A DNA stretch of 64,000 nt, taken from positions 310,001-374,000 of the forward strand of contig JAPWGK010000004.1 in NCBI GenBank assembly GCA_029641185.1, written 5' to 3'. Numbering within the stretch: position 1 is the first letter of the stretch; every line of letters begins with the position of its first letter. The DNA comes from Pseudofabraea citricarpa (taxonomy: Eukaryota; Ascomycota; Leotiomycetes; Helotiales; Dermateaceae). The notes beneath the pieces are model-generated. The model saw only the letters and a program-made list of their open reading frames with translations, was not told the origin of the DNA and did not search any database. This document shows, piece by piece, positions 1 through 64,000 of the stretch. Position numbers and translations under genes: made by a program.

Positions 1-2027
1 AACAGGAAGAAAATAGGATGCGAATGCCCTTAAAATGTGTTGGGTCAAGTGGGATTAAGTTGAGGTTCCCTTTTCGAGTAACGGGGCAGAGGGGAGATTT
101 ATTCCGATTCCGATCAGCATCTCTCTCACCTCTTGCTTTCTTCTTTTTGGGGATGAATTCTTCCTACTTCGAGCTCGGAACTAACCACCGCGTGAGTGCT
201 AAAACCCCTCCGGCCTGGAATAGAAAAATAGTAAGCGAGCTGCCGTCTTGGAAATCATCTTCTAACTCGCAGTGGAGAAGAACGACAAGAAGTTGCTTTC
301 AAGGAAGACTGGCTCTCTTCAGGCTGGCAAGTCATCCATTAGATCCCACGGTGCCTGGGTAGCTAATCATTCCACTTGTTTGGGGGAGGCTAATGTGGCA
401 TGTCAATGAGATGACAGCAGAAGGGAGAATGACAGCGGAATGTAATTTGCTAAGGACTCTCAAGAGAATTCGAGGTGCATTCTGAGTAAGACACAAAAAA
501 TTTCGCAGAATATCAGATGCATGGTCGGTAAATTATCGATACTACAAGTTGACACAGGTTGATTTACCTGGCTCTGTGATTTCCATTAATTTCCATACCT
601 AAGTTTCAGCAAGTAAGTCTAAATGATACTTTCTTTCTCCTTCTGGACAAGCCAGAGGGGTTTGTTACTCCAAAGGCAAGCAGGTGAGGTGCTTTGTGGA
701 TTGAAGAGGTCGAGGAAGTGATTGGCTTGGGGAATAATAAGTAGAATGCGAAGACGAAGTTCAGATGCACGTCACATTTCTTGTTTTATGATTACCAATT
801 TCAACAAAGCTCGATCCCGATTTGGCTTTGAGATCTGGCTGCACATGAAGTTGTTTTGTGGGTTTAAAATTGTTCCGGGTCTCTCTCGGTGAAAAAAATA
901 CGCGTTCTTGAAAATCGACAGTGACAAACTCGTTTTATTGCACGCTACTTCAAAGAGAAGCGTGGAATTTGTAGCGAGCGGTTGACTTAAACACCCTTTA
1001 TTCGAGTAGCGACGATCCAAGCACCGATAGCGAACCCACCATCTCTTCATTGGCGTAACTTGAGCAAAATCACTCTTTGACTACCTACCCAATTTCAACC
1101 CTTGTATGAAAATTAAAGGTGCTTCGGATGATGTTTGGGGTTATTCCTCTGTGCTGAAATTCAAATGACAACAGGAGCTATTATAGCAACAGAGGAGAGT
1201 GTATCTTCTATACTTGATCTTTATACGGTAGAAAGAGGAGTAGATACCAACCCTAGCAGCTAAGTTTAATGTCATTTTGAGCTAACATAGTGTCTTTCTA
1301 TCAGGGTATCTTCGCTTTCTCGACCCTCTTCGCTGTTATGCTTCTTTGCTTTTCTGGGGTTGTCCGCCTGCAATTTTGAGTTCCGTATAGAATATATTCA
1401 TACTATAGGCTTGAATCCCCGAATTTTGTCTCCTGACGCTTAATTCTAGATGGGTTTGCATTTGGAAAGTAGTAGACCGAGGATCCGAGAGTGCTTGTTG
1501 ACCTTGACAATAATAAGACCCTTTCTAACACTGATATCTCTTTTTTCTTTTTCTTCCCCACGTCAAAGGCATATCAAAGGAACAAAACACGAAAATATGA
1601 GGGTGGTAACAATATATCTGTATCCAATCGAGAGCAAATAGCCCATTCGCTACGTGACTTCATTTCGCATAATATCATGCCTATTGATATAACCCCCAAC
1701 GAATAAACGAGCTCGACAACTAGTAAATTAGATTCTTTCAGAATATATTCTTTATAGAAGACTAAAAAGTTCTTCTTGTATTAAGTCATACCTACACATG
1801 GTCGAATGATTATACTTGCCAACCTATCAGGTACAAAATAACAGTAGGTTGTATTTCTGTTAAAGTAAGATGCTGATGAAAATGTTGTTTTGTATTATCT
1901 TACTGTGTTGGAAATCTCATTGGGTTAAAGGGTTATCAGTTATCTGTGGTAATAACGTCTCTCTTTCGGGCGCAGAAAATAATCCGAATGTATCAAACTT
2001 AAGCGAACGAGGATAGAGCTAGATTAA
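1..2027. other. No gene recognised
   Basis: About 2 kb of mixed composition. Open frames here are short, often lack an ATG and resemble no family I know. No tRNA, rRNA or transposase was seen. It ends at the inverted-repeat element that starts at 2028. Confidence 0.5.
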
Positions 2028-2333
2028 GGGCCCGGTTGGTAAAACAGGAATAGCTGTTATTTTACTCCCGAATCAGGCTGTCAAATAACCTACTACTTAG
2101 TCATGAAATAACCTACTATTTGGTTACCGAAACGAGATTTCTTGGTATTTCACTTTTTATTAACCTCCTAAGCTACTTCTGTTTTTTGTTTTTTTGTATA
2201 GGCACGGGTAAAAGCTATTCTATCAACCGAATCGGGAGTAAAAGCTATTTTACAAAGTTGTGGTAGTTGGTTACGCGAGTAAAGCCCTATTTGAAAAGTA
2301 AAATAGGGCTCTGTTCGTCAACCAACCGGGCCC
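2028..2333. mobile_element. MITE with perfect terminal inverted repeats (PIF/Harbinger, Tourist-like)
   Basis: The 306-bp element begins GGGCCCGGTTGGT (2028-2040) and ends with its exact reverse complement (2321-2333). It is flanked on both sides by TAA (2025-2027 and 2334-2336), which fits the 3-bp TTA/TAA target duplication of PIF/Harbinger elements. TIRs starting GGGCC are also typical of that superfamily. Inside, subterminal motifs such as ACTCCCGAATC and its complement (about 2064 and 2230) are inverted, so the element could form a long imperfect hairpin. There is no coding capacity, so movement would need a transposase encoded elsewhere. The TIRs and TSD are seen directly; the superfamily assignment is inferred from their form. 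Confidence 0.8.
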
Positions 2334-2336
2334 TAA

Positions 2337-3262
2337 GATTTGATTTTCCCCTGTAGCCCTATTAATACTCGACAGACTCACTGTTCTTGATATATCGGGT
2401 ACTCTAAAAACAAATAGGTGATTAATATGTTATGCCAAAGCAGGCCTTCATTTTTACAGATAAGTAATCTTGGCGTTCCAAGTTTGTAAAACGTTGCGCA
2501 AAAAAGGCATATTTCCTTTTAAGAAAAGATCCTCAATTTCTAATACCAGTAAACCTTAAGGACTCATCGTATCCGCATTTCACCCCATTTATGATGGCCC
2601 ATACACATTCGTTCCAGTCATATCAACAACTGGGTGTATCTGCGACATCTTGTAAGTCTTGATACTGTCCTGTGATGGCGGAGTCTTTCGCTTGGTCTTG
2701 TTATTTTCGTAAACACACATCACCCAAGCCTTAGAAAGAAGCCTGTTGAAAAAGCAACATTATAAACCTACCACGTATTTCTTCTTGGCTATGGAATCCT
2801 TTCCCCCACCAGGATATGCATGTTCTTCCCAAAGTGGAAATTTACCGAGGGAAACCCTCAAAGTATGAAGGCGGGGTACGACTAGCTTGGCCTGAACAAC
2901 ACATAAACCTATTTCTACCCCATCTAGAATATGAATAACACTTTCATTGCTATGTTGATTGGCACGCACCGAGTTCATTCCGTATAGCAATGATGCAATA
3001 ATTCCGAAGTTTACTCAATTCGGCAAATGATGAAGCGATTTGATTTGTTGTCGCGTCAGATCGGGTCCGCTCGTGAGGAGTAAAGTAATCAATCATCCCT
3101 GATGTCTCTATAGAATAAGCAGTTGATTACCACGAAACAAGAATTGCCACCAAATCGCAATATATATTCAAGAAGTCCGATCCGACTTCTCTGGTCTCTG
3201 GGCATTCTTTTCCCCAATTTTGTATCTTCTTCGTCAGTTACTTACTAATCAGTCGATATCAC
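2337..3262. other. Intergenic, upstream of lactonase-like gene
   Basis: No convincing gene. A minus-strand open frame at 2760-2978 (ATG at 2978) could be a gene fragment, but it matches no domain I recognise. The last few hundred bases should contain the promoter of the metallo-beta-lactamase gene that begins at 3263. Confidence 0.4.
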
Positions 3263-4219
3263 ATGGCTCAAAATCTCATTCAAGCGAGGGTCCCCGCGTA
3301 CGCCTGTCCGGCAGGAACAAAAGTACATATACTGAACCTTGGCACTCTAAGAATAGACGAGGGATGGTCAGTCATTTTCTTTTGGTCAAATGCTAGAAAC
3401 TAAGCAGAGACAGGATCTTGCGTGGCGGAAATAGCAGTTTAGCGAGCAACGCTAATCCCGAGAGAAAAACTCGAGATCTCATGCTTATATCAATTCTTAT
3501 CGAGCACCCTGAAGTAGGACTGATCCTCTTTGAAACGGGATGTGCCGAAGAACTGGATATTGTAAGTGACCAGGCCTGATATTAAATTTTAAAGTCTAAG
3601 TTACACTTAGAAATGGCCAGCTCCGGTTACCGATATATTCCCTCGTGTTGTTTACAACGAGGAGCACAAATTACCCGCCGCCATCAAAGCCACAGGAAAT
3701 GACATAAAAGATATCAAAGCCGTCATCATGGGCCACTTGCATCTCGATCACGCTGGAGGCTTGGAGCATTTTACCAACACTGGTATCCCCATCTACGTAC
3801 ACGAAGAAGAGTTTAAACATGCATGCTGGGCCGTTGCAACAAAATCTGATCTGGGAGTATATCTTGGGCATTATATGGATCTCGAGAACTTAAATTGGCA
3901 GACCTTCACCGAACCACACCTCGATGTTTTCCAAGGCATCTCTTTGCACCATTGCCCTGGTCACTCACCAGGATTGGTGGCCATGCAGGTTAATTTACAG
4001 AGGGATGGGACATATATCTTTACCACGGATCAGTTTCATGTGAGGGAGAATTATGAAATGCTGCATCCACAAGGGTGGGTTGCGAGGGACCACACGCAGT
4101 GGGTTAGGAGTGCAGGCATGATTAAGAATCTTCAGAGATTATTTGGCGCCACTATTGTTTTTGGGCATGATATGGATGTGGTTAAGGAGGTCACAAAGGA
4201 CAAGAAGTTTTTCGAGTGA
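3263..4219 (+). CDS. Metallo-beta-lactamase fold hydrolase, N-acyl homoserine lactonase-like
   Basis: Three exons: 3263-3366, 3414-3561 and 3611-4219, coding 286 aa. The introns are 47 and 49 nt, and the joins keep frame. The protein has a full dinuclear-zinc ligand set: HLHLDH at residues 126-131 (His126, His128, Asp130, His131), His202 in CPGH, Asp224 in TTDQ and His270 in FGHD. This spacing is that of AHL lactonases (AiiA type) and related lactone hydrolases; family members are usually 250-290 aa. Exon 2 carries a typical GGN...RDL...LIEHPE strand before the metal site. There is no signal peptide, so it is probably cytosolic. The substrate is unknown: fungal members may open lactones of bacterial signals or of fungal metabolites. 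The family is clear; the precise reaction is inferred. Confidence 0.88.
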
Positions 4220-4525
4220 GGGTGTTTTCAATGTATGAAGGTCTTGCCCAAAGCTTTCAGCACGAACCTCTCGTGACATCCTTGTGAACTTTCAAAGAGT
4301 TAGGCATATAATATTACTAAGAAGTGGTAAGCTTGAAGCATGCAACTATTTGATATTCGTGAATCATTCATCGTTCTCTCCTTCGCACAGAAGAATAAAG
4401 CATCGCATGTACATTTGAAAATAATAAATACCCATAAGTTCCTCCAGTCAGTGAAAAAAACATGGCAGTTCATGAAGATCCAGAACTCAAACAACATAAT
4501 CCAGGCAAACAACCCCTCAATCTAA
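4220..4525. other. Convergent 3' intergenic spacer
   Basis: A 306-bp gap between the ends of the plus-strand lactonase-like gene and the minus-strand 2EXR gene. It should hold both 3' UTRs. Short open frames here are shadows. AATAAA-like sequence appears around 4394-4425 on the plus strand. Confidence 0.4.
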
Positions 4526-5377
4526 TCACACAACACAATCCCCAGCTTTCCTGTAACAGAAAGGACTTTCCTCTGTATCCAAACTCCGAACAATCTTCAC
4601 AACTGGCGCCCGTCCAGAAACCTCATGCAAGCCCATCAGAATCCTCATAAATCCGTTGATGACCTCGGCACGACCCCATTCCCATGTCCCATTCTCCGGA
4701 ACCATCTTCCCGAACTGCAAGTTTTTTTCCATCTCAGCTCCCTTTGGTACCTCCTCTAGAGGCTTCGCAAGAATTTGTATCTCTTCCAAGTCATCCCAAT
4801 GGACCTTTTCCGCACTCTCCTGCAGCCGACTGAGAAGTTCCATCAGCCTTCTTTGGTCGATGGCAAGGTAACGGATCCTGGATTTTGGACTGCATGAGAG
4901 AGGATGGACATTGTAAGGAGACCAATGCCACCAATTGTTCTGTGGGAAGGTGACTGGAATTTCGGTGTTACCGTCCTCACCACTGATGATTCTCTTGGTT
5001 TCGTAAATGATGTCCTTGCTTGGATCGAAAGCTAGACAGAATCCTCGTGGTCCGTGAATCATCTTGTACTTGCGCTGGATCTCCGTCCGTGATTCATGAT
5101 TTACGAAGAGAAGGATGGGGTTGGCATTCTCACTCCGAAGGTAGGTCATTGGTCGCTCGTAGTAACAATACTCTGACCCGACCCAGTTGATCTCCAGTAT
5201 TCGAGCATTTGGCATAGCAAATCTCCAAATCATGCAGCGTAATTCTGTGGGGAGGAGAGGAAATTTTGGGAAATCCAGAGCTGTCATGCTAGCTGTGGTA
5301 GAAGGTCCAGTAGTGTCTTGGTCTTTGAGTGTCATTTCTTGATAAGTGGCAGTTGTGCTACTGATCTGGTCTGACAT
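4526..5377 (-). CDS. 2EXR domain-containing protein
   Basis: Single-exon gene of 283 aa with ATG at 5377. After a Ser/Thr-rich N-terminus comes FPKFPLLPTELRCMIW (residues 36-51), the hallmark of the fungal 2EXR domain, an F-box-like helix region. A second diagnostic block, LLFVNHESR, follows near residue 90, and then a polar C-terminal region without a known catalytic motif. 2EXR proteins form large lineage-specific families in ascomycetes, and their biochemical role is mostly unknown. The upstream region is unusual because an 18-bp minisatellite begins about 290 bp before the start codon. Family identity is good; function should be left open. Confidence 0.85.
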   Translation of the reverse strand: MSDQISSTTATYQEMTLKDQDTTGPSTTASMTALDFPKFPLLPTELRCMIWRFAMPNARILEINWVGSEYCYYERPMTYLRSENANPILLFVNHESRTEIQRKYKMIHGPRGFCLAFDPSKDIIYETKRIISGEDGNTEIPVTFPQNNWWHWSPYNVHPLSCSPKSRIRYLAIDQRRLMELLSRLQESAEKVHWDDLEEIQILAKPLEEVPKGAEMEKNLQFGKMVPENGTWEWGRAEVINGFMRILMGLHEVSGRAPVVKIVRSLDTEESPFCYRKAGDCVV

Positions 5378-5654
5378 GATCTAAAAGAAAAGAGTTAATC
5401 TGTGTCCTAGTAAGTATATAAGATATAGAAAGTGTCATACCTAACGTATGCGAAGGAGTACGAAAGAATAGAGTAAGATATGCGAAGAGGGGTTTGTAAA
5501 GCTAAAGTACTTGAATTTTTGTTGTGTGATATGTTGTATAAAGGATAGAGATATTATGTGAGTGTGAGATATGTCTGAGATTAAAGAATGGATGTAAATA
5601 TAAAACAAAAGAAAGAGAAAAGAGCGAGCAGGAAGGGGGTTTAAATAAGCCTCA

Positions 5655-6270
5655 GCTAGTTAATGATTCACGCCAGCTTTATTATTCACGGCTAGTTTAC
5701 CATTCACGGCTAGTTTACCATTCACGGCCAGTTAATGATTCACGCCAGCTTTATTATTCACGGCTAGTTTACCATTCACGGCTAGTTTACCATTCACGGC
5801 CAGTTAATGATTCACGCCAGCTCACGACTAGTTTATTATTCACGACTAGTTTACCATTCACGGCTAGTTTACCATTTACGGCCAGTTAATGATTCACGCC
5901 AGCTCACGACTAGTTTATTATTCACGACTAGTTTACCATTCACGGCTAGTTTACCATTTACGGTTGGTTAATAATTCACGCCAGCTTTGTTATTCACGGC
6001 TAGTTTACTAGTTTACCATTCACAGCTAGTTTACCGGTTTACCATCCACAACTAGTTGTTCATTTACGGCAAGTTTGTTATTCGCGGCAAGTTTGTCATT
6101 CACGGCAAGTTTATTATTCAGGGCAAGTTTGTCATTCACGGCAAGTTTGTTATTTAGGGCAAGTTTGTCATTCACAGCAAGTTTGTTATTTATAACAAGT
6201 TTGCTACTTACTATAGCTTTACTATTTACAGCGAATTTTTTATTAATAATCTATAGCGGGTTTATTATTC
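5655..6270. repeat. 18-bp minisatellite upstream of 2EXR gene
   Basis: More than 30 tandem copies of a unit close to ATTCACGGCTAGTTTACC. Variants include ATTCACGGCCAGTTAATG and ATTCACGGCAAGTTTGTC. The units are themselves grouped into higher-order blocks of about 90-110 bp that repeat 3-4 times between 5670 and 5960. Towards 6270 the array becomes AT-rich and irregular, which looks like progressive decay. The 18-bp period keeps one frame open over part of the array, but there is no sign that it is coding. Confidence 0.9.
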
Positions 6271-7174
6271 ACGGTAGATTTGCTACTAGTAATTCTTAGC
6301 AGCATGCTATTTATAATAGCTTTGGTGTTTATAACAGTTTTAATATTATTTATAATATCTTAGTAAAATAACTTAGAGTAATTAATAGTTCTTAGGTTTA
6401 AGTCTTTGTACTAGCTTTAATATTTGTAATCCTAGGATTAAAATTAAAATACTAAAGATAATAAAATAATTTATATAATTTAATAATATAAAAGAGAGTT
6501 TCTTATTTTAAACCTTATTAATAAGTCGAAATAAATTTACTTAAAAACGTAATAAGTAAAATTAAATAAGCCTAAGAGGTACTTAACTTACAAGTAATAT
6601 TGAAAATTATTATCACTTGTCGCGCCTTAAAAATATTAGGATAAGCTCTTGTGATATATTTTACTAGGGCAGCTTTGAAAACTCGTGTAAAAATGAGAAT
6701 AAAAGGATAGATATACTTACTTCTAGTAATATAATTAGCTAGTTATAATATTTGCTACCTAGCTTTATTTTAATCTGTTTATAAAGGATGGTATACTATA
6801 AGAACGAATTCTAAAAATAATGCTTATTAAGGGAGGAATAAGACGAGAAAATAATTGCAAGGTGGTAAGTTAAGCTATAATATTATAAAAACACCTCTGC
6901 AAACAAGGGACTTTTTTCTTTCTAACTTAATTGCATTTTCTTTTACAAGGCAAGAGTAATTATTCCTAGGCCCTCTAAAACAAAATTTGACCGATATAAT
7001 AAAGAGTTCAAATATAAATTGTATCTATAGACTATGTGTTCTAGGGAAATAATAAGAAAAAAATGTATCGCATTAATATCTAAAATAAGGTGTCTTAATC
7101 CAAAGCATCTCCAACCAAGAAAGAAAACCACTAAAATTGTCATGTCATTCGTTTTATCATCAGTACCTAATAAA
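6271..7174. other. AT-rich, gene-free scar
   Basis: Composition changes abruptly to mostly A and T, with many TA steps and few CA/TG steps. This resembles a small RIP-mutated repeat island. No gene or recognisable transposon domain was found. It ends close to the stop codon of the minus-strand ferric reductase. Confidence 0.5.
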
Positions 7175-9026
7175 TTACCAACCAAACTGCTCACAGTGTA
7201 ACTCCACACTAGGGCCTGCGACCGTGATACTGCTTGCTACTGTCTTTCTTGTGACAGCCATGAGAGAATCCGGACCACAAGCAGCAACAGCAACACGTTC
7301 GTGTTTCTCACAATTTCCAATGGCGTCTGTGATAATCTTTGCTATATCAGGGCGACCGGCATTTATTGTAAGGGTACGTGGAGTTGAGGTTGTCATGGCT
7401 TCTGGATGCTTCTCGACATCGGTTATTTCTGATATTGGTCTGGCGGAAGAAACATCAGGAAGAGATATTTTATCTTCTTTCTCATCGATGCTGCTACTCG
7501 AGCTCCTGTGTGGTGCATGTAAGACTGCCGAGGTGTTGCGCGTAGAGTAGATGTGGAGGTTCACGACATGCGAAGAGATGAGCTCATGTAATTCAGTGCT
7601 GAACCATGTGATAGACTCTGCCAATAATGTTAGAATACCCCAATAATAAATTCAACAGATAAATACCTTGTTCTCGCACCACCCAAATGAATTCGATGAC
7701 TGTGCTGTCCTCTTTGACCAAGTTACGAATAGTGTCAAGCGCGACACCGAAAGTAAAACTGCCACCTGAACCACCAGCGATAAGAACCACCTTATTATAA
7801 TTGCTAAAATTAGGCACGGTACCATACGGGCCATCAATAGAAGCTTTGAGTTGTGCACCTGGATTTTTGAGAGCATAGTTATGAAGATCTCGAGTGAAGC
7901 CATCATATGCTGCAACGACGAAAGACAAAGAGCCATTCTGAAGCGAAGCCACAGTGAAAGGATGTGTTTCGGTCGCTCTTATTTTCGGGATCCACAAGAA
8001 GCAATGAGTGCCTGGCTTCGCTCTAGATGATGCTTTGCGTAATACGATCCGAGTACCTCCGTGTGGTAGAGGTGTAATGATAGCGGTATTACCAAAGGAA
8101 AAGATAGAGATCTTGGTAAATCTGATCAAGCGATCGGAGAACCATAGCGCACCAGAGAAGATAACAATGATGACACTTTGCGTGGCCAGCTCTGGACGAT
8201 GCAAGCCAACGCCAATAATAATCAACATATACATGGTAAGGTGTGTCACATACCATGCCTCGTAGCGTACCTTGCGTATGAGCAGTGATGTAATCGCAAT
8301 GACCAACATGGCGAGTCCAGCAACGATACCAACGACGTTTTCAGTCAATTTGAGTTCATGCAGATCTCCAGATTTGTTCCATGCTTCAATATAGACAACG
8401 CCATGTACAACACTGTAGATGACAGTAACATAACCAGCTATACGATGTAGCACATTGAGTCTTTCGTAAGAGTAAGCCGTAAGAAAGGCAAGAGGAGTGT
8501 TTTTGAGGGAGAGGAAAGTGATGAAAGCTATGTTGGAAAGAGCGACCCTGTATAACGGTAAGCATGTATTGAAATTACTTGAGATTTATCGTACCATCCT
8601 AATCGTTTTGCGAAGCCATTAAGCGTTGTCCAGTCAATGTTGGTAAATGACACCGCGAGACAGGTTCCGACGTATCCGATAAACAAGAGAACATGCCCAA
8701 GCGAGGTGAACCTAGGAACCTTACGCAGAAGAAGACTTCTCGATAGCCTGTTAGACTAAGTAAGTAAAGATTTGGATGCATGTATGCGCTCGGGGAAGTA
8801 CTAACCTGGTTATTATAACTGGTCCTTTCAAGAGACTATTATTTACGACTTTCTTCGATTCGATTTTTTTATAGAGATACCGGGTCCAGTGGAAGATGAT
8901 AAATAAGAACATCATTGCCACCATGCCAGCAGCAAAGAACTTGGCAGAATTAACATTGTTGAGTTGACGGAGCTTCTTGGCGAGGGCCTTTTTGGCGGCA
9001 GCCGCCTGTGATGTAGCGTCAACCAT
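7175..9026 (-). CDS. Ferric-chelate reductase (FRE family)
   Basis: Four exons: 9026-8806, 8747-8595, 8547-7667 and 7617-7175, giving 565 aa. The introns are 58, 47 and 49 nt. A first membrane helix lies at about residues 30-50 and several more follow in the ferric-reductase domain. The four haem-ligand histidines are His159/His173 and His227/His241; both pairs have 14-residue spacing, and the two haem columns are 68 residues apart, as expected for a bis-haem protein. The FAD site shows HPFT at 320-323. The NADPH site shows DGPYG (363-367), GGSGGS (383-388) and a C-terminal CGP (532-534). The enzyme should move electrons from NADPH across a membrane to reduce ferric iron or copper for uptake. 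A low-complexity Ser/acidic insert sits between the nucleotide motifs. Confidence 0.93.
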
Positions 9027-10870
9027 CTTTGATTTGAGGTGCAGGCAACCAAATTAAATGCTGCTAGAGAACAGAAGCAAGCTTACAAGATTAAAGACAG
9101 GAATAGGAAGGCAATCCAAGGGAGAAGAGTAAACTTATAGAGAAGTGTAATCGAGAAACAAGGCGAGGAAGCCATTTCGGGGCTACCCATCGGCTCACGA
9201 TAATTGCTCGTAGTCCAACTTCAGGATACTTACCATCTTTGCTAGCTCGCCTCCACCATCCCCAACACATGGCTTCCTACTGGCCTTTGCAACCGTGAAG
9301 TCCATGGGAAGTACTGACGCCTTCCTGGTTAGAAAGTGAAATGTCACTGCCAAGTGGCACCCGGCCAATCCAGTATGGGTATAGAGTGACAATCCGCCCA
9401 AGCTTTATTGGAAGCTTGAGGCTGTTAAGCTTTAGGCCTTGGGAGCAGTGGGTCAGAGGGAATTTCATCCTGTGCGCGGTTGGCAGAAAATCTTATCTGA
9501 TCTCTAGTGCCGCAGTTAGCGTCCGTGTCTCGGATCTGATAATTCTCGTGGTAGTGGAAACTGGTGCAGCCATTTAATCGCTGGCGAATGAGCATGCCTC
9601 AATATCATTCGTTACCGCATACCTCGAGGTACTGCCGGGAGTACCACCGCATGCTTCGCTTATGATAATTGTTGAACTGCCCTTTTAGATTCATCCAGCC
9701 GCCTCGAAACACTTAGGGCCGTGATGCTACCTCGTATTCAGCTTTGCCGCAGGATGATTATTTGTTTTCATGTGTAAGTGGTTCTTTTGATGAATCATTT
9801 CAAAATCATACAATTCTTGTGCGAAATGATAAACACCTTGACGGCGTCACAATCACATAGAGAAGTAAGTAAGTTGTTACGACATGCCATTGCAGGATAA
9901 TTATGCGGTTTGAAATGTTGGGTCCTTGGGCTGTTCCGTTTGCAGAAGGCTTTCCTCTTGTTTTTGTTTTTCCCCCTTGATCAGTAGCGTCATTCCTTAC
10001 ATGGCGTCGAAAACCTCGCATCCTTCCGGAAGGGCGATCTCACTTTCGAATCCTGGTAGAACCGCACGTGCAGTTCTGGATGGTTGCATCCGATACTCTG
10101 GGGTTTCTCCGTACCAGTTGAATCCTTATTGGCTCCTTGCATTACTTTCTTTGCAGTAAATTCAGGTTCTAGAAAAGTCTTGATCTGATTGCAGACTCAG
10201 CCCTAGCTGAAGATCAGATACGCACAGACCTCACGTCCCATGCAAAGAACCAGTCGAGTGGTTTGTAGTGAAGAAATTTTCGACTGAAAAACTCTCTTAT
10301 GATGCTCTCAGATACTGTATGGCAGGGGCATGGTTGGGCTGAACAGCGCGCTGGTCCTTGAGGCAAATCAGTTATTAACTGTGTTAGTTTACATAGTACT
10401 AACAAATAGAGCTAAGGTACAAATCGAATTTCTCAGTAGTCACGACGACCTGAACATAATAATATCACACTACTTGAACAACAATCTGATACTCTGGCTT
10501 GTTTGTCAAAATGAAATAATAGACTTGTTACATCTGATTTTATCTACCTTGTTATTGTCTCCCCATTCTCTTCACTCCCCCATTTATTTGTGTCATAAAA
10601 TTTTAGATCTCAGCCCCCTAAGAAGAAATTGAAAAATGAAGGAAAATTCAACATTGGTACAACTCAGAAGAAGAAGAAGAAGAAGAAAACTACTGATTTT
10701 AACCGACTTGTCTTTCGGATCGCAAAAGATTTGTGTTTTTTTTTCTTTTCTTCTTACAATTGAAGCCAGCATAAAAGCCATTCACTCAAATACACATTAC
10801 AGATCCAACAACTGACCCCCTAAAAATAAATAACTATCCACTAGCTAATCCTCCAAAGAACATCCTGGGT
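9027..10870. other. Intergenic region, no gene recognised
   Basis: About 1.8 kb between the 5' end of the ferric reductase and the duplicated segment before the P450. Short open frames lack ATG starts or family similarity. A GAA trinucleotide run lies at about 10666-10688. Part of this region should act as the ferric reductase promoter (just above 9026). I saw no RNA gene. Confidence 0.4.
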
Positions 10871-10901
10871 TTACAGGTGATTGGCGGAGCGGAAAACGAA
10901 C

Positions 10902-11350
10902 AGCTCAAGACTTTTTAATCGCTCAACCCGACGAAGCACGCGATATATATATGCACCTAGTCCGACGCATTCTTTATACCCCACATCCCCGCAAGCTATT
11001 GTACCACCCACATTGATGCTTCTCTGGGGGCGTGAGGAGGAAGATGGCGGAAACTTCTGAAGCCCAAGGTACGATGGCGCCGAACCCCAATGGCACGTGA
11101 TAAACATACGAATCTCTTTCAACGACAAGACAGTACTATTATAATCTCATACTGTCCAAGATAACATACCCAATATCATACTTCCATATGAATCATCAAG
11201 GACCAGCTGACTACAAAATTAATAGCTCAAGACATGATCGCTCAACCCGACAAACACGTGACAGTAATATGGACCTAGTCCGACAGATGCAGAACCAACG
11301 ACCTTATTTATATCCCACCTTTCCCGGGCCACCAACATCAACCCACTCAC
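10902..11350. repeat. Imperfect direct duplication upstream of P450
   Basis: Two related segments start at 10902 and 11224. Both contain AGCTCAAGAC, then TCGCTCAACCCGAC, then CACCTAGTCCGAC or GACCTAGTCCGAC, then a TTTATA-like and CCCAC-containing stretch. They are about 320 bp apart and each is roughly 60-120 bp long, with substitutions and small indels. The second copy lies just upstream of the P450 start. It may be an old tandem promoter duplication. Confidence 0.65.
11305..11313 (+). promoter_or_regulatory. TATA-like element of the P450 promoter
   Basis: TATTTATAT lies about 100 bp before the ATG at 11414, in the downstream copy of the duplicated segment. The position is plausible for a fungal TATA box. 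No experimental support is available from the sequence alone. Confidence 0.4.
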
Positions 11351-11413
11351 GTTCCATGTTTTTCCAATCCAGAAAATCGCAAAGATTCTGTTGAAAATCA
11401 AGCCCAAAGCAAA

Positions 11414-12994
11414 ATGCTTGACTCCCTCAGTATCAACTGGGCGATCCTCGGAATCATAGTCGCTTCCATTTCCGTTCTACACTCTCTCCTCTCACCCTAT
11501 TTCGCTCTCCGTACCATTCCCGGTCCAAAAATCTTCGCCGTAACAAAATGGAGATTAGCACTTGAAGACTGGTTCGGGACACGTACGCGAACTATTAATT
11601 CGCTACATGCTACATACGGGCCTGTAGTGAGGGTAGGGCCGCACGAGGTTTCCTTCAATAGCCTAAGCGCACTGAAAACCATCTTCGGAGCCGGGAGTGG
11701 ATTCGAGAGGACGGTGTTCTATCGTATGTTCGATGTATACGGTGAACAGAATCTCTTCACATTTGGGAGCTCTAAATCACATGGCGAGAGGAAAAAGTTA
11801 CTAAATCACGCATACTCGCGGTCGAGCATTCTAAAGAATTCCTCTAACGCGGTGCAAGAGAAGACATCCGACTTTCTCAGACTTCTCGAGAGAGAACCAC
11901 AGGAAGGGAGTGAGATCTTCAAGAGTCTGCATTACTACTCGCTAGATAACATCACGCATTTTCTCTATGGTGATAATTTCGGGGGCACGAGGTCGATGCA
12001 GGGAAATCTGGAACATCGAAGGCTATTGAATGATGTACTCGATCCCGCCCGAAGAAAGCTCTCCTGGTTCGCAGTCCATTTCCCAAGGTATACGAAATGG
12101 CTTATGACGAGGACGGGGGTTCTCGAGAGCGCCATCAACACACTTGGTTTGTTGCCGCAGAAGAAACCTACCGTGTACACTGGGATTCGACGACACGCAC
12201 TCGAAGCGTGGGAGAAATTCTCAGGGAGCGAGAAACTAAGCACAGAAATATCTTCCACGATTATTGGAAGATTATGGCAGAGCCATATCTCACAGAAAAG
12301 CGAAGACGCAGGAGGATTAAGAGACATGGAGATCGCTTCTGAGGCAGCCGATCACCTGCTGGCAGGAATCGACACTACAAGCGATACGTTGATGTTTCTA
12401 ATCTGGGCCTTGTCTCTCCCGCAAAACCTGAGATTCCAAGAGAAACTTATTCAAGAGGTCTCACATATGAGTTCCTCAGACCTCGATCATCTGGGTATTC
12501 CTACCGCCGAAGCAACAGGCAAACTTCCCTATCTTGATGCGGTGATCAAAGAGACACTCCGTTTGTATGCACCCCTTCCCGCAGCCGAACCACGAAGTCT
12601 CCCGGTCGATACCGTCATTGATGGATACAATATCCCGGCAAATACAGTGGTAATAATGTCTCCGTACTCACTTCATCGCAACGCTGAGGTGTTTCCCGAT
12701 CCCCTACGGTTTAATCCCGAGAGATGGTTAGCGGAGGATACAGCAGAAATGAAGAAGTGGTTCTGGGCTTTCTCGAGCGGTGGAAGGATGTGTATCGGTA
12801 TGCATTTGGCTATGGCCGAGATGACGACTCTCACTGCTGCAGTGTATAGAGTCTATGGCACTAGTATCAGAAAGGGGTTTGAAGATACTTCGCCAGGGAT
12901 CACGAGTCGCTTTGAGGTGTTCTCGGATGAGACGATGCCGAAGATGAAGGTTTGTGGACATATTCATCTATTAGAAATCGAGTGGCACAGCTGA
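11414..12994 (+). CDS. Cytochrome P450 monooxygenase
   Basis: Intronless gene coding 526 aa. An N-terminal membrane helix (about residues 8-30) is followed by the proline hinge IPGPKI. Core motifs are all present: the oxygen-binding I-helix AGIDTTSDT (from 317), ExxR in KETLR (379-383), the PERW motif (435-438), and the haem-binding loop FSSGGRMCIG with the thiolate Cys460. It should be an ER-bound haem-thiolate monooxygenase that takes electrons from a P450 reductase. The N-terminal half (VRVGPHEVSF and neighbours) resembles fungal detoxification or secondary-metabolism P450s, but I cannot assign a CYP family or substrate. No biosynthetic core enzyme is adjacent. Lack of introns is unusual beside its multi-exon neighbours. 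Confidence 0.93.
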   Translation: MLDSLSINWAILGIIVASISVLHSLLSPYFALRTIPGPKIFAVTKWRLALEDWFGTRTRTINSLHATYGPVVRVGPHEVSFNSLSALKTIFGAGSGFERTVFYRMFDVYGEQNLFTFGSSKSHGERKKLLNHAYSRSSILKNSSNAVQEKTSDFLRLLEREPQEGSEIFKSLHYYSLDNITHFLYGDNFGGTRSMQGNLEHRRLLNDVLDPARRKLSWFAVHFPRYTKWLMTRTGVLESAINTLGLLPQKKPTVYTGIRRHALEAWEKFSGSEKLSTEISSTIIGRLWQSHISQKSEDAGGLRDMEIASEAADHLLAGIDTTSDTLMFLIWALSLPQNLRFQEKLIQEVSHMSSSDLDHLGIPTAEATGKLPYLDAVIKETLRLYAPLPAAEPRSLPVDTVIDGYNIPANTVVIMSPYSLHRNAEVFPDPLRFNPERWLAEDTAEMKKWFWAFSSGGRMCIGMHLAMAEMTTLTAAVYRVYGTSIRKGFEDTSPGITSRFEVFSDETMPKMKVCGHIHLLEIEWHS

Positions 12995-13386
12995 CTTTTT
13001 TATGTTTTGTAGGAACATTTATGCTTGATTGATTTTGAGAAGCATGGTAGTTGTGATTGATAAAAATCTTACCTCATTTGAGACAAAGAAATCACCTGCA
13101 CAACTGCACAGATTTAAGCGAGGGTGGGAACGATGGAAGCGCGGGATCCTGCAAGCATCATGGCTGTTTGAAAGGACAACAAACTGATCAGCTGTCAATC
13201 CCTGGAGTTGAAATCAATACGAGCATATTCTCGTGCGATCTTGAAATTTAATTTGATATGCAGTATAATCATATAGTGCAACCGCCCAAACCAGAAATTA
13301 TTACCATCCGGTCCCATGCTTCTTTCTATATGCAAATGCTAAACTGTACATGCGATGATCGCGAACGCTCTAAGTCCCTCTATGAC
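12995..13386. other. Convergent intergenic spacer
   Basis: About 390 bp between the stop codons of the P450 (+) and the PQ-loop transporter (-). It should contain the two 3' UTRs. No gene seen. Confidence 0.4.
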
Positions 13387-14596
13387 CTACTCGATAGCCG
13401 AGATAGACGCCTTTGCTGAATTATAAACGTGGAATTGGGCAAAGATGAAGAAATCTTCGAAGATGGTTCCGATGGAGCCAATCAACCACGGGAGGTTGGT
13501 GATCAGGTATTCCTTGTCTTGAGAATGGAAGAGGATACCGGCTCCGTAAGTAACATTACCCATGGTTGAGAGGAGGAAAAACAAAATGGAAAGACCGTCT
13601 ACGGATCTCTCCTTGTGATTCTTCCAAATTTGTGGAAGTCGTGCTCTGGTTGGATACTTAGTACGATTTTGCAGGATGGAATATTCCACTTACCCGAGAT
13701 AGCACAAGGCACTTACGTAACCCAAGAACTGGGCTCCAAATGCCACGTCAGTCGTTTCTGGATCATGACCATGCTCTGGGGTCGGTTTCCAGACTTCAGT
13801 CTGCCACGCGATACCCCATCCCACGACACCCAAAGCAATAACACCAAGAATAGACAATGAATTCTTGATCCATGCCTCTTTTCCTGAAGTTTCTTCCTCA
13901 ACAACCTTGGAAAGAGAGTCTCTTCTCAAGGCGGATGAACGGCGTCTATGAGAACCGGGAAGACCGATGTTCTCGCTGCTGCGGCGACGGAGGAGAGGCT
14001 CTTCCTCGGAGCCAGTTGACGCAACAGACTGTTGGCGTCTGGCTTTGGCGTTCTTGTGATTATAATACAAGCATTGGGAAATGAGCACAAAATCAGCGAA
14101 ACAAAAGTAAATTGCCAAAGCAATGACAGTTGGAACCAGACCAGCCCATGCAGCGCCTGAATAAGGAGTTAGCCAGAACCACGTGATGAGTGTTAACAAC
14201 AATAAAGATAATCTGTAGAGCGAGCAGTGTTCTCTCCATGAAGTTTGGTAGCAAACCGAAGTTTGACAAACGCAGACTTGATGGACATGCATATGAAGAA
14301 GTGATGGCCGTGGAAAGTGCATACCTGCAAGATTGGTCATATCTCCCAGAAGCCATACAAGGAGAAAGTGCAGCGAGACGCCATCTGCGCTACCAAGCTT
14401 GTAGTTCATGATCACTTGCGGAATCTGTTTTTCAGTCAGTAAGTGTAATATTTCAGAGAGTCGACGGTTCGAGTAAGCTTACCAGCAAGCAAATCCATGT
14501 TGCCAGACTGATGCTGCCAAAGACTCCAGATAAGGCCTCCTTTGTTGTGACCTCTTTCGATAAGGCGAACATGGAGGTTATGAGGATGGAAGCCAT
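13387..14596 (-). CDS. PQ-loop repeat transporter, Ypq1/PQLC2-like vacuolar basic amino acid transporter
   Basis: Four exons: 14596-14483, 14424-14325, 14156-13694 and 13645-13387, coding 311 aa. ATG at 14596 was chosen because it places a typical short N-terminus before the first helix. Two PQ-loop motifs are present: ICLLIPQ near residues 35-41 and GARLPQIW around 226-233. Each opens a three-helix repeat, and seven membrane helices are expected. Between them lies a hydrophilic, Arg/Ser-rich loop (about residues 105-165) with LLRRRSS and LRRDS-type sites that could be phosphorylated. Yeast Ypq1-3 and animal PQLC2 export cationic amino acids from the vacuole or lysosome, and this is the likely role. 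The third intron boundary gives GDMTNLAG|AAWAG, as in relatives. The 168-nt intron is long for this locus. Confidence 0.9.
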
Positions 14597-15816
14597 GGTT
14601 GGTGTATGTTCTCGGTGTGGTGCAGATGGAAGAAGATATAAGAGACTCGTAGGTCGTCGCACCCGTGAAGTGGAGTGTTGTATGGTCGCGTGAGAGGATG
14701 TCTCTGATGAAGAATGAGCAAGACTTGATAGGCTAAGAAAAACCAAAAAGATAAGAAATTTGTTGCCAGGGTCCGGAGATTACATAAGCCGACGTCCCTT
14801 ATCGACGCAGGGCTAACGCCTAATCTCTTATCTAAACGCCGGGCCTAAACACGAATCTCGAATCACTTGCGTCAGGTCATAACCACTGCTTCCTTTCATC
14901 TTCATCGGCTTTCTCGTCTCTGCAAATCCTCTTTCAACAACACGACATCCAGACATGTTCTGTTGTTCTGCTGCACAGCAGGTGCGGCGGCAGCGGATCG
15001 GTCGCTACAGAGGACCGCTCTGGAAATTGGCCATTAGCTGACCAACCCATCATGTTCTCTTGACGGTGTCCAGAAAACCGAAAATTGACATTATCCCAAG
15101 GAGAGCTTGGCGACGTAGAAGGCTAATAGAGACTGCAGCTTGCAGGGTTACTGCAGTCATCTCGTTGCAGGGCCTGTACAAACAGCGGGATGGTCATAGT
15201 ACGTACACACTTTAACTACCCTCTCTCTTGTTGGCAAGCGACAGAGGTGGCTCATACGAAACAGATCAGAACATAAGCATTAGGCATGCTGCATTCTCTT
15301 CTTCCTACGAATGGGACAACCTGGCGCGTTCTTGTCCCGCGTTGTCATCTGTGCCCGAAGACGAACAAAATAAAGCGGTGGTTTTATTGGCGTGGATTTC
15401 TACATGCGCCCGCTGGAAGGACAAAGAATTACGCTTGGGGATAAGATGGGGTGGATCGTCTTTCGGGTGCCGCCATTGGAAGTCGGGGAAGCTTGGGGAG
15501 AATGATGGCGAAGTAAATGTTTCTTCCACAAGCAACACAGAGGGTAAAGATGGTTTAGTTCTACACGGCTGAAAAGATGGGGTTTGGAGAAGGAGGTGAC
15601 AAACGAACGAGTAAGGAATCATCTGGCGATCACTGAGGCTTGAAAATGAGAATCGGTAGACATGGTAGGTTGTGGGCTTTGTGCTAGACACATGTTTTTT
15701 TGCGTAGGCATACAAGAACCGACTGATTTGACGATGACATTGAATAATGATGCTATACTTAGAGTCTACGTGGATGAGCACTAGATAAATGAATACCAAA
15801 CTATAATGCAGATAAC
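14597..15816. other. Intergenic region between two minus-strand genes
   Basis: About 1.2 kb that should contain the promoter of the PQ-loop gene and the 3' UTR of the Rieske-less oxygenase. Open frames on both strands show no family motif. A short run of CTGCAG-containing sequence appears near 15130-15160. No gene called. Confidence 0.4.
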
Positions 15817-16912
15817 TCAAACCACAAGACCCAAACTCTGGACTTCCACGACAACATTCTCTTTCCCTTTCGATTTCTTTGACTCCTTCTCAATTGCATG
15901 CTGCGCATAAACGGCACTCCTAACCTTCTGCTGGTAGAAAGCAACCCCGTTCTCCTTGATAGGATTCAAGATGCCTTCGCCGTAAACACCCTTCTCCAGG
16001 TTGCTTTGTGCCTTTTCACATAACTCGAAGTCCTCAAGTGCAACTTGCCGCACAAATTTGAAGTACTCCTCAAACTCCTCGTCGGTACCAGCATGATAGT
16101 AGTCGAACTCCATACGTGAGATACCTGGAACCGTGGATGGTAGAGTACGGAAGGATGACATACCGCCTCCGTACACATTGAGGGTGCAGATGGGGAAAAA
16201 ATACAAGAATAAACCATCGTTGGGCTTGGTGGGATCGGCAATGTGTTGACTGAAATTTGCATGGTTGGTCACGCTGTAGAAAGTCGGTGGGTAGTATTTA
16301 GAGAAGGTCGGATGGGTGTATTGGCAGTGTAGACATTCTTGAAATCCATCAATCCTACAAGGTCAGCGGATACTGTTGGGGGTAGCACATGACGTACATA
16401 GTTTTCCAGTTGAATTTGCCCGAGTAAGAGATACTGCGTCGGTGAGGTAGCTTAGTGAAATCAACCGTATTGGTTAGTTCTTCCAGACCGACAAAGAACT
16501 CCTCAAAACATGGTGTATCGAGAGATAGTGTAGCAAAGAGGAGACCACTTGGGGTCAAGTGACTTCGAATATCGACCGACTGGTTTCATTAATGCAAAGA
16601 TTCCCATTGGATTGTTTGCATACCTCATCTTCAGCATATACAACTATCCCGTCCTTGCTTACGCCTTTTGACTCCGGTGCCTTGTTCTCGACAACAATTT
16701 TGACTTGGGCGATCTCAAAGATGACAGGCTCCGATCTTTTCTGGAACCGAGTAACTGGGCCCAGGAGATGCCACGACTGAGATTTTTCATCAACGAGAGG
16801 CGCTTTTGGGCTGGTACAATGCGTTTACCTTCAAGAAGACCGCTCTTCGTTCCAACTGATATAATGCTGGGCTGCAGAACCATGAAGCTGGTAGGGTTCG
16901 GGTGAGCTCCAT
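15817..16912 (-). CDS. Rieske-type oxygenase alpha-subunit catalytic domain lacking the [2Fe-2S] ligands
   Basis: Four exons: 16912-16829, 16776-16624, 16579-16398 and 16354-15817, coding 318 aa; the frame closes exactly. The N-terminus (TLPASW, then LERRAVF) and LLGPVTRFQK match fungal choline-monooxygenase-like Rieske oxygenases. After FEIAQVKIVV the sequence jumps to KAPESKGV, which normally lies beyond the cluster, so both CxH and CxxH loops are missing. Exon 2 contains no cysteine. The catalytic half is intact: FNWKTM, then ECLHCQYTH with the two iron-binding histidines, and EDFELCEK with the third (Asp) ligand, then GILNP. Relatives are usually 400-450 aa. Without its own cluster it should need an external electron donor; the divergent neighbour at 17493 is an obvious candidate. 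The substrate is unknown. Confidence 0.85.
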
Positions 16913-17492
16913 ATTTTCTCTGACTTGGAAAGAAACCTGAGACTCGGGGAAATGCAGCTTATAAGGGCTGAACCTTGATAGCTCCAAGATGGGCCAAGAA
17001 AGGTTGGCCGTTAGCGAGGGGAAGATGATATGACCAAAAGTCGCTAGCCAAAAGAAGTCATCGTATCCTGTCCTTAAAATAAGCTGTATTCCCGAATCGT
17101 GGGGACGGACTTCAAAAACTTACGATGTGAATGGTGTAAATGGTGTGCAATCAATTGAGGGGCTTCTTCCAGGGTCCTGGGTATGCAGGCGTCTCACGAG
17201 ATCATGTTTGTCGACGATACAGACCTTGTGTACCCCGACATACGCCTCAATACTGGGCAGCCATGCGTACGGAATGCAGGAACACAACATCAGATAAAAT
17301 GGTCACTGGAAAGTCGAACCGAATCCGGATGTATTGTGGGCACAAGCATTTGACTGGCGGGCGGAAATCGCGGGCAAACTACTCTGACTCGACTCATTCT
17401 GGTGTCATTGTCCACCTTCCGTGAAGCTATTGATGATTTATAGAGTGTGTCACCCGCCAGTACCTGAGGACGGTCCTTCCCAAGTAACCAAG
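16913..17492. promoter_or_regulatory. Shared divergent promoter region of the Rieske pair
   Basis: These 580 bp separate the start codons of two opposite genes, so both promoters must lie here, and co-regulation is likely. Open frames in this stretch have no ATG in the right frame and no similarity. I could not identify a specific factor site with confidence. Confidence 0.5.
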
Positions 17493-18944
17493 ATGGCTAC
17501 TATCACTATCTACTCAGTTGGCATCATCGTCATCCTTTTCACGGCATACTTCTTTCCATCATTCCACATAAACAATGTGTTAAATGGAGTATATCATATC
17601 AAGCGCCGAGTGATTGGTAAAGATGCGCAAGAGATGGATCCAAACGATGGCGCATGGTCTGAATTAGCTTCGGAAAGCCTCCCCCAGTTCTCGTCGAACT
17701 GGTGGATAGACGACGATATCTTTCGGCTTGAGCGTCGAGCAATCTTTAGCAAGGCAAGTAACCATCGCCATCACCACCACCATCGCATATCTAATAGAGG
17801 CAGGAATGGTTGTTTGTCACCCATGCTTCACGTTTCCGTAAAGCAGGTGATTACCGTACTTTCGAGATTGCTGGGTTTTCATTTCTCCTCATTCTGGGAA
17901 AAGATAGGAAGATTCGAGCCTTCCATAATGTATGTCGTCATCGCGCCTATACTATCACCAAGAAAGAAAGTGGCAGTTCGACAGTTTTAGGATGTAGATA
18001 TCACGGATGGAGTTATGACACCAAAGGAAAGCTGGTCAAGGCACCTGAGTTTGACAAGGTCCGAGGATTTGACAAGGACTTGAATAGCTTGTGGGAAATC
18101 CGCGCCCAAGTCAAAAATTCCCTAGTTTTTGTCAACTTTGACGCCGGCGAAGAGCTACAAAGCTTGGATGCAGACAACTATAATGCGCTTGAATTATGGA
18201 AAGTTGGGGAAATGGAGTGGGCCACTGGTTGGCAGGTAAATGCTGCCTGTAATTGGAAGCTCGCAGGTAGGTCCACCGTTGATTTGGCCAGTTTACTGCT
18301 AACTCATGTAGCTGGAGAACTTTCTCTTGTCCATGAAGAGGATACCACAAAAACTATGTGGCAGTCGATAGTATCTCAATGGCAGGGCAGTACCATCAAA
18401 GAATTGAAGGTTTCTCCATCCGCGACTTTGCAACTTCTTCCTACCGGACAAATACTGAGTATCAGAGTCCTTCCACAATCTGCATTTGCAACTACCATCC
18501 AGTGCGACGTGTACGCCAAAACAGCCAAAAGCACCAAGTCGATTCAGAAAGAACGCCAACTCTGCAAGGAAAACATGCAACTAAGAATCAAAGAGCTTGA
18601 ACGCAAACAACAGGAGATCCTCGCTGGAGAAGACGTGTTTGCGAGAGGTAGGCCAACCGATTATACAAGGGCATTGCAGTTGACGTATTGTAGCTCCTCA
18701 GGACGAATTCAGTAGACTCCTAAAGGCGCATCTTAAGGCGGAAACGCATTTAGGAACCGAGATCCAGCCTGCTGCGAGAAAACAGAGCTTTACAAAAGAT
18801 GGAAAGGCCGACGATGATCGTGCGTATCCATATTTTTTCCGCCGATGCTTGCAAGACCTTGGATGCTAATAGTGAACAGTCTGTGCCGAGCTTGAAAGTG
18901 ACTTGGTGTGCAAGGCCAACAAAAACGGCTTACTAGAATGGTAA
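17493..18944 (+). CDS. Membrane-anchored Rieske [2Fe-2S] protein lacking the catalytic iron motif
   Basis: Five exons: 17493-17753, 17804-18266, 18312-18647, 18694-18819 and 18880-18944, coding 416 aa. Intron 1 has a GC donor (AAG|GCAAGT). A hydrophobic helix (residues about 4-22) should anchor it to a membrane. The Rieske centre is complete: Cys131-x-His133, 17 residues, then Cys151-x-x-His154 in CRYHGW, followed by VKAPEF. The protein then reaches NWKLA, where a catalytic domain would continue with an E..HC...H iron site, but here it passes directly to a region resembling only the late part of that domain (LLPTGQILSIRVLPQSA). A charged, probably coiled-coil tail follows (about 330-365). It likely handles electron transfer rather than oxygen chemistry. 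It is divergent from the Rieske-less oxygenase at 15817-16912. Such N-terminal and tail structure may define a fungal subfamily. Confidence 0.85.
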
Positions 18945-19008
18945 CAGAGACCTTGGGTCGGGGGGGTCAGATTGGAGTGGTGGTATAAGGGGAGTTGAGA
19001 AGGGTGAG

Positions 19009-19058
19009 ATGGTTAAGGTGGTGGTAGAGGTGGTTGAGGTGGTTGAGGTGGTTGAGGC
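19009..19058. repeat. GGTTGAGGT-type short tandem repeat
   Basis: About 50 bp of GGTGGTAGAGGTGGTTGAGG units with a 9-bp period. It lies in the spacer after the Rieske gene, with no coding role seen. Confidence 0.7.
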
Positions 19059-19452
19059 ATATCCTGTGGCTTGGCTCATTTCGCTTACAGTAGTAGTAGC
19101 TGGATATCTCCATGATCTACAGATGCTTGTTTTCTTTCCTTCCATCTCCACGATCGCTTCTCTTGTCTTGTCCCCTCTTGTCTTGTCTCGAGTGCCTGTT
19201 ACGGCGGAGGAGATCCAACAGTTCCTGTTCGAGTCACAGCTTCACCGGATTCCCCATATCTTGCCGTGGGTCCTGCCATGGCTGAGCACTAGCAAGCAAG
19301 CCCTTCTCGATCGTCTCCAAGCTCGAAGCTCCACCGGATTGAGCCTACACGTTATTGAATCTAGACGTCGACCTAGACAATCAGCCAGCATGCAACTCAT
19401 GTACCTAGTGGGTTGTTTTTGCTCAAAGAGCAGTCAGACTCTGTTCCGAAGA

Positions 19453-19500
19453 CCCTTTCTCTTTCTTTCTTTCTTTCTTTCTCTCTCCCTCTCTCTTCTG
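19453..19500 (+). promoter_or_regulatory. Pyrimidine-rich (CTTT)n tract in the 5' region of the secreted-protein gene
   Basis: An almost pure C/T run about 27-75 bp before the ATG at 19527. Such CT tracts commonly precede transcription starts of strongly expressed fungal genes. Its role here is inferred from position. Confidence 0.5.
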
Positions 19501-19526
19501 TCCTTCACTTTACACCGAGAGAGAAT

Positions 19527-20195
19527 ATGCGCCTCCTTCTCCCAATACTTGCGGGTGTCGCCATCATCCAAGCACAGTCAAATGGCTGCCAGAGTGGGTA
19601 CTCGTATGGTAGCGATACTGTGCTCTTCACGCTTCCATACAGCTACGCCCAAGTCATGTCCGTCATTGGCAGCTACAAGAACCTCACTTGGAGTGCAAGT
19701 CCCGATGGAACAGTAACGCTCAACGGAACAGACAACACCGTCGGCACATCGCGAACATACGACATTGCGGGTGCACATGTAGTTGAGACCATTACAAATT
19801 ACTCCAAGCCTGTAGAGGGACCATACTTCGAGTCACATACCCTTGCACCCCTCGAGATTCCCGGGGTAAACCTCCGCGCATATTCTGATTACGATGCAAC
19901 AACTGTTTCCACAATTTGTGATGGGCGGGCCAGTACTTTCAATTTTACCATCAACTTCTGTGCAAACAACATAACCGTCGGAGCGGGAATATTTCACGAA
20001 CTACATTTGGCAGACGCAAAGACCGTTGGCGTGTTTCTTGGAGGGCGAGAATTCACTAATTGTGGAGCATTGAATGGGACATCAACAACATCCTCGCCCC
20101 TTGTGACGCCCACGACAAGCATCGGAGCTGCAAGCATTGCCCCGATGTGGATGTTAGTTGTAGTAGGGTTCGGCATTGCGCTGTATTTTGTATGA
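19527..20195 (+). CDS. Secreted, probably GPI-anchored glycoprotein with SRPBCC-like core
   Basis: Single exon, 222 aa. The start at 19527 gives a clean signal peptide (MRLLLPILAGVAIIQAQ), while frame upstream of it is low-complexity. The mature part has six Asn-x-Ser/Thr sites (NLT, NGT, NYS, NFT, NIT, NGT) and several cysteines. The C-terminus is a Ser/Thr-rich linker and a final hydrophobic helix without a charged tail, which fits a GPI-attachment signal. The core (FTLPYSYAQV, VGTSRTYD and alternating strands) has the look of a START/polyketide-cyclase-like SRPBCC fold seen in some fungal secreted proteins, but no motif proves this. It would sit at the cell surface. Function unknown. Confidence 0.75.
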   Translation: MRLLLPILAGVAIIQAQSNGCQSGYSYGSDTVLFTLPYSYAQVMSVIGSYKNLTWSASPDGTVTLNGTDNTVGTSRTYDIAGAHVVETITNYSKPVEGPYFESHTLAPLEIPGVNLRAYSDYDATTVSTICDGRASTFNFTINFCANNITVGAGIFHELHLADAKTVGVFLGGREFTNCGALNGTSTTSSPLVTPTTSIGAASIAPMWMLVVVGFGIALYFV

Positions 20196-20980
20196 GGAAA
20201 TGCTATCTGAACGGCGTGGGCCGAGAGAATATTCGGCCAGATGAGCGAGAACTAAGTGAGTTAGCTCGGTACAGGTATAAACTCTATTAAAAGCATTTCA
20301 AGTTCAGTAGGCTATTCCCATTCGTTGGTTTGGGTAACCTGAGTTCCAGCTATTTCGATGATTCCGATGTCCAGCCATCCAAGAACCAGTCTTTGTGTCT
20401 TCGTGCATATGTAATAAACATCACACGGCATGTATCGTTGAGGCGGGCTACAAGGTGTTCGTATCGGATGTGGTCCACAGCATACTCTAGTATGAATTCG
20501 TTTTTGTCACTCACCTGGTGAGGGGGTTTCATCTTTCTTTCGATTCTCATTTGAGTCAATCTCTCCTGCATAGTCCCACTCTTGGTGTCGTGTAACCAGG
20601 TATGTTCTTATCAACTGATGTAGTTTGAGCAACTTCGCATACTCCCGCAAGCTGTGACAAGGATGGCTGCGGAGATAAGAGCTACTGTGCAAGGGTGACA
20701 TACCTATTAAAAAGAACCCGTCGAGGAGTTTGCCTAAGGTATATCCAATCAAGCTTCGGATCCTGGCTGGTCCCGATATGCACTTCGTCGCTTCTCCGCT
20801 TGGAAGTTGTTTCCATGGCATCGCTGTATTCGAACAAGCTTCTGCGCTACCCCTCAACCGAACGTGTATCGAGTGAAAGACTCCTCTCTCCTTCACCCTC
20901 TCTTCAAGGTCACACTGCCATACTGATCCAGCGGTTCTGGCATCTTTTTTTATCCTTCGACATAGCACACCACCCCGAAT
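20196..20980. other. Intergenic, permease promoter
   Basis: About 785 bp between the secreted-protein gene and the permease start. Several open frames overlap on both strands but none has family similarity or convincing splice structure. The 3' half should carry the permease promoter and 5' UTR. Confidence 0.4.
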
Positions 20981-22816
20981 ATGGATACCTTAGAGAAGGA
21001 AGAGAACTCCATCAGGCCGGCGGCCTCTCAACGGGTCGCCTCGACGGAAACAATCGACAGAAATGTAAAGAACCAGATGACCAAGGATGAGCATCATCTA
21101 GCCACTCTCGGATACAAGCAAGAGTTCTTTCGAAGTCTAGGTCTTTTTGAGAACTGGTAATTCCCAATGATGTAATATATCAACGGTTGCTGATATTACT
21201 AGGGCCGCTACATTTACTGTGAGCGATATCCATTTGCCATCATGGGGCTGACTGACTCCAGCTAGTCGATGAATTTTGTATCTGGTATCCCTGTTTTATT
21301 TGGCTTTGTCATGTACACTGGTGGCCCGACTGCTGCATTTGCAAATTGGACTATGGTTGGTTTTCTATCCCTAGTCGTTAGCTTTTCGATGTCGGAGATT
21401 GCTGCTGCTCTACCTACTGCCGGAGGTATATATTACTGGGCGTATCGATTGGGTGGCCCTGACTGGGGGTAAGAAATATGTTCAGTGAATTGAGGGGTTG
21501 GCTAATGTCGTCAGTCCTTTTCTTGCCTGGATGACAGGTTGGTGGAACTGGGCAGGTTGGGTAAGTTCCATCCCAATTTGACGTACGAGTTGCTAAGTGT
21601 AATGCAGGTTACCGTAGTTCCTGGAGTTCAACAAGGATCAACCAACTTTTTAATATCTGCCCTTGAGATCAACTACCCCAATGCGACAATTCTATCCCAG
21701 GGTTGGTTTGCCTGGCTCCTCACATCTCTTGGAATGTTGTTCGCCATGGCACCGAACATTATCAACCAAAAAGTGCTGAAATGGTACTTTAGATTTGCTA
21801 TCGTCATATTTCATCTTCTACTCGTACTCTACTGGATCTGGTTTCCCATCAAGGCCCATCAAAAGGGAGGCTTTCAAAGTGGTTCTGGGGTTTTCAAGCA
21901 TTTTTACAACGGAATTAACACTGGCGAAAACAAAGAAGCAAGTGACGCATATTGCTGGATCATCTCGGTGTTATTCGGAGCTTGGGTATTTTATGGCTAT
22001 GATGCAAGTGTTCATCTTGCCGAAGAAACACAAGACGCCAGCGAGGTCGTTGCGAAAGGGATGTGGATGTCAACCCTTTCGTCCTGGGTTATGTCTGTTC
22101 CAACCCTGATCCTAATACTTTTTTGTCTTCAGGATTTTGAAGGTATCATTAGCGGATCATATGCGAATAATTGGGCTGTCTATCTGGTCCAGCTGGTCGG
22201 GCCTAGAGGCGCAACAGCAATCCTTGCTCTGCTCTGGGTCGATTCTACGTGTGCTACAGCGTCTTGCTTCATGTCAGCACAGAGAGTCACATATGCCATC
22301 TCGCGAGATAATATTCTTCCAGGCTCCAAGTACTTTCGTCGCCTCTCCAAAAGTAGTCATATGCCAGTCAATGCAGCCTTGCTTGTATGTGCCATCTCTA
22401 TATCAATAACAACAGCAGTCATCGGCTCTGCAGTGGCCTTCTCTGCCATTACTGCTGCGGCGACCATCGCAACAAACGTATCATACCTCTTCCCCATTCT
22501 CGCTCGTCAAACAGTCGGTCGTAATAGCTTCCAACCCGCAAGGTGGAACTTGGGGAAATGGTCGCTTCCATGTGCGGTTATTGCAACGCTATATATCTCT
22601 TTCCTCGTCGTCGTTCTTTTACTTCCTCAACTATACCCAGTTACTGCTCAGACTCTGAATTATGCGCCCATAATGATCGGAGCTATCACTGTCATTAGTG
22701 TTGTGGGTTGGTGGCTGCCTTTTGCCCTTGGTGGAAGGCATTGGTTTCGAGGCCCCCAGAGAACGATCTCGGTTGAGGAGGTTGCTGGTGCAAGGGTTGT
22801 TAATGATGAGATGTAG
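20981..22816 (+). CDS. APC-superfamily amino acid/choline/GABA permease
   Basis: Five exons: 20981-21156, 21203-21218 (only 16 nt), 21266-21468, 21515-21560 and 21608-22816, coding 549 aa; introns are 46-47 nt. After a polar N-terminus (about 60 aa) comes ENWAATF, then GIPVLFGF and the family signature MYTGGP in the first helix region, followed by EIAAALPTAGGIYYW and GWWNWAGW. About 12 membrane helices are expected. These features match the fungal amino-acid/choline transporter group that includes yeast Hnm1 (choline) and Uga4 (GABA). It is probably a plasma-membrane or vacuolar proton symporter. The substrate cannot be read from sequence. The tiny second exon is needed to keep frame through the conserved first helix. 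Confidence 0.9.
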
Positions 22817-23616
22817 TGTGTACACGTGAGGTGATTTTACGCTCGAATTACTTGAGGATGGTTTTTAGTCACTGGAGTTGATGCAAGCGAGTATGGTTGT
22901 TAAGTTATCGAGTATTCATAGATTCCTTAAGGTGACTTGACGACCCCTTGGAAGTATGTGGTATTTTCGTCCATGCAGTTATAGGCGGTACTTATTTTGA
23001 CCAATTCACCATATGCTGACTGGCTCCTCTTTATTTTTGCCATATCGGCTGAGTTTTCTTGGGGCAACTGACTTCTTAGATCATATCTCTCTTAGTATCT
23101 GTGACCATGTTACGTTTTGCAGCGAGCAAATCTACTGCATTTTTATATGAAAAGGGTGGCTATCTAGCCTTATAAAAAGCACATAGTTCTCACTGCGTCT
23201 TTTGATAGAAAGTTGATTTCGCTTGTTTCGTCCGGCTCTTAATTGCTGTTGTAATGTAATTAAAATATATGGTTGATTATTGAATAGGTGTATCATCACA
23301 CGTTCGAAAGAAGCAACATCAGACATTACCAAAGGATAAATATTCCCACATAGATAAAGCAGTGTCCTCTGAGATAAGAAGCTTTGATGAAGAACATGGA
23401 CATTCTTGAAATTTAAATTGTTATGACGAAATATGCGTAGTAAGCGAGCATCCCCTCCCATTTCAGCTTTATAACCCGTAATCGTACCGGTAGGAAAGCA
23501 CAATCAAATCAACACAGCTACAAAATAAAATGATGCTGCCTCCGGGTATTAAGGCAAAGTTACACATCTCAACAAGTCCCACACTGATGAAAGAGAATGA
23601 ATGTAGCACAAATTCT
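22817..23616. other. Convergent intergenic region
   Basis: About 800 bp between the 3' ends of the permease (+) and the PLAC8 gene (-). No gene seen. Composition is moderately AT-rich. Confidence 0.4.
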
Positions 23617-24273
23617 TCAAGCAGGGGGGTTATTTGCGGGCGGCATTTGCATCTCCTGCTTTAAATCTGGCTGTTGCATGATGGGTCCGCCGCCGTTCAT
23701 AGCCTGATACTTTGCTTCCTTCTCCTGTTGTACCAAATCACAGCAGGCACAACAGAATATCTTCAAACAATCGGTCGGAAAGTTCCCTTCAAGGTTGTGC
23801 TTCTGCTGGAGATTGTGGCGTTGAAGGATCTGCGGTACCCAGTGAAGGCAGACATAAGATGAGAGCCAAAACCCAACACACTATCACTCCGTCAGTATAG
23901 GGTTAGGGGTCTGGGTACAGGGGGGTGCTTACGGATGCATTGATAGGTGAGTATCCCACCAGGTTTGGATCTTTTCTAAGGCGGTGGTGGGTCCTACCGA
24001 ATGTGATGCAGGGGCAACAGCAGGTCAGGCAGCCTAGTACGTTATCAGCTGGTGCAAAATATCTTACCGAGCAGATTACCAACATGTATCAACAGGAGTG
24101 AAGCATCCGAAGAACGATTCGTGCCATTTTTCACCCTGCTTGGGAGTTGTGATGGTTGCTGGTGTAGCAGCAGCATCCTTTACACGACCGAGCCAGTCTG
24201 CGACATCATCATTTTGCTGGGGGGGGCCTTGAGGCTGTGCGGTTTGGGGAGGTGGGAAAGTAGCTGCAGCCAT
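23617..24273 (-). CDS. PLAC8 family cysteine-rich protein
   Basis: Three exons: 24273-24084, 24033-23933 and 23880-23617, coding 184 aa. A Pro/Gln-rich N-terminus leads to GEKWHESFFGCF, then the Cys-rich TCCLTCCCPCITFGRTHHR around residues 63-81. A second hydrophobic and Cys-rich segment (DCLKIFCCACC, then QQEKE) follows, and the C-terminus is polar and Pro/Met/Gln-rich. This is the standard PLAC8 layout (plant cadmium resistance and cell-number-regulator proteins). Members are membrane-associated and have been linked to metal efflux or organ/cell size in plants; the fungal role is not settled. The first intron uses a weak GTTGGT donor, chosen because it alone keeps the cysteine frame. Confidence 0.87.
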
Positions 24274-26028
24274 GCTAACAAGAGTAATAATATGCTTCTT
24301 AAAACTGAGGAACTTATTTAGCGAAGTATAAAGTTTCAACGAATTTTCCTGCTCGGAGGATATGTGAGAAGAGAAGTAGCTGTGAGTAGTGACTGTGAGT
24401 AGGTGCTGAGGAAGCAGGGAAGGGATATAAACACTCAATATATAAGACTGACACAATACTAGGCCTTTGCTTCTCCCCAGCCACATTTTTCATTCTTCTC
24501 CCGCTTCACGTGAAAGTCGCATATCGTGGTAGGTAAGGTTTCAGCCATATCATTTCCACCTGGAAAGGCTGAGTCTTGGCACACCCCTTTTCCGATAGTC
24601 GAGAAGCCGCCGAACATCGCCTGGGCAAACACTTGGCTTTTTTGAGTATGGGGTTTATATACTAGTGCTTGCTAGGGCTGAGGGCTGACTGCAGCTTATC
24701 GTCGCAAACAGACTTGTCAGCCTCTTTTCAATAATCTTTCTCCTTAATGAAGCCAAAGCACGTGTCTGGCCCCTTTTTTTTGTTGCTGTTGTTGCGAACA
24801 AGCCTTTTCCCTTCTTTTGATATCCATCATGGGATGCAGGATAGCCTTGATTGTTACAATAAGTGATAACTACCACTCATAGCTTTTCATGGGCAAGCCT
24901 CTTCCGCCTTAGTACTTAATTGTATTGGTATGTAGGCTACATTGTTACACAGACTTGCCTTGTAGAAGTCTACCTCCTGATTGAGCAAATTATCAGACTG
25001 GATGTGACTGTTGTAATAGGAATACTGATCAAAACTTGCCTGGAAGTACGAGTCGGGGGTTGGATGCTTGTCAAAAACTTTTTCTTGTGCAGCCTCCACA
25101 CCTTAAATCGACTTGGCGGACCTGTCAAGGTGATCCTGGGGTCACAATACGGCTTCTGGGTCCTGTTCAGGTATGAAGACCTACTTGATAATTTTGATGC
25201 GCCAATGTGGAATAGAGACAAGCTTTAAGTTTTTAGCGTTTAGACTGTTGACTATTCGGCCGACAATTCTTGAACTGTTGTGGTCTACGTAGCTCTTGTC
25301 TAACGATCATATTTAGGTTTAAATCTTGAAAAATCCTGATTGTGATATTCATTAAACCATGTGTGAAGTTTTAGATGTACATAAACGATCATGGAGTTGG
25401 TTGTCCGCAAATCCGAGAAATGCAATTAGGCGAAGAGAGCTAACTGTTGTCACTCTTGGACATTCTGCCAACAGACAGCTAGCTATGAAGTGTGATTTAT
25501 TATAATAGCCTTGGGGTGATTTAATACCGAAACCCCAAGAGTTGGTTCCCTCACACACATAACTGACTGCTTTCCGTGATTATATTGCGGGAACCCAGAT
25601 CTTGTAATTACTGCATCCTTCTTAGATCTCTAGCCATGATATTTATACTCATACGAGAATAGTCTAAAAATTGATTGCTTGACTTTCCAAGTCACAGAAT
25701 GATGGCTAGATTAAGTATCAAGTCGGGCGAGTCAGGAACGGCCGAGTTAGATCTGTTATCCCACCTTTTTACCCACGCATACATAAGAAGATGCTCGAAG
25801 TCTTTCGAGAGGTTGATCGATAATCGAGTAGAGTAAGGACCCGCAAGTTGTGTGGAGGGTGGGGGTATGACGATAAGCTTTTACCGACGGAGCTCTTTCA
25901 AGCGACGGCCAACTCACATAATGAAGTGGGGGTTAAGATACAAGGATTTAGATAAGATCACACATAACACTGTGAAATCTCATGAAGATGAAGCATTTTT
26001 GTTTATTTCTGTAAAATCTGGACTGAAG
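24274..26028. other. Divergent intergenic region between PLAC8 and carboxypeptidase genes
   Basis: About 1.75 kb holding the promoters of the PLAC8 gene (-) and the carboxypeptidase S gene (+). Open frames near 24655-25228 have no recognisable domain. From 25867 an ATG-started frame runs without stop into the carboxypeptidase coding region, so a longer N-terminus is possible. No other feature seen. Confidence 0.4.
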
Positions 26029-27907
26029 ATGAAGCAGAATTACACATTTCTGCCACAAGGCGAACCACGACCTGCTGCGAAAAAACAGGGGTTACGTCGA
26101 AAGATCTGGCGATGGACTGCTTCATGCTTGCTAGTTGTCATTTTTGTCTATTCTCTGGTTATAATACAGACCTCTGAGGGTGGAGATATCCACCTCGAGT
26201 ATGACTCAAGCAAACCAGCTTGTCCTCAATTTCCAGCCTTGAGAAGCGTCTCGGGCGAGCAAGCAAGGGTCGAAAGACAAATTCAAGATAAGCTCAGCAG
26301 TGAGGAATTCTTCGAAAAAAGTGTGAAGAAACTCCAAGGAGCGGTGCAGATTCCAACTGAGAGTTTCGATGGCATGGGAGATGTAGGAGAAGATCCAAGA
26401 TGGGAGATATTCAATGATTTCCACGCGTACTTGGAAGTGACTTTCCCTCTGGTGTAAGTCGTTTCCTATCGTCGAGTTGAGTTGGTCACTGAGACTTCGC
26501 AGATTCTCGAGACTCAATATAAAAAAGCCGAATACTCACGGTTTACTTCTCGAATGGAAAGGGGAAAATGAATCGCTCAAACCATATATGTTCATGGCAC
26601 ATCAAGACGTCGTGCCTGTCCCAGCCGTTACCGAATCACGATGGAGGTATCCTCCCTATTCTGCATACTATGATGGTCGATTTATTTGGGGCCGAGGTGC
26701 AGCAGATTGCAAGAACAACTTGATAGGGGTATTAGAAGCCCTAGAAACACTTCTCGAGAAGGATTATAAGCCTGCGAGGACAATCATCTGCGGGTTTGGA
26801 TTTGATGAAGAGATTAGTGGATTTCATGGCGCAGCATACATCTCCAAATATCTTGAGGATACGCTTGGCCAGGACTCTATTGAATTGATAATTGATGAGG
26901 GTGGTCTCGGAATTAAGGAGATGTATGGCGTTATGTTCGCTTTGCCAGGTGTTGGAGAGAAGGGTAACATATTTCACACTCCGCGTCGATTCTAACATTA
27001 ACATTCCCAAAGGCTATCACGACATCAAAGTCACCGTTCAGACAGAAGGAGGCCATTCATCTGTTCCACCAGATCACACTGGCATCGGCATTTTATCTCG
27101 TATTATAGCCGCGATCGAAGACTCGCCATACAGCCCCAATTTGACCCCGGCAAATCGTAAGTTTTTGACCATGTTGACTTTTTGAGCTATTTCTGACCAG
27201 AAAATGAAGCATATTTCACCACTTTACAATGCGCTGCAGAATATGGAACTTCCATGCCACTATCGCTTCAAACCCTCGTCAAGAAATCACAGATCAGTAA
27301 ATCTGCTGCAAAGTCCCTCGCTAACTACCTCGCCAAAGACGATATCCACAATCGATACCTGATGCAAACTTCCCAAGCAACTGATATAATCTCAGGTGGG
27401 GTGAAAATAAACGCTCTACCAGAAGAGGTTTATGCAGTTGTTAATCACCGCATTGCAGTTGAGAGTCACACAGGAGAAGTAAGAGAGAATCTGCAAACAA
27501 TCCTTGAAAAGGACGTTCTCACAAAGTTTTCCATGTCACTTGATGCCTGGGGAAGTATTTCTGGTAATACATCTGCTACCTCAGCCGGGCAGATTGTTCT
27601 TTCGGACTTCGAGGAACCCCTTGAGCCGTCGCCTGTCAGCCCATATGATACTAAGGCATACGAGCTGTTCACCGGGACTATCAAGCAAGTTCTGGGCATT
27701 GATATCATTGTAGCGCCCAGTATTATGACGGGAAACACAGACACGAAGTATTATTGGAATCTCTCCAAGAATATTTACCGATTTAGTCCATGTAGAGATG
27801 AAGGCAGAGCGAATGGGCATACCGTTGATGAACGAGTTGGCATGAAAGAACACATTGAGGGTGTTAAGTTTTATGCCCAGATAGTGATGAATGCTGGAAT
27901 TTATTAA
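26029..27907 (+). CDS. Carboxypeptidase S-like M20 metallopeptidase (vacuolar Gly-X carboxypeptidase)
   Basis: Four exons: 26029-26453, 26503-26963, 27013-27156 and 27201-27907, coding 578 aa, close to yeast Cps1 (576 aa). A short cytosolic tail precedes one membrane helix (about residues 27-47), giving a type II vacuolar membrane protein with a lumenal catalytic domain. M20 zinc-site residues are in place: His175 in AHQD, Asp210 in GRGAADCK, the catalytic/ligand pair Glu244-Glu245 in FDEE, Asp273 in LIIDEGG and His550 in NGHTVDE. The GGHSSVPP block of the dimerisation domain follows intron 2. It should release C-terminal residues from small peptides in the vacuole for nitrogen recycling. An in-frame upstream ATG at 25867 would add 54 residues, but the chosen start matches the family. 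Confidence 0.92.
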
Positions 27908-28635
27908 GAAGGTCGGAGGATTATCAAAAGAGAGATAGTATTATAACTATAATAACGTATTACAATAAAACTGCCTAGTTATACTTACAGCTCGTGCATC
28001 CTATGACCCTCACGTGATCTATGGTTATTTATCTCCTATGCCAATTTGTCTTTAAAAGAAACCACTAAAGTATTAAAAGTATTAGACCTACAATTTATTA
28101 TATTTTAATAAATATAATTTTATAAAAGATTACTTGACCTTTTATTATTTATATAATATTACTGAATTAGTATTATATATTAGCACTGGTGAAGTATACT
28201 TTTATTACTTTAATATCATCTTAAAAACCCATATACACGTTGTTTTAATAAGCCTAGTGGATATTTTAGCTTTATCTTGTATCTCAAGTAATCGTGTTTC
28301 GTCCTAGCGAATTCAAAGGAGGGGACTTTATGCCGTGGAAACCATTTTTTATAATCATTATATGTAGCATAAACTCGACTTTATCTTGTTAGTAATCAAA
28401 AAGCGTTGCATTCACTCCTACTGATGTCTGACGCTTGTGCCAGTTTCGATGCTTGGTATACCGAAGATCAGACACGCAATGTTGTGGAAGAAGTAAGGAA
28501 AAAGGGGGTAGGTAGGGGATGACGGTAGCTAAAACAGTTCGAGATCCAGGGTACGACACCAGTACGAAAACATATCGACACGAACTCTAAATATCAACAT
28601 CTATGAATTGGTTCCTTAGCTCGGAGATTAAAGTA
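27908..28635. other. Intergenic with AT-rich patch
   Basis: No gene. Between about 28060 and 28250 the sequence becomes strongly AT-rich with many TA steps, like a small RIP-mutated remnant. The rest is of normal composition. Confidence 0.45.
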
Positions 28636-30039
28636 TCAACTTTCTAGTGCGCTCGCCTTTAGTAACTCGAACTCCTTTCCATATCCTTTGTGTTTTGCCC
28701 AAACCCATGCAGTCCGCCAGTGTTTGTCACGAAGTCGCCGATTTGCGCCAGAGTCGATCAACTTGCGTACAATCTCCAGTTCTCCAGCTGAAGCTGCTTC
28801 CATCAATGGCGTTGTCTTTTCAGCGTCACACGAGTTGACATTGGCACCTCCATTGACAAGCACAGATACAATATGCCAGCTTTTCATCTTTGCCGCCATC
28901 ATGAGAGCGGTATACTTCCTGTCGGTTGTTTGTACTTCTAAGTCAACACCTGCATCCATTAGCACCTGAACGGCTTCCTCATTCCCGGCATCCACCGCAA
29001 GAAGAATGGGGCTATATCTATTCTCCTGTGGGTCGCCAGCGTATGAGAAGGTATCGGTATTGGCGCCTGCATCGAGAAGAGCCTGCACGACGTCCTTATT
29101 CGAGTACTTGGCTGCAAGTGCAGGTGTCAGATCCTTTTTATCCTTGGCCTCTAGAGATGCACCATGACTCACAAGCATCCTGACTATTTCTGCTGACGAG
29201 GCCTTTCTTCGAACTGCTTGGTGGAGAGAAGTGTACCATTCGTGGTCTCTTAGCTCCGCATTAACACCGGCATCAAGCAGCAATTGAATGCAACCAGGGT
29301 GTACATTAAAGCATGCTTCAGCCAGAGGAGTCCATGAAGACGGGCCTGAAAGAGAAGGGTTACTTGCGAGTGAAGGATGCGAGACAACCATCAACAAAAG
29401 CTTCATTGCCTCTTCGTGTCCGACACGTGCTGCTTCGCTTAAAGGCGAATATCCTACATGATTTGTAATTGTAGGATTCGTGCCGCTATCGAGCAAGATC
29501 TGTACATGCCCTGTAGCTTCCATATGAGAACGTGAAATACACTCAAGCAAAGCCGTTCTGCCAACCCTATTTCGTGCGTTTACTTGAGCACCATTGTCGA
29601 TAAGGAATTGAGTGAATTCTGGGTCTGCTCGGTGACCAGAGCAATGCAGTGGAGTGTTTCCACGATGATCGGCCGTGTCGATCCGCGCTCCATGCATGAT
29701 CAATAATCGTGCAATGTCCCAGTGGCCTTTATATACTGCTTCCGCAACGGCATCGTGATTACGTTCTTCAGTCGAGTGCAATCTAGCCCCAGCCAGTATC
29801 AACATCTCGACTGCATCCCTTCTATTGTTCGAAACTGCAAGTAAGAGTGGAGACCAGTTTCCGTCTCTGATCTTAACTTCCGTCTCTGCGCTAGCATCGA
29901 GCAGCAGTTTAACAACCTCGGTATCACCATGCCGACTGGCGTGCGTCAACGCAGTCTCCCCATAAGAGTCACGCTTGTTCACCTCAGATCCTTGAGATAA
30001 GAAGAATACGACACCCTCCACATCGCCAAGCCAAGACAT
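28636..30039 (-). CDS. Ankyrin repeat protein (probable remnant of a larger HET/ankyrin gene)
   Basis: An open frame of 467 codons from the ATG at 30039 to the stop at 28636, made almost entirely of ankyrin repeats. I count about 12, for example ETALTHASRHGDTEVVKLLL, TPLHCSGH and TPLMEAASAGELEIVRKLI. There is no catalytic domain. The same frame stays open upstream to about 30177, but upstream ankyrin-like sequence is in another frame (see the HET remnant at 30040-30363). The repeats themselves are free of stops, so it may still be translated. Ankyrin arrays in fungi often form the sensor half of HET or NLR-like proteins. The start codon is uncertain. Confidence 0.7.
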   Translation of the reverse strand: MSWLGDVEGVVFFLSQGSEVNKRDSYGETALTHASRHGDTEVVKLLLDASAETEVKIRDGNWSPLLLAVSNNRRDAVEMLILAGARLHSTEERNHDAVAEAVYKGHWDIARLLIMHGARIDTADHRGNTPLHCSGHRADPEFTQFLIDNGAQVNARNRVGRTALLECISRSHMEATGHVQILLDSGTNPTITNHVGYSPLSEAARVGHEEAMKLLLMVVSHPSLASNPSLSGPSSWTPLAEACFNVHPGCIQLLLDAGVNAELRDHEWYTSLHQAVRRKASSAEIVRMLVSHGASLEAKDKKDLTPALAAKYSNKDVVQALLDAGANTDTFSYAGDPQENRYSPILLAVDAGNEEAVQVLMDAGVDLEVQTTDRKYTALMMAAKMKSWHIVSVLVNGGANVNSCDAEKTTPLMEAASAGELEIVRKLIDSGANRRLRDKHWRTAWVWAKHKGYGKEFELLKASALES

Positions 30040-30363
30040 GGAAAATCCCGTCTGCGTTGCACCCACGTTCGAGCATCCAAGCCGCAGCAGGACAATCCTC
30101 GGCGAGGTCAATAGGAATCTTGCCACCGTTGTCCGCCTTTGTTGTCTTGGCATTCCTAGAAAGTAATTCCTTGACAACGTCGGTGGAGCAATTAATTCCT
30201 GGAGCGTCCAGCTACGAGTGAATCAATTGCTCTTTCGAAAGGCTGGTTCCCAAACAGACTGAGGATACTCCTTATTCGGTTCATAACCATTGATAGTAAC
30301 ATCAGCCATATAAACGTAATATTTCTGTGAGCGGTGATACTAGCAAAACATAGGGTTGATGGC
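30040..30363 (-). pseudogene. Broken HET-domain fragment fused to ankyrin sequence
   Basis: On the minus strand the frame of the ankyrin gene reads HRSQKYYVYMADV, QSVWEPAFRKS and FTRSWTLQELIAP, which are clear blocks of the fungal HET (heterokaryon incompatibility) domain. It contains a TAG where HET proteins have Trp before YHRSQ-like sequence, and a TGA where Trp belongs before FTR. Immediately downstream, in a different frame, is another ankyrin unit (DVVKELLSRNAK, IPIDLAED). It is therefore a degenerate fusion with stops, frame changes and loss of the rest of the HET domain. Upstream of 30363 the sequence turns AT-rich and homology ends. The TGG-to-TAG change is of the kind RIP makes. Confidence 0.75.
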
Positions 30364-31723
30364 CTAATTATTAAATAAGACTTATAAATATTGGAATTAT
30401 TAAAATTCGCTTAATAATAAGTTACTATTAAGGAATTTTTATAGTAATTAATAATGAGTAATAACTTATTACTTTTACTCTTACTTATCTTCTTTATAAT
30501 TAAATAAATATACTTTACGTATATAAACCTTTATTAAATCGACTGATTTTAGTATTTAAAAAAGTAAATCATTGATTCTTATATATTGAAAGATCTTTCG
30601 AGCATTTCTTTATATTAAAGATAAGAAATTTATTTACTTAACTACCTAGGTAAGGTTCTAAGTGTCTTTCTCCCTCGGAAACATGGAATTAATTTACTTA
30701 ATCGGTAAATCCCGGTTAAACACGAGAAGCCTCGATTAATTATGGCTTAATTATCAAAGAATCCTTAACTATAAATAAATGATTTATTAGAATCACCTCG
30801 CTCCGCCAAGGTACTTAATAAGTGCCTCGAATTGTCTTTGCATGGTGTCGGCACAATTGAAATTGAGAATGACATCTTTCTAATCAACGCTCGACCAGAT
30901 TGCTTATAAGTCCAGATGGAGGGGTTCTCTCTGATGCGGTATCACTAGGACCAAATCCAACGAGTCTTAACAGTTAGGTCAGTCGTCAAACAACAGCGTC
31001 ATCTCGATTGTAGTTGATAAGTTTCCCCTAGATTACGCCTAGCATTACAGAACCTGCGAACGGAGTAGCATCGAGTTAAACTATACAAGCCCTAAACGTC
31101 AAAGAATGCAGCAAAAGTTCCAAGTCACCAAAGCCCGCAGAAATTGCTCCTTCAGATAAAAGATTTAACTGAAGTGTATACGCTGATACAGAGGAGTACA
31201 AGCATAACTTCCTACTTGTCTTTTCGCAGCAAAGCCACCCTTCTATACTATAATCATGCTCGGCGTGAGCTTTACCATCGGTTCGCACCCCCTCGTACTT
31301 GATGCTGTGAGAGTTCGTTCCTTACTCTGTTTTTCTGAACACGTTTTTTATACTTCACAAAGGAATACAGATGAGAGTACTACATGTTCTACTCTACTTA
31401 CTTTATTTTTATTTCATTTCTTTTTGCCGTTGGCGACTCGGCCGTGAGATCTGATACACCTGGATGGAGATGGTGAAGCTTCGCTAAACTTAGCCCCCTA
31501 CAAGTTCGCAGGCCTCGGACATGTCCACCAAGTCCAAGTCAAATTTGAAGATGGCGTATATACTTTCACCTCGTCTGATTTTGAGCTGGGAACTACCCAC
31601 GCCCTTGGTAGCCAGCCTGTGATGGGGCGGCTCAGCTTTCACTATACGTAGGACGCCGAGGGCCACGGCGTTGCTGCGAGTCACTATACTGTAATATTTT
31701 TAATAGCCTGCAAGGTATATTAT
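30364..31723. other. AT-rich patch and gene-free spacer
   Basis: From 30364 to about 30840 the sequence is very AT-rich and RIP-like, and it appears to have truncated the HET fragment. The remainder to 31723 is of normal composition with no recognisable gene. Confidence 0.5.
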
Positions 31724-32846
31724 TTACTGAGTGTCAAGTCTGTTGAACACGATGGCTCTTATCTCCACACTTCTTCGCGGGATAGCATTCGCTGGAGCTG
31801 ATGGGTTCATGATAGTTGCGTGTGGACAAACTCCCATCAGTCAGCATGAGAGCTGGATATTACTTGAAAAGAAAAAAGAGATCTCCTTACAGTTCAATTG
31901 GGTCTCCTTTCTGGAGTCAAAGGCAACGAACAGCCACAGCTCGTTCAGTCTTTGCCGACTCAAGTACCACCATCTCTGTCCTGGATTGTGCTTTACCAAG
32001 TAGACTTCTCCCTCCCAATAATTGGTAATGTTGTCAGCTGTGAAGATATCTGAAGATATCACGGTTCGCGGATCTAGAAGTCCAAGGGGATTGTCCTCTA
32101 AACCATCTACCAAGGGTTTCCAGAGACTATTGCAGCGACATTGGGTAAGTGTTGAGACGTCCGAATATGGCTGGGTGTATCGCTCACTTGATAATCCGAT
32201 AGTAGTACTCCCCCGAGAGATACTTCTCTCTTTCATAAGGATCTAGTTTCTCCTTGACGAATCGAATGCCTTCATCGCGGGTGTGATCTAGGTTCTATGC
32301 TAAGCCACGAATTTCTTCTCCTGTGATAAAGAGAAGAGATATTACCAGTATGGACGAGCGTGGCAGGACCTGTTGGGGTGGATCTGGTCTCGGAAGCTCT
32401 TTTTCGGGGCTGACCGATTACTGCACTTGGTTCGCGAATCTAGCTACACGTTCAGCATCCGTTGCAATCAAAGTGAAGTGCTTCTTGATACACACTCGGA
32501 AATCAAACTTGATAGCCTTCTCTGCTTGTAGCTGCTTCTCGATGACTGCTGTCATTTCTCGTATGTCTTCATTGAAGCCCTCTTCGTCAAACCTGGTTCC
32601 AAGTAACGTATCATGCGTAAAGTACTTGAACCGGTCCACATCGATTGACAGTTCGGTGTTGTAGTTCCTGATATCGTGAATAATTACATTTTCAACCCAC
32701 TGAGTTTGTATGTTGGTAAATTCAGCATCGAAGCCTGTATTTGGATCTTGAGTGATGTACGTGTATGGCTTTTCCTCTTTGTAAAGGTCGATATCTTTGA
32801 TGAACTCGACAGAGGCTGACAACGGAGAATTCGATCTGGTGGACAT
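31724..32846 (-). pseudogene. CmcJ/NvfI-like oxygenase-type gene with one in-frame stop
   Basis: Four exons: 32846-32346, 32294-32188, 32126-31891 and 31830-31724. Together they make 316 codons in one frame, interrupted only by TAA at 32420-32418 (codon 143). Blocks typical of fungal CmcJ/AsaB-like proteins are present on both sides of the stop: EKPYTY, VIIHDIR, ELPRPDPPQQVLPRSS, DHTRDEG, INLWKPL with LLDPRTV, then YLVKHNPGQRWWYLS, FDSR, CPHA and the C-terminal PRRSVEIRAIVF. The family is linked to fungal secondary metabolism and is usually described as 2-oxoglutarate/iron oxygenase-like or hydroxylase/desaturase. Splice sites are intact (51, 61 and 60 nt introns), so inactivation looks recent. 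A CAA-to-TAA change in a CpA context would be RIP-like, but the original codon is unknown. It is divergent from the MFS transporter. Confidence 0.8.
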
Positions 32847-33123
32847 TATTCCGTATGATAATCCAAATCAGTAACATGAAATTTCTCGACGAAGTTGTCA
32901 AACTGAGAACAACTGCAGTCCCGCAGTGTCTCACCTCTTGTAGTTCCATATCCCCTATGCCACGTAGCCAAGGTGCCACAAGACTGATCTCACCCCCACG
33001 ACAGCCTCGCTTCGATGACGACAGCCATCAACAGGTGACAGCAGCCAACCCTCATCTTAGCCTGAATTCTTCATATATTGCCCAGCAGGAAGGTGGAGGT
33101 TGACACAGCCTAGCCTGCCAGCG
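32847..33123. promoter_or_regulatory. Divergent promoter between CmcJ-like gene and MFS transporter
   Basis: Only 277 bp lie between the two start codons, so this is a compact bidirectional promoter. Such spacing is common for co-regulated pairs in fungal metabolite clusters. No specific site was identified. Confidence 0.5.
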
Positions 33124-35071
33124 ATGGGACGATCGGTATTTCCAGCGGCTCCTTCAATCAATCTGGAGGCCATTGCGACAATCAAAATGCGACGCTCAAC
33201 TTCACCAAGCATATCACGTTTCCAAAGTTGGCGCCACCTGCAGCATTTCCGATTGTACATCTCACGTACCCTCTTCGTGGTCTCGACAAACATTGCAACC
33301 AGAATCATCACACCACCGTTATATCGCTTGGTGGAACTTACAATATGTCGAGTATACTACCAAGCCCACGATCCATCTGTCATTGGTCAGACTGGAGACG
33401 TGCTCGAGGAGCATTGCAAGCTTGAAATTGTCCAGGAGAAGCTGGCTTGTTTGATGGGAATTCTTGAAACGATGAAAATCATTTGTGGTAAGGAGCAACA
33501 GAAAGGATTTTGCTTATTTGCTGACGATCTTCTGCACCTGATCAGTTATCCTGGTAACGATTCCATTCGGACTGCTGTCTGACAAATATGGGCGGAAATT
33601 TATCCTGACTTTGAATATCGTGGCAACTATTTTGTATTTTGGATGGATCATGATTGTCGGTGAGTAGCACCTCGCACTGAAATTCTTGCGATCTATCTTA
33701 CTTGAAATTCTCTAGGATATTGCTTCAACGCAATAAGAGTCGAATTCGTAATCTTGTCCGGTTTCGCGTTCATCATCGGTGGGGGTGATAGCGTTGCCTT
33801 TGCAAGTCTGTTCGCAGTTGTTGCGGATGTTGTGCTTGATGAAACCCAAAGGTTCCGCTTCTTCTTAATCTCATCAACAAGGCATGTGTCATCTAATGCC
33901 AAGCAGAACCACAATATTTGCACACCTCAACGCCGCAAATTATATCACTATGCTTTTGAGCTCTTCCGCTGCATCGGGGGCAATGATGGTCAATCTGTGG
34001 CTTCCAATGTGGCTGGGTATATTCAGCCTCTTGGTAACCTTTCTAGCTATCTACTTGCTTCCTGCGACTGTAGAGGGTGCAGGACGCAAAGCAAACTCGG
34101 CTGTGAACAACGAAGCGGCAACCCTTTTGCCAAGGACAAATGTCAGCTTGATCGATGAGGAACCAGAACTTGAATCCGAAGACACTGTCGTGTTCAAATC
34201 ACTTTACACTAGCATTTTAATTCAGGTCGGGCATCAAATAAAAACGGCGATAAGAAGCTTCATGGAACTCCTCAGCTCACCCATAAATTTCAAGCTCTGT
34301 CTTGCTGTTTTTCTTGTCACGACGCTGGGCAAGGAGAGCATGGACATATTACTGCTTTATATATCCAAGAGATATCATCTGACGATTGCAAAGGCTTGTA
34401 CTTACCTATATCTTCAATGACCAAAAGCTGATGTTCCTTTAGGCGGCGCTATTATTTTCCGTGAAAGCAGCAGTGAGTATACTGCTTTACACGGTGATTG
34501 TCCCCTTCGCTATTAAATATCTCTCCACTCGGACGCATTCGGTGAAGGGAAACCTGTACTGCGCAAGAATCTGTATCCTGCTTCTTTGCACTGGCTCAGC
34601 AACCATTGCTCTATCGCCTACAATTCCGTGGCTTATATTGGGTATGTGGAGAATTCTTCGCGTCTGTCTGATAGCAGAGTCTCGCTGACGAACTAGCATT
34701 GATCCTATACACAACAGGTTCAGCTCTTTTTCTCTTCATGCTTGCTCTTGTTAGATCGACTTTTCCTGTAGTCCAGGTTTTCCCACACTCTTCGTTTTCT
34801 CCAGCCAACACAAGTCAACAAAATGCACATTTATACAGTATTATTGGCTTAATGGAATCGTTCGGATCTGTTTTTGGAAAGCCGATAATCACGATCGCAT
34901 GGGTATACGGTATAAAGATAGGTGGCATGGGTCTAGGATTGCCGTTCTACGCCAGTGCCGTGAGTACAATCCAACCATGGATTATGTGCACGTATTCTGG
35001 CTAGACGCTAACATACTTCTCAGATTGCATACCTTATTGTCTCAGTAATACTTTGGAGCATTGATATATAG
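33124..35071 (+). CDS. Major facilitator superfamily transporter
   Basis: Seven exons: 33124-33487, 33546-33659, 33716-33851, 33907-34393, 34443-34641, 34697-34959 and 35024-35071, coding 536 aa in a continuous frame. A hydrophobic N-terminal helix is followed by a lumenal/extracellular loop with QAHDPSVIG and conserved cysteines. Next comes the MFS loop 2-3 motif (GLLSDKYGRK), then further helices, a long central loop with acidic residues (around residues 260-300) and six C-terminal helices. About 12 membrane segments are expected. The intron at 34394-34442 must use a GC donor (AAG|GCTTGT) to keep frame; otherwise there is a one-base frameshift there. Its partner across the divergent promoter is a CmcJ-like enzyme, so export of that enzyme's product is a reasonable guess. 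Confidence 0.8.
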
Positions 35072-35304
35072 AGGCACAAAGATATGGGTTACGGGATATG
35101 CTATAAATGATGGATAGAAGTGTATACCTAGGTAGGTATCTAATTGTGATAAAAACCTAAGTGCTCCAGCATGAACTCCACAATCTAAGAATTCTTTCCC
35201 TCATAATAGTATGAGGCATCCTGTCCCCTAGAGTTAGATCCCTTCCGGCGATTGCTTTGATAGGCCACAAAGATTGATCAAGAATGGAAGTTGCCAGTTC
35301 ACCT

Positions 35305-37505
35305 TCATATCATGCTATCTTTTGGTGCAGTATCCGGCCCATCCTGCGAATCTTCCATGAGCTGAGCAGGTACCTTTCTCTTCGGGAAGGTAGCTTCGAA
35401 AGCACTCATGAAGTGAATGATCAATCCATCGTCGTCCCTCTTGGCTAACACTGATAACCCAAACGGCTTGCCATTGTAATCCAGGTAGCCTAGAGGCATC
35501 GTCCCAATGGGAAAGCCTAGGTTACATTAAAATCTCTTACGGCGATACCAGCAGAACGTCTTACCGGACGCAGAAGCGAGGGAACAGATCCTCGAGTCTG
35601 TTGGCACAACCACGAGATCGAAATCAGCCCTCTCAAAAGCATCTTTCAGACTCGCAGTGAATTTTTTGAGGTGTGCTTTTACTGCAAGATATAGTTCCTG
35701 GGGGGGTACACTGTCTTGAGCAGCTATCAGGCGAGACTGACTAGGGTATTCTAGAGATCTTAGACGTGCATCAAAATTGATGTTTTACAGCGTACATACC
35801 CTTTGGAAGTTCAAGATCGCGGTGCGCCTCGTTCCATGCAATGAGTTCTTTGAGACTGCGTACTTCCGAGACTTTGAGGCCCTCCAGATAGGAATTAACC
35901 AAAGGACCATACTCGTACTCTATAACCTCGTTAGAAGCGGACTGAAAGAATGGGGAGATGCAGACTGATGGTGTTAAAGAAGCTGGATTGGCCATCAAGG
36001 TCAATTTCATCAGGGAGCGGGATTGATGCCGGGTATACGGCTTTGGCAGCAGTCTCCTTGATTTTCGACATCGCGTCGAGATAGACCCGTTTCTTGAAGA
36101 AAGTCAGTATTCAAAGTGCGACAAGTTGGAATGGGGTTGGGGGGGTACCATCTGTTCTCTTGATCGACCGACGGGTGCAGCGTATCCTTCTGGAAATCGC
36201 CAGATATCAGGATCGACGAAGCCTAGTTTCAAACCCTTAAATGACCCTGTTAGATATGCCGGGTAGGCTGACGAGTTACTCTCGACTAGTACGTCCAGGA
36301 GGTTTGCTAAGTCCGAAGACGACTTTGCCATACAGCCAATGACATCAAAGCTGCTAGACAATTTCCAGACACCATCCAAGGATATGATACCGTGCGTTGG
36401 CTTCAAGGCGAAAAGAGACGCTCGATTTGCCGGCTGGATAGTCGAGCCATCGGTTTCTGTCCCCAAAGCAAGTGGACTGTAACCTGCAGCAACTCCAACA
36501 GCCGAGCCCGTGGATGAACCTCCTGGCATCTTGTTGTGTTAATATTTGTAGTGCCCTGACAAAAAGAGAAGAAAAAAAGAAAAAAGAGGTATAACAAACC
36601 GTTGGACCCAGGGGGCCTTGATCATGTCGAATAGGTCCGCGCACGTAGGCTGATTTCGTTTGACCACCAACTGCAGACCAACCAGTGGTAATGTTGTCTC
36701 CCCTTCACCTGTATCAGCATTTCTTCTTCTGGAATGTTTTCAAGTTTTTGCCTGCCTACTTCATCTGGCAGAATTCCTGGGCACCATGTTAGTAGAAAAT
36801 TCTGCCTAGAAGAGTTGTACGCACGGTAAGATTGGCTTTGCCAAGAATGATAACGCCAGCTTTTCGCAGCTATATAGATTAGAAATGAGTTGTGAAGCAT
36901 ATCCTGAGAGTAGCACACCTTCTCAATAACGCGGGCATCTACATTCACCATAGAGGCAAGCAATGCATAGGAGCCGCAAGAAGTCTTCATCCCTAGATCG
37001 GGGTGTGTTGCAATAGCATCCTGGCTAGGTCAATATGGGACAGTTGATGGGCCGCTCTCGTGGCATTTCTTACTTTCACAATGATTGTAATGCCATGTAG
37101 AGGGCCTCGAATCTTGCCTGTGGCTCGTTCTTCATCGAGTTCGGCAGCCAACTGAAGAATTTCTCTCTCAGATGGTGTTGAAATAATAGCATGTAAGTTC
37201 ACTCCCTTGTGGTCATGCTTTCGAATCTGCTCAAGTTGGGCTTGTACAAGTTGCACACTCGTGAACTTTTTTTGAACAAGACATGACTGTAATTCTGACG
37301 CATCCATAGAGAGTAAATCTACTGTGGATGGGACCTTCTGATAGCTTGCCGCGGAACCCATTTCTGAAATCGACATGAAGGATCCGGGGCAGAAAAGATG
37401 TGTTTGGTGGTGAGGCTCAACGGCTGCCAGTGGGCGTTGCAAAAGAGTGGCTACAGAGCGGCAATGCAGAATAGAGATAAGCCAGGCGTGACGGAATGCT
37501 AGCAT
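35305..37505 (-). CDS. Amidase signature family enzyme, with a frame break near the 3' end
   Basis: Exons: 37505-37074, 37020-36919, 36869-36825, 36776-36760, 36702-36600, 36529-36149, 36092-35800 (contains the break), 35750-35565 and 35516-35305. The Ser-cisSer-Lys triad is visible: Lys in GMKTSCGS, the cis-Ser in PGGSSTGS, and the nucleophile Ser in GTETDGS. GWSAVGGQT and KPTHGIISLDG are also typical of fungal amidases. Within exon 7, between about 35966 and 35942, the frame changes from IPLPDEIDLDG to NEVIEYEYGP with no usable intron between, so a 1-bp-type indel is likely. The enzyme would hydrolyse amides. The first in-frame ATG is 37505, but the Met at 37376 or 37361 may be the real start. 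Whether the gene is functional is open. Confidence 0.75.
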
Positions 37506-37805
37506 GGTCCTCAAAAGACACCGTGACGATAGACTGAAAATCCTCGTTGGGGACGGTTAGGACGCGATGCGATATGGAAGAGGAATAGAATGGAGAGAAT
37601 TGGTGGTGGTGGTGGTGGTGGTGGTGGTCAGCGTTTGCTTGGCGACATTCAATAATGGTAGGTTAGGCAGCTGCAGCCCAGTACTTACTTACCTACCAGC
37701 CTACTTACATGAGGTGGCGGGTGGAAGCGTGGGCTAGGCTGACGAGCATGGCATTCCCAGCCTATTACAACCCAACTTGAGAGACTATCGCTCGATCCTA
37801 CCATC
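37506..37805. repeat. Spacer with (TGG)n microsatellite
   Basis: A 300-bp spacer between the amidase 5' end and the NB-ARC gene. It has an uninterrupted (TGG)9 run at about 37601-37628. No start codon in frame with the NB-ARC gene was found here. It must contain the amidase promoter. Confidence 0.6.
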
Positions 37806-40216
37806 TTGCCAAACGGGAAGTCAACATGTCACAAGCTACCGGCGGTGTCTAATCCAAACTTCTTCGGTCGAGTCACTGAGATTAAGCAGATTGAAAGCCT
37901 GCTCAAAATAGATCAAGAGCCATTTCCTTCTGGATTTCCATCCGTAGTACTGCATGGTCTCGCCGGCATGGGGAAAAGCCAGATCAGTCTTGAATTCGCA
38001 TATAAACACACTGACAAGTTTCCGGTCATCCTGTGGTTTAATAGCGAGACAGAGATTTCAATGCAAGCCAGCTTCAGCTCTGCAGCTGTAGACTGGCTAA
38101 GATTGTCCGATGCAGTCCCGAATCAAGATCTTGAAAACCGGGTCGTCCTCTTGAAATGGCTTCAGGAAACGGGTTAGTAAATGATTGATTGCGCGTTATT
38201 GAAATGAATTGACCAGAAATCAGAAATTAACTGCCTACTGATCTACGACAACCTCGAGAACAACGAGATACTGAATCGTTATCTCCCAGTCCTGCCTAAG
38301 AAAATTGCACTTATCATCACCTCCCGAAAGCGCATTTTCAACTGGAATCGAGGGGCACTGGAGATCACCGAGTTCTCACCTAACACAAGCGTGAAATTTA
38401 TTTCCCATCTTCTGAAAGATCGCGTCTTGAACGAAATAGATCTCGATGCTGCATTGAAGCTCTCCACGCACCTCCAAGGGCACCCTTTAGCTATCAACCA
38501 GATGATAGCACTCATGGACAACAAACGATGGTCCTTTACCAAATTTCTGCGCAAATTCGAGTCTTCCCGCCCCAAATTGCTGAAAGATATCCGAACAGAG
38601 TGGTCTCATGGAGGATACAGTCATCTTCTTGGCAACCTCTTCTCGATGTCATTTCAAGAGCTAATGCCTGATTCCCGTCATCTACTTGGAGTTTTGTCTT
38701 TCATCTCAGCGGATATCATACCACAAAACCTTTTCATGGTACGCGAGGATTTTGAATTGCCCGACAGACTCCAATTCTGTCAAGACGAGGACTCGTAAGA
38801 GCAAGATATCCCCATGCATTTACACAGGGACTGAGTATAACCTATAGTCTCGATGATGTTGTGAAGACATTAATCGATTTTGCCCTAATAAAAATCGACC
38901 CTGCTGATGACACAATCAATATTCACCGTTTGGTGCAAGACGAGTTCAAGGGTCAACTCGGCAAGTCTGACCACCAAGAGACTTTCGATGCGGCATCTCT
39001 ACTTTTATATGACGCATTCCCCAAGCAAGTCAACGGGGCGCTGTTCAATGATCGTATGCCTGTTTGTGCCCGATACATTCAGCATGTCTTCTGTCTCCGG
39101 GACAACTTAGAGACCGTCATGAACGAGGACAAGCGCTTGAAGCGGTCTCCTACCATTGTTCCATCACCCGAGTATGTTAAGTTGATGACGAATGCAGCTT
39201 GGTATTGCGTTGAACGTCAAGATCATGCTGAGCTTGAGACTGTTCTCGAGAACTCTTTCCAGGCCATGGAACTCAACAAGATGAAGGACACAGAGCCTCT
39301 GATATGGGCTCATCTATGCAATTCGGCAGGTCGCCTGTGGGGACAACGCGGTTATTTTGCAAAAGGTGAAATATACTTCAACGAATGCCTCCAAATTCGT
39401 CGAATGGAGCTTAGAAGAGGGGATGAAAATATTGCGGGGGTCTTAAGCAACCTTGGTAACCTGTACCTATCAATGGCAAACTATGAGAAAGCACTCGACT
39501 TTCAGAAGCAATCTCTTGACTTTGGGGTGGTTGGAGATCAAAATCTTATCTCGAAGCCTGGCCAGTCAATCATCAAAGCAAATACCGCACGTGTGTTGAC
39601 AGATATGGGTCGAACAGAGGAGGCAAGTGTCGCGTTCAACGAGAGTGATGCTTTGATACCGGACAATGACTCTCCATAGTAAGGCTGCTTTTCGTCAGTT
39701 CTGGATCTCCCCGTGCTAACAAGAGTCTAGTCGCAGATTCTACAAGTGTAGACTACTTCTTAAACAAGGGAGGCCGAAAGATGCCAAAGAAAGCCTCAAA
39801 ATATGTCAAGGTGATATTATAGCCGGAGAAGGGCCAGGTTCGGTCCTTTTGGCTGCTTGTGCCTACAGATTAGGCTGTATAGCCTTGAGCGAGTGCAATT
39901 ACAAAGAGGCAATGTGTTTATTCCCTGCCTATACGATTTGCAGCTTCAATACTAATGATAGACAAGATCATACTTTGGTAGGTCTCGTGCTATAATCGAG
40001 CGACGCCAAGCACCGGACTGCACAAAAGCCCGAGTATTATACGCACTCTGGAAGGCCAGAAGTCTAGCTGGATTTGAGAACGACGAACAAAAGAATGAGT
40101 TTGAAGAGATTTTGAAACAAGCTCAAAAGTTACGGAAGCAATTGTCTGGCAAGGGCGAAGATGAGAACGATAGTGAGGAAGCGTATGACCTACTTGTTGA
40201 ATGCCAGTTACGTTGA
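37806..40216 (+). CDS. NB-ARC/TPR (NLR-like, STAND) protein, 5' end unclear
   Basis: Exons: 37806-38172, 38224-38794, 38848-39678, 39731-39913 and 39982-40216, in frame. The NB-ARC part has NPNFFGR, then Walker A GLAGMGKS (about 51-58 of the visible protein), Walker B LLIYDN and an RNBS-like ITSRK. A winged-helix-like segment is followed by TPR repeats, for example SNLGNLYLSMANYEKALDF and units in the last two exons. STAND NTPases of this type act as fungal innate-immunity or incompatibility switches, usually with an effector domain in front. Here no ATG is in frame between a TGA at about 37740 and the P-loop exon, and no effector domain was found. Either a spliced 5' exon lies further upstream or the gene is truncated. 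The stop codon abuts a LINE fragment. Confidence 0.8.
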
Positions 40217-41085
40217 TGAACAGCAACTTTTTCGTTTAGTGAGGCGCGTCTGTTCCATAAATCTGGTTGCCTTTGTAGCTAGTTTTGGCCCGTTCAAGAT
40301 TCCCTTCGGGTCTATACGTCGTATGTCCCCCCTCCCAAATACCCTTTTTCGTACGTCGTTGTATGTGCGGCACCTCAGCAGGATGTGTGGTCCACGGTTT
40401 GTCGTCCTTCGCCGCAGTCGAATCCGGGGTCATCGACTTCCGGCACCCTTCTCTTTCATAAGAAGTCTCTTGATCCAATCTTCTCGGTGCGCATCTGGAT
40501 GAGCAGAGCACTCTGCAACTTATTTAGGCCATGGTATAGTTGCAGAGCTTTGTGTCATAGCTGTGGGGTGTACTTGAACGTGGTTCTTCCCCTTGATTTT
40601 GTCCTCCAGCTGCTTATCCATCCAGCTCCTGTCTGCCTCATGAGCCAGGTTTTCAAGGTTGCTTGCAAGTGGTATGTCCTTGTTTATATGACGTTCTCGT
40701 TCCCCGGGCCAGCTCCTGCCTCTTGTTTAGCTGCTCTCTTGGCTGCTCTATCCGCTACTTTGTTTCCTCGGATGCCGGTATGGGCTGGGACCCACCTTAG
40801 CTCGACTTGTATCCCCCGCTCGTTTTGGAGTTTGTTTATGAGTTTTATCGCGTCAGCTACGACTTACGCACCTGATCTACTTGTAGGGTTTTGAAATGTC
40901 CGGATAGCTGCTTCGTTGTCTGTGAAGATGATCAGCCTGTCTCTCTTGTCTCTTCTCTCTGCGTCTTCATCTGCAATTTGAAGGGCCAACCTGATGCCCT
41001 GTATTCTGTCTGAGGAGATAATTCTGCTAATAGTCTCGACACTCGTCTTCCAGATCTGATGTTTAACAGGTGTAACGGCTATTCC
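40217..41085 (-). mobile_element. Degenerate 3' end of a Tad-type non-LTR retrotransposon (RNase H region)
   Basis: Read on the minus strand, the segment shows a LINE RNase H domain: QGIRLALQIADED, LIIFTDNEAAIRTF, ELRWVPAHTGIRGNKVADRA (Asp and His active-site positions kept). Further down are LKTWLMRQTGAGW and a degenerate zinc-finger-like VDDPG...CGEGRQTVDH. There are several stops and frame changes (for example TAA for Tyr after SRSGA), so it is dead. The protein-coding similarity ends at the NB-ARC stop codon. Reverse transcriptase would lie to the right, where sequence becomes extremely AT-rich. Confidence 0.8.
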
Positions 41086-44000
41086 TTGTTAAGATTAGTT
41101 AGGAAATAATATAATTAAGTATACACAAAGTCGTATTAGTTTATTAGTTAATTATTCAATTATATAATAAATATAATATAATATCGTAATAACTAGATAT
41201 AAACTTTTTATCTAATATATAAGCTATTATTACTAAGTATATTATTTAATATACTCTTATATATATATATATATAAGTTCGTTTTATTTTAATATTAAAG
41301 TTATTTAAAGCTTTAATTTCTTATACTAAGCCTTATTAACTCTTATATCTAATATATAACTAAAGGTTCTTATATCTTTTTATATAAAAGGAATTTAATA
41401 ATCTTATATTTATATATTAGTATTTTATTATTATAACTTTTATATTATAATATAAGAATACTTATTATTCTTTTATTTCTTAGAATAAGAAATAAAATAA
41501 AAAGAAATTTAAGATATATATAATAAGAAAGAAAGCTAGATAAATTTTATACTAGTTAAGCGACTTTTAATTAATTCTTTTAGTATATATTTTAGTTAAT
41601 TAATATTTTATCTTCTAATTAATTAGAATTTTAGCTTTTAATTAGCTAGTGTTTTAGCTTTTAGTTAACTAAAATTTCTTAAATCTTACTTTTTAGCTAA
41701 TTATTTTCTTTTATATTCTAAGGTTTTTAAGTAATTAATTTTATTATAATTCTAATAATAATTAGCTTTAAGTTTATAGTTTTTTATTATAAGAATATTA
41801 AATAAAGTCTTTTTTATTAGCTAAAATATAATATTATTTTTTCTTTTTTATTATATTTTTATTATCTTAATATTTATTAATATAATTATCTTATAATTAT
41901 ATATATAAATAATATATATATAAATAATATATATATAATTATAAATATATATTAATACTTAGTTATTTTATTTATAAATACGATAACTTATATAATATAT
42001 TATTTATATAAAATACTAAGATTTAATCGAATATTTATAACTTAAGAAATATAAATAAAAATAAGTAATTCTTTTAATATTAGTAATTTTTTTCTTTTTT
42101 AAAAAATATTAAATTAGATTATATCTTATATAAATTATTTTATATAAGTATAATATTATAAATAATTAATACTAAGAAAATATAAGTAATTAAGAAACTA
42201 AAAATAAAAACTTATAAATATTAAACTTATAAGTATAAGAAATATAAATAAGAAAATACTTAATATAAAAAAGAAATCTATAAAATAAATATAAGAAATA
42301 TATTATATAATATTAATAAGTCGCGTACTAGGGTTCTAGAGATTTCTTTTATAATAATTCTAGTAACTCGAGTAAATTATTAATTTTAACTTTTAATAAA
42401 TAAAGCAAATAATTATATAAATTAATATTTAGTAATTACTATAAATTATCTTAAAAGTCGAGTAAATTACTTTATATTAAATAAATTATTACTTAAATAA
42501 TTACTTAGCTTTTTTATAATTATAAATACTTAGAATTTTTTTATTTTACTTTTTTTTTCTTTTTCTTATTAATAACTAAATTTTATTTCTTTGTTTTTTA
42601 TATTTATAACTAATTATTTATTTTTCTTCTTTTTCTTCTTTTTTTTTATATATATATTACTTTTATATTTTATTCTTTTATCTTAAGTATATTTTAGATT
42701 ACTAATATTAATCTTATAAAAAATATAATAATTAATCTTAATTTTCTTAAAATATTAGGATTCGAAAATTTTAATAAGTTTATCTTAGAAACGTAAGATT
42801 ATATATTTAATATATATAATAAAAAAATAATTTAAATTTATTTTTAATACTTTTAATAACTTATTATTTATTATATTATTATTATTTATTATTTACTTAA
42901 ATTTAACCGCGTCTTTTAATAATATTATTTTTATAATAAATTATATAAAAATATTATATTTATTAAGCCTAATAGATATAATCTAGTTAATATATACTAG
43001 GTATATTAATTAGACTTATTTTTAATAACTTTTTAGTTTATTTATTTAAGTATTATAAAAAGTAAAAAAATTAGTTAATAATTATTATTATAATATATAT
43101 AAACTTAATAATTATTATAAGCTTTACTTTTTATCTTATAATTTATACGAAATTAAAATTAGTAGAAAAGCTTATAATAAATATCTAATAAGTTAATTTA
43201 ATTAATAATATAAGTATTATAAGTTTATTCCCTTAAATAAATCTTATATATTATATAATTAATTAATATTAGGTAATAATATTTTTCTTATTAGATTTAT
43301 AAGTTATAATAAATTTATATAATATTTTTTACTAAGATTATTAATATACTAGTATTATCTAATATAATATATATTATATAATAAAAGTAAAGTTAATTTA
43401 AGTAATTAAAAAAGCGTAAAAAATATAATTTATATTATTTAATTAAAAGAAGCGAGAGATTATAAGAAAGAATATATTTATATAAGAATAATACTTATTA
43501 CTAAGTAAATTATCTTAGTTATTTTAATCTCTTATATAATAAATTATTTAATACTAGATTTTATAATATATCTTATAGTTTATTATACTTAGTATATATA
43601 TTACTTTCTAGAAGTATAAGATTAATATATTATCCTTAAATAAATAAATAATATAAGCTAAATAATTATATTACGCGTAATTATTTATTAATCGAATTAT
43701 TAGATCGAGTTTATAAATCGAAAATTTCTTTATATTATTTTTAGTTCTTTTAATTTAGCTAATATTAGAAGCGACTTAATTATTATTTTATAGATTAAAG
43801 ATTTTATTTATAAAATTCTTATTTTATAACTTCTTTTTTTTTCTTTCTTATAACTTTAACTTTAATTTTAATTATAATATTATTAAGCTTAAGTATTTCT
43901 TTTATCTTTTTTTTTTTTTTCTTATTATTTATTCTTTTTAATAAGTAAATTAAAGATATCTTATATAACTTATAAGATAAAAGTAAAAAATTTATTAAAA

Positions 44001-45399
44001 ATACGTAAAATAAAAGAAACTTTTATAAGATTTTTTTTTTATTTTTTTTTTTTTCTTAATATATAAATAATCTTTTATATTTTATATTAATTACTTATTA
44101 TTTTATAAGTTATAGATATTTATAATTCTTCTTAAGCTAAAGATATATTTATTAATAAACTTATATAACCTATTATAATATTTCTTATTATTAATATTAA
44201 GTTAACTAATATATCTTTTATTTCTTATATAATTTATTCTTTTATGTTTTTTTCTTTTATTTAGCTTACTTCTAATAAGTATTTTTACTTTAATATAATA
44301 TCCTAGGGATTTTAATTAACTTAAAGTAATTTTTATTAATTTATAATTAATAATTTTTATTTTAAGCGTATATTTATTATATATAAGAAATTCTAATATA
44401 ACTTTTTAGCTCTTAAGAATAAATTTAAATAATTAGCTAATAAAACTAATAACTTTAATTATAAGAAGCTTTTTATTTTAGAGGATTTATTTTTCTCTTA
44501 TAAATATTTTTATTTAATATTTATTTTATTATTAATTATAATCTAATTATTTTATATAATAAATACGATCGTATAAATTAGCTTATATTTACTTATACTT
44601 ATAAGAGTAATACTTTTAAGCTTCTTAAGGGTTTAGATAATATTATTTTCTTTTATTTAAATAATTTATCTAATAATAATAATAATAATATCTTTAATTA
44701 ATATATTATTAAATATAAATATTACTTTTATAAGTATTATATTTATTAAAAGAAGAATTTTAATTAGCTTTCTAGATACTAGAAGCTTAATATTAAAAAC
44801 CTTAGTCTAAAGTCTCTTAGTAAAATCTTTTAGATTACTAAAAATAAACGCTTAATTTTTTATTTTAGTTACTTAAAAAGTATTTTAAGTAATAAAAATA
44901 ATAATTATTATTTTAAGATTATTAGTAGAAGTAAATATTACTTATTATATTTATCTAAATATATTTATATCTTAATTTCTAATCTAGTTTTATCTTTTAT
45001 TAAGCGTTTTATTATTATTTTTTAAGAAAAAGTTATTTTTTTTTCTAAGATATATTCTTATATTTCCCTAAGTAAAAATTTTATTAATTTATTATTCTTA
45101 GGATCTAGAGAAATATTACTTAGTTATTTATTAAGCTCTAAAATTAAATATTAATTATAATAAGTTAAAATAAATTAAAGGAATTTATAGTTATAAGTAT
45201 AACTTTAGGTTTATTAGTCTTAGTAAGTAAAATAAAATAAAAACTTATCTTATAAAAATAACTAATAATATAATTAATATTTTACTTAGTTAAAAGCTTA
45301 GTTTATTTTTATTTAATTATTTATATAAATATAAGCTTAATAACTTATAAGTATTACTTAGGAATATTTCTTATTATAACTTTAATAATTATTATTATA

Positions 45400-48300
45400 C
45401 TTTAAAACGTTTTACTTAAATAAAAGAAATTTATAAATAAAAATATAAATAAAAGTAAAAAAAAATTTATTTTTTAAAATTACTTTTTTATCTTATTATA
45501 AGTATCTTATATATTAAGTAAAACTCGAAAATATTTAAACTTATATTAAGAGAGATTTTTTATAAGATTATTAACTAATATATTATTTATAAGAATATAA
45601 GATATTTTAAAAATATTTTTATTACGTTTTTAATATAATTATATATTCTAAATATTTATATATTTTAGCTTAGTTATAATTCTTATATTTTCTCTAATAA
45701 TTAAAGAAATCGTTTATTAGTTATTATAAAAGATTATTTATAGTTTTTTAATCTTTAGATTTAATTTTTTAAAAAACTTCTAAAAAGCTATAATTTCTTT
45801 TATTATAAACTTAATACCCTAAAGTTTAGCTTTTATAATTAATATAAATACGTTTAATTAATATATTATTCTCTAAGTAATTAAATTACTAAATAAAAAG
45901 ATTATATAATTATACGAAAAATATTATATTTTTATATTATTTATAAAAGATATATCTAATATAATTAATATCTAGATTTTATTAAACTTATAATTAAATT
46001 ATATTACTAGGAAATATATTCTAAAAAGATACTTAATTATTTAATTTATAATTATAAGATATTTCGCGCTCGAATTAATTAAAAAATAAAAAAGCTAAAA
46101 AGTTATAAAAGTTACGTTTAATCTAATTATAATTATAATATATAATATTAAGTTTATTTTTTCTTAGTATTTCTTAACTTAAGCTTTAAAGATTTATCTT
46201 ATATTTTTTATAAATTTTATTATTAGTAATAAAATACTTAAGTATTTTTTATTTATTAAATTAAATCTAATAATAACTTTTTTAATATATATATTATAAA
46301 TTAATTATATCTTTTTTTAAGCTTAATTTCTAATAATATATATTCCTAAGAATTATTTTATATTTCTAAGGTTTTTAAGCTTATATATTTTATTAAGTTT
46401 ATAAATAATCTCTTAGGCTTTAGTTTTATTACTCTTATAATATAATACTTATATATTATTAATATAAAATATAACTAAGATTTTAGATTTTAGGCTTATA
46501 TAAATATATAAATTTTTCTTATATATAATTAAATTTAGCTTTTTTAAAGTAACTAAGAATTTATAAAATTATAAAATAAAAAAATCTCTTAAGTTATATA
46601 ATACTCGATTAATTTTTATATATATTCCTAGTATTTTAAATTTATTAGATAATAAGTAAATAACTAAAATTTCACTTTTTTCTCTTAAGATATTAATAAA
46701 TATATTAATTATATTAAATTATTTAGATTTAAGGTTAAAATATATTATAATTATTATTATTACTTAAAATAATTATAATATAAAAGTAATTATATAAGTT
46801 AATATAATCGATTTATTATCTTATAAATTACCTTAAACTATAATTTATAATTAATATTAGATTATTATTCTAGATAAGTTTAATTTATATATAAATACTT
46901 ATTTTAGAGGAATTAGTTTAATTTTTATTTCTAAGATTTTAATTACTTACTAATAGTTTTTATTCTCTAGGTTTTAAAGTTTTAATCTTATATTATCTCT
47001 AAAATAAATATTAAGTAAATAATTTATTAGATTCTTTTAATATTTCGATACTTTTAGTATATTATTTTAATAAACGCTTAAAAGTTTACTTAAAAGACCG
47101 CTTATTTATATACTTACTCTTAAGACTTTTATTTATAATATTATAATAATTATTATATATATTATTTTAAAATAATCTTTATTTTATTCTATTAATTAAT
47201 TAAGCTAATAAGTATAATAAAAGTTATTAAGTATATTAATATATTAATATTTAGCTTAACTTATTATTTCTTTAAGTCGCTTACCTTTTATTTTTATAAA
47301 AAAATATATTATATTTCTTTTATTTTCCCTAGAGCTCTTATAATTTTTATCTTAGAGTCTTTTATTAGATTATATTATTAGATTAAATTTCTTATACTTA
47401 TACTTATACTTTAATTCTAAGAGCTAAGCTAAGGCTTTTCTTTTAGGTTTTTTCTAAGAAAGCTTTTATTAATTTATTACTTAGTTATATAATCCCTTTT
47501 ATTATATAATTATCTAAGATATTATTCTTCTTAGTAATAAATTACTTAAGTTAACTTTTATTATTTTATTATTATTTTTATTCTCTAAAGTTAATATATT
47601 TTTAGGTTTAAGAATATTATTAAAAGATAAAAGTCCTAAAAGTTAATTAAGTAAATTATTCTTTTATTATTTTATAATTACTAAAAGCACTAATATAATT
47701 TCTTATATTAGCTTTTTAGCTTTTACTTAAAACTTAATCTTTTAAGAGGCTAAGATATTACTTTCTAGATTAATAAAAGTATTATTATTTTTTTTAATAA
47801 GTTTTTTATTTTACTTAATTATAAGACTTATATCTTTTTATCTAATTAAATTACTAAGTATTAATCTAATATCTTAAATCTTAGGTTCCTTAATTTTAAT
47901 TATATTTATTATTATTCTAGTAATTATAAGTAATTAGCTTTTCTTTTATTTTTTATTTAAGTTATATTTAATATTTATATTAAATCTAATATTTCTAGTA
48001 ATAATAATTTTATTAAATATAAGAACTTATATTTTATAAATATTAGATATAATATATCTTACTAAAATATCTAATATAAACTTATAATTTAATTTTAAAA
48101 GCTTTTATTAAGCTTTTAGTTTCTTATTTTTTAATTAATAAATATATCTAATAATCGTATATATAAATCTTATCTTAATTAAGTTAAAGATTTATTATTA
48201 AGTTAATAATTTACTTAAGATTATATTATTAAAAATATAAGTAAAACTAAAAGTTAAATATTTTATTTAAGGTTTTTATATTATTAGCTTAAAATAAGCT

Positions 48301-48800
48301 AATATTATATAAGAAGATTCTTATAAATATAATTTCTAGTTATAAGTTTACTAAAAGATTTATATTTTCTTTTATTCTTATAAATCTTATAATTACTTTT
48401 TATTTAGCTTATTTTACTTTATTATTTATCTTATATATATATATTAAAAAAAGCTTAAAATTAATATTTATTTCTTTTATCTAATACTAGTAATAAATAA
48501 TACTTTTAATTATAATTATAAATATATTATTATTTTATTTAATTTTATAGATTAAAAGCTTATATTAAGTTTTTATTTAACTCTTAAAACTCTTAAAAGA
48601 ATAATATATCTTCTTATAAGTCTTTTATTTTAGTATAAAACTAAAAAGTTTCTTATTATATTTATTTTTAATTATAAGTAACTAAAAGAAGCTATTATAT
48701 TTATATTTAAAATCGAATAAGTTTTAATTAACTTTCTAGAAAAATTAAAATAATTTTCTTTTTAGTAGTTATTTTAATATTTTTTAGTTAATATAAATTA
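45400..48800 (-). mobile_element. RIP-degraded Ty1/Copia-like retrotransposon, copy 1
   Basis: This stretch aligns with 52880-56300 at an offset of about 7.4 kb (for example CGTTTATTAGTTATTAT at 45711 and 53104). On the minus strand the second copy reads like a Copia RNase H, and this copy matches it with further decay. The pol region should extend to the right. Ends and LTRs could not be fixed by eye. Confidence 0.6.
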
Positions 48801-51639
48801 TAAAATAATACTTATATTTTACTTATTTTATCTTACTTATTTTTATATTATAAATTAATTTAATAAATATACTTAGAGTTATTAAATTAAGATATTTTAT
48901 TTTATTATATTAAAATTATTTAGAATTTAACCTTAGATATAAGAATCTTTTTTAATTCTTAAGCTTTAGTTTTATTTTTTATTTAATTATAAGGAATATA
49001 AGAATCCTAGTAATATTTAAAGAAATATTTATAAGAAATTTTAAAATAAAGAAAAATAACTTATATTCTAAGAATATAATATTAAATAAAAGTTTTAATT
49101 TTTTAATATATATATTCTTTTTTTTATTCTTATATTTTAATAAGTTATTAAATCTCTAGTATTAGATTTTAATTTTCTTAAGAAAAATCTCTAATATTAT
49201 ATTAATATTAAATCTTTTAATTACTTTAATATTATAAAATATTAAATTTATTATTTCTTTTTTATTTATTTTATCTAATATATTTTTTATAATCCTAATA
49301 TTATAAAATAAAATTAATAAACGTAAAATTCTTATATTTATTATATTATTTAGATTTACTTTAACTAATAAGCTTAAAACTAAAAGTTTCTTATTATTTA
49401 TTAAGTAAATAACTTTATAATTATTAATAAACGTATTATTAGATAATAAATAACTTAAAAAATCTATAATTATATAAATATTTATACTTAATTATTAGAT
49501 TATAAGCTTTAGGTCTAAGATTATTATATTTATAAGTCTTAAGTATTTACTAGTAAAACTTCTAGAAATTTTTTTTTTTTTTTAAGATAAATCCCTAAAA
49601 TTTAAGATCTTTTAATTTTTCTTAGTAAACTTATTATATATTAAACCTTAGTTTTTATTTTATAAATAATCTTAGATTATATAATATTTTTCTTTAGAAG
49701 AAAGATTTCTAAGATTTTTTCTTAAACTTTTTATAAGAGTATATTTAAGAAATAAATATATTAAAAGTTTCTAGAAATACTTTTTATTTTTTTTATTTTA
49801 ATAAAAATAAAATTACTTTTATTTTTATTAAGTCGAGCTAATATATTAGTTTCTAGTATTATTCGATTTTCTCTTAAAAATAATAAAAATTATTATTTTC
49901 TTAATTATAAATCGAATTAAATTTTTATATATTAAAACAAAAAATTAATTTTCGTATTACTTAAATATTTTATCTAAGAGTTTATTTAATAAGCTTATTT
50001 ATTTTAATATATTTTATTAGTTAAAGTCTTTCTTATTCTAAAGTTATTTTTATAGATATTATTATAAGAAACTTTTTAGTTATAAGTAAGCTTTATATTT
50101 CTAATATATTATATACCTAAGCTTATTAGAGTATTTTAAGTTATTTCTAATATTATTATATAAGATTTATATTTTTTTTTTTTTTTACTTAAGTATAATA
50201 TTATATTTTTAGTAGATAATAATTAATATATTATTATTAGTAAATATAAGTTATAATTTTAGTAATTAAATAATTATTTATAAGCTTAGATTTTCTTTTT
50301 CTTTAATTATTATATTAATTAAAGTTAAGATTAAGAGAGAAATTATTTATTTAATCTATTACTTAAGGATATAATATTTAATTATATTATATAACTAGCT
50401 CGCTTATTTTATAATATAAATCCTTAGCTAAGTATTAAGCTTATATTATATATTATTATATATAATTATAATATCTTATAATAAGTTAAACTTTAGTTTA
50501 GAAAGCTTATTAATTATTATTTAATCTAAGTATAATTATTAATTAAGTATTATTTTCTTATTAATAAGCTTATTAATAATTAATACTTATATAAGAGAAT
50601 TAATATTTATACTTTTTATATTTATAATATTTAGGTTTATAAGCTCTTAGATATATCTTATATAAGCTTAGTAATAAAATTAAAGGAATTAGTTAGGTTA
50701 TAAGTTATAATCTTTTAAAAAGATTTTCTTAGCTTTTTATTAGTTTATTTTAGAGGTTATAATAATAATAATAGATTTTAAACTTAAGAATAATTATTCT
50801 TTAGTTCTCTTATAATTTAAATATAATTTTAAGAAGCTTTAATTATAAGCTAATATTATAAATAAAAATAAAACAAAGCTTAGAATTAATATTATATAAA
50901 TAATAATTAATAATTATATAATTATTTATTATAGATTATCTAAAGAATAAAAGATTAACTTAGGAAGAACGTAATTTTATACTAACTAATTAATACTAAG
51001 AGATTATACGGGTAATATAACTTATATAATAGCTAAGATATAATTTAGATTATAATATATCTCTTAGTTAGTTTTAATTAATCTTAAGAGCGTGCGCTCT
51101 TATTAGTTATAATCGTATATTACTTATATTACTAAAACGTCTCGTATTACTTATTATAATCCCGCGTACGCTATTACCTAATCAGGCTAGCCTAGCCTAC
51201 TAGATTATTAATCTTTTAACCTACTAGAGAACCTCGCTTATAAATCCTTATATTTTCTATTAATTTCTTTTCTTTTTTTCTTTTTATAATAACTCTCTTA
51301 TACGCGCTTTAACTTAAGATTATTTTCTTATCTTACTTTTATTCTTTTTTTTTTCGATCTTTTAATTTAATTATAAAAGATCTTAATTATAATAGCTCCT
51401 AAGACTCTTATTAAGATTACTTATAATATAAATATAACTTATACGCGTATTATTTAATTCTAATATTATAAAATTACTTACGTTCTTATAAAAATAAGTT
51501 TAATATTATACTCTTTTATTACTAAATAATTATAATCTAATTACTCTAGCGTTTTAAGGATATTCTTACTAATAAGGATTTTATTAATAATAAGATTAAT
51601 AGTCTTTAGTAAGATACTCCTAAGCTTAAGTTTAAATAT

Positions 51640-52730
51640 TATTATTCTAGTATTTTCCTTACGTTTTTTAATCCTAAGTTCTTATATTTAGAGGACTTTT
51701 CTTTTACTAAGAAACCTAAGCGAGTTAAAAAGACTTTAATCTTTTTTTTAGTATCTAGTATCTTAAGTAAGAATATTCTTAATCTTAATATTCTTATTTC
51801 CTTTAGTATATTTATTATTTATATTATATAAGATAATCTTAATTAAGCTATAAATAATTATATTTATAATAAAAAAGATTTAGATACTTTTATTTAGTTT
51901 TTTACTTTTACTTATTAATTAAGTTTTTATATTTATATTATTATTATTACTAAGAAAAAGCGTGCCTAGGAAGAAGAAAAACTTATTTATAAGAAGAAAG
52001 CTAAGTAAAAATATACTCGTATTACTAAGATTACTTATTATATATAAAAAGCTTATAATAAAAAGCTCGCTTATAAGTAGATAACTTATAAGTAATATAA
52101 GTATCGTAAAAAAACTTATAAGAAGACTTCTAATATTATTAAAATTCTTACTTCTAAGATCTAGAAAATTAATACTAAAATAAATCTTACTTATAATACT
52201 TTTACTTATTACTAGAAAAAAGAAACTTATAAGCGTTTTTATCTTAGTTATTTAAAAAATACCTTAGGTAATTCTTTTAATAATATTTATTATAATAATA
52301 AGAGTTCTAGTACTTATTACTAGAAATATTCTTTTAGATACTTTTACTAAGAAATTTCTTCTTTTATTTAGCTTTTTATTAATTTTTTTCTTATAAGAAT
52401 TACTAATACTTAGGGTTTTAGTAAGCTAAAAGCTTAGGATTATACTAAGAAAGCGATTATTTATATAAGTATTATATTCCTCTTATACTTAATTATATAC
52501 TAATATTACTTATAATAATTAGTATAACTTTATTATATTATTCGTATTACTCTAGAATTAATTAAGGTTAAGCCTAAGCTTAAGGTATCTTTTATTATTA
52601 TTAGTTCTCTTATATTAGAGAAGTATACTAAGTTAAAAGAGTTTCTTAGTAAGATTATTAACTTAGTAGTTAACTAAAGCTAAAAAGAATTTTAGAGATA
52701 AGCTAGAAGCTTAGTAATTAGAGATATTAC
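51640..52730 (+). pseudogene. Decayed coding-like stretch, Lys/Tyr-rich
   Basis: One plus-strand frame has longer open runs than its surroundings, with a basic, coiled segment (KKKRAWEEEKLIYKKKAK) and several Trp codons. Stops interrupt it many times. It could be the remains of a retroelement gag or a transposase C-terminus. I do not recognise a domain. Confidence 0.3.
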
Positions 52731-52879
52731 TTAGGAACGCTTCTTATTTTATATTAATAAAATAAGCTTATTATAAGCGCTTTTATATAAATAAAATATT
52801 ATAATATAAATATATAAAAATATAAATAAAATAATCTAAAATAAATATAAACTTTATTAATATTTCTTAATTAAGTTTC

Positions 52880-55800
52880 TCGATTTTATCTTTTACGTCT
52901 TAGAGGTTTAATAAAATACAAAAAGCTTTAAACTTATATTATAAGAGATTCTTAGTTAAATTATTAGCTAATATATTTTTAGTTAAGATATAAGTTATAT
53001 TAAAAGTATCTTTATTATACTCTTAATATAACTATATATTTTAGATATTTATATAATATAACTTAGTTATTATTTTTATATTCTTTCTTATAATTAATTT
53101 AATCGTTTATTAGTTATTATATAAAATTATCTAGGTATTACTAATATTAAGTTTAAGATTATAAAAGAATCTTTAAAAAGTTATAATTTCCTTAGTTATA
53201 AGTTTTATACCTCTTATTTTAGCCTTAGTAGTTAAGATTAATATTATCTTTTAATAAGTAGCTTATTATATAATAAGCTTATTAAATAAGAAAATAATAT
53301 AATTATACGAAAAATATTACGTTTTAGTATTATTAGCGAAAGATATATCTAATACGATTAATAATTAGATCTTATCTAGCTTATAATTATACTTAATTAT
53401 AAGAAAGCGTATATTAAATAAATATTTAATTATCTAATTAATTATAATTAAATACTTAGGGCTTAGGTTTTAGAGGAAGTTAAAAAGCTATAAAATAATA
53501 AAAGTAATATTTACGTATATAATAATTATAATATATAATATAAATCTTACTTTCTCTTAGTACTTTTTAATCTAAGTTAATATAATCTTTCTTATATATT
53601 TTATAAATTTTATTATTAGTAGAGGTATACTTAGGTATTTTTTATTTATAAGCTTAAATTTTCGTATAATTTTCTTAATATAAGTATTATATATTATCTA
53701 GATCTTTTTATACTTTTTGTTTTTAATTACTCTAATACTTAGGAATTATTAGATTTTATTAAGCGTATATAAGTTATACGTTAAGTTTAAATCTTTAATA
53801 ATCTTTTAAGCGCGCTTTTTATTATTTTTATAAAATAAAACTTAGATATTATTTATATAAAATATAATAAAAATCTTTTATTATTTATTAAAGAAGATAT
53901 ATAAATCCTTTTTATATAAGATAAGACTTAAGCTTTTTAAGATAATAGAAAAATATATAAACTAAAACGCTAGAGAATCTCTTAAGCTATATAATACTCG
54001 ATCGATTTTTATACTTTTACTAGGGATTTTAAATCCTTCTAAAAGATAATAAGCTATAAATATATTACTTATATCTTTCTTTATATTAATAAATATATTT
54101 ATAATATTAAATTACTTAACCTTAAGATTAAATCGAGCGATTAAAGTTATTATAATATAAAAAGATTTAGCTACTAATATAATTATATATATTAAAATAA
54201 TCGTTTTATTATCTTAAAGATTACCTTAGATAATAATTTTTACTTAATATCTAATAAGAAATCTAAATAAATCTAACTTATAACTAAATATTTATTTTAA
54301 TAGAATTAAAGTATTCTTAGCTTTTAATATTTAGATTATCCTCTAATAATCTTTTACTTTAAGGTTTTTAAGCTTAAGTTTTACTTTTACTTAGAATTAT
54401 ATTCTAAGAGAATAATTTTTAAGATTATTTTATTTCTTTAGTATTAATAAAAATTTACTTATTCTAATATATAAAGTTATACTCGAGTAAGCTTATTTAA
54501 TATACTTACTAGCTCTTAAGACTTTAGTTTATATTATTACTACGATTATAATATATATTATTTAATAATAAGTATTTTCTCTAGCTTCTAATAAATTAAA
54601 CTAAAATATATTAAAAAAGTTTTTAAGTATATTAATACCTTAATATCTTATTTTATTTATTATTTCTTCGAGTTTTTTACTAATATTTATATTTCTTATA
54701 AATATAATAAAAACTCTTTTTCTAGTTTTATTACTAGAAGTATTATTATTACTCTTATTTTTATCTTAAAATCGCTTACTTAATCTTATAATAAGATTAT
54801 AAACTTTTCTTTTATATTTTTTTCTAGGTTTCTTTATAATAAGCTTAGCTAAGTTACTAAGTTTTATTAAGCGTCCTATTACTTATAATAAGCTTTATAT
54901 ATTAGATAATAACTTTAGTTAAGTTATTTTCTTTTATCTTTAACTTATTACTTAGTTTACTAATAATAATTACTAGATAATTACCTAGGAGTATATTTCT
55001 TATATTAGTCTTATATTTATATTATTATTAATATTATAATTAATTATACTCTTATTTTTATCTTAAACGTACGAATCTTCGCTTATTATTACTAATATAC
55101 TTTTAGTAAAAGAAATACTTCTTAGAGATAAGAGATTAATTTTTAGCTTTAAAATATCTTTTTATTACTTTATTATTTAGATTAATATAAATAACTTTTT
55201 AGAAGATAATCCTAGTATTTTTATAATCTTAGAATTTAAATCTAAGGTTTTAGATATCTTTTTATTTTTTAAAATAATTAGATTTATATTTATTAGCTTT
55301 ACTAGTATTTTATTTTACTTATTAACTAAGTTTTTATTACTTAGGTTTATTATATTTTTAAGGATCGACCTAGCGTTCCGGATTTTATTATTTCTTATTT
55401 TAATCGCCTTAATAATATTTTAAATAATATTAAGTAATTAGCTTTTCGCTTACTCTTAAGTTAAAATATATAAAATATCCTTATTAAACGTAATATTCCT
55501 AGTAATAATTACTTAGTTAAGTACTAAAACTTATATTTAATAAATATTAGAAGTAATATATCTTATTAAATATTTAATATACTCTTATAATTATATTTTA
55601 AATACTTAATAATATTAATTAGCTTTTTTATCTTTTATTAATAAATATACTCGAGTATTATATATATAAATCTTATTCTAATTAAGTCTAAGATTATCTA
55701 TTATATATATTATAATTATAAGATTATATTACCTAAAGTATTAGAGAAATTATAAGTCGAGTATTTAATTAAGTAAATAAAAATTATAATCTTATAAAAG

Positions 55801-56300
55801 GCTTATATTTAAAAGATATACTCTAGCACGTATAATCTCTAGCTATAAACGCTTAGGTAAGTTAGCTATTACTTTTATCTTAATCGACTTTATAATAACC
55901 TTTTATTTTACTTTTTTAGAAGTATTATTTAGCTTATAAGTATATATTAGTAAAAGCTTTAACTTAATTTTCTTTTTATAACCTAGTACTAATAATTAGT
56001 TATTCTAATATTAGAGATTATTATAATATTATTATTATACTTAAGAATATAAATCGATAGATTATATTATCTTCTTACTTATACCTTAAAGTCTTATATT
56101 ATAGGAAATATAAACGCGTATTCTTTTAAGTAAAATAAGAAAATAAATATTTTCTTATTAAATTTATTTTTTATAATAAGTAACTAAGAAAACTTATTAA
56201 ACTTATTACTAAAGTCGAATAAATCCTAGGATATTTACTAAAATAATCTTAGAAATTATTAATACCTTAGATAATATAAGATTATTTATTTTATATATAT
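52880..56300 (-). mobile_element. RIP-degraded Ty1/Copia-like retrotransposon, copy 2
   Basis: On the minus strand around 53260-53160 the frame reads LTTKAKIRGIKLITKEIITF and, after a stop in place of Trp, RFFY. This matches the start of the Copia RNase H domain (STTEAE...A...TKE..W.RFF). Homology to the copy at 45400-48800 runs at least 3.3 kb. Stops and AT drift show it is dead. LTR boundaries were not identified. Confidence 0.65.
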
Positions 56301-56726
56301 AATCGCGTAGCTTTTATATTTTATATAAGCGGTTCTTTTAATTATTATATTTCTTACGTTTAAGATAAGATATTATAAAGCCTTTAGACTAAGATATTTT
56401 ACTTATATATATTATTTATCTTCTAAATTAACCTAAAGCTTTATTTATTTTTTACTTTATCTTAGTTTATAAGTTATATTCGTAAACTAGAAATTACTAG
56501 GAAATTTAATAATTTCTTTTTATTACTAAAAGTACTAAATATATATTAAACGTATTAAACTTTATACGCTTTCAAATATTAGTATACGTATTATATTATT
56601 ATAACTATAAGAAAAGAATATTATAATATTTATAGTATATATATTATAGATATTATAATATTAGTATTATTTATAGTTTATATATTATAGATATTATATT
56701 AATCGTATTATTATTATTTGATTATA

Positions 56727-57055
56727 AGCTAATAATACTTATAATTCTATTATATAATACTAGTAAGTCTATCAAATACTTCTTATAATTAATATACTAA
56801 TTATATTACGATTATCTTACTAGTAGTTAATAATATTTACTTCTTATAATTAGTATACTAATTATATTACGATTATCTTACTAGTAGCTAATAATACTTA
56901 CTTCTTATAATTAGTATATTAATTATATTATAATTATCTTACTAGTAGCTAATAATACTTATAATTCTATTATATAATACTAGTAAGTTTATTAAATACT
57001 TCTTATAATTAGTATATTAATTATATTATAGTTATTTTACTAGTAGCTAATAATA
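56727..57055. repeat. 61-bp AT-rich minisatellite
   Basis: About four copies of a unit containing ACTTCTTATAATTAGTATA, then ATTATATTACGATTATC, then TTACTAGTAGCTAATAAT. An additional block beginning AGCTAATAATACTTATAATT occurs at about 56728 and again at 56947, so there is also a higher-order repeat of about 219 bp. Confidence 0.75.
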
Positions 57056-60000
57056 TTAATAAAGACTTATTATTTTTTTAATATAAGTATCTTTCTCTTT
57101 CTAAGTCTTTTAATTTTATTCTTACTAGATAATATACTAGTATTTATACCTTTATATTTATTCTCTCTTATATGCTTTTATTTTATAATTTATTTAAGAT
57201 ATATTACCTAGTATATAAGTATTTTTCTTATTTTATTTTTTATCTAGTTCGAGTTATATAACTCCTAATATTAATCCTAATTAATATAATTATTAATAAA
57301 ATATATATTATCCGGTTAAGGCTTAGGATTTAAAGATACTAGTATAATATATATATTTCGTATAATTATATCTAAGGTATAAAAACGTCTCTCGCTTAGC
57401 TTTTAACTATCTAGTTATAAATAAGTTTATAAAACCTAAACTTTTATTATACTATAAATTTTATTAGGCTTATCTTAGTTCTTTAGTATTATAAGATTAA
57501 CTAGAATATTATAATAATAGATAAGTTTATAAGTTCCTAGTAATATATTAGATAAATCGAATACTAAGATTAAGCTTTATATATAAGTAATTCGCTTATC
57601 TCCTAAAATATTAGACTCCGTTTATAAATACTCTTAGACCTAGTAGTAATTCTTCTAAGTATATTCGCTTCTCTGAGATAAAATATATTATATATACTCG
57701 GCTTCTAACTTTTTAGTATTCGTATAATCTTTACTTATATATTTCTAGTATTTTATTAAAAAGTAAAACTAAACTAAGAAATTATTAACCTAACTTAGAT
57801 CTAGCTTTTTATAATTAACTAGCTTATTAGGTATTATTATATTATCTTTTTTTTATTAGTTTTATTAAATAAAAATAACTAGAATATTTATAAAATTATT
57901 TAATCTAATTACTACTTAGGCTTCTTTTATTATTATAATTACCTTATAACTTAAGCTTAGCCTTTAAAAGAGTTCTTAGTAAGATAATAATTTACTTATT
58001 TATCTTAAAAGACTAAGATTAATTAAATCTTAGGTTAATATATTTACTTATATTATAATTAGCTTATCTATTATTATCCTAAAACCGAGCTAATAAGCTA
58101 AAAGATTATTTATAGCCTATAGATTTATTACTTTTATATTATATAATATAATTTGGTTAATATATATTAAGCTTTTATTAGTTAGATTATAGTATTTCTT
58201 AAGTAAATACTTATAAGCTATCTTTATTATAGTCGAGTTTTATTTATCTAATAAGTTATATCTCCTAATATAATCTAGGTAATATAAGAGTATATAAAAT
58301 TTTATATAATTCTAGTAAGCTTTATTATTAGTATCTTTAGGCTATTAGTTATTAAAAGCTTCTTTTATTTTATTAAGTTACGATAAAATATACTCTAAGT
58401 ATTATATAATTTTCTTATTATATACCTTATATTATATTATTATTACGAAGTTAATAAAAGCTCTAATAAACTTTATTATAGCTAAGGAATATTATATTAA
58501 TAAAAGTATAATAATAAGAACTAGGATTTTTAGAATTATTTTTTCTTTTTTTTTAGTTTATTATATAACGTAACTAAACTAACTAAAATACTTGAGACCT
58601 TTAAATCGTAATATTATATTAAAGCGTATATCTAGTTATATTATACTTATAATATCTCTTAAGAAACGATTTTACTTTTAGATCTTAGTATTAGCTAATA
58701 TAAGCTTTATAATTAGTTCTTTTATCTAGTTAATAGTATTTTAGATTACTCTTTTATAAAATTAATAAAAAATATTAATAGTTATATACTAATAGATATT
58801 AATATAATAATAATACTAAGTAAAGTTTATAATATTATAAATTTAGTTTAAGTTCTTTTTTTAGTATATTCCTCTTATTATTATTAAATCTATTATTATA
58901 TTTACTTATAAGTTTATAATTATAACTTTTTTATAATATTTTATTATTTATCTAGATTAACTTAGTAGATCGAATATTATCTCCTAGATTTAATCCTAAT
59001 AATTAATATTTATTCCTTATAATTTACTATAATATTAAAGATTATAAGATAATATTTTCGGATTCGATTATTTATATAATAAATTAATATATTATCTAGA
59101 GCTTATTATTCTAATATTATTCCTAAGTTTATTAGCGTATATCTAATAACACGTAAGATTACTAGAAAGCTAATAGTTAGGTTAAAATATATATTATAAT
59201 ATAACTATTATAAACTTATAATATATTTTAGCTTTAATTTTTAATATTTTATTAGTATTAACTTTTTTTATAATTTTATAAGTTACTAGAATAAACCTAA
59301 GTAATAACTTACTTAGAATTATTTATCTTTAGTAAAGCTTCTAATTATAATTCTCGATTATAATATATATTAGCTAAGTTATCTAATTACTATAAAGCTT
59401 AGTTAATAATATCTTATCTATTATAAGTATTATAAGAACTATTATTACTTTAGCTAGAAGCTTCTCTTAAGTTTCTTATTATTATTTAGTAATATATATC
59501 TTATTATATAACCTAATATTATCTATTACCTAATATTATTATACTAGTATTTATATTATATCTTAAGTAAACGGGTTATATCCTAATAAAAACCTTAGAT
59601 ATAATATAATATCTTAATATAATAACTTATATACTAAAAGTTCCTATAATAATCCTAGTACGTTTATTAATAATTAATCTTCGATTTATTTATCTTATCC
59701 TAGTATTTTATATAAGATCTTATAAAAACGGTTAAAGATATTCTTATATATTCGCGCGTATAAAGATATATATATTACTTTTAGTCTTAGGTCCCTAAAA
59801 AAGTCTAATATATCCTCCTTTATATAACTAGCTTATAACTATTATATAATAAGCGCGTAATTAGTCTAGGTTTTAAATAATACCTAAGGGTTTTTAATAT
59901 TTAATATAAGAGAAGCTACTAAAATATTCTTATTAATAATTATTCCTAGATTTATAAGTTTATTAGCTTACTTCCTAGTTATCTTCTTAAAACTATCGGT

Positions 60001-62653
60001 TCTAGAAGATATTATTATTATAAGAGTATATAACTGATCTTAAAGAAAAAATTACTTATTTATATATTTCTTATCTTATAATTTTTTATCTTTTATATTA
60101 CTTTTATTTTATATATTATTATTTATCTAACTATTAAAGTTTTTAAATAAAGTCGTCTATAAATTAGAAAAACTACTACTAATAAGAATATTTTTTATAA
60201 GAGAAAGCTTTAATATATATATTAGTAGAATTAACTATAATCTTAAAGTATTATTATACGTATAATTAGCTAGAGTATAAGATAATATATTATTATTAAA
60301 GTCGTCTTTATTCTAGGTAGTTTAATAATCTTCTTTTATAAACTATTAGTTATTTATACCTACGGTTAGTTATATAACTAAAAGATTTATAATCTTTTAA
60401 TATATTATAAACGAAATTATATATTATATTATACTACTAAGATTCTAATATTATTTATTATATTAAGGGTATCGAATTAAGTTAGATATAATTTCCTGCT
60501 AGATATTATTAGATAAATTATATATAAAAACGGGTTATTATATATATAAAGTAATATAAAAGATATTATTTATTAGGTAAAATATTAATACTAAAATTAT
60601 TATAATTAAAACGTAACTCGAGTAATTTAACTTACGATTATAATTATAATACCTAAACCGAATAAATAATATTCTTATTATTCTCTTTTATTTATATATT
60701 ATTTTACTTTTATAGCTCCCTAGTATAATACCTAGTAAAAGTTTATATTAAAGTCTTCTTAGTTTTATATTATAATATTCTTATTATTATCTTTATAATT
60801 ATTATAACTAAGTTAAAGTATTATCTTTATAATTATATTAATCGAGTTAAAGTAATATATCTATAATTATCTCGACTAAGTTAAAACACGTTTCTTATTT
60901 TTATATAATCTAGATAATTATCTTTCTCTTTTACTCTAGTTATAATCTCTTTTATAACTTCCTAGTATAATACCTAATAAAAGTTTATATTAAAGTCTTC
61001 CTAATCTCGTATTATAATATTTAATTATTCTCCTTATTTTTTTATTTTAACTTCCTAGTAGGTTATAAAAGCTTCTCTCTTATTTTTATTACTTATATTT
61101 ATTATTATCTTAGGCTACTTTATTATTATTAACTATAAGTTTCTTATTTTAATAATAAAAGTACTAGTACGAACTTAGTCTAGCTCTTAAGTTATAACTT
61201 AGTATTATAATTATAACCTTTGCGTTTATATTAATTATCTTCGCGTTTCTTATTATAAGTATTATAATTCGATCTATTATTATTAAAGCTTACGCTAGAT
61301 TTTTATAAGTAGCTTTCCTAAGATATATACGCGTAATATTTTATTTATTATAATTTTTAAGAACTTATATCTTATTATATATTTTTAAAAGAAGTCTTAT
61401 AATTAAGATAATAAAGTATATATAATAATTATAATTACCTTATATTAGCTAGTTATTTAATAGCTTTACTCCTTATTATTAGCTAGTTATTTTACCTAAG
61501 ATAAATAATCTTATAAAAGAATCTTTTTTTTTCTCTCTTTTATTTTTAACTTCTTTTATTATTCGATTTATATATTATTATAAGCGTAAAATATCTTTTA
61601 CTTTATATCTTTTATTAGTATATAATAATAAATATAACTTTTTATTATTTATTTTATCCTTAGATATAACTTAAAGGTTTTATTTTCTTTATTTTAACTT
61701 TTTATTTATTATATATATTTAATATAATATTATCCTTAGGCTCTTAATAACTAGCTCTTTTAGCCTTAGACTAATATATCATATAATATAATATTAGACT
61801 AATAAAAAACTAGAACCTAAATAATAAGTTATTAATCTTAGGCTTAAGACTTTATAATATAATAGATAAGTTTAACTTATTTACTTAACTTAAGATAATA
61901 ACTAATATTAAATCTATTAACTAATTTATATATATATATAAAAGTAGCCTAATTTATAATAAGCTATTATAAATTACTTAAGTACTTAAAAATATTTTCG
62001 AGTTATAATATAATTAGTCTTAGATTAATATAATAAACCTAGAATAAGTTAAAAGTATTATATAAAATTATATAAAGTAAGTTATATCTAATTATAAGCG
62101 AATATTAAGTCGATTAAATTAAACTAAGCTTCTTATTACTCTTAGTACTCTTATATATAACTAATATTTGGTTCTCTTATTATTACTAGTAAGCTTTTTA
62201 ATTTCTTTTATATTTATTTTAATTTAAATAATAAGTATAAAAGTTATTAATAAAATACTTCTAACTTCCCTTTTATATTATAATATCTTATTAACGTTTA
62301 TAGCCCCTAGTAGCTAGGGTAAGTTATTAGAGAATCTAACTATTATTAATCTTAACTTTAAAATCTTTAAAGATATATTAATAGATTCTTCTAAGTTAGA
62401 TATTAGTTTTAATAAAAAATAATATCAAATTATATATTAGATACTAGGTAATATAAATATAAAGGTTAGATTAAATAATTACTAGTATATAATCGTTTTC
62501 TTAGCCTAAAAAACTAATTAACTAGATATTAAACTTAATATTTACCCTAAGGTAATAACTATTAAGTTATCTTAAGATCTCTTACTTATATTATTACTAA
62601 AGATATATTATATATACCTAGTAGTAATAATATATAATCGGAAATAAAAATAA

Positions 62654-63415
62654 TTTATTAATAATAATAGTAATTCTTTTAACTCGAATATTAAATTATA
62701 TAATAAGTTAGCTAATAAGTTAAATAAGTTAGATAATAAGTTAGTTAGTAAGTTAAGTAAGTTAGATAATAAACTAAATAATAAGTTAGTTAATAAGTTA
62801 GCTAGTAAGTTAAGTAAATTAGATAATAAGTTAGCTAGTAAATTAAGTAAGTTAGATAATAAACTAGACGATAAGTTAGTTAATAAGTTAGCTAGTAAGT
62901 TAGCTAGTAAGTTAACTAGTAAGTTAAGTAAGTTAAATAATAAACTAGATAATAATAAACTAGATAATAAGTTAGCTAGTAAGTTAAATAAGTTAGCTAG
63001 TAAGTTAAGTAAGTTAAATAATAAATTAGACGATAATAAATTAGATAATAAGTTAACTAATAAGTTAGATAAATTAGCTAATAAGTTAGGTATATTAGAT
63101 AATAAATTATATAATAATAAACTAGATAATAAGTTAGCTAATAAGTTAGGTAAATTAGCTAGTATATTAGACGATAATAAATCAGACGATAAATTAACTA
63201 ATAAATTAAGTAAGTTACCTAGTAAGTTAGGTAAGTTAAATAATAAACTAGACGATAATAAACTAGATAATAAGTTAACTAATAAACTAGGGAAATTAAA
63301 TAAAAAGTTAGTTAGTAAGTTAGCTAATAAGTTAGATAATAATTTAGATAATAAGTTAGCTAGTAAGTTAGCTAATAAGTTAGATAATAATCTAAGTAAT
63401 AACTTAGATAAATAA
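62654..63415 (+). repeat. In-frame KL-rich tandem repeat (degenerate 12-bp units)
   Basis: About 60 copies of a 12-bp unit close to AATAAGTTAGAT, with 9-bp and 15-bp variants, run from about 62696 to 63412. Every variant length is a multiple of three, so one frame stays open for about 253 codons (62654-63412, stop TAA at 63413). It encodes (N/D/S)-(N/S)-K-L-x units such as NKLANKLNKLDNKL. It has no ATG. In surrounding sequence stops occur every few codons, so this opening is exceptional. It may derive from a coiled-coil repeat of an element protein. Confidence 0.75.
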
Positions 63416-64000
63416 TTAAACGAAGGATTAAATAATATATTACCTATTAAGTTAGGTTATATTAATAAATAACCTAAAGATATTACTTTTACTATTAGTA
63501 TAATATTACTAAGTAAGCTTATAAACGAAGTTATACGAGATCTAATTATAAGCTTTAATCCTAAGAAGTAAATTAATATTATTTTATTATATAAGTAGTT
63601 TAGTTAACTAACTAATATATAATATTAGTTTTATTAATATAAAGAATTTTCTTAGGATTAAATACTTTTTTTTAGAAGGATAATATAAATATTATAAATT
63701 CTTTTTTTATAACCTAATAAAATTCTTAACTTCTATTAGTTATATTATTATCTTTCTTAATTATAATCTAGATTATTACTTATAATCTTATTAGGCGTAT
63801 ATAACTTAATAGTTATTTAAGTAATAAATACGTAGTATATTTAGAGGTATTTTAGCTAATAAAACTAGTATTAGTAAGATTATAAAAGTCTTAAGCTATA
63901 ACTAGGTCTAGTATAAATTAGTAGCCGCCTAAATAGATTTTAATAGATTCTTAAGAGAATATTACTCCTAGAAGTATTTACTTAGATTAATAAAAGAATA

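Follow-up and report, generated by a model that had tools for sequence, protein, structure and literature searches.

The best PDB match of both protein families described here is the carnitine monooxygenase CntA (chains 6y8j/6y9c; 2.1e-16 for the profile of the minus-type family and 1.6e-41 for that of the plus-type family), a homotrimer in which, as described in PMC7948474, both centres are carried by one chain, whereas the fungal pair has them in two gene products. According to the same source, the cluster-iron distance in CntA is 44 Å within a chain and 12.2 Å between chains, Glu205 forms the bridge and every Glu205 mutant made was inactive, and Tyr203 holds the quaternary ammonium group, its Phe mutant working too (PMC7948474). 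The bacterial caffeine N7-demethylase NdmC/NdmD/NdmE is built in another way, since, as set out in PMC4408171, its oxygenase chain NdmC has no Rieske cluster and borrows one that another polypeptide carries fused to a reductase, with a GST-like protein as a further requirement. Closer to hand are the fungal CMO-like oxygenases, which carry both centres in one chain, and of which the accessible sections of a 2018 study only name the two-domain ones (PMC6157903). The first-pass annotation had put forward that no fungal equivalent of a split Rieske oxygenase is described, and indeed no description of the pair was found in open-access PMC literature (subscription journals lie outside this scope). 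Li et al. are said to have described, in 2021, non-heme iron enzymes from fungal meroterpenoid pathways that act as heterodimers, one of the two partners being no longer catalytic. Those enzymes belong to another superfamily and have no Rieske cluster.

The window, i.e. the whole stretch of 64,000 nucleotides analysed (C34:310001-374000), is part of a 44.0-Mb genome assembled in 43 contigs, which judged by its proteins stands close to Phlyctema vagabunda and other Helotiales. It presents two divergent genes, whose features are collected in Table 1. Open, clean spliced models were obtained for both at 15817-18944, and they reproduce the spacing of 580 bp given by the first-pass annotation. The introns of the minus gene measure 52, 44 and 43 bp, each GT-AG, and those of the plus gene 50, 45, 46 and 60 bp, the first of them (17754-17803) being GC-AG (AAG|GCAAGT). 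Introns of 43-60 bp are too short to conceal an exon with the Rieske or His-His motif, and in a six-frame search of the genome the minus strand of this locus was free of Rieske matches. Hence, the hidden exon with the missing motifs, which the first-pass annotation had left as a possibility for either gene, is ruled out. Genome searches yielded one copy each of the minus gene and the plus gene, and five PF00355 matches, the sole other oxygenase-type one being canonical. Elsewhere in the genome, another oxygenase catalytic half (L065, ECYHCATGH) lies on the minus strand at G000:C10:1057291-1057782, with a downstream frame that ends MEW. No C-x-H-R/K motif was found within about 3.5 kb upstream of it, and this half may be a broken copy or have an unrecognised distant exon.

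Table 1. Features of the divergent gene pair, in positions of the window.
Feature	Position	Strand	Detail
Minus gene, putative catalytic-only subunit (minus type, family A)	15817..16912	-	spliced model, 318 aa
Minus-gene exons	16912-16829, 16776-16624, 16579-16398, 16354-15817	-	four exons, 318 codons
Rieske-domain remnant, FEIAQ to SVD	16571..16719	-	alignment with canonical relatives
ECLHCQYTH: bridging Glu146, iron ligands His149 and His154	16312..16338	-	E/H/H in 121/121 family A including window
Third iron ligand Asp248 of EDFELCEK	16030..16032	-	D in 121/121 family A including window
Intergenic region common to both genes	16913..17492	.	580 bp between the two ATGs
Plus gene, putative Rieske-only subunit (plus type, family B)	17493..18944	+	spliced model, 416 aa
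Plus-gene exons	17493-17753, 17804-18266, 18312-18647, 18694-18819, 18880-18944	+	five exons, 416 codons
Hydrophobic N-terminal segment, putative membrane anchor	17502..17564 (approximate bounds)	+	Kyte-Doolittle 2.05
Rieske [2Fe-2S] ligands Cys131, His133, Cys151, His154, CRH-x17-CRYH	17933..18004	+	C/H/C/H in 105/105 family B including window
Degenerate catalytic-domain half without iron ligands	18251..18932	+	NWKLA to near C terminus; three introns within
C-terminal Leu-Glu-Trp, fits CIA targeting (TCR) tripeptide	18933..18941	+	plus protein ends LEW

The minus protein was originally read as having the mononuclear-iron ligands and no [2Fe-2S] ligands, and the spliced model bears this out: ECLHCQYTH and EDFELCEK are present, CxH/CxxH is absent, and Pfam assigns Ring_hydroxyl_A alone. 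What is left of its Rieske domain is a remnant split by the 44-bp intron (16623-16580). Between the start of FEIAQ and the start of IRSHLTP there are 35 residues, against 79 in the protein of the canonical gene on contig C7, so that the minus protein is short of about 44 residues of the cluster-binding part, at the place where canonical relatives have their CxH/CxxH loops.

Concerning the plus protein, the intact Rieske centre without a His-His motif that had been proposed is likewise found, with CRH-x17-CRYH present and ECxHx4H absent. Down to its final residue, the catalytic half can be aligned with canonical oxygenases, the iron ligands being lost. The closest relative (P0121 from Phlyctema vagabunda, 76% identity) has a Rieske match in Pfam and no Ring_hydroxyl_A match; 923 plasmid records match P0121 weakly, the five best listed being 26% identical and none of these covering 80%. 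Among 20 family B proteins scanned with Pfam, Rieske is present in 20/20 and a weak Ring_hydroxyl_A match (E<=1) in 7, and the nine families listed include no reductase in any of the 20. The NdmC/NdmD precedent, invoked by the first-pass annotation, therefore holds as to mechanism, a clusterless chain borrowing a cluster as described in PMC4408171, and not as to build, since the fungal donor would be a catalytically dead paralogue of oxygenases, in which no reductase domain came to light; the comparison with NdmC is by description.

A search of about 5.8 billion proteins (E <= 1e-3; database clustered at 90%) returned 358 relatives of the minus protein (family A) and 2599 of the plus protein (family B), while the 1681 canonical relatives of this genome's C7 gene constitute family C; the best 120 of each were used. 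Databases name such proteins, for example, 'choline monooxygenase, chloroplastic'. For the best 120 of 358 A relatives E is <=5.5e-111, the top three being 81-84% identical to the minus protein, and the named members belong to Leotiomycetes, Eurotiomycetes, Dothideomycetes and Sordariomycetes, and to Tuber. These 120 proteins show ECxHx4H in 120/120 and CxH...CxxH in 0/120; among the best 120 of 2599 B relatives CxH...CxxH occurs in 120/120 and ECxHx4H in 10, all of them merged A+B models (see below). Position by position, the Glu/His/His/Asp set is found in 121/121 aligned A proteins, window included, and unmerged plus-type proteins have Cys/His/Cys/His in 104/104 and the iron triad in 0/104, where the 105 proteins of the B count are these 104 plus that of the window, 16 models of >600 aa being left out. 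The iron-ligand columns of the 105 hold a single His in one protein, both His in 0 and the triad in 0. Asp or Glu stands in the third-ligand column in 25/105, and a loose [DE]xxHx4-5H string follows the Rieske motif in 3/104 unmerged B proteins (P0139, P0141, P0168). Each ligand is present in 118-120 of the 120 canonical C proteins (best 120 of 1681). The usual alpha-subunit arrangement of both centres in one chain is thus seen in neither A nor B singly, and A plus B make up one set. Because the same pattern recurs in 120/120 A and 104/104 B relatives, the complementary loss of ligands is not due to chance.

Conservation along the chains follows the same division. Column identity in family A is 0.74 for the catalytic part vs 0.42 for the Rieske remnant, and in family B 0.72 for the Rieske part vs 0.35 for the catalytic-like part, with 0.72 and 0.60 in canonical C; the part no longer needed by each family has relaxed, reciprocally in A and B. 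Both families are homologous to Rieske oxygenase alpha subunits along the chain, as derived from hhalign (A-C 9.5e-48 over 299 columns; B-C 3e-81 over 360 columns; A-B 4.6e-16 over 276 columns), and the fungal CMO-like oxygenases, such as that of the C7 gene, resemble B over the oxygenase part and A apart from the missing cluster part. Family A also shares with CntA/YeaW and the quaternary-amine oxygenases of group Va the bridging Glu, placed three residues ahead of the first iron His in 121/121, the His/His/Asp ligands and an aromatic residue at the place of CntA Y203, where the best 120 of 358 relatives have 102 Tyr and 18 Phe.

Two features outside the metal centres also set the families apart. 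A hydrophobic N terminus (at least 1.6 on the Kyte-Doolittle scale) is present in 68/81 B proteins scored (of 104 unmerged), vs 0/95 in A and 3/116 in C; the remaining 13/81 B proteins have no clear one, and some of these may be faulty models. Basic residues follow the hydrophobic segment in the plus protein of the window, and by the positive-inside rule such a basic flank points to the cytosolic side, so the cluster of the plus protein would lie on the cytosolic side of the membrane. At the other end, terminal Trp is found in 90/120 B and 88/120 C proteins (the latter among the best 120 of 1681, the CMO-like oxygenases sharing this tail with B), vs 1/120 in A (best 120 per fungal family) and 0/49 in bacterial relatives (49 of 50 loci with a usable frame). 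The strict tail matches in 52/120 B, 25/120 C and 0/120 A (best 120 per family); some of the 30/120 listed B proteins without terminal Trp may be faulty models. Another CIA-type tail, IDW, ends the nitrite-reductase-like Rieske protein of locus L012 (G000:C43:644041-644301). The C-terminal tripeptide [LIM]-[DES]-[WF] is described as recruiting cytosolic Fe-S assembly, with choline monooxygenase named among the tail-bearing proteins (Marquez et al., PMC10623007). The cluster and the Trp tail seem to have disappeared from family A together, and B alone looks cluster-loaded, which is a separate kind of support for the split.

The two genes travel together. The lists of the best 120 share 23 contigs for A-B vs 2 for A-C and 1 for B-C, contigs of equal length being taken as identical and 119 of 120 C values used. 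Lists of this size may miss species that carry just one of the two genes. The same species stands on both sides in 22 of the 23, the other being a metagenome contig (4705 bp); two of the A-B contigs are short (4.7 and 11.6 kb), and one of the two A-C contigs looks coincidental. In five A/B pairs the locus tags follow directly on each other (AJ80_06583/06584, LTR36_004150/004149, AnigIFM50267_003062/003061, M1818_000107/000108 and VTN77DRAFT_5422/5421), the pair of Aspergillus niger strain IFM 50267 being adjacent by this token. Identity to the window genes over the 23 linked pairs is 56-88% for A and 33-77% for B; A and B distances are correlated (r 0.74 over 24 pairs), as species history alone would also yield. 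There are, furthermore, 14 merged models of 644-716 aa (Aspergillus, Penicillium, Lophiotrema) with the A part followed by the B part, 10 with ECxHx4H and four further ones without that stretch. Most of them look like joined neighbour genes and not true fusions, because the linker contains a Met in 12/14 and a hydrophobic stretch (at least 1.6) lies between the parts in 10/14. Both genes are then on one strand with the minus type first, i.e. the pair is tandem in those species. Hence, divergent orientation is not a general feature of the pair: of the expectation that the two genes would stay linked and divergent, linkage stands across many Pezizomycotina, in which relatives of both genes are widespread, and divergence does not. 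Two plus-type models of Aspergillus niger (P0212 and P0231; 631 and 637 aa) also carry PF04117 (Mpv17/PMP22 family) and are probably merged models as well.

To place the families, a tree was built from 12 of the 120 proteins in each of A and B, 16 of the 120 in C and 12 of the 49 bacterial ones, together with three proteins of this genome. A and B each form one clade (100/100), and B groups with canonical C (100/98) with A outside. Constraining A and B together costs 13.9 log units (AU p 0.015) in an alignment where A has no Rieske columns and the catalytic columns of B are decayed; a catalytic-only tree has long branches. An origin of A and B as simple tandem duplicates, or sisters, is thus unsupported and weakly rejected, and the pair may derive from two older paralogues instead of one tandem duplication.

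A Pfam scan of nine ORFs showed no reductase adjoining the pair. Its immediate neighbours are one ORF that had no match and one for a PQ-loop protein, and a ferric-reductase ORF about 7 kb away is not an obvious partner. An amino-acid permease family ORF (21506-22816, plus strand) lies 2.6 kb downstream of the pair, and a GGTGGTTGA tandem repeat of 4.2 copies (19020-19057) is found just downstream of the plus gene. Rfam gave no match in the window. Base composition changes along it, GC being 11-18% over the 22 kb from 42000 to 64000 vs 41-49% in most of the first 40 kb, where one 2-kb stretch is at 35%; the former has the look of a repeat block that is rich in AT and may have been eroded by mutation.

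Taken together, we give a probability of roughly three in four to the reading that A and B are obligate partner subunits of one membrane-anchored split Rieske oxygenase, with B-to-A electron transfer and a quaternary-ammonium-type substrate; this supports the hetero-oligomer suggested by the first-pass annotation. Since A keeps the bridging Glu and the iron without a cluster, its electrons most probably come from a cluster carried by a different chain, with B as the neighbour offering one. The physical complex, the electron path, the substrate class, the membrane side and the use of the tail that we infer from the sequences would be as follows. B would be an oxygenase paralogue, anchored in a membrane, which retained the [2Fe-2S] cluster and lost its own iron site, the cluster being loaded by cytosolic Fe-S assembly via the C-terminal Trp tail. 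A would have retained the iron site at which O2 is activated, together with the bridging Glu and with the aromatic residue that grips a quaternary ammonium group in CntA, and lost the cluster and the tail. Once reduced by a reductase, B would pass the electron across the B-to-A interface via the bridging Glu, as between identical CntA subunits, and A would oxidise a quaternary-ammonium-type substrate. The reductase and the stoichiometry are likewise predicted. A and B cannot take turns around a head-to-tail ring of three members, and the assembly to be expected is therefore an AB dimer, a ring with an even number of subunits, or a trimer in which one interface is productive.

An electron donor other than B has to be considered, since A might be fed by another Rieske protein, for instance the canonical oxygenase or a soluble ferredoxin, with B a separate carrier or regulator and adjacency reflecting co-regulation only. 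At C7 the genome does encode a canonical oxygenase that has its Rieske centre, and the dead catalytic half of B evolves fast, as would suit such a separate role; canonical genes, however, are seldom found on the contigs of A or B (2 and 1 vs 23), and complementary loss in all listed A and B is hard to explain without mutual dependence, which makes this account unlikely. A mixed trimer in which B is mainly a scaffold for A, its decayed half being kept for that reason, and whose active form also contains a canonical subunit, would fit the homology of B to canonical oxygenases over the whole oxygenase part (the 360 columns given above). Against it, canonical genes are little linked to the pair; we consider it about half as probable as a different donor.

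Of all readings, we give least credit, a few chances in a hundred, to both genes being relics in decay, or wrongly modelled pieces of a single full-length oxygenase. In its favour, each gene has only half of the motifs normally present, and from about 42 kb on the window contains the GC-poor, perhaps eroded block. Frames and splice sites in the window are nevertheless intact, the same two types recur in 120 + 104 listed proteins with invariant ligands, and the 23 linked pairs retain the identities to the window genes quoted above; the relic or pseudogene reading was rejected on this conservation of ligands in both families.

Returning to A and B as partner subunits, a wider version can be proposed only tentatively, and we would bet against it at odds of nearly two to one: the pair could represent a Rieske oxygenase that is ancient among the filamentous ascomycetes, obligatorily requires both genes, is tethered to a membrane through its Rieske subunit and acts on a membrane-derived or membrane-delivered quaternary-ammonium substrate. 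Reciprocal loss in paralogues would then have turned a homo-oligomer into an obligate hetero-oligomer, whose assembly would depart from the three-fold rule that holds for Rieske oxygenases.

In CntA-type enzymes both centres are on one chain, hence the two roles are genetically inseparable. Here they are seemingly split over two genes, which can be deleted and mutated separately and co-expressed. With such a split pair, electron transfer between subunits could be tested directly, and so could the way in which a homo-oligomer turns into an obligate hetero-oligomer and the role of a widespread fungal enzyme; the apparent joint loss of cluster and Trp tail in family A would put the CIA targeting signal to a natural test.
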